Shown here piece after piece: positions 1 through 40,325 of a stretch of DNA of 40,325 bases. Within the stretch, counting starts at the first letter, position 1, and the number at the start of each line of letters is the position of its first letter. The translations under genes and the position numbers were made by a program. The notes below the pieces were generated by a model that did not search any database, had not been told where the DNA came from, and saw nothing but the letters and a program-made list of their open reading frames with translations. Origin of the DNA: a bacterium (GTDB lineage: Bacteria; Cyanobacteriota; Sericytochromatia; S15B-MN24; VGJW01); the NCBI GenBank assembly GCA_021781555.1, contig JAJXWQ010000030.1, forward strand, positions 1 to 40,325, given 5' to 3'.

Positions 1-100
1 CCACCTGGCCGTACTGACCCGCGAGCAAGCCCGGATCATCGAAAAGACCGTCCGGGAGCGCACCGGTCTCAAGGTCGTCTCGGTCTACCAGCCGCAATAA
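1..100 (+). CDS. C-terminal fragment of unknown protein
   Basis: Only the last 32 codons lie in the window; the reading frame begins at base 2 and ends at the TAA at 98-100. The visible tail is mildly charged and ends in VVSVYQPQ, with no motif I can assign. It converges on plsC, leaving 23 bases between the two stop codons. A short GC hairpin (CCCGG at 101-105 and CCGGG at 112-116) follows the stop. I can say nothing about function; the upstream sequence is needed. Confidence 0.6.
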   Translation, partial: HLAVLTREQARIIEKTVRERTGLKVVSVYQPQ

Positions 101-116
101 CCCGGACGCCGCCGGG
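101..116. terminator. Small GC hairpin between convergent genes
   Basis: A five-base-pair stem CCCGG/CCGGG with a six-base loop sits between the stop codons of the cut gene and plsC. It has no T-run, so a bidirectional terminator role is only a guess. Confidence 0.25.
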
Positions 117-123
117 CGGGCAC

Positions 124-864
124 TCAGAGCGCCCCGGCGGCAGCGCCTGTGGCGGGCTCCAGCTCGCCTACCGCCGTCTGTACGACAGCCACCCAGCGTT
201 CGACCAGATCGTTCACCTGATCGTCGCCGCGATCCGGATCGGGCGAGATGGCGGGAAGGATCTGGACCCGAACGGGTCCGGGGTTGATCGAGAAGAAGTG
301 ATCCTTGGGAAAGCGATCGAAGGATCCGGTGATGGCCACGGGCGCGATCGGCAGTCCCGTGTGGATGGCGAAGTAAAACACGCCCTTCTTCGCCGTACCC
401 ATCTTGCCCGTGCGGGTGCGGGTACCCTCCGGGAACATCATGACGGCCTCGCCAGGCTTGACCTGGCGCAGGCCTTCCTCGATGGCCGCGACGGCCTGGC
501 GACGGTCGCCCCGGTTGATGGCGATCGCCCCGGCCGCCACGGCCAGCCGGCCCAGCAACGGAACCTTGAGCAGCTCCTGCTTCATGATGAAGATGGGTTT
601 GTGGTCGCCCAAGGCCACCACCAGCAGGGGGATGTCGAGGTAGCTCTGGTGATTGGCCGCGATGAGGAACGGCCCCGCGGGCAGGTTCTCCGCGCCATCC
701 ACCTGGAAATCCACCCCCGCCGAACGCAACAAGCCCCGGGACCAGGCCCCGGTCACGTGCTGGAAGTACGTACGGTCGAAGCCGTTGCGCCGCCCTGCCA
801 GGTAGTAGCGGGTGAAATCGAGCCACGCGTAGCCGAGGAACTTGACCGAGTGTAGCAATCCCAT
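124..864 (-). CDS. plsC: 1-acyl-sn-glycerol-3-phosphate acyltransferase
   Basis: The enzyme acylates lysophosphatidate to phosphatidate in membrane phospholipid synthesis. The 246-residue protein shows the acyltransferase signature NHQSYLD (His72 and Asp77 of the HX4D motif), the region around KQELLKVPLLG, an AINRGD block near 115-120, and FPEGTR at 144-149, in the order and size usual for PlsC. The open frame continues upstream into purA, but the extension is antisense noise with no family similarity, so I start at the ATG at 864. A TAGGAT hexamer (875-880, minus strand) lies ten bases before it and could give a nearly leaderless transcript. It is the last gene of the dnaB-purA-plsC minus-strand run and lies 68 bases after purA. 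The exact acyl donor cannot be told. Confidence 0.9.
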   Translation of the reverse strand: MGLLHSVKFLGYAWLDFTRYYLAGRRNGFDRTYFQHVTGAWSRGLLRSAGVDFQVDGAENLPAGPFLIAANHQSYLDIPLLVVALGDHKPIFIMKQELLKVPLLGRLAVAAGAIAINRGDRRQAVAAIEEGLRQVKPGEAVMMFPEGTRTRTGKMGTAKKGVFYFAIHTGLPIAPVAITGSFDRFPKDHFFSINPGPVRVQILPAISPDPDRGDDQVNDLVERWVAVVQTAVGELEPATGAAAGAL

Positions 865-932
865 AGGGTCATGGATCCTACCAGAAAAGCGCCCTGCCCC
901 CTCGGGGCCGATCGCTTCCAGGCGAAACCGCT

Positions 933-2249
933 CTAGCCGATCGGCGCCGCGGTCCGCCGCGGCCCGTCCACCGGATCCGAGACGATGATCGTCTGATCCC
1001 GCGAACTGCCGACGCTCACGATGGCGATCGGCACGCCCACGTGGCGCCCGAGGCGATCGAGGTAGGCGCGCGCCGGTGCGGGAAGATCCTCGAGCCCGCG
1101 GGCCCCCCCCGTGGCCTGGCGCCAGCCGGGGACGAATTCCAGAACCGGCTTGCAGCGAGCCACGACGGAGCCCTCGAGCGGATACTCGGTCATGACCTCG
1201 CCATCGAGCTCGTAGCCGGTGCAGACGCCGATCTCGTCGAACCCGTCGAGTACGTCGAGCTTGGTGATCGCCAGGGCATCGAGACCATTCACGCGCGCCG
1301 CGAAGCGCGCCGCGACAGCGTCGAACCAGCCGCAACGCCGGGGCCGGCCCGTGGTGGCACCGTACTCCTGGCCGACCTCGCGCAGGCGCTCTCCGACCTC
1401 GTCCGTCAGCTCGCTCGGGAAGGGTCCGCTGCCGACCCGGGTGGCGTAGGCCTTGGCGATGCCAAGGACGCGATCGATCGCCGTGGGACCGACGCCCGCT
1501 CCGGTACAGGCCCCGCCAGCCACCGCATGAGAGCTGGTTACGAACGGATAGGTTCCCAGATCGATGTCGAGCAGGGTTCCCTGCGCTCCCTCGAACAGGA
1601 TGATGCGGTCGTGGGCCATCGCGTCGTGGAGCAGCAGCGTGACGTCCTTGACGTAGGGCGCGAGCTTGGCGCCGTACTCGAGGTACTCATCGGCCACCGT
1701 TTTCATGTCGAGAGGCTCGAGGCCCCAGACCTTGGTCAAGGTCTCGTTGAGCAGGTTCTCGCGCTCGGCGAGGAGGTTGCGGAACCAGGTGGGGTGAAGG
1801 AGGTCCATCACGCGGAAGCCCACGCGGGCCACCTTGTCGGCATAGGCGGGCCCGATGCCCCGGCCCGTCGTGCCGAGCTTGGCGCCACCGCGGCGGGTCT
1901 CCTGGGCGGCATCCAGCGCCCGATGCCAGGGCATGATGAGGTGGGCCAGCATCGAGAGCCTGAGCCCGGAAACGTCGATGCCCCGGCCCTCGAGATCGGC
2001 AAGCTCGGCCAGCAGAGCCGCTGGATCGACCACGCAGCCGTTGCCGATCACGCACAGCGTCCCGGGATAGAGGATGCCACTGGGAACCAGATGGAGCTTG
2101 AGGAGCTGGTTGCCCACGATGACCGTGTGGCCGGCGTTGTTGCCGCCCGAGTACCGCACGACGACGTCCGCCCGCTCGGCCAGCAGATCGGTGATCTTGC
2201 CCTTGCCCTCATCGCCCCACTGGGCCCCCACGACGACGACGTTAGCCAT
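933..2249 (-). CDS. purA: Adenylosuccinate synthetase
   Basis: Catalyses the GTP-dependent joining of IMP and aspartate to adenylosuccinate, the first step from IMP to AMP. The 438-residue protein has the usual family length. The N-terminal [11 protein letters not shown] block (residues 8-18) holds the catalytic Asp and the phosphate loop, NNAGHT follows near residue 38, then [11 protein letters not shown], the [13 protein letters not shown] block, and the C-terminal [11 protein letters not shown] and KLDVLDG blocks. It starts at ATG 2249, 42 bases after the dnaB stop, with only a weak purine stretch upstream. It is probably co-transcribed with dnaB and plsC. Identification is secure. Confidence 0.97.
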
Positions 2250-2291
2250 GAGTGTGCTCGAAGCCTCTCTCGTGCAGTTGCGGCCAGCCCG

Positions 2292-3665
2292 TCAAAACCC
2301 GCCCTGCGGGGCTGCCAGACTGGCAAAGCGGGTGAATTCCTTGTGGAAGTATAGGTTGACCGTACCGGTCGGTCCATTGCGGTGCTTGGCGACGATGATC
2401 TCGGCCTGGTTCCGGAACTCAGAATCCTCGTTATAGTAATCATCGCGGTGAATGAACATCACGATGTCGGCATCCTGTTCGATGGCGCCGGACTCCCGCA
2501 GATGGCTCAGCAACGGCCGCTTGTCCTTGGACTGCTCCGAGGCACGGGCGAGCTGCGAAAGCGCCAGGACGGGGCACTTGAGCTCCCTCGCCAGGGCCTT
2601 GAGGGAGCGCGAGATGTAGGAAACCTCGTTGGTGCGATTGTCGATCTGCTTGCTCTTGCTGCTGGCCCGGGCCTCCATGAGCTGCAGGTAGTCGATCACG
2701 ATGAGCCCGAGCTCCCCGCCGAGTTCTGCCATCAGGCGCCGGCACTTGCTACGGACCTCCATCACCGAGATCTGCGAGGTGTCGTCGATATACACCGGGA
2801 GGTCCGCGAGGCGGCCGACGGCCTGACCAAGCTTGGGCCAATCCTCCTCGGTCAGCATACCGGTCTTGACCCGCTGGCTATTGACCATCGCCTCGGAACA
2901 GAGCATGCGCATCACCAGCTCTTCGCGGCTCATCTCCAGGCTGAAGATGACGACGGGCCTGCCCGGAACTCCACCGCTTCCGGTGGCCGCGTGCTGGGCC
3001 AGGGACATGGCGAAGCTCGTCTTGCCCATGGCCGGACGGGCGCCGACGATCACCAGATTGCCGGGCTGGAACCCGGCCGTCATGCTGTCGAGGTCGTAGA
3101 AGCCGCTCGGGGTCCCGGTCAGGTCGCCTTGCTGCTCGAAGCGATGCTCGATCTTGACGAACGCATCGTGCAACATCCGTTCGATGTGCGCCAGATCCTG
3201 GGCCGAGCGGCGCTGGGCGACCTCGAAGATCTTCTTCTCGGCCTCGTCGAGCACGACCTCGACATCCTCGTCCTCGGCATAAGCCAACGCCTGGATCTCG
3301 GTCGCCGCGTTGATGAGGGCGCGCAGGATGGCCTTTTGCGCCACGATGCGGGCCCAGTACTCCACGTTGACGGCCGTGGCGACGGAGTTGGCGAGGTCGG
3401 CCAGGAAGAGACGCCCGCCGACTTCATCGAGCTTGCTACGGCTTTCGAGGAACTCGGCAACCGTCACCAGGTCGACGGGATGGCCCCGCTCGAAGAGGTC
3501 GCGGATGGCCTCGAAGACGACCTGGTGTGACTGCCGGTAGAACGCGCCCGGCATCTGCAGGATCTCGGCCACACGCCCGACGGCCTCGGATGACAGCAGC
3601 ATCGCGCCGAGCACGTTCTGCTCGGCGTCTTGGTTCTGTGGGGGTATGCGGACCGCGGTCTCCAC
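2292..3665 (-). CDS. dnaB: Replicative DNA helicase DnaB
   Basis: Hexameric 5'-3' helicase of the replication fork. The 457-residue protein has the N-terminal primase-interacting domain opening with PPQNQDAEQNVLGAML, then the RecA-like ATPase domain with Walker A GARPAMGKTS at about 208-217, the SLEMS motif, Walker B LIVIDYLQLM and the ALSQLARA and RESGAIEQDADIV motifs. No intein is present. The start is a GTG at 3665. It follows rplI on the same strand with a 93-base gap that contains a hairpin; the rplI-dnaB neighbourhood is widespread in bacteria. Expression probably continues into purA. Confidence 0.97.
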   Translation of the reverse strand: METAVRIPPQNQDAEQNVLGAMLLSSEAVGRVAEILQMPGAFYRQSHQVVFEAIRDLFERGHPVDLVTVAEFLESRSKLDEVGGRLFLADLANSVATAVNVEYWARIVAQKAILRALINAATEIQALAYAEDEDVEVVLDEAEKKIFEVAQRRSAQDLAHIERMLHDAFVKIEHRFEQQGDLTGTPSGFYDLDSMTAGFQPGNLVIVGARPAMGKTSFAMSLAQHAATGSGGVPGRPVVIFSLEMSREELVMRMLCSEAMVNSQRVKTGMLTEEDWPKLGQAVGRLADLPVYIDDTSQISVMEVRSKCRRLMAELGGELGLIVIDYLQLMEARASSKSKQIDNRTNEVSYISRSLKALARELKCPVLALSQLARASEQSKDKRPLLSHLRESGAIEQDADIVMFIHRDDYYNEDSEFRNQAEIIVAKHRNGPTGTVNLYFHKEFTRFASLAAPQGGF

Positions 3666-3719
3666 GGCGTGGCCTAGGCCCAGGGGAGTCGCTGGTGGCC
3701 CGAGCCGCCGTGGCGCTTC

Positions 3720-3739
3720 CCGGCGGGAAAAACCGCCGG
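3720..3739 (-). terminator. Hairpin between rplI and dnaB
   Basis: CCGGCGG (3720-3726) and CCGCCGG (3733-3739) form a perfect seven-base-pair stem with a six-base loop, read as TTTTTC on the transcribed minus strand. It lies between the rplI stop and the dnaB start. There is no T-run after the stem, so partial termination or mRNA processing is an inference. Confidence 0.4.
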
Positions 3740-3758
3740 CGCGGCGATGCGAAGCGGG

Positions 3759-4205
3759 CTAGGCACTGACGATCTCGACGTGCAAGGTGGCCGTGACCTC
3801 GGGGTGGATCCGCGCCGGGATCTCGAAGTTGCCGAGCGCCTTGATCGGATCCGGCAGGTCGAGCTTGCGGCGATCGACCACCAGGCCGGTCTGGCCCTTG
3901 ATGGCCTCGGCGATTTCCTTGGAGGTGACGGCTCCGTACAGCCGGCCCTCGGTACCGGCCTTGGCCTTGACCTGCACCCGGGCTCCGGTCAGCTTGCCGG
4001 CGAGATCCTCGGCCTCTGCCTTCTGCTTGGCACGCTTGATCTGCTCGGTACGAATGCGCTGCTCGGCTTGCTTGAGCGCGCCCGCGGTGGCTTCTTGCGC
4101 CAGCTGTCGCGGAAACAAGAAGTTGCGCGCGTAGCCGTCGGAAACGTCAAGGATCTCGCCTGACTTGCCGATCGACTTGACATCGTGAATCAATATGACT
4201 TTCAT
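3759..4205 (-). CDS. rplI: 50S ribosomal protein L9
   Basis: L9 binds 23S rRNA at the base of the L1 stalk and helps maintain translational fidelity. The 148-residue protein shows the N-terminal rRNA-binding lobe beginning [16 protein letters not shown] with [12 protein letters not shown] at about residues 23-34, a long connecting helix rich in Lys, Glu and Ala, and the C-terminal domain with [15 protein letters not shown] good Shine-Dalgarno (AGGAG) lies before ATG 4205. A perfect 12-bp palindrome lies 28 bases upstream. It is followed by dnaB. Confidence 0.97.
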
Positions 4206-4232
4206 GCGTGCTCCTGTTATCGAGACATGAGA

Positions 4233-4244
4233 CTGCCATGGCAG
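4233..4244. promoter_or_regulatory. Perfect 12-bp palindrome upstream of rplI
   Basis: CTGCCATGGCAG is its own reverse complement and lies 28 bases upstream of the rplI start, in the yajQ-rplI gap. It could be an operator or part of the leader structure. No regulator can be named. Confidence 0.3.
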
Positions 4245-4300
4245 AACCGATATGCGGGCGCCACGATAGACATGATGGCAGATGCCGCGAGGGGGAACGG

Positions 4301-4795
4301 CTAATCGCGGAAATTGATGAACTGCAGGGCCACGGGCAGGTCTGCCTTGCGCAGGGCACCGATGACGACCTGGAGATCGTCCCTGTTCTTGCCCGCCACC
4401 CGGATCTGATCCTCCTGGATCTGTGGCTGGACCTTGAGCTTGGTCCCCTTGACGATATCCACGATCTTCCGGGCTTGCTCGCGGTCGATGCCCTGCTTGA
4501 TCGTGAGGCTTTGCCGGACCGTCCCCCCGAGCGCAGCCTCCACCTTGCCCATATCGAGCGCCTTGAGCGGTACCCCACGCTTGACGAGCTTGTCGAGGTA
4601 GAGATCCACGATGTTCTTCAGCTTCATCTCGTCGGGCGCCTGGGCCGTCACGACCTCCTTGGACAGCTCGAGCTTGCTGCCGCTGCCCTTGAGATCGAAC
4701 CGCTGCTCGATCTCCTTGGCGGCCATGTTGAGTGCGTTCGTGACCTCGGCCATGTCGACCTTGGAGACGATATCGAAGCTAGATTCCTTGGCCAT
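4301..4795 (-). CDS. yajQ: YajQ-family nucleotide-binding protein
   Basis: A 164-residue protein of the YajQ family (UPF0234), small double-ferredoxin-fold proteins that bind nucleotides or RNA; some members are reported as cyclic-di-GMP effectors. Family hallmarks are the opening [23 protein letters not shown] near residue 34, and the end HLR-like region ending [12 protein letters not shown]. The start is ATG 4795. On the minus strand a TATACT hexamer at 4871-4876 could be its -10 element, giving a leader of about 70 bases. It is divergent from rlmH and is the first gene of the minus-strand run. The cellular role in this organism is unknown. Confidence 0.93.
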
Positions 4796-4870
4796 CTTTC
4801 TGCCGGATTTCGAAGAAAAAGCTCATGCCTCTGCGCTCGAGGCCGATGCGCGATTCGGGGCCGAACCGGG

Positions 4871-4876
4871 AGTATA
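4871..4876 (-). promoter_or_regulatory. Candidate -10 element for yajQ
   Basis: TATACT on the minus strand, about 75 bases before the yajQ start, in the yajQ-rlmH divergent region. No convincing -35 partner is visible. Confidence 0.35.
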
Positions 4877-4890
4877 GCACCGACAGGTGC

Positions 4891-4919
4891 TTCGATCACG
4901 GGACGCCGATCCCTATGCT
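4891..4919 (+). promoter_or_regulatory. Candidate rlmH promoter
   Basis: TTCGAT (4891-4896) and TATGCT (4914-4919) are separated by 17 bases, followed by a leader of roughly 35 bases that carries the AGGAG ribosome binding site at 4951-4955. Confidence 0.45.
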
Positions 4920-4960
4920 ACGCTCGGGTGCCAGCAAGCGGAAAGGTGGCAGGAGCACCC

Positions 4961-5425
4961 GTGAGGTGGATCGTGATCGCCACGGGGCGGCTCAGAGAGC
5001 CGTTCTACCGCGAGGCCTGCGCGGAGTATCTGGGCCGACTGCAGCGCCAGCGGTCGGTCACTGCGATCGAGATCGACGAGGTTCCGCCGCGGGCAGGCGA
5101 TGTTCAGCGTGCCGCGCGCCTGGAAGCGGAGCGCCTGCGCAAGGCCGCGGGTCCTGCCCGGATCGTGGCGCTTACCGAGCGTGGCGAGGCGCTGTCGACC
5201 GAACGCTTCGCCGCCCGCCTCGAGGACCTCGAGCGTGGGCCCGGCGATCTGGCTTTCGTTTTGGGCGGTCCCGCCGGCCTGGATCCTGAGCTGGAGCGGA
5301 GCGCGACGTGGCGGCTGGCTCTGTCCTCGCTGACCTTGCCCTACCAGCTTGCCCGCCTGGTGCTCCTCGAGCAGCTGTACCGCGCCGAGACGCTGCGGCG
5401 AAACGAGCCCTACCACCGGCAGTGA
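4961..5425 (+). CDS. rlmH: 23S rRNA pseudouridine-1915 N3-methyltransferase RlmH
   Basis: SPOUT-class, SAM-dependent enzyme that methylates pseudouridine 1915 of 23S rRNA in helix 69 after ribosome assembly. The 154-residue protein matches the family length. It shows the SAM-knot motif FVLGGPAGLDPEL in the second half, preceded by VALTERGE, and the C-terminal LYRAETLRRNEPYHR, which is the conserved end of the family. The open frame runs far upstream, but GTG 4961 is chosen because AGGAG sits six bases before it and the family begins at this point (MRWIVIATG). It is divergent from yajQ and upstream of argS. Repeat copy a follows 48 bases after the stop. Confidence 0.93.
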   Translation: MRWIVIATGRLREPFYREACAEYLGRLQRQRSVTAIEIDEVPPRAGDVQRAARLEAERLRKAAGPARIVALTERGEALSTERFAARLEDLERGPGDLAFVLGGPAGLDPELERSATWRLALSSLTLPYQLARLVLLEQLYRAETLRRNEPYHRQ

Positions 5426-5473
5426 GCTGAAGTCGCGACCCTCCCGCGCCGCTCTCTGCGTCCTGGAGTCTGA

Positions 5474-5518
5474 ACGGGTCCCTCTGCGCGGTCGCTGCGC
5501 TGCGCCACCGGGCCCCGT
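5474..5518 (-). repeat. 45-bp palindromic repeat, copy a
   Basis: Reverse-oriented copy of the dispersed element (ACGGG arm, CTCTGCGCGGTCGCTGCG core, CCCGT arm). It lies between rlmH and argS, 3' of rlmH. Compared with the other copies it has a T-to-G change in the inner stem, so its inner pairing is weaker. Confidence 0.85.
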
Positions 5519-5583
5519 TTGACTCCCGAGGCCCGCTCGCTTCTGGCGCGAGGGTTCGAGACCTCTGCCCGTGCGATCGCGTG

Positions 5584-5589
5584 TATGAT
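5584..5589 (+). promoter_or_regulatory. Candidate leaderless -10 element for argS
   Basis: TATGAT followed by six bases and then ATG 5596. Transcription would begin at or next to the start codon. No Shine-Dalgarno is visible, and no good -35 is seen. Confidence 0.45.
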
Positions 5590-5595
5590 GACAAG

Positions 5596-7257
5596 ATGCT
5601 CAAGGACGCCATCGCTTCACGGCTGGCCGAGGCCCTCGAAGGCGCGGTCAAGGCCGGGAAGCTCCCCCCCGAGGCGCGGACGGTGCCGGGGGTGGAGCGC
5701 ACGCGCAATCCTGCCCATGGCGACTATGCCTCCAACGTGGCGATGACCCTGGCCAAGCCGATCAAGCGAGCACCGGCCCAGATCGCCACGGAGATCGTCG
5801 GATTCCTCGCCACGGGCGATCTCGTCGGCCGGGTGGAGATCGCCAACCCGGGCTTCATCAATCTCACACTTACGCACGAGGCCCTGTGCAAGGCGGTCGG
5901 CGATATCCTCGCGCTGGGCGATCGCTATGGCCGCTGCCAGGTTGGCGGGGGCGAGCGCCTGGTGCTCGAGTACGTCTCGGCCAATCCCACGGGCCCTCTG
6001 CATGTAGGCCACGGGCGCTGGGCGGCGCTGGGCTCGGCGCTGGCCAGCCTGCTCGACTGGGCGGGCTACAACGTCCACCAGGAGTTCTACGTCAACGATT
6101 TCGGCAACCAGCTCCTCAACCTGGGGCGATCGCTCTACTACCGGTATCACGACCAGCCGTTCCCGGCCGAGGCGCCAGATCTATACGGTGGGGCCTATAT
6201 CGTAGAGGCGGCGCGCGCGGCCAGGGCGATCGCGCCCGAACTCGAAGGCAAGGACGAGGGCGAGCAGGTCCAGCGGATGACAGAGTTCGGCCGAGATTAC
6301 TTCCTGGCCCAGCAGCGGGAGGTTCTGGACCGCCTCGGGGCCCACTTCGATCTCTGGTACTCGGAAAGAGACCTGCATCGCTCGGGTGAGGTGGGCCGGA
6401 CCCTGGAAGCCCTGCGCGCTGCGGGCGACACCTACGAGCAGGACGGAGCTCTCTGGCTCAAGTCGAGTGCCCGCGGCGATACCGAGGATCGCGTGCTCGT
6501 GCGCTCGGACGGGCGACCCACCTACCTTGCCGCGGATATCGCGTATCACTGGGACAAGCTGCGGCGCGGCTTCGTACGCCTGCTCGACATCTGGGGAGCC
6601 GATCACCACGGCCACATCGCGCGCATGAGGGCGGCTTTGGCCTGCCTCGGCTACGATCCGGCGAGTCTGGAGGTCGTGCTCGGTCAGCTCGTCAAGCTCT
6701 TCCGCGACGGGCACGAGGTGCGGATGAGCAAGCGCACCGGGGAGATGATCACGCTCGCCGAGCTGCTCGACGAGGTCGGAGTGGACGCCACGAGGTACTT
6801 CCTGGTTTCCCGCGGAGCCGACACCCCGGTCGAGTTCGACCTGGACCTGGCCCGCAAGGAGTCCGCCGAGAACCCCGTCTTCTACGTCCAGTACGCCCAC
6901 GCGCGCATCTGCTCGATCTGGCGAATGGCATCCGAGAGCGGGCAGCTACCCGCTGCGCTGGAAAGCACGCCGCTCGACGCCCTCCAGGAGCCCGACGAAC
7001 GGCGGCTGATGCTGGCGCTGGCCCAGTTCCCCGATGAGGTCGCCGGAGCGGCCTTGGCCCGTGAGCCGCACCGGATCGCGCGCTATGCCCAGGACCTGGC
7101 GACCGACTTCCACCAGTTCTACACGAACTGCCGCGTCATCGACCCCGACGCCCCCGCCACCACGGCGGCTCGCCTGGTCCTCGTATACGCGACGCGCACG
7201 GTACTGCGCAACGCCCTGACGGGCATCCTCGGGATCTCGGCCCCCGAGCGCATGTAG
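5596..7257 (+). CDS. argS: Arginyl-tRNA synthetase
   Basis: Class I aminoacyl-tRNA synthetase charging tRNA-Arg. The 553-residue protein has the N-terminal Add-1 domain (roughly residues 1-110), the ANPTGPLHVGHGR block carrying the HIGH-type motif at residues 136-139, the STRGDTEDR and YLAADIAYH blocks, and a KMSK-type MSKRTGEM at 377-384. The DALR anticodon-binding domain ends the protein. Two starts are possible: GTG 5581 and ATG 5596. I prefer ATG because the GTG overlaps a TATGAT hexamer that would be its promoter and the family needs no extra residues. It follows rlmH and repeat copy a. Confidence 0.96.
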   Translation: MLKDAIASRLAEALEGAVKAGKLPPEARTVPGVERTRNPAHGDYASNVAMTLAKPIKRAPAQIATEIVGFLATGDLVGRVEIANPGFINLTLTHEALCKAVGDILALGDRYGRCQVGGGERLVLEYVSANPTGPLHVGHGRWAALGSALASLLDWAGYNVHQEFYVNDFGNQLLNLGRSLYYRYHDQPFPAEAPDLYGGAYIVEAARAARAIAPELEGKDEGEQVQRMTEFGRDYFLAQQREVLDRLGAHFDLWYSERDLHRSGEVGRTLEALRAAGDTYEQDGALWLKSSARGDTEDRVLVRSDGRPTYLAADIAYHWDKLRRGFVRLLDIWGADHHGHIARMRAALACLGYDPASLEVVLGQLVKLFRDGHEVRMSKRTGEMITLAELLDEVGVDATRYFLVSRGADTPVEFDLDLARKESAENPVFYVQYAHARICSIWRMASESGQLPAALESTPLDALQEPDERRLMLALAQFPDEVAGAALAREPHRIARYAQDLATDFHQFYTNCRVIDPDAPATTAARLVLVYATRTVLRNALTGILGISAPERM

Positions 7258-7332
7258 GCCTTTTCCGGGCAGGTCCGCTTTGCGCCCTGGCGCATCGACC
7301 TGGAGCTGGCTTAACCCCGAACCCGGGACCGC

Positions 7333-7403
7333 TTTATCGGAGACTTAATGTCAGGATCCGCGCAAGTCAGGGTACGAGGGTAACGATAAGGTTAATTGGA
7401 GAC
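7333..7403 (+). promoter_or_regulatory. Pair of 12-bp near-identical direct repeats
   Basis: TTTATCGGAGAC (7333-7344) and TTAATTGGAGAC (7392-7403) match at 10 of 12 positions and are 59 bases apart, upstream of the unknown gene at 7437. They lie in a locally AT-richer stretch of the 179-base gap after argS and could be protein-binding sites. No promoter hexamers are clear. Confidence 0.3.
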
Positions 7404-7436
7404 CGTGGTGCCAACTCTTTGGGAGGGGGATATCCC

Positions 7437-8063
7437 ATGGCTGATGTAAGCCAGACCAGCGGACCGCAAAAGCCGCACTGGCATGGCAATGACAGGACCC
7501 AGGGCAAGGGTCCCGAGCTCAAGGCCAAGATGGCCCAGGACTCGTTCAAGCGGACCAAGGCCCAGGCGGCCTCTCCGCTCGACACCCTTGGCAACGCGGT
7601 GAGTTCCGTCGGCAGGGGCGTTCGGGGCGCTCTGCACGCGCTGTTCGATCCCGGTGCCCGTGGTGACGCGGTCCGCGCTGCGGTTGCCAGCAAGGACGCT
7701 GCCGCCCTCAAGGCTGCGCTCAAGGCGAAGCGGGCGGATGGTAGCTCGGCCTGGGAAGAGATGGATCACAAGACGCGGCTCGTCATCGATTCCGCGGATC
7801 CCGGAATCCGGGACGGCATGGCCTCGATGATGGCCCAGCCCAAGATGCAGGACCTCATCAGCTCGGTCAAGGCCGATCCCAAGGTTGCCAAGAAGGTTCG
7901 CGACCATATCGACCGTCTCAGCGACACCCAGGCCGACGAGACCCTCAAGAAGGTCGCCGACATGGGCAAATCCAAGGAGCCCGCCAAGGAGGGCAAGGAC
8001 GCGGCCGATCAGGTCGACGGCTACTACAACGGCTCCGCGGCGTCGGTCTACTACAGCATCTAG
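7437..8063 (+). CDS. Unknown soluble alpha-helical protein
   Basis: A 208-residue protein that I do not recognise. It has no signal peptide, membrane segment or cysteine. The N-terminal 40 residues are polar and rich in Gln, Lys and His. The middle is helical and Ala/Lys-rich (around DAAALKAALKAKRADG and KADPKVAKKVRDHI), and the C-terminus is acidic, ending DGYYNGSAASVYYSI with several tyrosines. ATG 7437 is used because a strong GGGAGGGGG ribosome binding site (7421-7429) lies about eight bases before it. It is separated from argS by 179 bases and followed by a two-tier hairpin, so it is probably a single-gene transcript. The strong binding site suggests a well-expressed protein. A 335-residue frame on the other strand is a GC-driven shadow. 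Confidence 0.75.
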   Translation: MADVSQTSGPQKPHWHGNDRTQGKGPELKAKMAQDSFKRTKAQAASPLDTLGNAVSSVGRGVRGALHALFDPGARGDAVRAAVASKDAAALKAALKAKRADGSSAWEEMDHKTRLVIDSADPGIRDGMASMMAQPKMQDLISSVKADPKVAKKVRDHIDRLSDTQADETLKKVADMGKSKEPAKEGKDAADQVDGYYNGSAASVYYSI

Positions 8064-8083
8064 CGCTCGGCAGAGCACGGCAG

Positions 8084-8124
8084 GGCCACCTCCAACCTCC
8101 GGGATCCGGAGGGCGGATGTGGCC
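8084..8124 (+). terminator. Two-tier hairpin after the unknown gene
   Basis: Outer arms GGCCAC (8084-8089) and GTGGCC (8119-8124) enclose a perfect inner stem CCTCCGG (8096-8102) and CCGGAGG (8106-8112) with a three-base loop. It begins 20 bases after the stop codon at 8063. No T-run follows, but the fold is strong. Confidence 0.5.
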
Positions 8125-8144
8125 TTGATCTTGCGGCCGGGCGC

Positions 8145-8150
8145 TATTCT
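8145..8150 (+). promoter_or_regulatory. Candidate leaderless -10 element for the decarboxylase-fold gene
   Basis: TATTCT followed by six bases and ATG 8157. GGAG at 8152-8155 is too close to the ATG to act as a normal ribosome binding site. Confidence 0.4.
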
Positions 8151-8156
8151 TGGAGC

Positions 8157-9596
8157 ATGATCCTCGATTCCGGGCGAGCCCCGCTGCTCGAAGCTGTGCA
8201 GGCGGCCGCCGCCAGGGACGTTCTGCGCCTGCACACGCCGGCGCATCAGGGGCGGGTGGATGGAGGGTTCGCCGCGCTCATGGGCGATGCGATCGCGGCC
8301 GACCTCACCGAGCTCGACGAGACCGACGACCTGCGGGCTCCGAGCGGCCCGATCGCAAAGGCCGAGGCGCTGGCGGCCGCCTTCTTCGGGGCCGATCACA
8401 CCTTTTTCCTGGTCGGCGGGGCCTCGGTCGGCAACATGGCAGCGCTACTCGCCTGCGGCCGGACCTCGAACGGCGGCGGCCGGCCCAAGGTGGTGATCGG
8501 TCGCAATGCCCACGTGTCGGCGGTCTCGGGGCTGATCCTGGCTGACTGGGAGCCCGTCTGGGTCGAGGCCCCCTGGGACGCCGCCTGGGACCTCGTTTGC
8601 CCGCCCCAACCAGCCGCCTTCGCTGCCGCCCTGGCAGCCCATCCCGATGCGTCGGCGGTCTTCGCCACGGCCCCTTCCTACTACGGCGACGCGGTGGACA
8701 TCGGGGAGCTGCGCGATGTGTGCGGCGATCGAGTACTCATCCTCGATGAAGCCCACGGGAGCCATGCGCCCAGGGCGCTGGCCGCCGGCGCGGATCTCGT
8801 CGTCCATTCGGCCCACAAAGGCCTGGCCGGGCCGACCGGGGGAGGCTACCTCAGCGTGCGCAGCCAGCGTGTGGACAGCGAGGACCTGGCTGCAGCCCTG
8901 CGGCTGCTGCAGACGACCAGCCCGAGCTTCTGGATCCTTGCGGGCCTCGACGCTGCGCGCCGGCAGGCCGCCCTCTTGGCCGAGGCGACCCGGCGGGGGG
9001 GAGCGGATTTTGCGGGCTGGGATGCCGCTGCGGTCGCGAGGCTGGCGGTCGAGGCCGGGGTCGAGATCCGGCGGACGGAAGATCCGGCTCGGGTGCTGGT
9101 GCGCTTCCCTGATGGCGAGCAGGCCTACGAGGGTCTCGCCAGGCGAGGCCTCGTCGCCGAGGCGGCCCTGCCGGCAGCTGTCCTGCTGTTGGTCGGCCCT
9201 GGATCCCGGATGGAGGTCGATCGCATCGCGGATCACCTGCGCGCCGTCGCGAGCGCGATGGCCGACTTGCGGGAGCGAGCGCCGTCAGGCCGGCAGCCTG
9301 GCGGATTTGCGTCTGCAGCCGCCAGTTTGGCCCGGAGGGTGGTCCCGCCACCGCCGCTTCCCCGGGCAGCGCTGGCGCCCCGCGAGGCCTTCCTGGCCAA
9401 GGGCCGCAGCGTGCAGCTGGAGCGGGCCGTCGGGCATATTTGCGCCGAGGCGATCTGTCCGTATCCCCCGGGGATCCCGGTGCTGGTTCCGGGCGAGGTG
9501 ATCGATGCGGCTGCCGTCGCCCATCTCGAGGCGGTTCTGGGCAGGAACGCCCGGATGCGTGTCCTCGAGATCGGATCGAGGGCGCCGGGCCCTTAA
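8157..9596 (+). CDS. PLP-dependent Orn/Lys/Arg decarboxylase family protein
   Basis: A 479-residue fold-type I PLP enzyme of the Orn/Lys/Arg decarboxylase major-domain family, in the short clade that includes Bacillus YaaO and SpeA. Early residues HTPAHQGR and DLTELDETDDL are typical. FLVGGASVGNMAAL is the phosphate-cup region, LILDEAHGSH holds the PLP-contacting Asp197 and His200, and VVHSAHKGLAG carries the probable Schiff-base Lys221. The C-terminal domain has the family block CPYPPGIPVLVPGEVI. The substrate (arginine, lysine or another amino acid) cannot be told. Neighbours give no polyamine context: an unknown gene lies upstream and tldE downstream. Confidence 0.85.
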   Translation: MILDSGRAPLLEAVQAAAARDVLRLHTPAHQGRVDGGFAALMGDAIAADLTELDETDDLRAPSGPIAKAEALAAAFFGADHTFFLVGGASVGNMAALLACGRTSNGGGRPKVVIGRNAHVSAVSGLILADWEPVWVEAPWDAAWDLVCPPQPAAFAAALAAHPDASAVFATAPSYYGDAVDIGELRDVCGDRVLILDEAHGSHAPRALAAGADLVVHSAHKGLAGPTGGGYLSVRSQRVDSEDLAAALRLLQTTSPSFWILAGLDAARRQAALLAEATRRGGADFAGWDAAAVARLAVEAGVEIRRTEDPARVLVRFPDGEQAYEGLARRGLVAEAALPAAVLLLVGPGSRMEVDRIADHLRAVASAMADLRERAPSGRQPGGFASAAASLARRVVPPPPLPRAALAPREAFLAKGRSVQLERAVGHICAEAICPYPPGIPVLVPGEVIDAAAVAHLEAVLGRNARMRVLEIGSRAPGP

Positions 9597-9640
9597 CCGC
9601 GGCTTCAGCGTTCCTCTGCTCCCCCTTGGCCGCCATACGC

Positions 9641-9698
9641 TATGATGGACACCGTGCCACAGGTCGGCCTCGGGGTCCGGCTTGCGCCCGACACCTGA
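9641..9698 (+). promoter_or_regulatory. Promoter-like box and possible leaderless mini-ORF ahead of tldE
   Basis: TATGAT (9641-9646) is followed after seven bases by GTG 9654, which opens a 14-codon frame ending TGA at 9696-9698, 14 bases before the tldE ATG. The box may simply be the tldE -10 element. The mini-ORF is speculative and has no recognisable product. Confidence 0.3.
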
Positions 9699-9712
9699 CT
9701 CGAGGGAGATCC

Positions 9713-11053
9713 ATGCCCACAGTCGCAGCCGCCACCGACGTCCAGACCCTTCTGTCCCGCGCCCTCGCCGACTCCCCGGCGGAGGCGACGGAGTTCGTCT
9801 ACAGCGAGACCCACGAGGATCTCACCCGGTTCGGCGCCAACACCATCACGCAGAACGTCATGAAGTCCAGCCGGCAACTCTCGGTTCGGGTGCAGCATCA
9901 AGGTCGCGAAGCCCGGGTCGACGTATCCGAGGTGGACGGCGACACCCTGACCCGAGCCATCAAGGAAGCGCTGGCCGTCACGGCCGTGCAGGCGCGTGAC
10001 CCCGACATGCTGCCCATGCTCTCGGAGCTCCAGCACTACCGGGCGGTTGACTACCCGGACCCCGGCGAGATGGGCCCCGAGGAGCGTGCCGATGCCGTCC
10101 AGTACGCTATCGGCACCTGTCGCGAGGAGAGGGCGCGAGCCAGCGGCATCGCCTCGACCACGCGCACGCGGACGGTCGTGATGAACTCGTTCGGGATCAA
10201 CGCCGAGGGGCACGAGCAGCACAGCGAGTTCTCGGTCACGGCCGAGAAGGACGGCGGTTCGGGCTGGGCCAAGTCGTGCACGATCCGGCCGCGGGATCTC
10301 GACATCGAGGGTGTCACCCGCCGTGCTTTGGACAAGGCGCTCAAGGACCGCACGGCCAGACCGCTTCCGCCTGGCGACTACCCGGTCGTTCTCGAGAGCG
10401 CCGCGGTGGGGGAGCTGATGCGAATGATGCCCTGGATGGCCTTCAATGCTCTGGACTATCTCCAGGGCCAGCATTTCGCCATCGGCAAGCTCGGCGACAA
10501 GTTCTTCGACGAGCGCATCACCATCAAGGACGACGTCTGGGAGGTCCCGGGGTTGCCGTTCGACTACGAGGGCGTGGCCAAGCAGCCGACCGTCTTCGTC
10601 CAGGATGGCCGTTTCGTGGGCTTGGCCCATGATCGCCACACCGCCAGGCGCTTGGGTGTCGCTCCGACCGGCCACGGCATGCCCTGGCCCAACACGATGG
10701 GAGCCTGGGCGATCAACCTCGCGATGAAGGCGGGCGCGACGCCGCTCCGGGAGGTCATCGCCGGTCTCGATCGCGGGCTCCTGGTAACCCAGCTCCACTA
10801 CCTCAACGTCGTCGACCGCATGGACCTCTCGATCACGGGCATGACCCGCAACGGAACCTTCTGGGTCGAGAACGGGCAGATCGTCCACCCCGTGCAAAAT
10901 CTACGCTTTACCGATTCGCTGATGAGCCTGTTCAGCCACGTCGAGGCTCTATCTTCCGAGCGCGAACTCGAGTCGGCCTTCTGGGAGGGCAACATCCTCG
11001 CGCCCACGCTGCGCCTCTCCAAGATGCACTTCTCTAGCCCGGCGGGCTTCTAG
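9713..11053 (+). CDS. TldE/PmbA-like partner of a TldD/TldE protease
   Basis: A 446-residue member of the TldD/PmbA (modulator of gyrase) family. In the known heterodimer, TldD is the metallopeptidase subunit and TldE/PmbA is the inactive partner; together they degrade unfolded peptides and mature some RiPPs. The N-terminal domain includes FVYSETHEDLTRFGANTI, and the mid-region ESAAVGELMRMMPWMAFNA replaces the HEXXXH motif, as expected of the non-catalytic subunit. The start ATG 9713 has GAGGGAG (9702-9708) before it. It is followed by tldD after 44 bases on the same strand, making a clear operon. No precursor peptide gene is visible nearby. Confidence 0.85.
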   Translation: MPTVAAATDVQTLLSRALADSPAEATEFVYSETHEDLTRFGANTITQNVMKSSRQLSVRVQHQGREARVDVSEVDGDTLTRAIKEALAVTAVQARDPDMLPMLSELQHYRAVDYPDPGEMGPEERADAVQYAIGTCREERARASGIASTTRTRTVVMNSFGINAEGHEQHSEFSVTAEKDGGSGWAKSCTIRPRDLDIEGVTRRALDKALKDRTARPLPPGDYPVVLESAAVGELMRMMPWMAFNALDYLQGQHFAIGKLGDKFFDERITIKDDVWEVPGLPFDYEGVAKQPTVFVQDGRFVGLAHDRHTARRLGVAPTGHGMPWPNTMGAWAINLAMKAGATPLREVIAGLDRGLLVTQLHYLNVVDRMDLSITGMTRNGTFWVENGQIVHPVQNLRFTDSLMSLFSHVEALSSERELESAFWEGNILAPTLRLSKMHFSSPAGF

Positions 11054-11097
11054 CTCCCTTTACGCCTCGACTGGGTCTCGATCAGAGGATTAACGCG

Positions 11098-12600
11098 ATG
11101 ACACTGCCAATGCTGGATGTCAAGCCGTTGCCCGTCGGCAACTGGGCTGGCCGTACCAAGCCGATCGTCGATGCGGCTCTCAACGCTGCGCAACTTGCCG
11201 GTGCCAGCTACGCCGACGTTCGTGTGGTGCGCACGCGCCGGGAAAACTTGGTCGTCAAGAACGGCGCGGTCGGGGAGCTGGATCGCAGCAATGACGTCGG
11301 CGTCGGTATCCGGGTGATCGCCGGCGGCGGTTGGGGGTTCGCCTCGACCTACGACCTCACCGAGAAGGGTATGGTCGCCTGTGCCAAGCTCGCGGTTCGC
11401 ATTGCACGGGCCAGCAGCCGGGCTCTCGAGGAAGCTGTCGGCCTCGCCCCCGAGAAGGTGTACCGCGATCGCTGGCAGACTCCCTATCAGATCGATCCGT
11501 TCTCGGTTCCCCTGGAAGAAAAGCTGGCCTACCTCATGGAGCTCGATCGTCTGCTCCGCGATCGACCCGAGATCGCGGTCGCCGAGAGCAACATCTCGTG
11601 CCAGCGCGAGCGGCAATGGCTGGCTTCCACCGAGGGTACCTTCATCGACCAGGAGATCACTCGCTGTGGGGGCGGATTCGAGGTGCTGGCGGTCGGCAAC
11701 GGCGATGCCCAGACGCGCTCCTACCCCGCGTCGTTCCGCGGCCACCACAAGACGATGGGCTACGAGATCATCGCGGCCCTCAAGATGCATGAGAACGCCG
11801 AGCGCATTCGCGACGAGGCGATCGCCCTGCTCACGGCCGAGCCCTGCCCGGCCGGCAAGACCGACTTGATCCTGACCGGTTCCCAGCTCTGCTTGCAGAT
11901 CCACGAGTCCGTCGGCCACGCCAACGAGCTCGACCGCGTCCTAGGCCTCGAGAGCAACTATGCGGGAGCGAGTTTCGTCACCACGGACAAGCAGGGCCAG
12001 TTCCGCTATGGCTCCGATCTCGTCAACTTGGTAGCCGACAGCACGGTTCCGGGCGGCCTCGCTACCCTTGGCTACGACGATGATGGCGTTCCAGCCCAGC
12101 GCTTCCACGTCGTGCAGGACGGTATTCACCAGGCGTATTTCACCAACCGCGAGCTCGCCCATACCATCGGCGAGGAGAGCTCGCGCGGCTGTAACCGCGC
12201 CGAAGGCTGGAACAACATCCCCATCATTCGCATCCCCAACCTGTCCTTGATGCCGGGCACCTGGGAGCTCGAGGCTCTCATCGCGGATACCAAGCACGGC
12301 ATCCTGATGGACACCAACCGTTCCTGGTCCATCGATCAGATGCGGCTCAACTTCCAGTTCGGCTGCGAAGCCGCGTGGGAGATCAAGGACGGCAAGCTGG
12401 GCAAGATGTACAAGAATCCCAATTACCAGGGCATCACCCCCGAGTTCTGGGGCTCCTGCGATGCCATCTGCGACAACCAGCACTGGGATCTCTGGAGCGT
12501 CGTCAACTGTGGCAAGGGCCAGCCTGGTCAAACCGCCGAGATGAGCCATGGAGCCAGCCCGGCGAGGTTCCGGGACATCGTCTGCGGGATCCACGCTTGA
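11098..12600 (+). CDS. tldD: TldD-like zinc metallopeptidase subunit
   Basis: A 500-residue TldD-family protein. LQIHESVGHANELDRVLG carries the HEXXXH zinc motif starting at His269, and VVNCGKGQPGQ at about residue 471 supplies the conserved Cys ligand region. The central ESNISCQRERQWLASTEGTFIDQ block and the C-terminal GTWELEALIADTKHGILMDTN block are family-typical. With the preceding TldE-like protein it should form the peptide-threading protease. AGAGGA before ATG 11098 is the ribosome binding site. The gene ends against a half copy and a full copy of the palindromic repeat and converges on the transglycosylase gene. Confidence 0.9.
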   Translation: MTLPMLDVKPLPVGNWAGRTKPIVDAALNAAQLAGASYADVRVVRTRRENLVVKNGAVGELDRSNDVGVGIRVIAGGGWGFASTYDLTEKGMVACAKLAVRIARASSRALEEAVGLAPEKVYRDRWQTPYQIDPFSVPLEEKLAYLMELDRLLRDRPEIAVAESNISCQRERQWLASTEGTFIDQEITRCGGGFEVLAVGNGDAQTRSYPASFRGHHKTMGYEIIAALKMHENAERIRDEAIALLTAEPCPAGKTDLILTGSQLCLQIHESVGHANELDRVLGLESNYAGASFVTTDKQGQFRYGSDLVNLVADSTVPGGLATLGYDDDGVPAQRFHVVQDGIHQAYFTNRELAHTIGEESSRGCNRAEGWNNIPIIRIPNLSLMPGTWELEALIADTKHGILMDTNRSWSIDQMRLNFQFGCEAAWEIKDGKLGKMYKNPNYQGITPEFWGSCDAICDNQHWDLWSVVNCGKGQPGQTAEMSHGASPARFRDIVCGIHA

Positions 12601-12609
12601 TTCGATAGG

Positions 12610-12630
12610 CGCTGCGCAACCGGTCCCCGT
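12610..12630 (-). repeat. Half copy of the palindromic repeat, copy b
   Basis: Only the right half (CGCTGCGCAACCGGTCCCCGT) of a reverse-oriented element is present, starting nine bases after the tldD stop. It is joined to copy c by the linker TTTGACTGCAG, so it is probably a decayed tandem unit. Confidence 0.75.
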
Positions 12631-12645
12631 TTGACTGCAGTTTGA

Positions 12646-12690
12646 CCGGGTCCCTCTGCGCGGTCGCTACGCTGCGCAACCGGTCCCCGT
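12646..12690 (-). repeat. 45-bp palindromic repeat, copy c
   Basis: Full reverse-oriented copy between convergent tldD and the transglycosylase gene. The loop of its inner hairpin carries a T where other copies have C or A, as expected for an unpaired position. Confidence 0.85.
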
Positions 12691-12731
12691 TTGACTTTGC
12701 TGGCTCTGATCCCCTTCGGACCAAGAGAAGC

Positions 12732-13589
12732 TTAGTAGCCTAGATACGGGCCCCCGTGGGCCATGCTGACGATCCCGGGGGTATTCGAGACCGACCCGTA
12801 GCGACGGATCGCATAGCGTGCGCCCGCGATGATGTTGTCGACGGGGTTCCAGATGTCGTCGTGGCCCGGCAGGTGGTAGGCGTCGAAGGTGGGCCCGATG
12901 GTCTGCATGAGCCCTTCGGAGGGGTGGCCAGCCCTGGCGTTGGAGTCCCCGAGGTTGATCGCCCTGGGGTCTCCGCTGGACTCGTGCTCGATGATCGTGG
13001 CGATATCCGCCTTGTTCAGCTTGGAGGCCGGCACGCCGTTCGCCTCGAGGATACTGACCGCCTGGTCGATCCATTGCCCGACGCTGCCGCCCGGCGCTGG
13101 ACCGGCCGGGGCGACGGCTCGCTGCGCGGTCGGGGCATGGGAGCCGGAAGGCAATGCGAGAACCTGCCCGGGTTGGATGAGGCCGGGATTCGGGCCGATG
13201 GTCGACCGGTTCAGGGCGTAGATCTCTGGCCAGCGGCTGGCGTTGCCCAGCGTGGCCTGGGCTATTGCCGACAGCGAATCGCCCGGCCTGACCGTGAAGG
13301 TTGCGGCTGCATGCGCCGGCTTGGCGGGTGCGGCCGGAGTCTTTGCTGCGGGCGGCGCTGTTACCTTCCGGGCGGCGGCAGGCGATCGGGCCGGAGCTTT
13401 CGGGTTGCCGTCCACGAGCTGGTGAAGTTCGGACAACAGCCCTCGGTAGGAGGCAGGAGCACCCGCTGGCCCTCCAGCTGCGAGCGAATCGCTGACGCCC
13501 AGGGAGGCGGGACTGGCGGACGGGGCCGCCGTCAACCCGGGGGCGCCGGCTCTCGCCCGCGCCTTGCGTGCTCGCGAAGAGCTCGGCAT
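12732..13589 (-). CDS. LysM protein with phage-type lytic transglycosylase domain
   Basis: A 285-residue protein predicted to bind and cleave peptidoglycan. After a basic, Ala/Pro-rich N-terminus there is one LysM domain (FTVRPGDSLSAIAQATLGNAS through LIQPGQVLALP) and then an SLT domain. In the SLT domain the likely catalytic Glu lies in ATIIEHESSGDPRAIN, followed by PSEGLMQTIGPTFDAY and the NPVDNIIAGARYAIRRYGS block, ending GPYLGY. This SLT version is the one typical of phage tape-measure proteins and some actinobacterial enzymes. ATG 13589 is chosen for simplicity; a TTG at about 13628 with AAGGATA upstream is an alternative. No signal peptide is visible from either start, so export is unexplained. 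It is divergent from the YkgJ-like gene. Confidence 0.8.
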   Translation of the reverse strand: MPSSSRARKARARAGAPGLTAAPSASPASLGVSDSLAAGGPAGAPASYRGLLSELHQLVDGNPKAPARSPAAARKVTAPPAAKTPAAPAKPAHAAATFTVRPGDSLSAIAQATLGNASRWPEIYALNRSTIGPNPGLIQPGQVLALPSGSHAPTAQRAVAPAGPAPGGSVGQWIDQAVSILEANGVPASKLNKADIATIIEHESSGDPRAINLGDSNARAGHPSEGLMQTIGPTFDAYHLPGHDDIWNPVDNIIAGARYAIRRYGSVSNTPGIVSMAHGGPYLGY

Positions 13590-13739
13590 CCAGCTCCGCG
13601 CAGGCGCAATATCAGCTCGAAGGGCCAAGTTCGTATCCTTGTTGGGGCACCACCACAGCGACCTTACTTTCCGCGCTCGGACCCGGGGGCCCGCTGGGAA
13701 CCGCGCTGGTTTAGTTGTCGTTCGGTCGCTCGCAATATC

Positions 13740-13794
13740 GCCTAAGCGACGGCTAAGGCCTGGAAGAGTTTTGTTTAACTCGTGGCGCCAGGCC
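13740..13794. promoter_or_regulatory. Cluster of nested inverted repeats in divergent gap
   Basis: The 303-base gap between the transglycosylase gene and the YkgJ-like gene holds two overlapping inverted repeats. The first is GCCTAAGC (13740-13747) and GCTAAGGC (13752-13759), with one mismatch. The second has outer arms GGCCTGG (13757-13763) and CCAGGCC (13788-13794) and inner arms GAGTT (13766-13770) and AACTC (13777-13781). It could be an operator or attenuator structure. I see nothing else definite in the gap. Confidence 0.45.
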
Positions 13795-13892
13795 AGACGA
13801 GCTGCCCATCGGGGCACGTCGGGTACCCGGGACGGCGATTCTGAGCTAGCTTGGGAGGCGGTGGACTCATCACAACGGGGGCAAACGGCACC

Positions 13893-15662
13893 ATGATCGA
13901 ATCGCGGTCCCAGGCGGAGGATCTCGTGAGACGCCACCTGGCCTCGGGCTACGGGCCCGGGCGGGATCGGCGGGAGCATCTGGAGAGCTATTCGCCGGCC
14001 GCCCTCGTGCTCGTGGGGGGCGAACTGGTGCGTCGTACCGAACTCGACCCGGCGGCCTACGCGGAGGGCCCCGAACTGGACTTTGAGGCGGGCCCGCGTC
14101 TGGCCGGGTATGCCTTCGATCTCGATTCCGTCGGCGCGTATGCGCACGACCGCGGGTTCTGGGCGCTCGAGTGTGTCCTGGCAGAGCGTTCGACGGGGCT
14201 GTCCTGCCGGGGAATATTCGCCGGAGATTCCGGTGGGATCCTCGGGGGGGGCGTGCTTGAAGGCGCAGAGCTGCCTGAACCCGCCAGGGCCGTGGGGATC
14301 GCGCTGGCCGAGCTGGGCCGGGCCCGCAAACAAGGCGGCCAGCGCTTTGCCAGTGGGCTTGAACTTTCTTTCGCCCGCGTTTTCGAGCCGGTCGACCTTC
14401 CGCTGCGCTATCTGCCAGAATCAAGTTTCTCGTGCCAGGGCTGCGGCGAGTGTTGTCACCCGGGCAAGTGGGGCATCAGCCTTTCCGGGCCGCTGCGCCA
14501 CGCCCTCGCCGACCTGCCCTTCGCCCAAATCTGGCCCGATCGGCTGCCCCGAGCCCCCGAGTTCGAGCAGCGAGAAGGGGGGAAAGGCCGCGGCCGGCTC
14601 GCCGCTGCAGCCGATGGCTACTGCGCCTTCCACGATACGCAGGCCGGCTGCCTGCTCCACGGCACGCTGGGCCAGCAGCCTGTTCCGGCTTGCCATACCT
14701 ACCCCTTCTTCTTCACGCGGACGCCCGACGGGATCGACGTCTGGACGAGTTTTGCCTGCCACTCCGCGCTCTACGGGTTGGGGCTACCTTTCGCCCACCG
14801 AGAGGCTGACATCCGGTCGCGTTACTGGTCCGATCCGGCCGATCAGCGCCTCATGGTCGTGGAGGTCAGCGAGCGACTTTTCCTGGGCTCTGGGGAGCAA
14901 CCGATCAGCTGGGAGGTCTACCGAGCGATCGAGGGACAGTTGCTGGAGCTGCTCGAGCCCGGGAGTTCGGTGCCGCTCCGTGAACGTCTCGAGGCCGGAG
15001 AGCGGGCGATGCAAGGCCTCTCGCGCCAGTACCGGCCCGATCTCGGCCCCGCGGAGGTCGCCTCGGCTCTGGCTGGCGAGATCGAGCGGCCGGTCGCATC
15101 GCAAGCGTCAGGCGGCGAGGACGATCTGGCCCTCGAGGTCCTGTGCCTCTTTCTCGTGACGCGGCTTCCTGCCGAGGAGTTGCCGGCGTTCCTCGGGGGC
15201 GGGTTCGCGGCCTTGGCCGGCGAGCTCGTTCGAAATCCAGGCGATCTGGCCGGGCCGCCGGACCTCATCGCCAGGTACCTCAGGCGCTGCCTCTTCCACA
15301 AGATGTTCCTGGCCGAGGCCGGGGCCCTGTTCACCTGGCGCTACGTGCTGCTCAGCTACGCTACGTTGCGGTTGTACACCCGGCATCTGGCCTTGCGAGA
15401 GGCGGCAACGGGTCGCGGCGAGCGGGCCCCGATCGGCAGCCCGGGCTGGGGTGAGATTGGTTCCGCGCTCCTGGTTCTGCCCACGGTGCCCGCGGCCGTC
15501 CCGGAGACGCCCGGACTGGCGGTCCTGCAGAAGGGGATCCAGGATCTGGAATCCTTCGTGATCCACTCGGCCGAGCTCTTCAAGGCGAGCTTCGTGAGGC
15601 GAGACGGACAGCGCGACCGCCTGGTCGCGCCGGGAGTCGCCCGCTCCCTCATCTGGGGATAG
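13893..15662 (+). CDS. Cysteine-cluster protein of YkgJ / FliB-like type
   Basis: A 589-residue protein with a metal-binding cysteine cluster: FSCQGCGECCHPGKWGISL (CxxCxxCC) near residue 185, followed by YCAFHD, a further Cys in AGCLLHG, ACHTYPFFF and FACHSALYG. This arrangement is that of YkgJ-family proteins and of the FliB flagellin lysine-N-methylase group, which probably coordinate zinc or an Fe-S cluster. The N-terminal 180 residues and the helical C-terminal 250 residues have no motif I know. ATG 13893 is chosen at the first good start after the divergent gap. There are no flagellar genes nearby, so the methylase reading is weak. It converges on the old yellow enzyme gene. Confidence 0.7.
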   Translation: MIESRSQAEDLVRRHLASGYGPGRDRREHLESYSPAALVLVGGELVRRTELDPAAYAEGPELDFEAGPRLAGYAFDLDSVGAYAHDRGFWALECVLAERSTGLSCRGIFAGDSGGILGGGVLEGAELPEPARAVGIALAELGRARKQGGQRFASGLELSFARVFEPVDLPLRYLPESSFSCQGCGECCHPGKWGISLSGPLRHALADLPFAQIWPDRLPRAPEFEQREGGKGRGRLAAAADGYCAFHDTQAGCLLHGTLGQQPVPACHTYPFFFTRTPDGIDVWTSFACHSALYGLGLPFAHREADIRSRYWSDPADQRLMVVEVSERLFLGSGEQPISWEVYRAIEGQLLELLEPGSSVPLRERLEAGERAMQGLSRQYRPDLGPAEVASALAGEIERPVASQASGGEDDLALEVLCLFLVTRLPAEELPAFLGGGFAALAGELVRNPGDLAGPPDLIARYLRRCLFHKMFLAEAGALFTWRYVLLSYATLRLYTRHLALREAATGRGERAPIGSPGWGEIGSALLVLPTVPAAVPETPGLAVLQKGIQDLESFVIHSAELFKASFVRRDGQRDRLVAPGVARSLIWG

Positions 15663-15767
15663 ATGGGGGGCGAATTTGCCAAGGAGCGTATTGCCCGCGC
15701 CCGACTTGGTCGGCAGGGGTAAACGGATTTGCCAGCTCGAGTCGCCGGTGACCCGAGCTGGGCGGGA

Positions 15768-16904
15768 TCAGGGCCGGGCGCGCTGGTACTGGTTGGGCCA
15801 GGCGATCGGCTGGTGCAGAGCCGCCGCAGCGCGGAGCGGCCAGCTGGGATTGCGCAGGAGTTCCCGCCCCAAAAGGACAAGGTCGGCCTGTCCGGTGCGG
15901 ATCACATGGTCGGCCTGGGCTGGTTCGGTGATGAGGCCTACCGCGGCGGTCGGGATTCCGGCCTGGTGCCGTAGTTCGCTCGCAAAAGGCGTCTGATAGC
16001 CAGGGCCCAGGGGAATCGGACCGCCTCCCACGGCCTTGAGGTCCGGGACGAGGCCGCCCGAGGAGGAATCGATCAGATCGACGCCGAGCGCCTTGAGTTC
16101 CCCGGCCAGGGCGATGGAGTGCTCGACCTCCCAGCTCCCCGGTACCCAGTCCGTGACGGACAGCCGCACGAACAGGGGGAGGCTGGACGGCCAGCGATCG
16201 CGGACCGCCGCGACGGTTTCGCGCAAGAGCCTGGACCGGTTCTCGAAGGAGCCTCCGTAGGCGTCCGTGCGGTGATTCGTGACCGGCGAGAGGAACTGGT
16301 GGAGGAGATAGCCGTGGGCGGCGTGGATCTCGACCACCTGGAAGCCGGCTTCGTAGGCTCGCTGGGCCGCAGCGGCAAAAGCCTCGATGATGCCCGGGAT
16401 CTCCCGGACGTCGATGGCAGCCGGGACGGGGTAGCCGGTGTCGAAGGGTAACGGGCTCGGGGCGATCGTCGTCCAGGCCCCCTCGGACTGCGTGAGCGGT
16501 CCATCGCCCTCCCAGGGGCTTTGGCTGCTGCCCTTGCGGCCCGCGTGGGCAAGCTGGATCCCCGGTACGGAACCGTGATCCGCCAAGAATCTCGTGATCC
16601 TGGCCAGCGGCTCGATCTGGGCGTCGGACCAGAGTCCGAGATCCTTGGGGGTGATCCGGCCCGCGGGCTCCACCGCCGTCGCCTCGAGGAGGATGAGGCC
16701 CGACCCGCCGACCGCCCGGGCGCCCAGGTGAACCAGGTGCCAGTCGGTTGCGGAGCCATCCGGGCTCGAGTACTGGCACATGGGCGACATCCCGATACGG
16801 TTGGGGAAGGTCACGCCCCGCAGGACGAACGGCGTGAAAAGGTGGGCGGGTCGCGTGTTCGTCTCGCTGGACCGACCCGGGGCAAGGGTAAGATTTTCTG
16901 GCAA
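15768..16904 (-). CDS. NADH:flavin oxidoreductase, YqjM-type old yellow enzyme
   Basis: A 378-residue FMN-dependent ene-reductase of the thermophilic-like or YqjM class, which reduces activated C=C bonds with NADPH. The TIM-barrel begins LFTPFVLRGVTFPNRIGMSPMCQYSS; the Cys in SPMCQYSS is the redox-tuning residue of this class. QLAHAGRKG, HAAHGYLLHQFLSP and NHRTDAYGGSFENR follow, with substrate- and FMN-binding His and Arg residues. I start at TTG 16904 because AGGAGG lies seven bases before it and the upstream extension has no family similarity. It is separated by 88 bases from the next minus-strand gene. The physiological substrate is unknown. Confidence 0.92.
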   Translation of the reverse strand: MPENLTLAPGRSSETNTRPAHLFTPFVLRGVTFPNRIGMSPMCQYSSPDGSATDWHLVHLGARAVGGSGLILLEATAVEPAGRITPKDLGLWSDAQIEPLARITRFLADHGSVPGIQLAHAGRKGSSQSPWEGDGPLTQSEGAWTTIAPSPLPFDTGYPVPAAIDVREIPGIIEAFAAAAQRAYEAGFQVVEIHAAHGYLLHQFLSPVTNHRTDAYGGSFENRSRLLRETVAAVRDRWPSSLPLFVRLSVTDWVPGSWEVEHSIALAGELKALGVDLIDSSSGGLVPDLKAVGGGPIPLGPGYQTPFASELRHQAGIPTAAVGLITEPAQADHVIRTGQADLVLLGRELLRNPSWPLRAAAALHQPIAWPNQYQRARP

Positions 16905-16992
16905 GAAAAGACCTCCTGGGATTTGATCCGGAGCTGCCGGCGCTCGGATAGACGCCTGACGACCAAAGTTCAAGGTCGAAGCCGGCGGGATG

Positions 16993-17544
16993 CTAGCGCT
17001 TGCCTGCAGGCTCCAGGACCTTGGTCGGACCGGGGTTCCGCAAGGTGGCCTCGAGCAAGTTGACCCACTTGGGAAACCGTCCAGCCAGGCGATCATATGC
17101 CGACAGCACGTCTTTCTCGATGGCCTGCCGCTTGGGGCCAGGGAGCTTGAACACGTCCTGCAAGGTCTTGACCTGGGCCTTGGGGTCCTGGCTCGACATG
17201 ACCGCGACGAACGCCTCGAGCTCGCTGTGGCGCGACAGCAGCCAGTCCTTCGACCGCAGGAACTCCCCTTGCAGCTTCAGGGCCTCCTGCGGCGGGATGC
17301 GCATCATGGCTGCCTGCAAAGCCGTCTGGGATTGCGGACCGAGGTTGAGTCCGGAGAACTTGGCGTAGAGTTCGGGGAAGCTGGCCTTGAACTGCTTGAC
17401 CACCTGCTTCTGGTAGGCGGAGCCCAGCATCGGGCCGAGGGCCCTGGCTATCGCAGCCCGGGACCGGGGGATCGCTACGGCCGCGATCCCGGCTGCGGCC
17501 ACCACCGCTGCGGAAATCTCACCGCCCAGGAGCAGATCGTTCAA
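16993..17544 (-). CDS. Unknown protein with N-terminal membrane anchor
   Basis: A 183-residue protein that I do not recognise. The first 28 residues contain a hydrophobic stretch rich in Ala, Val and Ile (roughly residues 10-25), which could be a membrane anchor or uncleaved signal. The rest is soluble, helical and basic, with a repeated pattern of Leu and Lys and no cysteine. The start is a TTG at 17544 preceded by GAGGTG, the only good ribosome binding site in this frame. It lies just upstream of the old yellow enzyme gene on the same strand, possibly in one transcript. Confidence 0.7.
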   Translation of the reverse strand: MNDLLLGGEISAAVVAAAGIAAVAIPRSRAAIARALGPMLGSAYQKQVVKQFKASFPELYAKFSGLNLGPQSQTALQAAMMRIPPQEALKLQGEFLRSKDWLLSRHSELEAFVAVMSSQDPKAQVKTLQDVFKLPGPKRQAIEKDVLSAYDRLAGRFPKWVNLLEATLRNPGPTKVLEPAGKR

Positions 17545-17882
17545 CCTTCACCTCGTTCGACAGGGATCCATGGTAGCAGACTCGAACGACTCCCGAAGGG
17601 GCGTGCACTCCCTAGACCTTTTGCAGTTTGAACGGGGCCCTCTGCGCGGTCGCTTCGCTGCGCAACCGGGCCCCGTTTGACTCCTCGGGCCCGATCCATT
17701 CAAACCGGGCGCACTCTAGCGAGCCAGGCAGCAACGCAGGTGCTCGCCTTGCAGGGCGAGCCCGGACCGGGAAACGCCCCCATCTCGAACCACCGTCGGC
17801 AATGCTGCGGCAAGAAGTGCAACGAGCGCCGTGTACCCGCGGCCGACCACGCGCTGGCGATCGGCCGGGGGGTGGGTCCGAG
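17545..17882. other. 338-base intergenic region with one repeat copy
   Basis: Between the start of the unknown gene and the stop of the NHL lipoprotein gene. It holds repeat copy d at 17632-17676. The remaining stretch, about 17690-17882, shows no convincing gene, promoter or hairpin. Confidence 0.6.
17632..17676 (-). repeat. 45-bp palindromic repeat, copy d
   Basis: Full reverse-oriented copy with perfectly complementary outer arms (ACGGGGCCC and GGGCCCCGT). It is flanked by GTTTGA on both sides, a flank shared by most copies. It lies about 200 bases downstream of the NHL lipoprotein gene. Confidence 0.85.
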
Positions 17883-19238
17883 CTAGTTGCCGGTGCTGCT
17901 GGTCGACAGAACCTGAGAAGGCGCGAACTTCTCGATGCGGTTGTTGTTGGTGTCCGTCACGTAGACGTAGCCCTGGCTGTCCACGGCGATGCCGGTCGGG
18001 TCGTTGAACTGGCCGTTGCCGCCACCCATCCCGCCGAACTCGCTCATGTACGAGCCATCCCGGTCGAAGCGCTGAACCCGGTTGTTGCCGGAATCGACCA
18101 CGTAGATGTCGCCGTTACGGTTGTCCACGGCAATGGCGCTGGGGCTGCTGAAGTAGCCGGCACCGTTGCCCCCGCGGTAGCCGAACTGCAGCAGCACCTG
18201 GCCCTGCGGGCTCACCTTGCGGATGACGCCGCCAGGCGAGGCCGCGTCGTCGATCATGTAGAGGTTGTCGTCGGCATCGACGGCCATTCCCTTCAGGCCG
18301 TCGGCACCCGTGATGGGTGGCATCAGGGCGCCGCTCGAGTCGTGCGCCGCATCCATCGAGGCGTCGAAGAACATGACCTCGTTGTTGCCGGCGCTCGAAA
18401 CCGCGAACTGGCCGGTCGAGAGCACCTTGATGTCGTAAGGATCGTTGATGCCCGGGAACTCGGTCTGGTTCGAGGCCGGCTGGATGTACGACCCGGCCGC
18501 GCTGTACTCGCGGATGGCGTTGCTGCCGGGATCGGCAACGTAGACGTTGCCGCCGTTGTCGACGGTCAGGCCCATCGGGTTCTGCAGGGAATGGAAGACG
18601 GCGGTGTCGGCAAACTTGTTCTCGAGGCCGCCAGCCAGGCCGAACTTGCGCACGCCCCAGACCAACAGGGGCGTCTGGAAGTTGAACAGGGGATCCTGCC
18701 AGTTTTCCTGGTCGAGGACATACATCACGTTCGTCGAGGTCTCGGGATCGGTCCCGATGGCGATGGCGCGCGGGCGGGTGATGTTGGGGATCGCTTCCAC
18801 GAATGCGTTGGGGATCGCGTACTGCTGCTGGGTGAGCTTGATGTCGGGAGCACTGACCGTGTTGCCCGGCAGAACGTTCACGATGGTATCGCCGGCGCCT
18901 ACCGGATACGTGTACAGGTCCTTCTGCAGGACGATCTTGATCCGTTCGGCCGGGACGTCGGACAGCGTATAGTTGCCGTCGCCATCGGTCTGCGTGCTGA
19001 CGGGAGGCGAAACGCCCTCGATTTGAACCGTGACGTCAGGGATGCCGAGCCCGGTGCGCGAATCGATGACGCGGCCGGTGATGGTGCCAGTGGCCTGGTT
19101 CTGGATCGGGGTGTAGGTCGTGCTGCCGCTGTAGTTATCGGACGGCACCGCCACGGAAGGAACCTTGCCACAGCCCGCTGCCAGCAATCCGGCAACGAGT
19201 GCCAGGTTGGCGATGTTGCGAAGCTTGCGATCTGCCAT
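17883..19238 (-). CDS. NHL-repeat lipoprotein with carboxypeptidase-like domain
   Basis: A 451-residue surface or periplasmic protein. A signal peptide leads to LLAAGC, giving a probable lipidated Cys23. Residues of about 50-125 form a carboxypeptidase regulatory-like beta-sandwich (GTITGRVIDSRTGLGIPDVTVQIEG). From about 140 to the end there are NHL beta-propeller repeats, clearest in PSAIAVDNRNGDIYVVDSGN and PTGIAVDSQGYVYVTDTNNN. Such propellers usually mediate protein or glycan binding. ATG 19238 is chosen because GAGGA lies six bases upstream and the signal peptide begins there. The 286-base gap upstream contains an AT-rich inverted repeat. Confidence 0.88.
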   Translation of the reverse strand: MADRKLRNIANLALVAGLLAAGCGKVPSVAVPSDNYSGSTTYTPIQNQATGTITGRVIDSRTGLGIPDVTVQIEGVSPPVSTQTDGDGNYTLSDVPAERIKIVLQKDLYTYPVGAGDTIVNVLPGNTVSAPDIKLTQQQYAIPNAFVEAIPNITRPRAIAIGTDPETSTNVMYVLDQENWQDPLFNFQTPLLVWGVRKFGLAGGLENKFADTAVFHSLQNPMGLTVDNGGNVYVADPGSNAIREYSAAGSYIQPASNQTEFPGINDPYDIKVLSTGQFAVSSAGNNEVMFFDASMDAAHDSSGALMPPITGADGLKGMAVDADDNLYMIDDAASPGGVIRKVSPQGQVLLQFGYRGGNGAGYFSSPSAIAVDNRNGDIYVVDSGNNRVQRFDRDGSYMSEFGGMGGGNGQFNDPTGIAVDSQGYVYVTDTNNNRIEKFAPSQVLSTSSTGN

Positions 19239-19291
19239 GTCCGTCCTCTTGGGCCTCCGCAAAGGGACACCGTCCCGAGATAAAGGCCTGG

Positions 19292-19387
19292 TTATTCCGT
19301 GATGGAATTATCGCCTCGAGAGGGACTCTCCTTGCGGCTCTTGAGCAAAGTTTAGATTAAGGCATGGGTGGCGGCACGTTAAATCTA
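19292..19387. promoter_or_regulatory. AT-rich inverted repeats upstream of NHL lipoprotein gene
   Basis: ATTCC (19294-19298) and GGAAT (19304-19308) form a compact inverted repeat next to a GATAAT hexamer on the minus strand (19307-19312), a plausible -10 for the lipoprotein gene. Further up, TTTAGATTAA (19351-19360) and GTTAAATCTA (about 19378-19387) are a second, imperfect pair. No -35 is clear. Confidence 0.35.
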
Positions 19388-19524
19388 GTCGCCACGCGTT
19401 CTCCAGCCCACCCCTCGGTCTGGATCGACTGGACGGGGGCGAGCCCTGCCCATGCCGCGTCCTTGAAGGGTCTGCCCGGCTTACCGAAGGCGGTGGGCCG
19501 CCAGGAGGCGGGGCCGATTCTCGA

Positions 19525-20220
19525 TCAGTAGGCCGACTGCTGGCGACTGACCAGCAAGTCGCTCCAGATGATGTAGCCGGTGGACGCGTCGACCACGCGC
19601 ACGAAGACACGGTTGCCGTCGAAGGATGAGTTCCCTTCGGGTTCGATGTTCGCCTGTCTGCTGTGATAGACCCATCGATACAGCAGCACCTTGGTGATCC
19701 CGAGATCCGTGAGGGTGCTGCCGATCTTGCCGAGCGGAATGCACCGGCCGCCGATCTCGAGGAGCTTTCCGGCCTGCGGGAGCTTGTCGGCAACGGAGAG
19801 AAGCTGTGGCAGCAGGTCATTCGTCGCCTGCCGCCCTGGAAGCGGCATCAACCGCGCCACCGCCTGGTCAACCGCGACCTGTTCGGGCGATTCGCCCACA
19901 TCCATGTCCTGGAGCACGACCGCTCCGTTCTTGAGCAGGCCGGCGACGAGGGCGTCGTCGAAGAAGAGTTGCTCGGCCTGGCCCGAGGCAGACCGTCGAC
20001 CCAGGGCGACGCGTACCGGGAAAGGCATCCGGACCACCAGCAGGCGATCGCTCTTGGTCAGGATCTTCATCTTGAAGAGCTGGTCGGTCAGACTCTCGAT
20101 CGACCGGAACTGACTCGTCTGCGAATCCCGGACCGTGTCCGAGCAACCCGCCGCCAACCCCAAACCCAGGGCCAGGACGGTAGCGAGGACCCAGCGGCTC
20201 ATCGTGTGGCTAGAACGCAT
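19525..20220 (-). CDS. LpoB/CsgG/FlgO-like envelope lipoprotein
   Basis: A 231-residue protein with a signal peptide ending LAAGC (Cys26 probably lipidated). The mature part follows the CsgG/LpoB/FlgO pattern: LFFDDALVAGLLKNGAVVLQ, a central helical region, LGITKVLLYRW, and the terminal strand pair VFVRVVDASTGYIIWSDLL. Relatives are penicillin-binding-protein activators, curli secretion components or flagellar proteins. Without neighbours of those systems the role stays open. ATG 20220 is used; a TAGGAT hexamer seven bases upstream suggests a leaderless transcript. An internal ATG (residue 7) is an alternative start. Confidence 0.75.
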   Translation of the reverse strand: MRSSHTMSRWVLATVLALGLGLAAGCSDTVRDSQTSQFRSIESLTDQLFKMKILTKSDRLLVVRMPFPVRVALGRRSASGQAEQLFFDDALVAGLLKNGAVVLQDMDVGESPEQVAVDQAVARLMPLPGRQATNDLLPQLLSVADKLPQAGKLLEIGGRCIPLGKIGSTLTDLGITKVLLYRWVYHSRQANIEPEGNSSFDGNRVFVRVVDASTGYIIWSDLLVSRQQSAY

Positions 20221-20227
20221 GCAAGCT

Positions 20228-20233
20228 ATCCTA
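20228..20233 (-). promoter_or_regulatory. Candidate leaderless -10 element for LpoB-like gene
   Basis: TAGGAT on the minus strand, followed by seven bases and ATG 20220. No Shine-Dalgarno is present in between. Confidence 0.45.
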
Positions 20234-20322
20234 GACTGTTTTCATCGCGAAGGCATGCGAGGGGCTCGAGAGGGCTGGTTGCTAGAGCGATTTTCGGTTG
20301 AGTTGATATGGCAACGGGGTCA

Positions 20323-20369
20323 AAATGGGACCGGTTGCGCAGCGAAGCGACCGCGCAGAGGGACCATTT
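20323..20369 (+). repeat. Divergent palindromic repeat, copy e
   Basis: Forward-oriented copy 16 bases after the stop of the Pro/Ala-rich gene. The core GGTTGCGCAGCGAAGCGACC is conserved, but the arms are AAATGG and CCATTT instead of ACGGG and CCCGT. The arms remain complementary. Confidence 0.8.
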
Positions 20370-20384
20370 CAAGCTGAAAACGGT

Positions 20385-21341
20385 TTAGTGCGCGTCGGCC
20401 AGGGCCTTGAGCACGGGCGGCGAGGTCGTGCCGCTACGGGCCAGACGGTGGAGAAGCTCGCTGCGGAAGACGTGCGGTTCGTAAAGGGGCGACTCGATCG
20501 TCCAGACCCGGCCCTTGCGCTCGAGGTGGAACTCGACGGTCTGGTCGGGCGGCATCGGTTCGAGGTGGTCCGGCGTCAAGGTTCCGATGACCGAGAAGCG
20601 GACTTCCACGTGGGCAAAGTTGCCAAAACTGTCGGCGTCGCCCACGGAGAACGACCGGATGACGGTGGTCTCGTCCCAGCCGGGCTCGTTTGACCAGGCG
20701 GTGAGCTTGTCGATATCCGGATGCAGCCCCGCGGAGCTGGCGAGGCGGGCGCCCTCGGCGTCCAGCGTGCAGAACAGGTCGACGACCTCCCAGGGTGAGA
20801 GCGTCTCCTGCTCGCGTTGGCGCAAGTGGCGCCGGGGGGTTGGCGGGTGCGGGTGGTGGTCGGTTTCGGGGGCGGTCCGGGGCGGCGGACTGCGATGCGC
20901 CTGGGGGCCAAGATGGCCGGGAAGCGGGGCCCTGCGCTCTCCCGAGCGCTGGCGAGCATGGCCTGCCCCGGGGCTAGCCGATGCGGCCGGTCCGGGCGAT
21001 CGGGAGCTGGCCGGAGCAGGGAGGCCGCCGGGGTGTCCGGGCCCGTTCACGCCGGGAGTCGGATGGCCGACCGAAGCTGGCGTTGCGCTGGCGCTCGGAG
21101 CCACGGGGCCGGCTTGGCCCGCAGCGGCTACGGCGCCGCGGACTTGCAGCCGCTCGGGCTGAACGGAGCGAGTGGCGCCGCCTCGGGCCACACTGGCCAC
21201 CGACGCACTCGCCGCCGCAGGTGCCAGAGGCACGGGGCTCGCCGCTACGGCCCCGGATCCTGGCGCTGCCAGACAGGGTCCGGCGATCCCGCTCGTCCCC
21301 GAGAGGATCGCCGTTGCGATCGCCAGAACCCGGGTCGTCAT
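20385..21341 (-). CDS. Pro/Ala-rich exported protein of unknown function
   Basis: A 318-residue protein. It begins with a signal peptide (MTTRVLAIATAILSG, likely cut after CLAA near residue 26), followed by about 140 residues of low-complexity Ala/Pro/Ser/His sequence with no fold. The C-terminal domain (from about residue 175, LSPWEVVDLFCTLDAEG) is compact and resembles an NTF2- or TPR-like module: FAHVEVRFSVIG and VEFHLERKGRVWTIESPLY alternate strands. It starts five bases after the ilvE stop with AGGAG overlapping that stop, so it is translationally coupled to ilvE. Why an export protein follows ilvE is unknown. Confidence 0.7.
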   Translation of the reverse strand: MTTRVLAIATAILSGTSGIAGPCLAAPGSGAVAASPVPLAPAAASASVASVARGGATRSVQPERLQVRGAVAAAGQAGPVAPSASATPASVGHPTPGVNGPGHPGGLPAPASSRSPGPAASASPGAGHARQRSGERRAPLPGHLGPQAHRSPPPRTAPETDHHPHPPTPRRHLRQREQETLSPWEVVDLFCTLDAEGARLASSAGLHPDIDKLTAWSNEPGWDETTVIRSFSVGDADSFGNFAHVEVRFSVIGTLTPDHLEPMPPDQTVEFHLERKGRVWTIESPLYEPHVFRSELLHRLARSGTTSPPVLKALADAH

Positions 21342-21346
21342 CTCTC

Positions 21347-22330
21347 CTAGCTGGCGGCCGCCTGCTTGACCACCTGGGCGAACGTGGCAGTGCCGTCCGT
21401 CTTAACCTGCGTGCCGTAGACGGGCGTTAGCCAGTGGTGGTAGCGGGGCAGTTCGCCGTGAACGGCGCGGTAGTAGATATCCCGGATCTTCTCGGTGATC
21501 GGACCGAGCTTGCCGTTGCCGATGTCGCGGTGATCCACGCTGGAGACCCAGGCGATCTGTGCGCCGGTCCCGCAGATGAAGAGCTCGTCGGCAATGTAAA
21601 CCTCGGTACGGTCGATCGTCCGTGCCACGGTCTTGAGGCCCAGCTCGCGCTCGGCGATCTCGATGATGCTGCTGCGGGTGATGCCCTCGAGGATGTTATC
21701 CGCCACTCCGGGAGTCACCAGGACGCCGTCACGCACCATGAACAGGTTCTCGGCAGAGCCTTCGCAGACGTGGCCATCCTGGTTGAGGAACAGACCCTCG
21801 TCGAATCCGTTCATGACGGCTTCGGTCTTGCACAGGGCGCTGTTGATGTACGCGCCGATGATCTTGGCACGGGCGGGCACGGTGGTGTCGTCGACGCGCC
21901 GCCAGGACGAGGTGCCGAGCCGCAGACCCTTCTGGATGTCCACGTAGGTCCCCATGGGGGCCGCGTAGATGTGGAACGCGTCTTTGAGGCCGTGGAGGCG
22001 GACGCCGATGATCTCGTCCTCCTTGTACAGCGTGGGCCGGAGGTAGATGTCCTGCTGGAAGCCCGTGGCCCTGGAGAGATCCACCGCGATGCGGCTCAGG
22101 CCCTCGATGTCGGTGGGCAGCTCCATGAACAGGATCTTGGAGTTCTTGGCCATGCGGCGGAAGTGCTCTGCCAGGTGCAGGATGTACAGTTCGCCGTGCT
22201 CCTCGTTCCAGTACGCACGGATGCCCTCGAAGCAGCCGGTTCCGTAGTTGAAACCGTGACTCATGATCGAGATCTTGGCTGCTTCGATCGGGACGTTTTC
22301 GCCCCGGAAATAGGCCATTGTTTTGCCCAT
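21347..22330 (-). CDS. ilvE: Branched-chain amino acid aminotransferase
   Basis: Class IV PLP aminotransferase that performs the last step of valine, leucine and isoleucine synthesis. The 327-residue protein shows the opening HGFNYGTGCFEGIRAY, YLRPTLYK, and RAKIIGAYINS with the probable PLP lysine. EGSAENLFMVRDGVLVTP, ILEGITRSSIIEIA and ADELFICGTGAQIAWVSSVD follow, all typical of IlvE. The start ATG 22330 has GAGAGGA upstream. A perfect TATAAT at 22448-22453 on the minus strand would give a leader of about 110 bases. Downstream is the coupled Pro/Ala-rich exported gene. Confidence 0.95.
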   Translation of the reverse strand: MGKTMAYFRGENVPIEAAKISIMSHGFNYGTGCFEGIRAYWNEEHGELYILHLAEHFRRMAKNSKILFMELPTDIEGLSRIAVDLSRATGFQQDIYLRPTLYKEDEIIGVRLHGLKDAFHIYAAPMGTYVDIQKGLRLGTSSWRRVDDTTVPARAKIIGAYINSALCKTEAVMNGFDEGLFLNQDGHVCEGSAENLFMVRDGVLVTPGVADNILEGITRSSIIEIAERELGLKTVARTIDRTEVYIADELFICGTGAQIAWVSSVDHRDIGNGKLGPITEKIRDIYYRAVHGELPRYHHWLTPVYGTQVKTDGTATFAQVVKQAAAS

Positions 22331-22447
22331 ATGGATGATCCTCTCCGACGTCTGGTGGGCAGCCTTGCCCGGGTGGTCAAACAGGAAGCCGCCGCGCCAT
22401 TGCGACAGTCTATTACAGCGGAGCTTCGACAGGGACAGAATACGCTC

Positions 22448-22453
22448 ATTATA
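22448..22453 (-). promoter_or_regulatory. Consensus -10 element for ilvE
   Basis: A perfect TATAAT on the minus strand in the ilvE-ruvB gap; a second box, TATTCT (22437-22442), lies just downstream. No TTGACA-like -35 is visible. The leader to ATG 22330 would be about 110 bases. Confidence 0.5.
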
Positions 22454-22498
22454 CGCGATCGAGCATTCTGGCTCGGGCCGCGCCCCCGCGGCACCGGC

Positions 22499-23581
22499 TC
22501 AGGAGCGAGGGGAACCACGGCCGAGGCCAAGGTGCTGGTATGCGAGGGCGGTGGCCGTCCGACCCCGGGGGGTCCGACGCATGAGGCCGGCCTGGAGCAG
22601 ATAGGGCTCGAGGACGTCCTCGAGCGTGGAGGGATCCTCTCCGAGCTCCGCGGCAAGGGCTTCGATCCCCACCGGACCGCCCTGGTGGTTCTCGATGACG
22701 GCCGACAGCAGCTGGCGATCGGCAGGATCGAGTCCCAGGCGATCGATCTCCAGGCGATCGAGGGCCCTGGATGCGATCGTTTCGGTGATCGCCCCGTCGC
22801 CATCGACCTCGGCGAAGTCCCTGACCCGCCTCAGCAGGCGGTTGGCGATCCGTGGAGTGCCGCGCGAGCGTCGGCCGATCTCGAGCGCGGCCTCGGCCGT
22901 GAGCGCGACGCGCAAGAGGCCGGCCGAGCGCGCCAGGATCTCGGCGAGTTCGCCGGAATCGTAGAAGCGGAGACGCATCACCAGGCCGAAGCGATCGCGC
23001 AGCGGCCCCGACAGCGCCCCGGCTCGGGTCGTCGCGCCCACCAGCGTGAACCGCGACAAGGGCACGCGTCGGGTGCGAGCCGTCGGCCCCTTGCCCAGGG
23101 TCAGGTCGAGGAAGAAATCTTCCATCGCGGGATACAGCAGCTCCTCGGCAATGGGTGTCAGCCGGTGGATCTCGTCGATGAAGAGGACGTCCTTGGGGCC
23201 CAGGCGGGTCAAGAAGCCCGCCAGGTCCCTGGGCCGCTCGAGGCCGGGGGCCGAGGTCACGTGGCAGCGCGCTCCCATCTCCGCCGCGGCGATCTGGGCC
23301 AGGGTGGTCTTGCCCAGCCCCGGAGGGCCATAGAAGAGAACGTGGTCGAGGGCTTCGCTGCGGGCTCGAGCCGCCCTGATGGCCACGGAAAGCTGGCTCT
23401 TGAGCTCGGTCTGCCCGGTGAAATCGGTCAAGCTCACCGGGCGCAGCGACCCTTCGATCGCCTGGTCCTCGGACGTTCCCGTCGGCACGAGGAGGCCATC
23501 TCCCGCCGCTACGGGTAGGGGCGTCGAGGTCTGCCCAGGCGGTCCCGCGGGAAGTGAGCCGGGTGACGGTACGATGGTCAC
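22499..23581 (-). CDS. ruvB: Holliday junction branch-migration motor RuvB
   Basis: AAA+ ATPase that drives branch migration with RuvA. The 360-residue protein has a 49-residue Pro/Gly-rich N-terminus, then [12 protein letters not shown], Walker [11 protein letters not shown], Walker [11 protein letters not shown], sensor [10 protein letters not shown], the arginine-finger and sensor II region [17 protein letters not shown], and the winged-helix end with [12 protein letters not shown]. The open frame extends 72 codons upstream antisense to the metallo-hydrolase gene; I start at GTG 23581, the first start after the divergent gap. A TACGAT box eight bases upstream suggests a leaderless transcript. 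ruvA and ruvC are about 2 kb away on the same strand. Confidence 0.95.
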
Positions 23582-23589
23582 GATCGGCG

Positions 23590-23595
23590 ATCGTA
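23590..23595 (-). promoter_or_regulatory. Candidate leaderless -10 element for ruvB
   Basis: TACGAT on the minus strand, eight bases before GTG 23581. It lies in a 61-base divergent gap shared with the hydrolase promoter. Confidence 0.4.
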
Positions 23596-23628
23596 CCGCA
23601 CCGCGCACCCATGCGACCAACCCGCTGC

Positions 23629-23634
23629 TAACAT
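23629..23634 (+). promoter_or_regulatory. Candidate extended -10 element for MBL-fold hydrolase gene
   Basis: TAACAT preceded by TGC (an extended -10, TGnTAACAT), eight bases before ATG 23643. Transcription would start at or next to the start codon. Confidence 0.45.
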
Positions 23635-23642
23635 GGTGGGCG

Positions 23643-24329
23643 ATGATCTTGGAGACTTTCCCGGTCGGGGCCCTGCAGAGCAACTGTACGATTCTCGGCT
23701 GCGAGCAAACCCGTGAGGCTGTCGTCGTGGACCCGGGCGACGAGGCGGGGCGAATCCTCGACCGACTGGCCGAGCTCGATCTCAGGGCGTGTTTCATTTT
23801 TCAGACTCACGCCCATTTCGATCACGTGATGGCGAGCCGGGCGATCAAGCAGGCTCACGGCGCGCTCATCTGCTTGCATCCCGCAGATGCGTCGCTCTAC
23901 GAGAGCCTGCCGGTGCAGGCGGCCACGTTCGGGATGCAGGTGGACGACCCCCTGCCGGTCGACGCCTTCTTGGAGGACCATGCGGAGATCGTCTGGGGGA
24001 AAAAGAGCACCGCCGGAGCCGGCGAAGCGCCTTTTTCGAGCGGATCCGCGCCGGGACGACACCGCGGTATCCTCATCCACACGCCGGGCCACACCCCAGG
24101 TTCTGCCTGCCTGTATCTGCCGGAGCTCTCCGTGCTGTTCTCGGGAGATACCTTGTTCCGGGCCGGCGTTGGCCGTACCGACCTCTGGGGCGGCTCGTTC
24201 CCGGATCTGGTCTCCTCGATCCGGGAACGGCTTTTCACCCTCCCCTCCGATACGCTCGTGATTCCGGGTCATGGCCCGACGACCACCATCGAAGCGGAAT
24301 GTTCGATGAATCCCGTCATGGCTATGTGA
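23643..24329 (+). CDS. MBL-fold metallo-hydrolase, glyoxalase II-like
   Basis: A 228-residue metallo-beta-lactamase-fold hydrolase. The dinuclear metal motif THAHFDH carries His56, His58, Asp60 and His61. Later ligands appear in [18 protein letters not shown] and VIPGHGP. The overall plan follows YqgX/GloB-like thioester hydrolases; an insert of about 25 residues ([17 protein letters not shown] region) is not typical. The longer open frame is antisense to ruvB, so the start is ATG 23643. It is divergent from ruvB and followed by the histidine kinase after 96 bases. The substrate is unknown; a hydroxyacylglutathione or other thioester hydrolase is possible. Confidence 0.88.
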
Positions 24330-24368
24330 AGAGAGCCTGGATAAGCTCGAAACGTCTGCCGGCACGTC

Positions 24369-24397
24369 TTCCAAGGCTGGCCAAAGCGATCCATAAT
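24369..24397 (+). promoter_or_regulatory. Candidate promoter of the histidine kinase gene
   Basis: TTCCAA (24369-24374) and CATAAT (24392-24397) are spaced 17 bases apart, about 30 bases before the possible starts at 24426 or 24435. Confidence 0.4.
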
Positions 24398-24425
24398 AGG
24401 CTGTCAATTCGCCATCACTTTAGGA

Positions 24426-25379
24426 ATGCCGGGTGTGTTCCAAGCCTCCGGTCTCATGGATGATCGCCTTTCAGATCTAGCGGTCGAGCGGGATACCCTG
24501 CTCGCAAGGCTCGGGGCTGCAGAGCGCCTGATCGAGGAGCAGCGGGTCGAGCTCGTGCGGCGGCGTGTCGAGTCCGCCGACCTCGAGACGCAGCTGTTCG
24601 ACAACCTTCGCGCCCTCGAGCGTCTGGAGGACGAACAGGCCGCTCGGGTTCGCAAGCTGGACCGGGCCCACAACGAGTTCGTGAACATCGTCTCGCACGA
24701 GCTTCGAACCCCGATGACCAGTATCCTCGGATACGCGGAATTCCTCGAAGACGAGCTCATCGCGCGCTCGGAGCAGGAGCTCCGGCGCCACGTCGGTCAA
24801 ATCCTCGCGAGCACGCGCCGGCTGGAACGGCTGGTGAACGACCTGCTCGACTACGCTCGCCTGGAAGCGGGCAACTTCCGCCTCGAACTCGAGAGTGCGG
24901 ATCTCAAGATCAAGATCCAGGAGGCCGTCGAGAGTCTCCGCCCGCAGGCGCTGGACAAGGCGCTGGAGCTGACCCTGTCGCTCCCGGATGCGAGCCTGCA
25001 GCTGGTCATGGATCCCGGGCGCATCGAGCAGGCCCTCTTCAATCTGGTGGGCAACGCGATCAAGTTCACCCCTCCCAGCGGCAGCATCTGGATTTTGGCT
25101 TCCCTGATCGATGGCCGGGTCCAGGTCGAGGTACGAGATTCGGGCCCCGGTTTTTCCCGGGAGGGGGCCGAGGAGCTCTTCGTCAAATTCGTCCAGGGGG
25201 AGGCTGGCTCGGCCAAGCCCCGCAGCGGCTTGGGGCTGGGCCTCTCCATCGCCAAGGCGATCGTCGAGGCCCACGGCGGGAACATCGGTCTCGACAGCGA
25301 GCCCGGCTTCGGCAGCCGGTTCTGGTTCACGCTGCCGCTCCCGGTCGAGGTCGGGCTTCAGCCTCCGCTGGTCAGCTAG
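24426..25379 (+). CDS. Soluble sensor histidine kinase
   Basis: A 317-residue cytoplasmic kinase without membrane segments. Residues of about 12-85 form a coiled coil (Glu/Arg/Leu heptads), replacing a sensor domain. The HisKA domain follows with the phospho-acceptor His91 in VSHELRTP, then the HATPase domain with the N box NLVGNAIKF (206-214), G1 DSGPGF (238-243) and G2 GLGLGL (268-273). Input is probably through partner proteins. No response regulator gene is adjacent, so it is an orphan here. The start may be ATG 24426, GTG 24435 (better spacing to AGGAA) or ATG 24456. It converges on ruvA across the tandem repeat array. Confidence 0.9.
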   Translation: MPGVFQASGLMDDRLSDLAVERDTLLARLGAAERLIEEQRVELVRRRVESADLETQLFDNLRALERLEDEQAARVRKLDRAHNEFVNIVSHELRTPMTSILGYAEFLEDELIARSEQELRRHVGQILASTRRLERLVNDLLDYARLEAGNFRLELESADLKIKIQEAVESLRPQALDKALELTLSLPDASLQLVMDPGRIEQALFNLVGNAIKFTPPSGSIWILASLIDGRVQVEVRDSGPGFSREGAEELFVKFVQGEAGSAKPRSGLGLGLSIAKAIVEAHGGNIGLDSEPGFGSRFWFTLPLPVEVGLQPPLVS

Positions 25380-25424
25380 AGCCAGGGCGCTCCCGGTTCG
25401 AAGCCATCGGGTCCGGGGAGTCAA

Positions 25425-25589
25425 ACGGGGCCCGGTTGCGCAGCGCAGCGACCGCGCAGAGGGACCCGTCAAACTGAGAAAGAAACGGGGCCCGGTTGCG
25501 CAGCGCAGCGACCGCGCAGAGGGCCCCGTCAAACTGAGAAAGAAACGGGGCCCGGTTGCGCAGCGCAGCGACCGCGCAGAGGGACCCGT
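25425..25589 (+). repeat. Tandem array of three palindromic repeats, copies f-h
   Basis: Three forward units of 45 bp at 25425-25469, 25485-25529 and 25545-25589 repeat with an exact 60-base period. The two 15-base linkers are identical (CAAACTGAGAAAGAA). The units differ at one base in the right arm (GGGACCCGT or GGGCCCCGT). The inner stem is GGTTGC (25434-25439) with GCGACC (25448-25453). The array fills the gap between the convergent kinase and ruvA genes. Confidence 0.92.
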
Positions 25590-25605
25590 CCAAACTGCAA
25601 CAGGT

Positions 25606-26193
25606 CTACGGGGTGTCGGTAAGGGCCACGATCGCGCGGCGGATGGCCTCTTCCACCGGAGTCGACGCGGGGATCCTGGCCAGCGCCGTCCGGGCCTCGC
25701 CTTCCGTGTACCCGAGCGAAAGGAGGGCCAGCTCCGCCTCTTCCAGGGCGGCAGGCACGGGATCGGGGAGGTCGGCGGCCCGCAAGGCCGGCTGACCCGA
25801 CAGCTTGCCCTTGAGCTCGAGGACGATGCGCTGGGCGATCTTGGCGCCGATGCCGGGAGCCTGGGCCAGCCGACGGACATCTCCCGTCCGGATTGCCGCC
25901 GCGGCCTCGATCCCGCCGATGTTGAGCAGACCCAGAGCCTTGGCGGCACCGATCCCGTTGATTCCGACCAGCAGCAAGAAGAGTTCGCGATCGACCTCGG
26001 TCTCGAAGCCGTAGAGGATCATGGCGTCCTCGCGGTGCACCAGGTGGGTCAGGATGCGGACCGGGGTGCCGCAATTGCCCAGGCGAGCCAGATGGGCGGG
26101 TGCGCACGAGATCTGGTAGCCCACGCCGCAGGCCTCCACGATCGCATGGTCGTCATCCTTGTGGGCAAGCGTGCCGCTAACCGAGTAGATCAC
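25606..26193 (-). CDS. ruvA: Holliday junction DNA-binding protein RuvA
   Basis: RuvA binds four-way junctions and loads RuvB. The 195-residue protein has the N-terminal OB domain starting VIYSVSGTLAHKDDDHAIVEACGVGYQI with THLVHREDAMILYGF. The middle helix-hairpin-helix domain has LLLVGINGIGAAKALGLL and LAQAPGIGAKIAQRIVLELKGKL, and the C-terminal RuvB-binding three-helix domain has LLSLGYTEGEA. The frame extends upstream into ruvC in another phase; GTG 26193 is chosen because RuvA proteins start exactly here. It follows ruvC after 71 bases. The tandem repeat array lies 16 bases after its stop. Confidence 0.94.
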   Translation of the reverse strand: MIYSVSGTLAHKDDDHAIVEACGVGYQISCAPAHLARLGNCGTPVRILTHLVHREDAMILYGFETEVDRELFLLLVGINGIGAAKALGLLNIGGIEAAAAIRTGDVRRLAQAPGIGAKIAQRIVLELKGKLSGQPALRAADLPDPVPAALEEAELALLSLGYTEGEARTALARIPASTPVEEAIRRAIVALTDTP

Positions 26194-26264
26194 GCCCCAT
26201 TGTGCCACGACGGCGACCGGCTGGGCTCGTTGCCCCGCTCCCGGACTTCCGCTGCGAAGCCGCC

Positions 26265-26762
26265 CTACCGGCCGAGGGCCCAGGCCGGGCCCTCGATGTG
26301 GTGGAGGTGGCACAGGGCGACGGCGAGAGCGTCGGCAGCGTCATCGGGACGGGGGATGGTCTCCAGGGCGAGAAGATCTCGAACCCCTTCCTGCACCTGC
26401 CGCTTGTCAGCCTTGCCGTATCCCGTCACGGCTTGCTTGACGACCATGGGGACGTAGCTCGAAACGGGCAGCCCGTGCTGGGCTGCCGCCAGGAGGATCA
26501 CGCCGCGAGCCATCGCCACGTTGATGCCGGTGGTGATGTTCTGGACGAAGAAGAGTTCCTCGACGGCCACCTGATCCGGTGCATAGGTGTCCAGGAGGCT
26601 CGAGATGTCAGCGTGGATCTCGCGCAGACGCTCGGCGATGGGATCGCCCTTGCGCGTCACGATCGCCCCCACGGCGACGCACGCCGTCTGGCCCGACGCT
26701 TCGACGTCGATGATCCCGTAGCCCACGCGGGCCGTTCCCGGATCGATGCCCAGTATCCTCAC
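26265..26762 (-). CDS. ruvC: Crossover junction endodeoxyribonuclease RuvC
   Basis: Holliday junction resolvase with an RNase H-like fold. The 165-residue protein shows the first catalytic Asp in ILGIDPGTARVGYG, the Glu pair in QVAVEELFFVQN, the TGYGKADKRQVQ block and the final acidic pair in PRPDDAADALAVALCH. GTG 26762 is the start; TACGAT six bases upstream on the minus strand suggests a leaderless mRNA. It is upstream of ruvA, forming a ruvC-ruvA pair, while ruvB is separate. Confidence 0.95.
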   Translation of the reverse strand: MRILGIDPGTARVGYGIIDVEASGQTACVAVGAIVTRKGDPIAERLREIHADISSLLDTYAPDQVAVEELFFVQNITTGINVAMARGVILLAAAQHGLPVSSYVPMVVKQAVTGYGKADKRQVQEGVRDLLALETIPRPDDAADALAVALCHLHHIEGPAWALGR

Positions 26763-26768
26763 CGAAAG

Positions 26769-26774
26769 ATCGTA
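26769..26774 (-). promoter_or_regulatory. Candidate leaderless -10 element for ruvC
   Basis: TACGAT on the minus strand, six bases before GTG 26762. No Shine-Dalgarno lies between. Confidence 0.45.
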
Positions 26775-26890
26775 CGAGCTTGGGATCCTTTCTGGTTGTG
26801 CGCCCCGTCACCAAAGCCGGATCGCAACCCCTCGGCGCCAGGCCGCAGCGCGCGCAGTCAGGCGCTTGGCCGGCTTGGACCCGCCTGCTC

Positions 26891-26919
26891 TTGACGTCCC
26901 GGGCTCGTGGTGATAACTT
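26891..26919 (+). promoter_or_regulatory. Strong promoter of the RNase E/G gene
   Basis: TTGACG (26891-26896) and TAACTT (26914-26919) are separated by 17 bases, with TGA before the -10 (extended -10). It is the best sigma-70-type promoter in the window. Confidence 0.65.
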
Positions 26920-26925
26920 GGGTTC

Positions 26926-27146
26926 CAAAGTTTTCGCGCGGCTCCCTCCTGGTGTCCCGATACGGGACTGGCTCCTAGAGATAGAGGTTGAGCGCAAAAA
27001 CAGGCGATTCAGCACAAAGGATCGTCAGGTATTGGAGCCCATCACCAGCTACATCCTGGCTCACTCCGCCGACTGCGGGCCCGACACGGCCCCTCGGATC
27101 GGAGTCGGCTAGCAGCTGGCCACACCGCACAGAAGGGGCGAGTTTG
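26926..27146 (+). promoter_or_regulatory. Long 5' leader of the RNase E/G gene
   Basis: About 220 bases between the predicted start site and the coding start. An open frame begins at 26988 and runs into the gene, but its 52 extra residues do not look like RNase G, so I read this as untranslated leader. In enterobacteria the rne leader mediates autoregulation by RNase E; a similar role here is inference. Confidence 0.4.
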
Positions 27147-29705
27147 GTGCTCAAAGAACAACACAGAATCCGCAGAAGCGAGCTTGAACTACCACCGAGG
27201 GCCATAAAAAAAGAGATCGTCATCAGCGAGGCCAACGACCTCGCCGTCGTCATCGAGGACGGCCGAGCCAGCGAGTTCGTGATGCGCCAGGGCGAGCAAC
27301 TCGTCGGCGACATCATCCTCGGCAAGGTCGAGTCGGTCGTTCCGGCGATCGAGGCCGCGTTCATCAACATCGGCCACGAGAAGAACGGCTTCATCCACGT
27401 GGCGGACCTCCCCCCCAGCCCCAGCGCCAAGAAGAAGGGCAAGGTCCCGATCGTTCGCAGTGGCGACAAGCTGATCGTGCAGATCGCCAAGGCACCGACC
27501 GGTACCAAGGGCGCCCGGTTGACCGGACGCATCTCGGTCCCGGGGCGTTACCTGGTATTCGTTCCGCACGACAATCGGGTCTGCATTTCGCGGCGCATCG
27601 TCGATTCCAAGGAGCGCGAGCGCCTGCGCCGGATCGCCTTCAATCTCAAGGACCCGGGGCACGGACTGATCGTCCGTACCGAGGCGATCGGGGCCTCCGA
27701 GGACGAGCTCCGGCGGGACATCGATGAACTCATCGACCGCTGGGCCGAGATTCTCCACGTGGCCCAGGTCCGCCACGCCCCCGCTCTGCTCTACCGCGAT
27801 CACGATCTGATGACGCGGGTTCTTCGCGACGCCCTGTCGGCCGACACGGAGAAGATCGTCCTCGATAGCGTCGAGGGCTTGCAGCGTGCGTCGGACCTGC
27901 TCTCGGGCTGGATGCCCGAGATGGTCAAGAACCTGCAGCTCCACGGTGGCAAGGACACCGTGATGAACCACTACAAGATTTACGGGGAAATCGAGAACGC
28001 CTTGAAACCGACCATCAGGCTGCCTTCGGGCGGCAGCATCGTCATCGAACCTACCGAGGCCCTCACGGTCATTGATGTCAACTCGGGCCGCCTTACCAAC
28101 AGCAAGAGCCTCCAGGACACGGTCCTGCGCACCAACCTCGAGGCGGCCACGGAGATCGCCCGGCAGCTTCGCCTGCGCGACATCGGCGGGGTCGTCATCA
28201 TCGATTTCATCAGCATGGACTTCCCTGCCGATCGCCAGAAGGTCATCCGGCACTTCGAGGAGGCGCTGCGGCCCGACAAGAGCCGGCCTCAGATCACGAG
28301 CCAGTTCTCCGAGCACGGTCTGCTCGAGGTGGCACGCCGGCGTCAGGGGCAGACCCTCCTCGAGCAGATGACCCGGGCGTGTCCGCACTGCCACGGCGTG
28401 GGCCGGGTCCGCAACGACGTCTTTGCGACGACCGCGGTCGAGGGAGCAGCCATCACGGCCGCAGTTGGCGACGAGCCTGAGGCGATCGTAGAGGAGCTGC
28501 TCGAGGAGCCGTTGGCCACCGAGATCCTGGATTCCGAGGTCGAGCCGGGGAGTGTTGCCAACGGAGGCGGTCGCATGCCATTTGGCCGGGAGCGCCGTCC
28601 CGCGCCAGAGCTTGCGGCGCCGCGACCCGAGTATATCGAGTCCGATGCCGAGGGTGGCGAGTTCGAGACCGAGGCCGGCGGGGAGGCTGAACCCTCGCGG
28701 CGCCGTCGCCGGCGCCGTCGTCGTCGCGGTGGGCGCGGCGCGGAGGGCGAAGGCCGGGCCCCGTTCGAAGGCGCGCAGCGCCCAGCCGAGGGAGACCTGT
28801 TCGAGTTGCCAGCCGAGGAGGGCTTCGACGAGTTCGAGGCTTCCCCCGAGGACATCGCCGTCTATGCCCACGATACCGGGGCGGCCGAAGGCGACGCGGA
28901 GGCCGGCGGGCACCGCCGGAGGCGTCGTCGTCGGGGCCGCGGCGGGCGAGAGGGCATGGCCGAGCGGCCTCTCGAGCCCGTGGCTCAGCCGAGTGGATTC
29001 GGCCGTCTGGAGCGTCCGCGGCAGATGGGCCCGGTGCCAGGCAGCGGTTTCGGCCACCGCACCGAGGCTGCGGGAGAGCGCCCGGCATTCGAGCGCACCG
29101 AGGTCGCAACGGCGCGGCCGCGGTTCGAAGGGGCTGCGGTCGGAGAGCGGCGGGCTGTTCGGCCAGAGCGCGAGGTCGCCGTGGTCGAGGCCGAGCCGAC
29201 CCCGGTCCCGGCCGCTGTTACCGAACAACCTGCTGGCGAGGCCCAGGGTCCGGCCAAGCGCCTGCCCAAGGGCGTCACGGGCTTCCGCCCGATCGTCGGC
29301 CCGGTCGAGCGGACGGCTCCTTACACGCCCAAGGCGGCAGCCGGTCGCCCGAGGATGGAGATCCGCGAGGTCGCGCCCGGCGTCATGCAGCTGGTTCCGG
29401 TAGAGTCCGAGCCGGGTGCGCCAGCAGCCAGTCCGGCGGCCGAGGCCGAGGCACCGGTCAAGCGCACCCGTCGCACCGCGGTTCGCAAGGCAGGTTCTGC
29501 CGAAGCGGCCGAGGTCGCCCAGGCGGTCGAGGCTGCCAAGGCAGAGGCTGCAAGCGCTGGGCTCGAGGCCGCTCCGGGATCCGGGAGTGCTGCGGCCAAG
29601 CCGAGCGAGGCCAAGGCTGCCGAGCCAGCCAAGGGAACTCGTGGTCGGACCGGCGCATCGACCCGCGCCAAGGCCGGCTCGCGAACCCGCAAGTCCGCCG
29701 AGTAG
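27147..29705 (+). CDS. Ribonuclease E/G family protein with long disordered tail
   Basis: Endoribonuclease for rRNA processing and mRNA decay. The 852-residue protein has an S1 domain (about 45-130, QLVGDIILGKVESVVPAIEAA) and the catalytic core with Asp310 in VIDVNSG and Asp353 in IIDFISMD. The zinc link is CPHC at 412-415. The spacing of these residues matches E. coli RNase E. After about residue 430 the tail is disordered and acidic/Pro/Ala-rich, with two arginine tracts (about 518-527 and 589-595) like RNA-binding regions of RNase E scaffolds. GTG 27147 or TTG 27144 could be the start, with AAGGGG upstream. A strong hairpin follows the gene. Calling it rne or rng is uncertain. Confidence 0.9.
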   Translation: MLKEQHRIRRSELELPPRAIKKEIVISEANDLAVVIEDGRASEFVMRQGEQLVGDIILGKVESVVPAIEAAFINIGHEKNGFIHVADLPPSPSAKKKGKVPIVRSGDKLIVQIAKAPTGTKGARLTGRISVPGRYLVFVPHDNRVCISRRIVDSKERERLRRIAFNLKDPGHGLIVRTEAIGASEDELRRDIDELIDRWAEILHVAQVRHAPALLYRDHDLMTRVLRDALSADTEKIVLDSVEGLQRASDLLSGWMPEMVKNLQLHGGKDTVMNHYKIYGEIENALKPTIRLPSGGSIVIEPTEALTVIDVNSGRLTNSKSLQDTVLRTNLEAATEIARQLRLRDIGGVVIIDFISMDFPADRQKVIRHFEEALRPDKSRPQITSQFSEHGLLEVARRRQGQTLLEQMTRACPHCHGVGRVRNDVFATTAVEGAAITAAVGDEPEAIVEELLEEPLATEILDSEVEPGSVANGGGRMPFGRERRPAPELAAPRPEYIESDAEGGEFETEAGGEAEPSRRRRRRRRRRGGRGAEGEGRAPFEGAQRPAEGDLFELPAEEGFDEFEASPEDIAVYAHDTGAAEGDAEAGGHRRRRRRRGRGGREGMAERPLEPVAQPSGFGRLERPRQMGPVPGSGFGHRTEAAGERPAFERTEVATARPRFEGAAVGERRAVRPEREVAVVEAEPTPVPAAVTEQPAGEAQGPAKRLPKGVTGFRPIVGPVERTAPYTPKAAAGRPRMEIREVAPGVMQLVPVESEPGAPAASPAAEAEAPVKRTRRTAVRKAGSAEAAEVAQAVEAAKAEAASAGLEAAPGSGSAAAKPSEAKAAEPAKGTRGRTGASTRAKAGSRTRKSAE

Positions 29706-29740
29706 GGACCGGTCGATTTCGATCGCGTCAAACCGATGCC

Positions 29741-29774
29741 AGAAGCCGCCGGTTCCGAAGGGCCGGCGGCTTCT
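29741..29774 (+). terminator. 12-bp perfect hairpin after the RNase E/G gene
   Basis: AGAAGCCGCCGG (29741-29752) and CCGGCGGCTTCT (29763-29774) pair perfectly around a ten-base loop, 35 bases after the stop. There is no T-run, but the stem is strong. Its position also argues against starting the next gene at 29736. Confidence 0.65.
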
Positions 29775-29822
29775 GGGCCATCTGGCTCGAAACCGGGTGT
29801 CGAAGCAGCCCGGGGCGCGGAC

Positions 29823-30755
29823 ATGCCGGGAACCGAGCTGACGGTTCAGGTGCCCGAGGATGCGGCAGGGCAGCGCCTTGACCGCTTTCTGGTCGAGGCT
29901 GTCCCTGACCTGTCCCGGGCACGATTGCAAGCCCTCATTGCGGCCAAGATGGTGGTCGTGGACGGCAAATTCGCCAGGGCGGCTTTGCGGCTCAAGGGCG
30001 CCGAGTGCATCGACATCCGGATCCCTGCGCCCGAGGCCGCGTCCGCTTGCCCTGAGGATCTGCCGCTCGAGATCGTCTACCAGGACGCCGACCTGGCGGT
30101 GGTGAACAAGCCGGCCGGGATGGCGACGCATCCCGCCCCCGGGACGCCTGGCGGAACCCTGGTCAATGCGCTGCTGTCGCGGATCGAGGACCTGTCAGGG
30201 ATCGGTGGGGAGCTGCGGCCCGGCATCGTGCATCGCCTCGACAAGGACACATCGGGCCTCCTGGTCGTCGCCAAGGACGATCGGGCCCACCGGGCGCTGC
30301 AGGCGCAGATCCAGGCCAAGACCGCCATCCGGAGGTACCTGGCCCTGGTGACGGGTCGCCTCCAGGAACACACCGGTACCGTCGAGGCCCCGATCGCCCG
30401 TCATCCCAGGGATCGTGTGAAGATGGCCGTCGTGCCGGGCGGCAGGCGCGCCGTGACGCACTACGAGGTGGTAGAGGAGTTCAAGGACGCGAGCCTGCTC
30501 GCCGTAACGCTCGAGACCGGGAGGACCCACCAGATCCGGGTGCACATGGCGCACATCGGCCATCCGGTGATCGGCGATCCGGTCTACTCGGGTGGCCCCT
30601 CGCCCATGCGCTTGGCGGGCCAGTTGCTCCACGCCTGGCAGCTCAGCTTCGACCACCCGCGCACCGGCGAGCGGATGGAGTTCGAGGTCGCGCCGCCCGC
30701 AGAGTTTGCCAGGGCGCTCGAGTTCATCCGCCGAAGGGGGTTCTGGCGGGGGTGA
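29823..30755 (+). CDS. rluD: RluD-type 23S rRNA pseudouridine synthase
   Basis: RluA-family pseudouridine synthase, most like RluD (23S positions 1911, 1915, 1917). The 310-residue protein has an N-terminal S4 RNA-binding domain (QRLDRFLVEAVPDLSRARLQALI) and the catalytic domain with VVNKPAGMATHPAPG and the catalytic Asp in GIVHRLDKDTSGLLVVAK. TGRTHQIRVHMAHIGHPVIGDPVYSG follows. ATG 29823 is chosen because the S4 domain begins about ten residues later and the terminator hairpin lies in the longer frame. The last 32 bases overlap the end of convergent proS. RlmH, elsewhere in the window, methylates the pseudouridine that RluD makes at 1915. Confidence 0.92.
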   Translation: MPGTELTVQVPEDAAGQRLDRFLVEAVPDLSRARLQALIAAKMVVVDGKFARAALRLKGAECIDIRIPAPEAASACPEDLPLEIVYQDADLAVVNKPAGMATHPAPGTPGGTLVNALLSRIEDLSGIGGELRPGIVHRLDKDTSGLLVVAKDDRAHRALQAQIQAKTAIRRYLALVTGRLQEHTGTVEAPIARHPRDRVKMAVVPGGRRAVTHYEVVEEFKDASLLAVTLETGRTHQIRVHMAHIGHPVIGDPVYSGGPSPMRLAGQLLHAWQLSFDHPRTGERMEFEVAPPAEFARALEFIRRRGFWRG

Positions 30756-32481
30756 TGAGGCCGACCAGGTGGTCAACCGCGGCTTCGACCGGAATCTCCA
30801 TCAGCTCGCCGGTGGCGCGGATCTTGAGCTCGAGCTTGCCGTTCTTGAGCCCCTTGCCCACCGTGATCCGGAGCGGGAACCCGATGAGGTCGGCATCCTT
30901 GAACTTGACCCCGGCACGGTCGTCACGATCGTCCAGGACGGTCTCGATCCCGGCTCGCGTCGCTTGTTCGTAGAGATCCGTCGCGGCGCGCATCAGCTCC
31001 GTATCCTGGGGATTGGCCGGGATGATGACGAGATGGTAGGGCGCGATCGCCACGGGCCACTGGATGCCGTTGTCGTCGTGGCAGGCCTCGACCGCCGCCT
31101 GGGCCGTCCGGGTGATGCCGAGCTCGTAGCAGCCCATCACGAAGGGCTGCTCCGAGCCGTCGGGCGCGTCGTAGGTCGCGTGCATCGCGCTGGAGTACCG
31201 GGTGTCGAGCTTGAAGGTGTTTCCCACCTCGATGCCCCTGGCGTGGTTCAGCCGGCCTTCGCCACAGCGCCCGCAGACCTCGCCCGGCAAGGCGCTGCGG
31301 ATGTCGGCCCAGAGGCCCGGGCTGAACGCGGGATCCCAGTTGGCGTCGACCCAGTGCATGTCGATCTCGCCGGCGCCGGTGGAGAAGTTGGAAAGCTGCC
31401 GGAGACTCTCATCGGCCACGACCAGGACGCCGTCGGGCAGAGAAAACGGCCCGACGAAGCCCGGCGCGGTTCCCGTGATCGCCTGGACCTCCAGCTCGGT
31501 TGCCGGCCGGATCTCGGTGCAACCAAGGGAGGTGCGGAGCTTGACGAGGTTGACCTGGGTGTCGCCCCGTACGAGTGCCACGACATCCGTGCAGCGCTCC
31601 GTCTCGTCCTTGCTACGCCAGATCGCTCGCACCACCAGTGTCTTGACGATGCGTTCGAGGGGAAGGTGCAGCATCGCGGCTTGCTCGGCGACGGTGCGGA
31701 CCGCCGGGGTCGACACCTTGCGTCGCGTCCGCGGCGCTTCGGGGGGCGCCGCGACCAGGCGCGACTCGGCCGTGTCGACGTTCGCGGCGTAGTCACAGCG
31801 ATCGCAGTAGAGGATCTCGTTTTCGGCACCGGAGGTCTCGATGACGACGATGAATTCGTGCGCCGCCGCGCCCCCGGTGGTCCCGACGTCGCTCTCCACC
31901 CTCCGCGTCGCCAATCCGCAGCGCGCGAAGATGCGCGTGTAGCTGCGGCACATCGCGGAGTAGGTCTCCTCGAGCGAGGCGGCGTCCGCATGGAAGCTGT
32001 AGGCATCCTTCATGAGGAATTCTCGCCCACGCAGCAGGCCGAAGCGTGGCCGGTTCTCGTCGCGGAACTTGCTCTGGATCTGGTAGAGGGTGAGCGGAAG
32101 CTGCCGGTAGGAGCGTAGCTCCTCGCGGGCAATCGCCGTGATCGTTTCCTCGTGGGTGGGGCCAAGGAGCTCCTGGCGGTCCGAGCGGTTGCGGAGTCGA
32201 AGCAGCTCGGGCCCGTAGGCGTACCACCTCCCGGACTCCTGCCAGAGTTCGGCGGGCACCAGGTTGGGCATCAGCAGCTCCTGCGCTCCGCTCGCGTCCA
32301 GCTCCTGGCGCGCCAGGGCCTCGATCTTGCGCAGCACGCGCCACATCAACGGCAAGAAGGCGTAGACGCCGGGCGAGATGCGGCGGATGAACCCGGCCCG
32401 CAACAGCAGCTGCTGGCTTGCGATCTCGGCGTCGGCCGGGACCTCGCGCAGCGTGGGCGCAAGCAGACGCGACATTCGCAT
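30724..32481 (-). CDS. proS: Prolyl-tRNA synthetase, bacterial type with editing domain
   Basis: Class II synthetase charging tRNA-Pro. The 585-residue protein has the bacterial-type layout: catalytic N-terminus with RRISPGVYAFLPLMWRVL and the LLGPTHEETIT motif, class II motif 2 around RFGLLRGREFLMKDAYSFH, and an INS editing domain at about 225-400. Motif 3 VMGCYELGITR and the C-terminal anticodon-binding domain VAIAPYHLVIIPAN follow. ATG 32481 is chosen; ATG 32475 two codons later is equally possible. It converges on and overlaps rluD by 32 bases. Confidence 0.94.
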   Translation of the reverse strand: MRMSRLLAPTLREVPADAEIASQQLLLRAGFIRRISPGVYAFLPLMWRVLRKIEALARQELDASGAQELLMPNLVPAELWQESGRWYAYGPELLRLRNRSDRQELLGPTHEETITAIAREELRSYRQLPLTLYQIQSKFRDENRPRFGLLRGREFLMKDAYSFHADAASLEETYSAMCRSYTRIFARCGLATRRVESDVGTTGGAAAHEFIVVIETSGAENEILYCDRCDYAANVDTAESRLVAAPPEAPRTRRKVSTPAVRTVAEQAAMLHLPLERIVKTLVVRAIWRSKDETERCTDVVALVRGDTQVNLVKLRTSLGCTEIRPATELEVQAITGTAPGFVGPFSLPDGVLVVADESLRQLSNFSTGAGEIDMHWVDANWDPAFSPGLWADIRSALPGEVCGRCGEGRLNHARGIEVGNTFKLDTRYSSAMHATYDAPDGSEQPFVMGCYELGITRTAQAAVEACHDDNGIQWPVAIAPYHLVIIPANPQDTELMRAATDLYEQATRAGIETVLDDRDDRAGVKFKDADLIGFPLRITVGKGLKNGKLELKIRATGELMEIPVEAAVDHLVGLITPARTPFGG

Positions 32482-32583
32482 CAAGGGCTCTCTTTCGACA
32501 CAGGCGGGTCGCCGGCCGCGGTCGCCCACCTGGCGCCCCGCCCCAGGACCGGGCGAGCTTCCATGATACAAGTTCTGGCGCCC

Positions 32584-32638
32584 GCAGCCGGCTGGACGCC
32601 AGGCGCGGCCGTCGCCCGGATCCTGGCCGACCGGCTGC
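32584..32638 (-). terminator. Nested inverted repeat at the 3' end of the lipoprotein gene
   Basis: Outer arms GCAGCCGG (32584-32591) and CCGGCTGC (32631-32638) and inner arms GCCAGG (32598-32603) and CCTGGC (32622-32627) are perfectly complementary. The outer arm touches the lipoprotein stop codon. A terminator between this gene and proS is the simplest reading; no T-run is present. Confidence 0.5.
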
Positions 32639-33912
32639 TACCAGGCGATGAGGTTCTTGGCGAAGGTCAGATTATCGTCCTGGGCGACGTCGTCCGACGC
32701 GTCGTTCGTCCACGCGTCGGTGTCTCCGAGCGCCACGACCAGGCCAGTGCCGACCTGGCGGGCGATCCCCACCGCGTTCGCGTCGACGTCCTGAACCCGG
32801 TACCCGCCGGACGGGATCCCGGCCACGACCTGCATGGGGGTTGCCGACTGCACGCTGGCGGCGCCGTAAACGGCGATCGAATGCACGCCGTTCGACGCGG
32901 GCCCGGCCCCGACGATCGGCGAGAACCACTCCGGCCGACCCAGATTCCCGGTGTCGACCCGGACCAGGTCGTTCTCGAGGCCGACGCCGAGCGGGAGCAG
33001 CAGGTCGTCGGCCAGGTCGGGGCGGTAGTTGGTGGCTCCACCCCAGTCGCCCATCACGACGATCTTGCCGCCGGCCTGGACGTACGAGGCGACGTCGGTC
33101 GGGCTGACCGAGCCGAGATCCGACGGCGCTGCCCACACCCGGACGTCGGCCGTCGGGTCGTCTTGGTTCTCCACCACGAAGCCCGCGGCCGCGAGGGCCG
33201 ACTCCAGTGACCCGAAGATCGCCGCGGTCGCCCCCTCGTCACCCGCGAAGGGAGAATCCTCGAAGGCCACCTTCGGTTGCTGAGCTGTGAGCTGCACGAC
33301 GCCACCGGTGGTCGTGGCCACGGCGTAGCCTGTCTTCTTGACCGTCACGGCGCCAGGGCTCGCCGCGGCGAGCTGGTAGGTGCCGTCGGCGCCGCTCATG
33401 GTCCAGGCGTCGCCAAGGGCCAGGCGGGCGCCGGCCAGGGGATTGCCGGAGGCGTCCTCGACCGTGCCGGTCAGGGGCTGGCTGACCGCGACGACAGGGA
33501 CAGACAGGGTCAGGGCCTGGCGTGCCGCCGAGACCGAGAAGGCTCGGGTACACCCCTGGTGGCCCGCCGCATCGACCCGAACCGTGTAGGATCCGATCGG
33601 CAAGCTGCCAAGAACGACCTGCCCGTTGGCGTCGGTGAGCGCCTGGGCCAGCGTCGGGCCGAAGGCGGCGACCTGCGCGCCTGGCACGGCACCGGAGGCG
33701 TCGGTGACCGTGATCTGCATCGTGGCGCCGTTGGCAGCGCTCGGCAGCAAGGGGGGCGTGGCGGGTGGGGCGATCGGAGTCGGATCCGGCGAGGACGTTT
33801 GCTGGGTGGTCGTACCGGGCCTGGAGACCCCGGAGCTGGCGTGCGGGCAGCCCGTCACCGCCAGCATGGTGGCCGCGGCCAGACAGGCAAGCGCGCCCTG
33901 CTTACTGGCCAT
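32638..33912 (-). CDS. Lipoprotein with carboxypeptidase-like repeats
   Basis: A 424-residue exported protein. A signal peptide ends in LAVTGC, so Cys22 is probably lipidated. A Pro/Thr/Ser-rich linker leads to two carboxypeptidase-regulatory or Big-like beta-sandwich repeats (MQITVTDASGAVPGAQVAAF and LTGTVEDASGNPLAGARLAL). The C-terminal half (FGSLESALAAAGFVVENQDD, GGKIVVMGDWGGA, VALGDTDAWTND) has the look of a GATase-like or DUF4350-type domain that senses or binds a ligand. ATG 33912 overlaps the end of the subtilase gene by 11 bases, indicating translational coupling. Function is unknown; a surface partner of the protease is an inference. Confidence 0.82.
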   Translation of the reverse strand: MASKQGALACLAAATMLAVTGCPHASSGVSRPGTTTQQTSSPDPTPIAPPATPPLLPSAANGATMQITVTDASGAVPGAQVAAFGPTLAQALTDANGQVVLGSLPIGSYTVRVDAAGHQGCTRAFSVSAARQALTLSVPVVAVSQPLTGTVEDASGNPLAGARLALGDAWTMSGADGTYQLAAASPGAVTVKKTGYAVATTTGGVVQLTAQQPKVAFEDSPFAGDEGATAAIFGSLESALAAAGFVVENQDDPTADVRVWAAPSDLGSVSPTDVASYVQAGGKIVVMGDWGGATNYRPDLADDLLLPLGVGLENDLVRVDTGNLGRPEWFSPIVGAGPASNGVHSIAVYGAASVQSATPMQVVAGIPSGGYRVQDVDANAVGIARQVGTGLVVALGDTDAWTNDASDDVAQDDNLTFAKNLIAW

Positions 33913-35413
33913 AGCGCGGATCTCCCAGCGACAGCGCCGTGACGGCGTCGACGAGGCCCCAGCCGGTCTGATCGCTGAAGTCGACTCCACCCAGTGGATC
34001 CGCCGAGGCGATGAGTCGCTCGCGCACCTGCGCCGCCGTGAGCTGGGGGTAGAGCGACCAGATGAGCGCCGCGACGCCCGAGACATGCGGCGCGGACTGG
34101 CTGGTGCCCGATACCCGCCCGTAGCCAGGGATCGTGGCACCGACCTGCTCGGCGAGGAAGGACCCGTAGGTCGGAAGCGTCGACAAAACGCCGTCGTCCT
34201 TTTCGTCGACCGTGCCGCCTGGCGCCACCAGCGCCACCTGCGGCCCGAAGTTGGAGTAAGGCTGGTAGTTGTTGTACTGATCCACCGCCCCGACCGCGAT
34301 CACTCCGGGATACGCCGCGGGGTAGAAGACCGCCTGGCCCTGCGGCAGGTTCTCGCCCGCCGCCACGACGATGAGGACGCCGTGGTCGAGCGTGTACGTG
34401 ACGGCGTCGTCGAGGAGCTGGCTCGGATCCGGCCCGCCGATCGACATGTTCTCGATCTGGGCTCCGGCCTTGGCGGCGTCGACCATGCCGTTGGCGATCG
34501 TCCAGTCGTCGCCGTTGCCGTCGTTGTGCATGATCTTGACCGGCAGGATCTGGGCCGCCGGGGCCACCCCCACGACCTGGACGCCCTGGTAATCGTCGCC
34601 CGTTCCCGCAGCTGCGGCGATGATGCCGGCGACGTGGGTTCCGTGGCCATGCCCGTCAGGACCCGGGCAGGTATAGCCGGCAGGGCAGGCCGCGTCGGGC
34701 AGAAGGCTGGCGTAGGTCGCGCCTTCCGGGGTGCCGCTATACGCCGTGGCCCAGTTGAAGTCTTTATCGGTGCTGGTATCGATATCCGACGTGGCGGTGT
34801 CGGTCGGATGCACCTCGTCGATGAAGCGGATCTTGCCGCTCGCATCGCGTGCGATGTTCGGCAGGAGATTGGGGTGAAGGACGTCGACGCCGGAGTCCAG
34901 GACCGCCACCAGGACCGCGGGCCCCTGCGCCGTCTGGCCGGGAGGCTGGCTCGCGCTGAAGTACTGGGACCAGGCCTGTGGAGCGTGGATCTGCGTGAGG
35001 TTCCACTGCTGGGTCGAGCTGTAGTCCGTCGACGGCACCGCGTAGCCCAGCACGTGCCGTTCGAAGTTGGGCTCGGCGAACTTGATGGCCGGGTTGGCCT
35101 CGAGCTGGCCGATGACCTGCGTGGGATCGACACCCGCCGGCAAGGTCCAGCGCTGCGCCTCGGGGAGCGCGCCCGTCGTGGCCGTGGCTCCGAACTGCTT
35201 TGCCAGCGCCTGCTGCGTCGCGGCGGAGACGCCTGGGTTGAAGCGCAGCACGAGCTGGTGGGCGATTCCCGGATACGGCGCCGCAGCCGTGGGAAGCAGC
35301 GTGGCGCAGCCCGCCGTAGCCAGGGCCATCGCCAGCACGCCCTGCGGCCAGCCATACCGATTCGAGGCGGTAGGCCGAGGAAACCTGCGGGGAGGGGGTG
35401 TCGAACCGCTCAT
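33902..35413 (-). CDS. Subtilisin-like serine protease (S8), probable lipoprotein
   Basis: A 503-residue secreted protease. The N-terminal signal region ends LATAGC (Cys36), a non-ideal lipobox. An I9-type propeptide follows (HQLVLRFNPGVSAATQQAL through KFAEPNFERHVL). The S8 domain has Asp173 in VAVLDSGVD, His260 in GHGHGTHVAG and Ser438 in GTSQSAPHVSG. The oxyanion-hole region reads AAGEN (351-355) instead of the usual AAGN, an oddity. Six to eight residues around CPAGYTCPG suggest a disulphide. ATG 35413 is used because the signal-like region begins there; the frame is open further upstream. It is the first gene of a two-gene unit with the coupled lipoprotein and is divergent from the TRAP operon. 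Confidence 0.88.
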   Translation of the reverse strand: MSGSTPPPRRFPRPTASNRYGWPQGVLAMALATAGCATLLPTAAAPYPGIAHQLVLRFNPGVSAATQQALAKQFGATATTGALPEAQRWTLPAGVDPTQVIGQLEANPAIKFAEPNFERHVLGYAVPSTDYSSTQQWNLTQIHAPQAWSQYFSASQPPGQTAQGPAVLVAVLDSGVDVLHPNLLPNIARDASGKIRFIDEVHPTDTATSDIDTSTDKDFNWATAYSGTPEGATYASLLPDAACPAGYTCPGPDGHGHGTHVAGIIAAAAGTGDDYQGVQVVGVAPAAQILPVKIMHNDGNGDDWTIANGMVDAAKAGAQIENMSIGGPDPSQLLDDAVTYTLDHGVLIVVAAGENLPQGQAVFYPAAYPGVIAVGAVDQYNNYQPYSNFGPQVALVAPGGTVDEKDDGVLSTLPTYGSFLAEQVGATIPGYGRVSGTSQSAPHVSGVAALIWSLYPQLTAAQVRERLIASADPLGGVDFSDQTGWGLVDAVTALSLGDPRYGQ

Positions 35414-35626
35414 CTGGGTCCCATGTACCACCTGGAACGCGAGGGTAATCCCGACGGGTGTTCCAAGGGACGCGGCGGTGAGAGCCGTTCGCCTCTTGGA
35501 CGCGGGATATGACCATGACGAAGGCCGGCGCTGGAGGGTTCGGTGGTGCCGGTAGAGGGACGTGTCGTGCGTGCCGGCGATCCGGCCGGGTGGCGCGGTG
35601 TGCTCTTGGTGAGGATCGGGCCGAGG

Positions 35627-35656
35627 TTGGACAACACGGGACGGTTGGCCTACCCT
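35627..35656 (+). promoter_or_regulatory. Candidate promoter of the TRAP operon
   Basis: TTGGAC (35627-35632) and TACCCT (35651-35656) are separated by 18 bases. ATG 35664 follows the -10 after seven bases, so the first gene would be leaderless. Confidence 0.5.
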
Positions 35657-35663
35657 GGTCCCG

Positions 35664-36647
35664 ATGCGTCCCGCCGCTGTCCTCGCCTTGTTCGGGCTCG
35701 TCACGCCGCTTTCGGGCTGTGCGTTCTTCGTGCGCACCTTCGCCGATGCCAGCTATCCGATCGCCAGGGGCCAGGCGTCCGCGATGTTCCAGCAGGACAA
35801 CCTCGCAAAGGCGCAGACGGCCTACGGGCAGATCAAACTGCTCGAGTCCCTGGCCGATGACGACCCGGATAACGACGCGTACAGCGCCCTGGCAGCGCAG
35901 CTCATCGGCGGCTATGCCTTCGCCTTCGTCGATCCCCTGGTCGGCCCTTACGACACCCCTGACCCCGTGCAGGTGGCCAGGGCCAAGGCGCTCTACACCA
36001 AGGGCCGGGACTACGGGATGCGGGCATTGCTGCGCCATCCCGCCTTCGCCGCGGCTCGGAACGCCGATCTCGCTACCTTCCGTGCGGCGGTGGCAAGCTT
36101 GGGCCCGCAGGACGTTCCCGCGCTCTTCTGGACTGCCTACAACTGGGGTCAGCTGATCAACCTGTCCAAGGAAGATCCCTTCCGGATCGCCCAGCTTCCG
36201 CGCGTCACGGCCATGATGCACCGCGTCGAGGCCCTGGACCCGGCCTACTACTACGGGGGCGCGTACGTGTACGACCTCGTCGACGCCGCGTCCCGCCCGG
36301 AGGTCCTCGGCGGCGATCCCGCCGCGGCGAAGGCGGCCTACGACAAGGCCGAGGCGGTCGATGGCGGCAAGTTCTTGCCGACCCAGGTGATGTTTGCCCA
36401 GTACTACTGCGTGCAGATCCAGGACGCCGCCCTGTTCAAGTCCACGCTCGATCGCGTCTTGCGGGCCCCGGCCGACATCCTGCCGGCCCAGACCCTGGCC
36501 AACGCGGTGGCCAAGCGGCAGGCCGCGTTCTTCCTGTCCAAGATCGACGATTTCTTCCCGGACCTTGACGACTCCCGGTCGGCCCCGGATCCAGCGGCCA
36601 CCGAGCCCCCTGCGAGTCCGTCGTCACCTACCGCCGGGGCCCGATGA
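35664..36647 (+). CDS. TRAP transporter TatT-type lipoprotein
   Basis: A 327-residue member of the TatT component family, TPR-like lipoproteins that form trimers with the TRAP binding protein (first described in Treponema pallidum). The signal peptide ends in LSGC, giving a lipidated Cys19. The mature protein is helical, with repeated TPR-like units (KAQTAYGQIKLLESLA, ARAKALYTKGRDYGMRALLR, AAKAAYDKAEAVDGG) and the family block LFWTAYNWGQLINLSKEDP. The C-terminus is a Pro/Ser/Ala tail. Genes for the binding protein and both permease subunits follow directly, so this is a complete TatT-associated TRAP system. Confidence 0.88.
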   Translation: MRPAAVLALFGLVTPLSGCAFFVRTFADASYPIARGQASAMFQQDNLAKAQTAYGQIKLLESLADDDPDNDAYSALAAQLIGGYAFAFVDPLVGPYDTPDPVQVARAKALYTKGRDYGMRALLRHPAFAAARNADLATFRAAVASLGPQDVPALFWTAYNWGQLINLSKEDPFRIAQLPRVTAMMHRVEALDPAYYYGGAYVYDLVDAASRPEVLGGDPAAAKAAYDKAEAVDGGKFLPTQVMFAQYYCVQIQDAALFKSTLDRVLRAPADILPAQTLANAVAKRQAAFFLSKIDDFFPDLDDSRSAPDPAATEPPASPSSPTAGAR

Positions 36648-36666
36648 CAAAGGAGAATCCACCTCG

Positions 36667-37656
36667 ATGAAGCCGTTCCGATCCCTCGTTCTCGGCGCTC
36701 TCCTGGCTGCCGCCGCCGCGCTGCCGGCATACGCCGCCCAGTCCTTGCGGATTGCCTTTCTCGCGCCGCCAGGATCGCGGTGGGACTCGATCTTCAAGAG
36801 CATGGCGGCCGATGTCTATGCCCGGACGCATCACGACGTAAAGATTCGCTTCATCGGCGGCGGAGTGATGGGGGACGAGACGGACGAGGTGCGCAAGATG
36901 CGCATCGGCGAGCTTCAGGGTGCTGCGCTCACGGGGATGGGCCTCGGGCTCATCGATCCCGAGGTGCGCGTTCTCGAGCTGCCGCTGCTGTATCGCAATG
37001 ACGCCGATGTCGATCGGGCCACGGCCAGGATCGGGGGCTACCTCGACAAGCAGTTCGATCGCAAGGGTTACGAGCTGCTGGGCTGGGCCGAGGTCGGGCC
37101 GGTTTACCTGTTCACCAACAAGCCCATCTACAGGCTCAGCGATCTGCAGGGGGTCAAGATGTGGATGTGGGAGGGCGATCGCCTCGCCGAGGCGATCTTC
37201 CACCAGCTCAAGGTCATTCCGCAGCCCCTGGCCATCACCAACGTCCTCACCAGCCTCGAAACCGGCATGATCGACGGCGCCTACAATGCCCCCGAGGCCT
37301 TGCTCGCACTCCAGTGGAATTCCAAGGTCAAGTACATGCTCAACTTGCGCCTCACGCAGTCCATGGGGGCGCTCCTTGTCACCAAGAGCGCCTGGCAGAG
37401 GCTATCGCCAGCAGACCAGGCCGTGTTGCGCCAGGATGGCCAGAAGTACTGCCGGGAGATCGTCGTGGATGGCCGCAAGGATAATCAGGAGGCCATCGCC
37501 GCCTTGCGCGACCAGGGCATCAAGGTCACCACGATCTCGGCCGCAGATCGCGCCAAGCTCAAGCGAGATGCTGCCATCGTCCAGCGCTCCCTCGTCGGTA
37601 AGCTCTACCCGGCGGCCCTCCTCAACGAGGTCAAGGCCGGCATCGGCCGCCGCTAG
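36667..37656 (+). CDS. TRAP transporter substrate-binding protein (DctP family)
   Basis: A 329-residue periplasmic binding protein. The signal peptide is probably cut after AYA at about residue 23. The mature DctP fold begins LRIAFLAPPGSRWDSIFKSMAADV, with ALTGMGLGLIDPEVRVLELPLLY, the hinge-region GWAEVGPVYLFTNKPIYRLSDLQGVKMW, and LTSLETGMIDGAYNAPEALL. The usual substrate-carboxylate Arg position cannot be assigned safely. Partners with a TatT lipoprotein often carry ligands other than simple C4-dicarboxylates, so the substrate is unknown. AAGGAG is about 12 bases before ATG 36667. Longer start extensions are antisense or shared with TatT and are rejected. Confidence 0.9.
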   Translation: MKPFRSLVLGALLAAAAALPAYAAQSLRIAFLAPPGSRWDSIFKSMAADVYARTHHDVKIRFIGGGVMGDETDEVRKMRIGELQGAALTGMGLGLIDPEVRVLELPLLYRNDADVDRATARIGGYLDKQFDRKGYELLGWAEVGPVYLFTNKPIYRLSDLQGVKMWMWEGDRLAEAIFHQLKVIPQPLAITNVLTSLETGMIDGAYNAPEALLALQWNSKVKYMLNLRLTQSMGALLVTKSAWQRLSPADQAVLRQDGQKYCREIVVDGRKDNQEAIAALRDQGIKVTTISAADRAKLKRDAAIVQRSLVGKLYPAALLNEVKAGIGRR

Positions 37657-37703
37657 GCCAGCAGTCGCACCGCAGATTCTTTTCAGCACGAAGGTTTCGA
37701 CCC

Positions 37704-38357
37704 TTGAGCATGTCGGCTTCCGAGGGATCCATGGCCCAGGCGATGGATCCCCGCGTGGCTCCTGATGTAGCCCGGCACCCCGTATTGCGGCCGTTCTACG
37801 GGCTCGATCGGCTGCTCGGCTACCTGGAGCAGGGCCTTCTCATCGTGCTGCTGGCCGCCATGATCCTCATCGGTACGGTCAACATCGTGCTGGAGAATGC
37901 CGACCGCCTGCATCTTCCGGTTCCCGACAGCATCATGGGCGGCTTCATGTGGGCCGATCCAACCCTGCGCTGGATGGTGTTGTGGGTCGGGATGATCGGC
38001 GCGATGGTGGCCACCCGGTCGGGTCGCCACCTCAACATGGACGCCTTCGCTCGCCTGCTTCCCGCGAGGATCCGGCGCTGGGTCGATGTCGTCATCAACC
38101 TTTTTGCGGCGGGGGTCTGCGGCGTCCTGCTGTACGTCGCCTTTCCGTACCTCCAAGAAGAGATGCAGGGTGGCGGTGAGAACATCGTCGGCCCGATCCA
38201 ACGCTGGCAGGGCGAGTCCGTGTTCGTGCTGGTCTTCGCCGTCATGACCTTCCGCTTCCTCCTGGCCGCCGCTGACGGGATCCTCGGCCGTGCCTCAGGG
38301 CCCGGCGACGTTCAAAGCCTGGCGAGTGCGGCTCAAGAAGGGCGGATCGCGCCATGA
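37704..38357 (+). CDS. TRAP transporter small permease (DctQ family)
   Basis: A 217-residue four-helix membrane protein, the small subunit of a TRAP transporter. Hydrophobic helices are at about 44-62 (GLLIVLLAAMILIGTVNIVL), 90-105 (LRWMVLWVGMIGAMVA), 128-146 (VVINLFAAGVCGVLLYVA) and 172-192. SGRHLNMDAF between the second and third helix is typical of DctQ. The start is TTG 37704 with GAAGG nine bases upstream; ATG 37710 is possible. Its stop overlaps the start of the large permease gene by four bases (ATGA), so the two are coupled. Confidence 0.9.
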   Translation: MSMSASEGSMAQAMDPRVAPDVARHPVLRPFYGLDRLLGYLEQGLLIVLLAAMILIGTVNIVLENADRLHLPVPDSIMGGFMWADPTLRWMVLWVGMIGAMVATRSGRHLNMDAFARLLPARIRRWVDVVINLFAAGVCGVLLYVAFPYLQEEMQGGGENIVGPIQRWQGESVFVLVFAVMTFRFLLAAADGILGRASGPGDVQSLASAAQEGRIAP

Positions 38358-39676
38358 CCTGGGTCCTGACCGCCGGGCTTGGCCTGCTGACGCTGCTAGG
38401 CGAGCCGCTGTTCGTCATCATTGCCGCCATCACCCTGATCGGTTTCGGCATCGCGGGCTTGCATCAGGACCAGACGCTGATCGACAGCTTCTCCAATCTC
38501 TACTCGGAGATGGTCAAGATCGCCGAGCAGCCGATGTTCCTCGCCATTCCGATGTTCACGTTCGCGGGCTACCTCATGGCCGAGGCCAAGACCAGTACCC
38601 GGCTCGTCAACTTGACCCGCGCCCTGGTCGGCTGGCTTCCGGGGGGGATCGCCGTGGTGGCGCTGATTGCCTGTGCCTTCTTCACCGTGTTCACGGGGGT
38701 CTCGGGAGTCACGATCATCGCCCTGGGCGGCCTTCTTCTCCCTGCCCTGGTCAAGGAAGGCTATCCGGAGCGTTTCACCCTCGGCCTGCTCACGACGGGG
38801 GGGAGCCGAGGCATGCTTTTCCCGCCGTCCTTGCCCATCATCATCTACGGCGTGATCGCCCAGACCGACATCAACAAGCTCTTCGTCGCGGGTGTGGTCC
38901 CCGGGATCCTCGACCTGTCCGTGGCGGTGGCGCTTTCCATCTGGCTCGGAAGCCGGGCCAAGGTCGCGCGAACCCCCTTCGCGCCGCAGGCGGCCTTGAC
39001 GGCGCTCCGGGAAGCGGCCTGGGAGCTCCCGATCCCGTTCATCATCTTCGGGGGGATCTACGGCGGCATTTTCACGGCCGATCAGGCGGCCGTGGTGGTG
39101 GCGCTCTACGTTTTCCTGGTCGAGGTCTTCGCCTACAAGGATCTTTCCCTGGTGCGCGACATTCCCCGCGTCGTTCGCGAGAGCATGGTGCTGGTGGGTG
39201 GGATCTTCGTGATCATCGGAACCGCCCTGGGTCTCACCAATCTCCTGGTGCTCCAGAACGTGCCGGGTCACCTGTTCAGGGCGATCCGTCCGTTCATCCG
39301 CAGCCCGCTCACCTTCCTCATCGCGCTCAACTTCTTCTTGTTGATCGTGGCGGCGCTCCTCGACGTTTTTTCCGCCATTTTGGTGGTGCTACCGCTCATT
39401 CTTCCCATCGCAGCTCGCTATGGCATCAATCCTTACCAGCTCGGGGTCGTGTTCTTGATGAACCTCGAGATCGGCTACAGCTTGCCCCCGATGGGACTCA
39501 ACCTCTTCGTGGCCTCGTTCCGGTTCAACCGGCCGATTCTTGCGCTCTACCGGTCGACCGTGCCGTTCCTCATCGCGACGCTGCTGGTGCTGGTGCTGGT
39601 CACCTACGTCCCGGCCGTCTCGTTGGGCCTCCTCGGCGCCCTGCACATGGGGACCTCGGCTACGGCGCTACCGTGA
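38354..39676 (+). CDS. TRAP transporter large permease (DctM family)
   Basis: A 440-residue ion-coupled permease with about 11-12 membrane helices, the translocation subunit of the TRAP system. Family blocks include [60 protein letters not shown] in which the GVSGVT motif lies, [18 protein letters not shown], and the C-terminal [22 protein letters not shown]. It starts in a four-base overlap with the small permease. A minus-strand SDR relic overlaps its last nine bases. No regulator gene is adjacent. Confidence 0.94.
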
Positions 39677-39775
39677 TCTGGCGATCAGGACGAGGTCGAA
39701 TCCGCGTCTGGCTAGCTGGCGCGCAAAGGCCTTGCCGATGCCTGCCGGAGCTCCGGTTACGAGTGCGGTTGCCAA
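39668..39775 (-). pseudogene. N-terminal remnant of a short-chain dehydrogenase
   Basis: A 35-codon frame starting at TTG 39775 reads [20 protein letters not shown] and then [15 protein letters not shown] before a TAG. This is exactly the first beta-alpha-beta of an SDR enzyme: the TGxxxGIG nucleotide-binding motif and the second strand ending in IARSR. The rest of the 250-residue family is missing, and the fragment runs into the end of the large permease gene. It keeps an AGGGAGAAG ribosome binding site upstream and an AT-rich promoter-like segment further up. I read it as a gene truncated by a deletion or rearrangement that joined the TRAP operon here. Confidence 0.8.
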
Positions 39776-39798
39776 GCTCTTCTCCCTTCCGGATGGGG

Positions 39799-39815
39799 TA
39801 TACATGCATACACTA
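39799..39815. promoter_or_regulatory. AT-rich motif between SDR relic and small gene
   Basis: The stretch TATACATGCATACACT stands out in the GC-rich surroundings and contains ATAC-ATGC-ATAC. TACACT (39809-39814) with TTCCGG 16 bases upstream could be a promoter for the small gene at 39869. On the other strand the same segment lies where the SDR promoter or operator should be. Confidence 0.35.
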
Positions 39816-39868
39816 GCCGGAATGCCTCCGTCGCGCAGGCACCGGAGGCAACGTCAGGAATCCGAGTC

Positions 39869-40195
39869 ATGCTCATTGCTCCCGCCTTCGAGGGTACCTT
39901 CGATCGGACCGATCCGGTCGACGCAGAGCGATTCAAGCGCCTCATCGAGGAGCTCAAGGTCAAGGTCAAGCTAGAGAACCTCGGTCAGGGGTTCTTGCTG
40001 CACCGCTGGCTGGACCCGACCCACATCCACGTGATCGTGTTCGACGATACCCTCGAGGGGCAAGGGGAGGTCGAGCGCCTGGTGGCGCAGGGCTACTCCT
40101 CCGGTCCGATGGACGAACCGCCCCGGGCCGGGCTGTCGGATCTCGTGGCCAAGGTCAAGCAGAGGACTGCCCATCTCGAGACGGACGGCCCCTAG
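39869..40195 (+). CDS. Small conserved-looking protein of unknown function
   Basis: A 108-residue soluble protein that I do not recognise. It has no membrane segment, signal peptide or cysteine. The middle shows a compact alpha/beta pattern (FKRLIEELKVKVKLENLG, LLHRWLDPTHIHVIVFDD) with three histidines (residues 45, 52 and 54). Codon use and GC content match its neighbours. ATG 39869 is supported by CAGGA nine bases upstream. It follows the SDR relic and may be a single-gene transcript. Confidence 0.7.
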   Translation: MLIAPAFEGTFDRTDPVDAERFKRLIEELKVKVKLENLGQGFLLHRWLDPTHIHVIVFDDTLEGQGEVERLVAQGYSSGPMDEPPRAGLSDLVAKVKQRTAHLETDGP

Positions 40196-40230
40196 GCCGT
40201 CCCGGGCTTTGCGAGCGGCCGGGCTCCATC

Positions 40231-40254
40231 AGGGCTGGTGCTAGAACCAGCCCT
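40231..40254. terminator. 9-bp hairpin between convergent genes at window end
   Basis: AGGGCTGGT (40231-40239) and ACCAGCCCT (40246-40254) pair perfectly around a six-base loop. The loop contains the stop codon of the minus-strand gene. It probably terminates both converging genes. Confidence 0.5.
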
Positions 40255-40325
40255 TGATCGTGTTCCAGCCGCCCTTCAGGGCATTACCGGCGGATGTGAC
40301 GGCTGCCTCCCGCGCCCGCTGGCCT
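40241..40325 (-). CDS. C-terminal fragment of unknown protein
   Basis: Only the last 27 codons are in the window; the frame starts at base 40324 and ends at TAG 40241-40243. The visible tail (AREAAVTSAGNALKGGWNTIKGWF) is amphipathic and helical with two tryptophans near the end. The family cannot be named. It converges on the small gene at 39869. Confidence 0.55.
   Translation of the reverse strand, partial: GQRAREAAVTSAGNALKGGWNTIKGWF

Follow-up and report, generated by a model that had tools for sequence, protein, structure and literature searches.

Among the small repeats closest to the one studied here, RUP of Streptococcus pneumoniae has a length of 107 bp, occurs in 108 copies and has been ascribed to IS630-Spn1 (excerpt of PMC2229807). 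According to the same excerpt, RUP, Correia/NEMIS and ERIC measure about 100-200 bp, possess 5'-TA-3' ends, are associated with a target duplication and form a stem-loop when single-stranded. For ISY100, insertion at TA with duplication of TA is described in an excerpt of PMC2170065, which cites a paper by Tenzen and Ohtsubo (1991) whose title refers to the CTAG preference of IS630. GTAG and CGTC tags beside REP hairpins are reported in a passage of PMC3733652, and GNA loops closed by at least two G-C pairs are stated to form very stable DNA mini-hairpins with any base N (extract of PMC4686876). The repeat presented here was found in a stretch of 40,325 nucleotides (contig JAJXWQ010000030.1), referred to as the window. 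It has a TA-bounded body and a central hairpin, the tip of which reads GC-GNA-GC. Besides the host genome (G000, a draft of 3,818,365 bases), the analysis included a sister genome (G001) and a genome from another genus of the same family (G004).

Results

Copy e and the other copies in the window

The stretch from 20323 to 20369, termed copy e, is composed of AAATGGGACC, the core and GGACCATTT, its core being the same as in the other copies. The inner 21 bases of the core have seven exact matches in the window, compared to 0.08 expected. The parts of the copy e hairpin and the positions of further copies are:

20323-20328, plus strand: left arm of the copy e hairpin, AAATGG
20333-20360, plus strand: conserved 28-base core of copy e, GGTTGCGCAGCGNAGCGACCGCGCAGAG
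20342-20348, plus strand: GC-GNA-GC tip of copy e, with A as the variable loop base at 20345
20364-20369, plus strand: right arm of the copy e hairpin, CCATTT, complementary to the left arm
5482-5509, minus strand: core of another copy, with one mismatch
12654-12681, minus strand: core of another copy, with a truncated tandem partner at about 12609-12636
17615-17716, minus strand: complete copy of the main type with a 102-bp body, TA at 17613-17614 and 17717-17718
25434-25581, plus strand: tandem array of three cores with 60-bp spacing

The initial annotation had pointed out that copy e carries AAATGG and CCATTT where other copies carry ACGGG and CCCGT, that the two changed arms still pair around an unchanged core, and that the loop base varies. 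All of this was borne out. Six further copies in the window have a full core; all share ACGGG on the left, and five of them have CCCGT on the right, the sole exception being CCCGG in the copy at 12654-12681; that both arms of copy e are altered and complementary while the core is unchanged can be read directly in the sequence. Two pairs of copy e are changed on both sides relative to the common arms (G-C to T-A and C-G to A-T), and two pairs closer to the core are mismatched (A.G and G.A). Since each pair has a chance of roughly one third of staying paired and two inner pairs are mismatched, copy e taken by itself carries little weight as evidence. Nor does its predicted fold stand out. As RNA, 22 (plus strand) and 7 (minus strand) of 200 shuffled sequences were predicted to fold at least equally well, and as DNA 15 (plus) and 3 (minus) of 200 were at least as good. 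A stable predicted fold (z -4.2) was obtained for the copy at 5464-5530. A search of the window with the Rfam models gave no match at gathering score.

The loop base of the seven window copies is C, T, A, A, C, C and C, and in 224 copies of the host genome it is A in 123, C in 64, T in 36 and G in one. The four bases of the GC...GC stem are among the most conserved of the core, only one of 728 cells being changed in 182 copies, and the loop G and loop A were changed in 5 and 7 of these 182 copies, respectively. The stability of GNA tips as DNA hints at a DNA rather than an RNA fold. The near absence of G at the variable loop position lies outside the mini-hairpin rule and may reflect few founders.

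An element of about 102 bp and its subfamilies

With up to three mismatches allowed, the 28-base core was detected at 464 places in the host draft genome, while the reversed control gave none. From 1,259,179 bases of this genome that were read, 224 copies with at most four core mismatches were obtained. The first 20 stretches were mostly picked for known copies, and those that followed for their contig number or because they contained e copies, which makes the 224 copies a non-random sample. In G001, copies were gathered from core matches and from BLAST matches of the window. On C9, C15, C16, C18, C23 and C24 of the host, copies were found no more than about 130 bases from the start of the contig. 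From this position it can be inferred that the repeat probably broke the assembly and that the true copy number may be higher.

The extent of the element was determined for the main type; identity among 45 of its copies extends from 51 bases to the left of the core to 27 bases to its right, where it drops. Complete main-type copies were chosen by a pattern requiring TA at both ends (n = 61, one contig-start artefact excluded), and in 58 of them the body comprises 102 bp. The bases outside the TA dinucleotides, which were free in the selection pattern, conform to YTA...TAR in 59 and to CTA...TAG in 41 of the 61 copies. A body of 101 bp was found in all eleven e-type copies in which both ends had been read. 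Ten of these eleven have Y in front of the left TA; the right end is TA in ten copies and CA in one.

Altogether, 13 e-related copies were read, namely ten with AAATGG/CCATTT including copy e, one variant (C113:5024) with the arms GTGG/CCAC, and two hybrids with mismatched arms. One hybrid (C6:31003) joins a main left half to an e right half, the other (C134:8121) an e left half to a main-like right half. Copy e shares a single inherited arm type with nine other copies and does not represent an independent event. Alignment with the e-related copies and the TA bounds delimited the complete element as follows:

20283-20284: left TA of copy e, in the context CTA
20283-20301, plus strand: left terminal repeat TAGAGCGATTTTCGGTTGA, including TA
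20285-20385, plus strand: complete element of subfamily e with a 101-bp body, 20323-20369 being its central hairpin
20369-20387, minus strand: right terminal repeat TAAACCGTTTTCAGCTTGA, including TA, by eye an imperfect inverse of the left repeat
20386-20387: right TA of copy e, in the context TAG, within the TAA stop (20385-20387, minus strand) of a 318-aa frame at 20385-21341

The terminal inverted repeats are imperfect, span approximately 19-23 bp in a by-eye comparison and are clearer in a second element family of G001. In the host genome, the left repeat TAGAGCGATTTTCGGTTGA occurs at 12 places with up to two mismatches. The second family of G001 (C243, C407, C435, C71, C97 and C389) is likewise bounded by TA, has a length of about 130 bp and an e-like left end. 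Its end TAGACCGACTTTCGGTTGA is the same as TAGAGCGATTTTCGGTTGA at 17 of 19 bases, its interior is different, and a miniature on C363 consists of hardly more than the two ends. Close to copy e, at about 20231-20250 of the window, the stretch CCTAGACTGTTTTCATCG resembles the reversed e right end and is mostly common to G001; it may be what is left of an older element lying immediately upstream of copy e.

Many copies are organized in arrays. Neighbours on the same strand within 160 bp were recorded for 101 of the 224 copies, a share that is partly inflated because copy-rich stretches had been read first, and neighbours on the opposite strand within this distance for none. The tandem arrays, located at 25434-25581 of the window, on C14, C19, C9 and C44 of the host genome and elsewhere, yielded 58 spacings, of which 31 measure 58-63 bp and 13 measure 104 bp.

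Target sites and stop codons

The joined flanks of 12 isolated host copies were used as queries against G001. The site of C2:37587 is empty there, with flanks that are 86% and 91% identical over 250 bases each, and the filled and empty sites differ by the element and one extra TA only. G001 reads CTGA at this position; in the host, CTA precedes the element and TAA follows it. This is the one clean two-sided empty site of the 12 queried. Five further sites (C18:15992, C33:11070, C35:4854, C18:17874 and C62:8778) have one readable boundary with TA in G001; C1:9176 was blurred, the boundary of C15:33946 was unreadable and four sites gave no useful result. At the position of copy e, G001 contains other element-like debris, and the aligned sequence at the right junction likewise reads TTTAG. 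A 4-bp YTAR duplication as the rule was also considered and rejected: in 45 main copies, G follows the left TA in 96% and C precedes the right TA in 98%, and the outer bases vary.

CTAG is approximately six-fold rarer in the host genome than its base composition predicts (492 versus 2977 in 978 kb, element junctions included). The frequent CTA...TAG borders of the main-type copies thus reveal a preference for this tetranucleotide despite its rarity. The junctions are also connected with the ends of genes. Of 46 complete copies, 33 have on one side a TA with which the stop codon of an open frame (200 codons or longer) begins; at the CTAG sites used as a control, this applies to 168 of 397, and the remaining two frames give 13 and 5 of 46. 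In the window, the minus-strand frame of 318 amino acids at 20385-21341 terminates in the right junction of copy e, and the left junction of the three-core array is the TAG stop (25377-25379) of a histidine kinase frame at 24426-25379. Since both ends place G or A after TA, an insertion into a TAG or TAA stop re-forms the stop, so that the encoded protein need not be extended when the element is placed at the end of a gene.

The right end of the element is variable. In the ten e copies with the same arms, eight changes fall into the last three body positions (20383-20385 in the window) and seven into the other 98. Among isolated main copies, the position two bases ahead of the right TA is occupied by C or T (39% minority), and the neighbouring bases are invariant. 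The three bases preceding both TAs agree in 3 of 11 e copies, compared to 0.55 expected (16 of 2000 permutations), while no clear excess was seen in isolated main copies (5 of 40 versus 3.59; 1247 of 5000 permutations). Variation of this kind is not predicted by a strict TA-only model. It is possible that a longer duplication arose in some events or that bases were carried along from the donor site.

Pairing of the arms in three genomes

To the initial annotation, the arm changes had suggested that selection preserves the folded structure, as RNA or as cruciform DNA, and arm mutations that break pairing as often as they keep it had been named as an argument to the contrary. Copies lacking both arms were dropped (3 of 224 in the host, 1 of 23 in G001). 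Across nine pairs of the remaining 221 host copies, changes on both sides left 36 cells paired and 9 unpaired, and a further 224 cells were changed on one side, 39 of the latter being G-T; the usual G.A pair (pair 4) was left out of the double-change counts. With 224 one-sided against 36 paired changes, the resident copies of the host largely behave as that argument describes. In addition, 20 of the 36 paired cells belong to the ten e copies. When distinct arm pairs of the host were permuted at the five outer pairs, the observed pairing was reached in 402 of 20000 permutations (p ~0.02), and without subfamily e in 1128 of 20000 (~0.06). All five outer Watson-Crick pairs are present in 158 of 221 copies.

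A different picture emerged from G001, the copies of which are few and more diverged than those of the host. In 18 copies with at most five core mismatches, 67 of 90 cells at the five outer pairs are Watson-Crick. The permutation mean was 51.2, none of 20000 permutations was as high as 67, and partners slid by one position gave at most 39. This test leaves out 4 of 22 copies with more than five core mismatches. With these four copies included, 77 of 110 cells are paired (2 of 20000 permutations), and 20 of 28 double-changed cells are Watson-Crick, compared to 0 to 21% in the slid-partner controls. The permutation test ignores the relatedness among copies, while the slid-partner control keeps it.

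In G004, the same core is enclosed by quite different arms. Six copies possess both arms, and four of these are well paired: in two, GACGCC and GGCGTC enclose an exact core, and in the other two a change on both sides has turned the innermost pair from C-G to T-A. The remaining two of the six contain right-side inserts and are partially or poorly paired. The copies of this genome have no TA-bounded body; the hairpins occur in short arrays. At C204:821, C204:7544 and C270:11, a G-rich stretch separates the core from the right arm and could form a second hairpin.

The proposal that folding is kept by selection is consequently upheld by the arms of G001 and G004 and is not borne out in its original form by the host, where one-sided changes dominate, the e copies share one inherited arm type and the two hybrids are mismatched; in either case RNA and DNA are alike possible, and templated correction of a palindrome would produce traces of a similar kind. 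We conclude that pairing has been kept in the element lineages that spread, and not in every resident copy.

Search for a transposase, distribution and host

The only DDE_3 match in the host draft is a frame of 392 amino acids at C164:12099, belonging to an IS630-type element (L094, ~611-2130) with GTACCTCTGCACAGAGG repeats and CTAG at both ends. This element was rejected as the mobiliser, its terminal repeats GTACCTCTGCACAGAGG being unlike the ends of the repeat studied here. The PF13340 profile, which we take to stand for the IS5/IS427 type, had no match in G000, G001 or G003. In G002, it matched two adjacent pieces just over the cut-off, one of them with a stop, and in G004 one sequence below the cut-off. 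Thus, within the DDE_3, PF13340 and Y1_Tnp families, no transposase with matching ends was found in the host. Inward-facing pairs of element ends at a distance of 0.3-3.5 kb were detected 34 times in 1.26 of 3.82 Mb, and in 15 of these pairs at least one end is without a core.

At up to two mismatches, the core is carried by 3 of the 386 genomes searched in the phylum, and at up to three by 4 of 59 relatives, the host genome being included in both counts. In a genome collection, it was present on at least two contigs, both probably from G001. Viral contigs contained no exact core match, and copy e had no match in the plasmid and phage collections; the repeat of G004 gave one weak plasmid match covering 38%. 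The EF-Ts protein encoded on C204 of G004 is 77-78% identical to those of G000-G002 and 43-58% identical to those of the photosynthetic genomes tried, a likeness which indicates that this contig is probably genuine and not a contamination. Photo_RC was detected in 20 of 59 genomes, all of them outside the host class, and in none of 18 within it, the host included. The host, which has a G+C content of 67%, appears to belong to a non-photosynthetic class of Cyanobacteriota, which on the basis of these data is probably Sericytochromatia.

Discussion

The repeat is dispersed in hundreds of copies, its complete copies are bounded by TA, mostly in the context CTAG, and one empty site differs from its filled counterpart by one TA. 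It is probably a non-autonomous, MITE-like transposable element of about 102 bp. The ends would be recognised by a transposase acting in trans and duplicating TA, in the manner of IS630/Tc1-mariner enzymes. Folding of the hairpin, either as single-stranded or as cruciform DNA, would be needed, or at least reproduced, whenever the element is copied. The 28-base core is highly conserved and is closed by arms which stay complementary while their sequence differs between subfamilies and genera. Resident copies would drift afterwards and lose pairing. Copy e is a member of one successful subfamily. The recurrence of the e left end on another TA-bounded family of G001 agrees with this reading. Against it speak the failure to find a transposase with matching ends among the families searched, the imperfect terminal repeats, the variable right end, the single clean empty site, the weak covariation in the host and the G004 hairpins, which have no TA-bounded body.

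It is conceivable that the paired arm changes have another origin. Closely spaced inverted arms are a classic substrate for template switching at replication, by which an imperfect palindrome may be corrected after its own second arm without any selection for folding. The two hybrids that switch subfamily inside the core would match such events. Templated correction, though, predicts that single mismatches are repaired, and the G.A mismatch of the common type is retained in 102 of 179 copies, while 63 of 221 copies are short of at least one of the five outer pairs. As the source of the arm changes, it is rather unlikely.

We also regard it as doubtful, and advance it only as a speculation, that the core is a DNA shape recognised by a protein of this bacterial family, i.e. 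a GC-GNA-GC hairpin which tolerates any complementary arms and is loaded into TA-bounded elements in one genus and into tandem arrays in the other, making the repeat a hybrid of MITE and REP. If so, the reader might be a Y1 protein with an altered HUH motif, and the variable bases of the right end would be a trace of joining, such as carry-over from the donor site, rather than of decay.

A REP element whose hairpin is read as single-stranded DNA and mobilised by an enzyme of the RAYT type (Y1, HUH), as in REPINs, was weighed seriously because a Y1 protein is present. Y1_Tnp proteins are encoded by G000 (one), G001 (one), G002 (three) and G004 (one) and were not detected in G003, which has no core. 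A small palindromic repeat with a conserved hairpin, hundreds of copies and variable bases at one end would suit such an enzyme, and compensatory changes are known from REPIN hairpins (excerpt of PMC3116915). On the other hand, tags are scarce near the hairpin foot of the 224 copies (GTAG in 1 on the left and 2 on the right, CGTC in 16), the left foot being GTCAAA in 164 of them. The core is missing from the 3.3 kb surrounding the Y1 gene in each of G000, G001 and G004; near the host gene, there is a doubtful match with six mismatches at a distance of 2.6 kb and the nearest real copy is about 5 kb away. Six genomes outside the family possess Y1_Tnp and lack the core. Y1 transposases are expected to carry an H-x-H (HUH) motif, whereas the proteins of G000 (C155:45260), G001 (C70:3180) and one of G002 (C417:725) have Q-x-H, with the tyrosine region present. 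Y1 enzymes are not known to duplicate TA, so that the duplication at the element sites fits poorly. Mobilisation by a RAYT is for these reasons quite improbable. The small Q-x-H protein, present in three members of this bacterial family, is possibly a transposase that has been domesticated.

Relatedness among the copies might by itself have produced the covariation of the arms, with no structural constraint, and the host signal does nearly vanish when subfamily e is omitted. This is nevertheless very improbable, since slid partners, which retain the relatedness, pair at no more than 39 of 90 cells in G001 against 67 of 90 for the true ones, and since several distinct, well-paired arm types exist in G000, G001 and G004. 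Hardly tenable is a functional RNA or a transcription terminator at gene ends that is selected for RNA folding, because the stable fold predicted for some copies such as 5464-5530 and the frequent location at stop codons are outweighed by the missing Rfam match, the unremarkable fold of copy e, the lack of a clear strand bias (27 of 60 copies adjoin the stop of a 200-codon frame with their left end and 22 of 62 with their right end), the lack of a T run beyond the copy e stem as judged by eye and the decay of pairing in resident copies.

The repeat provides a worked case for the interpretation of covariation in repeat families: the covariation is strong between element lineages and nearly absent among resident copies. 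It is also a heavily amplified TA-bounded element in an apparently non-photosynthetic relative of the cyanobacteria, which leaves a stop behind when it lands in a stop codon. The conserved core with exchangeable arms in two genera makes the reading of folded DNA by transposition directly testable.

Among the open-access papers listed on MITEs, IS630, CTAG and stop codons, compensatory changes in palindromic repeats and Sericytochromatia, no title or abstract opening describes this element family. MITEs with TA ends and a length near 100 bp are already known from the excerpt of PMC2229807, and hairpins of mobile repeats with compensatory changes from that of PMC3116915; it is the conserved hairpin core that is unusual. 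With the d(GCGNAGC) mini-hairpins of the PMC4686876 extract, the core shares the tip GC-GNA-GC. Those hairpins accept any N, whereas here G was found in one of 224 copies, in a fold that is predicted. The REP and REPIN sequences mobilised by RAYTs, as presented in the parts of PMC3116915 and PMC3733652 cited here, are similar in their abundant hairpins, in the compensatory changes and in the Y1 gene of core-bearing genomes. Unlike them, the element has a TA duplication and is without a regular GTAG/CGTC tag or opposite-strand neighbours within 160 bp. In its TA target with duplication and its CTAG preference, it resembles the IS630/Tc1-mariner elements ISY100 and IS630 (excerpt of PMC2170065), but it contains no internal transposase gene and has variable bases at the right end. 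Small size, TA ends with a duplication and a stem-loop are what it has in common with RUP, Correia/NEMIS and ERIC as these are portrayed in the PMC2229807 excerpt. What separates it from that portrayal of RUP, Correia and ERIC is that the hairpin core is the very part shared with another genus and that many copies are arranged in same-strand arrays.
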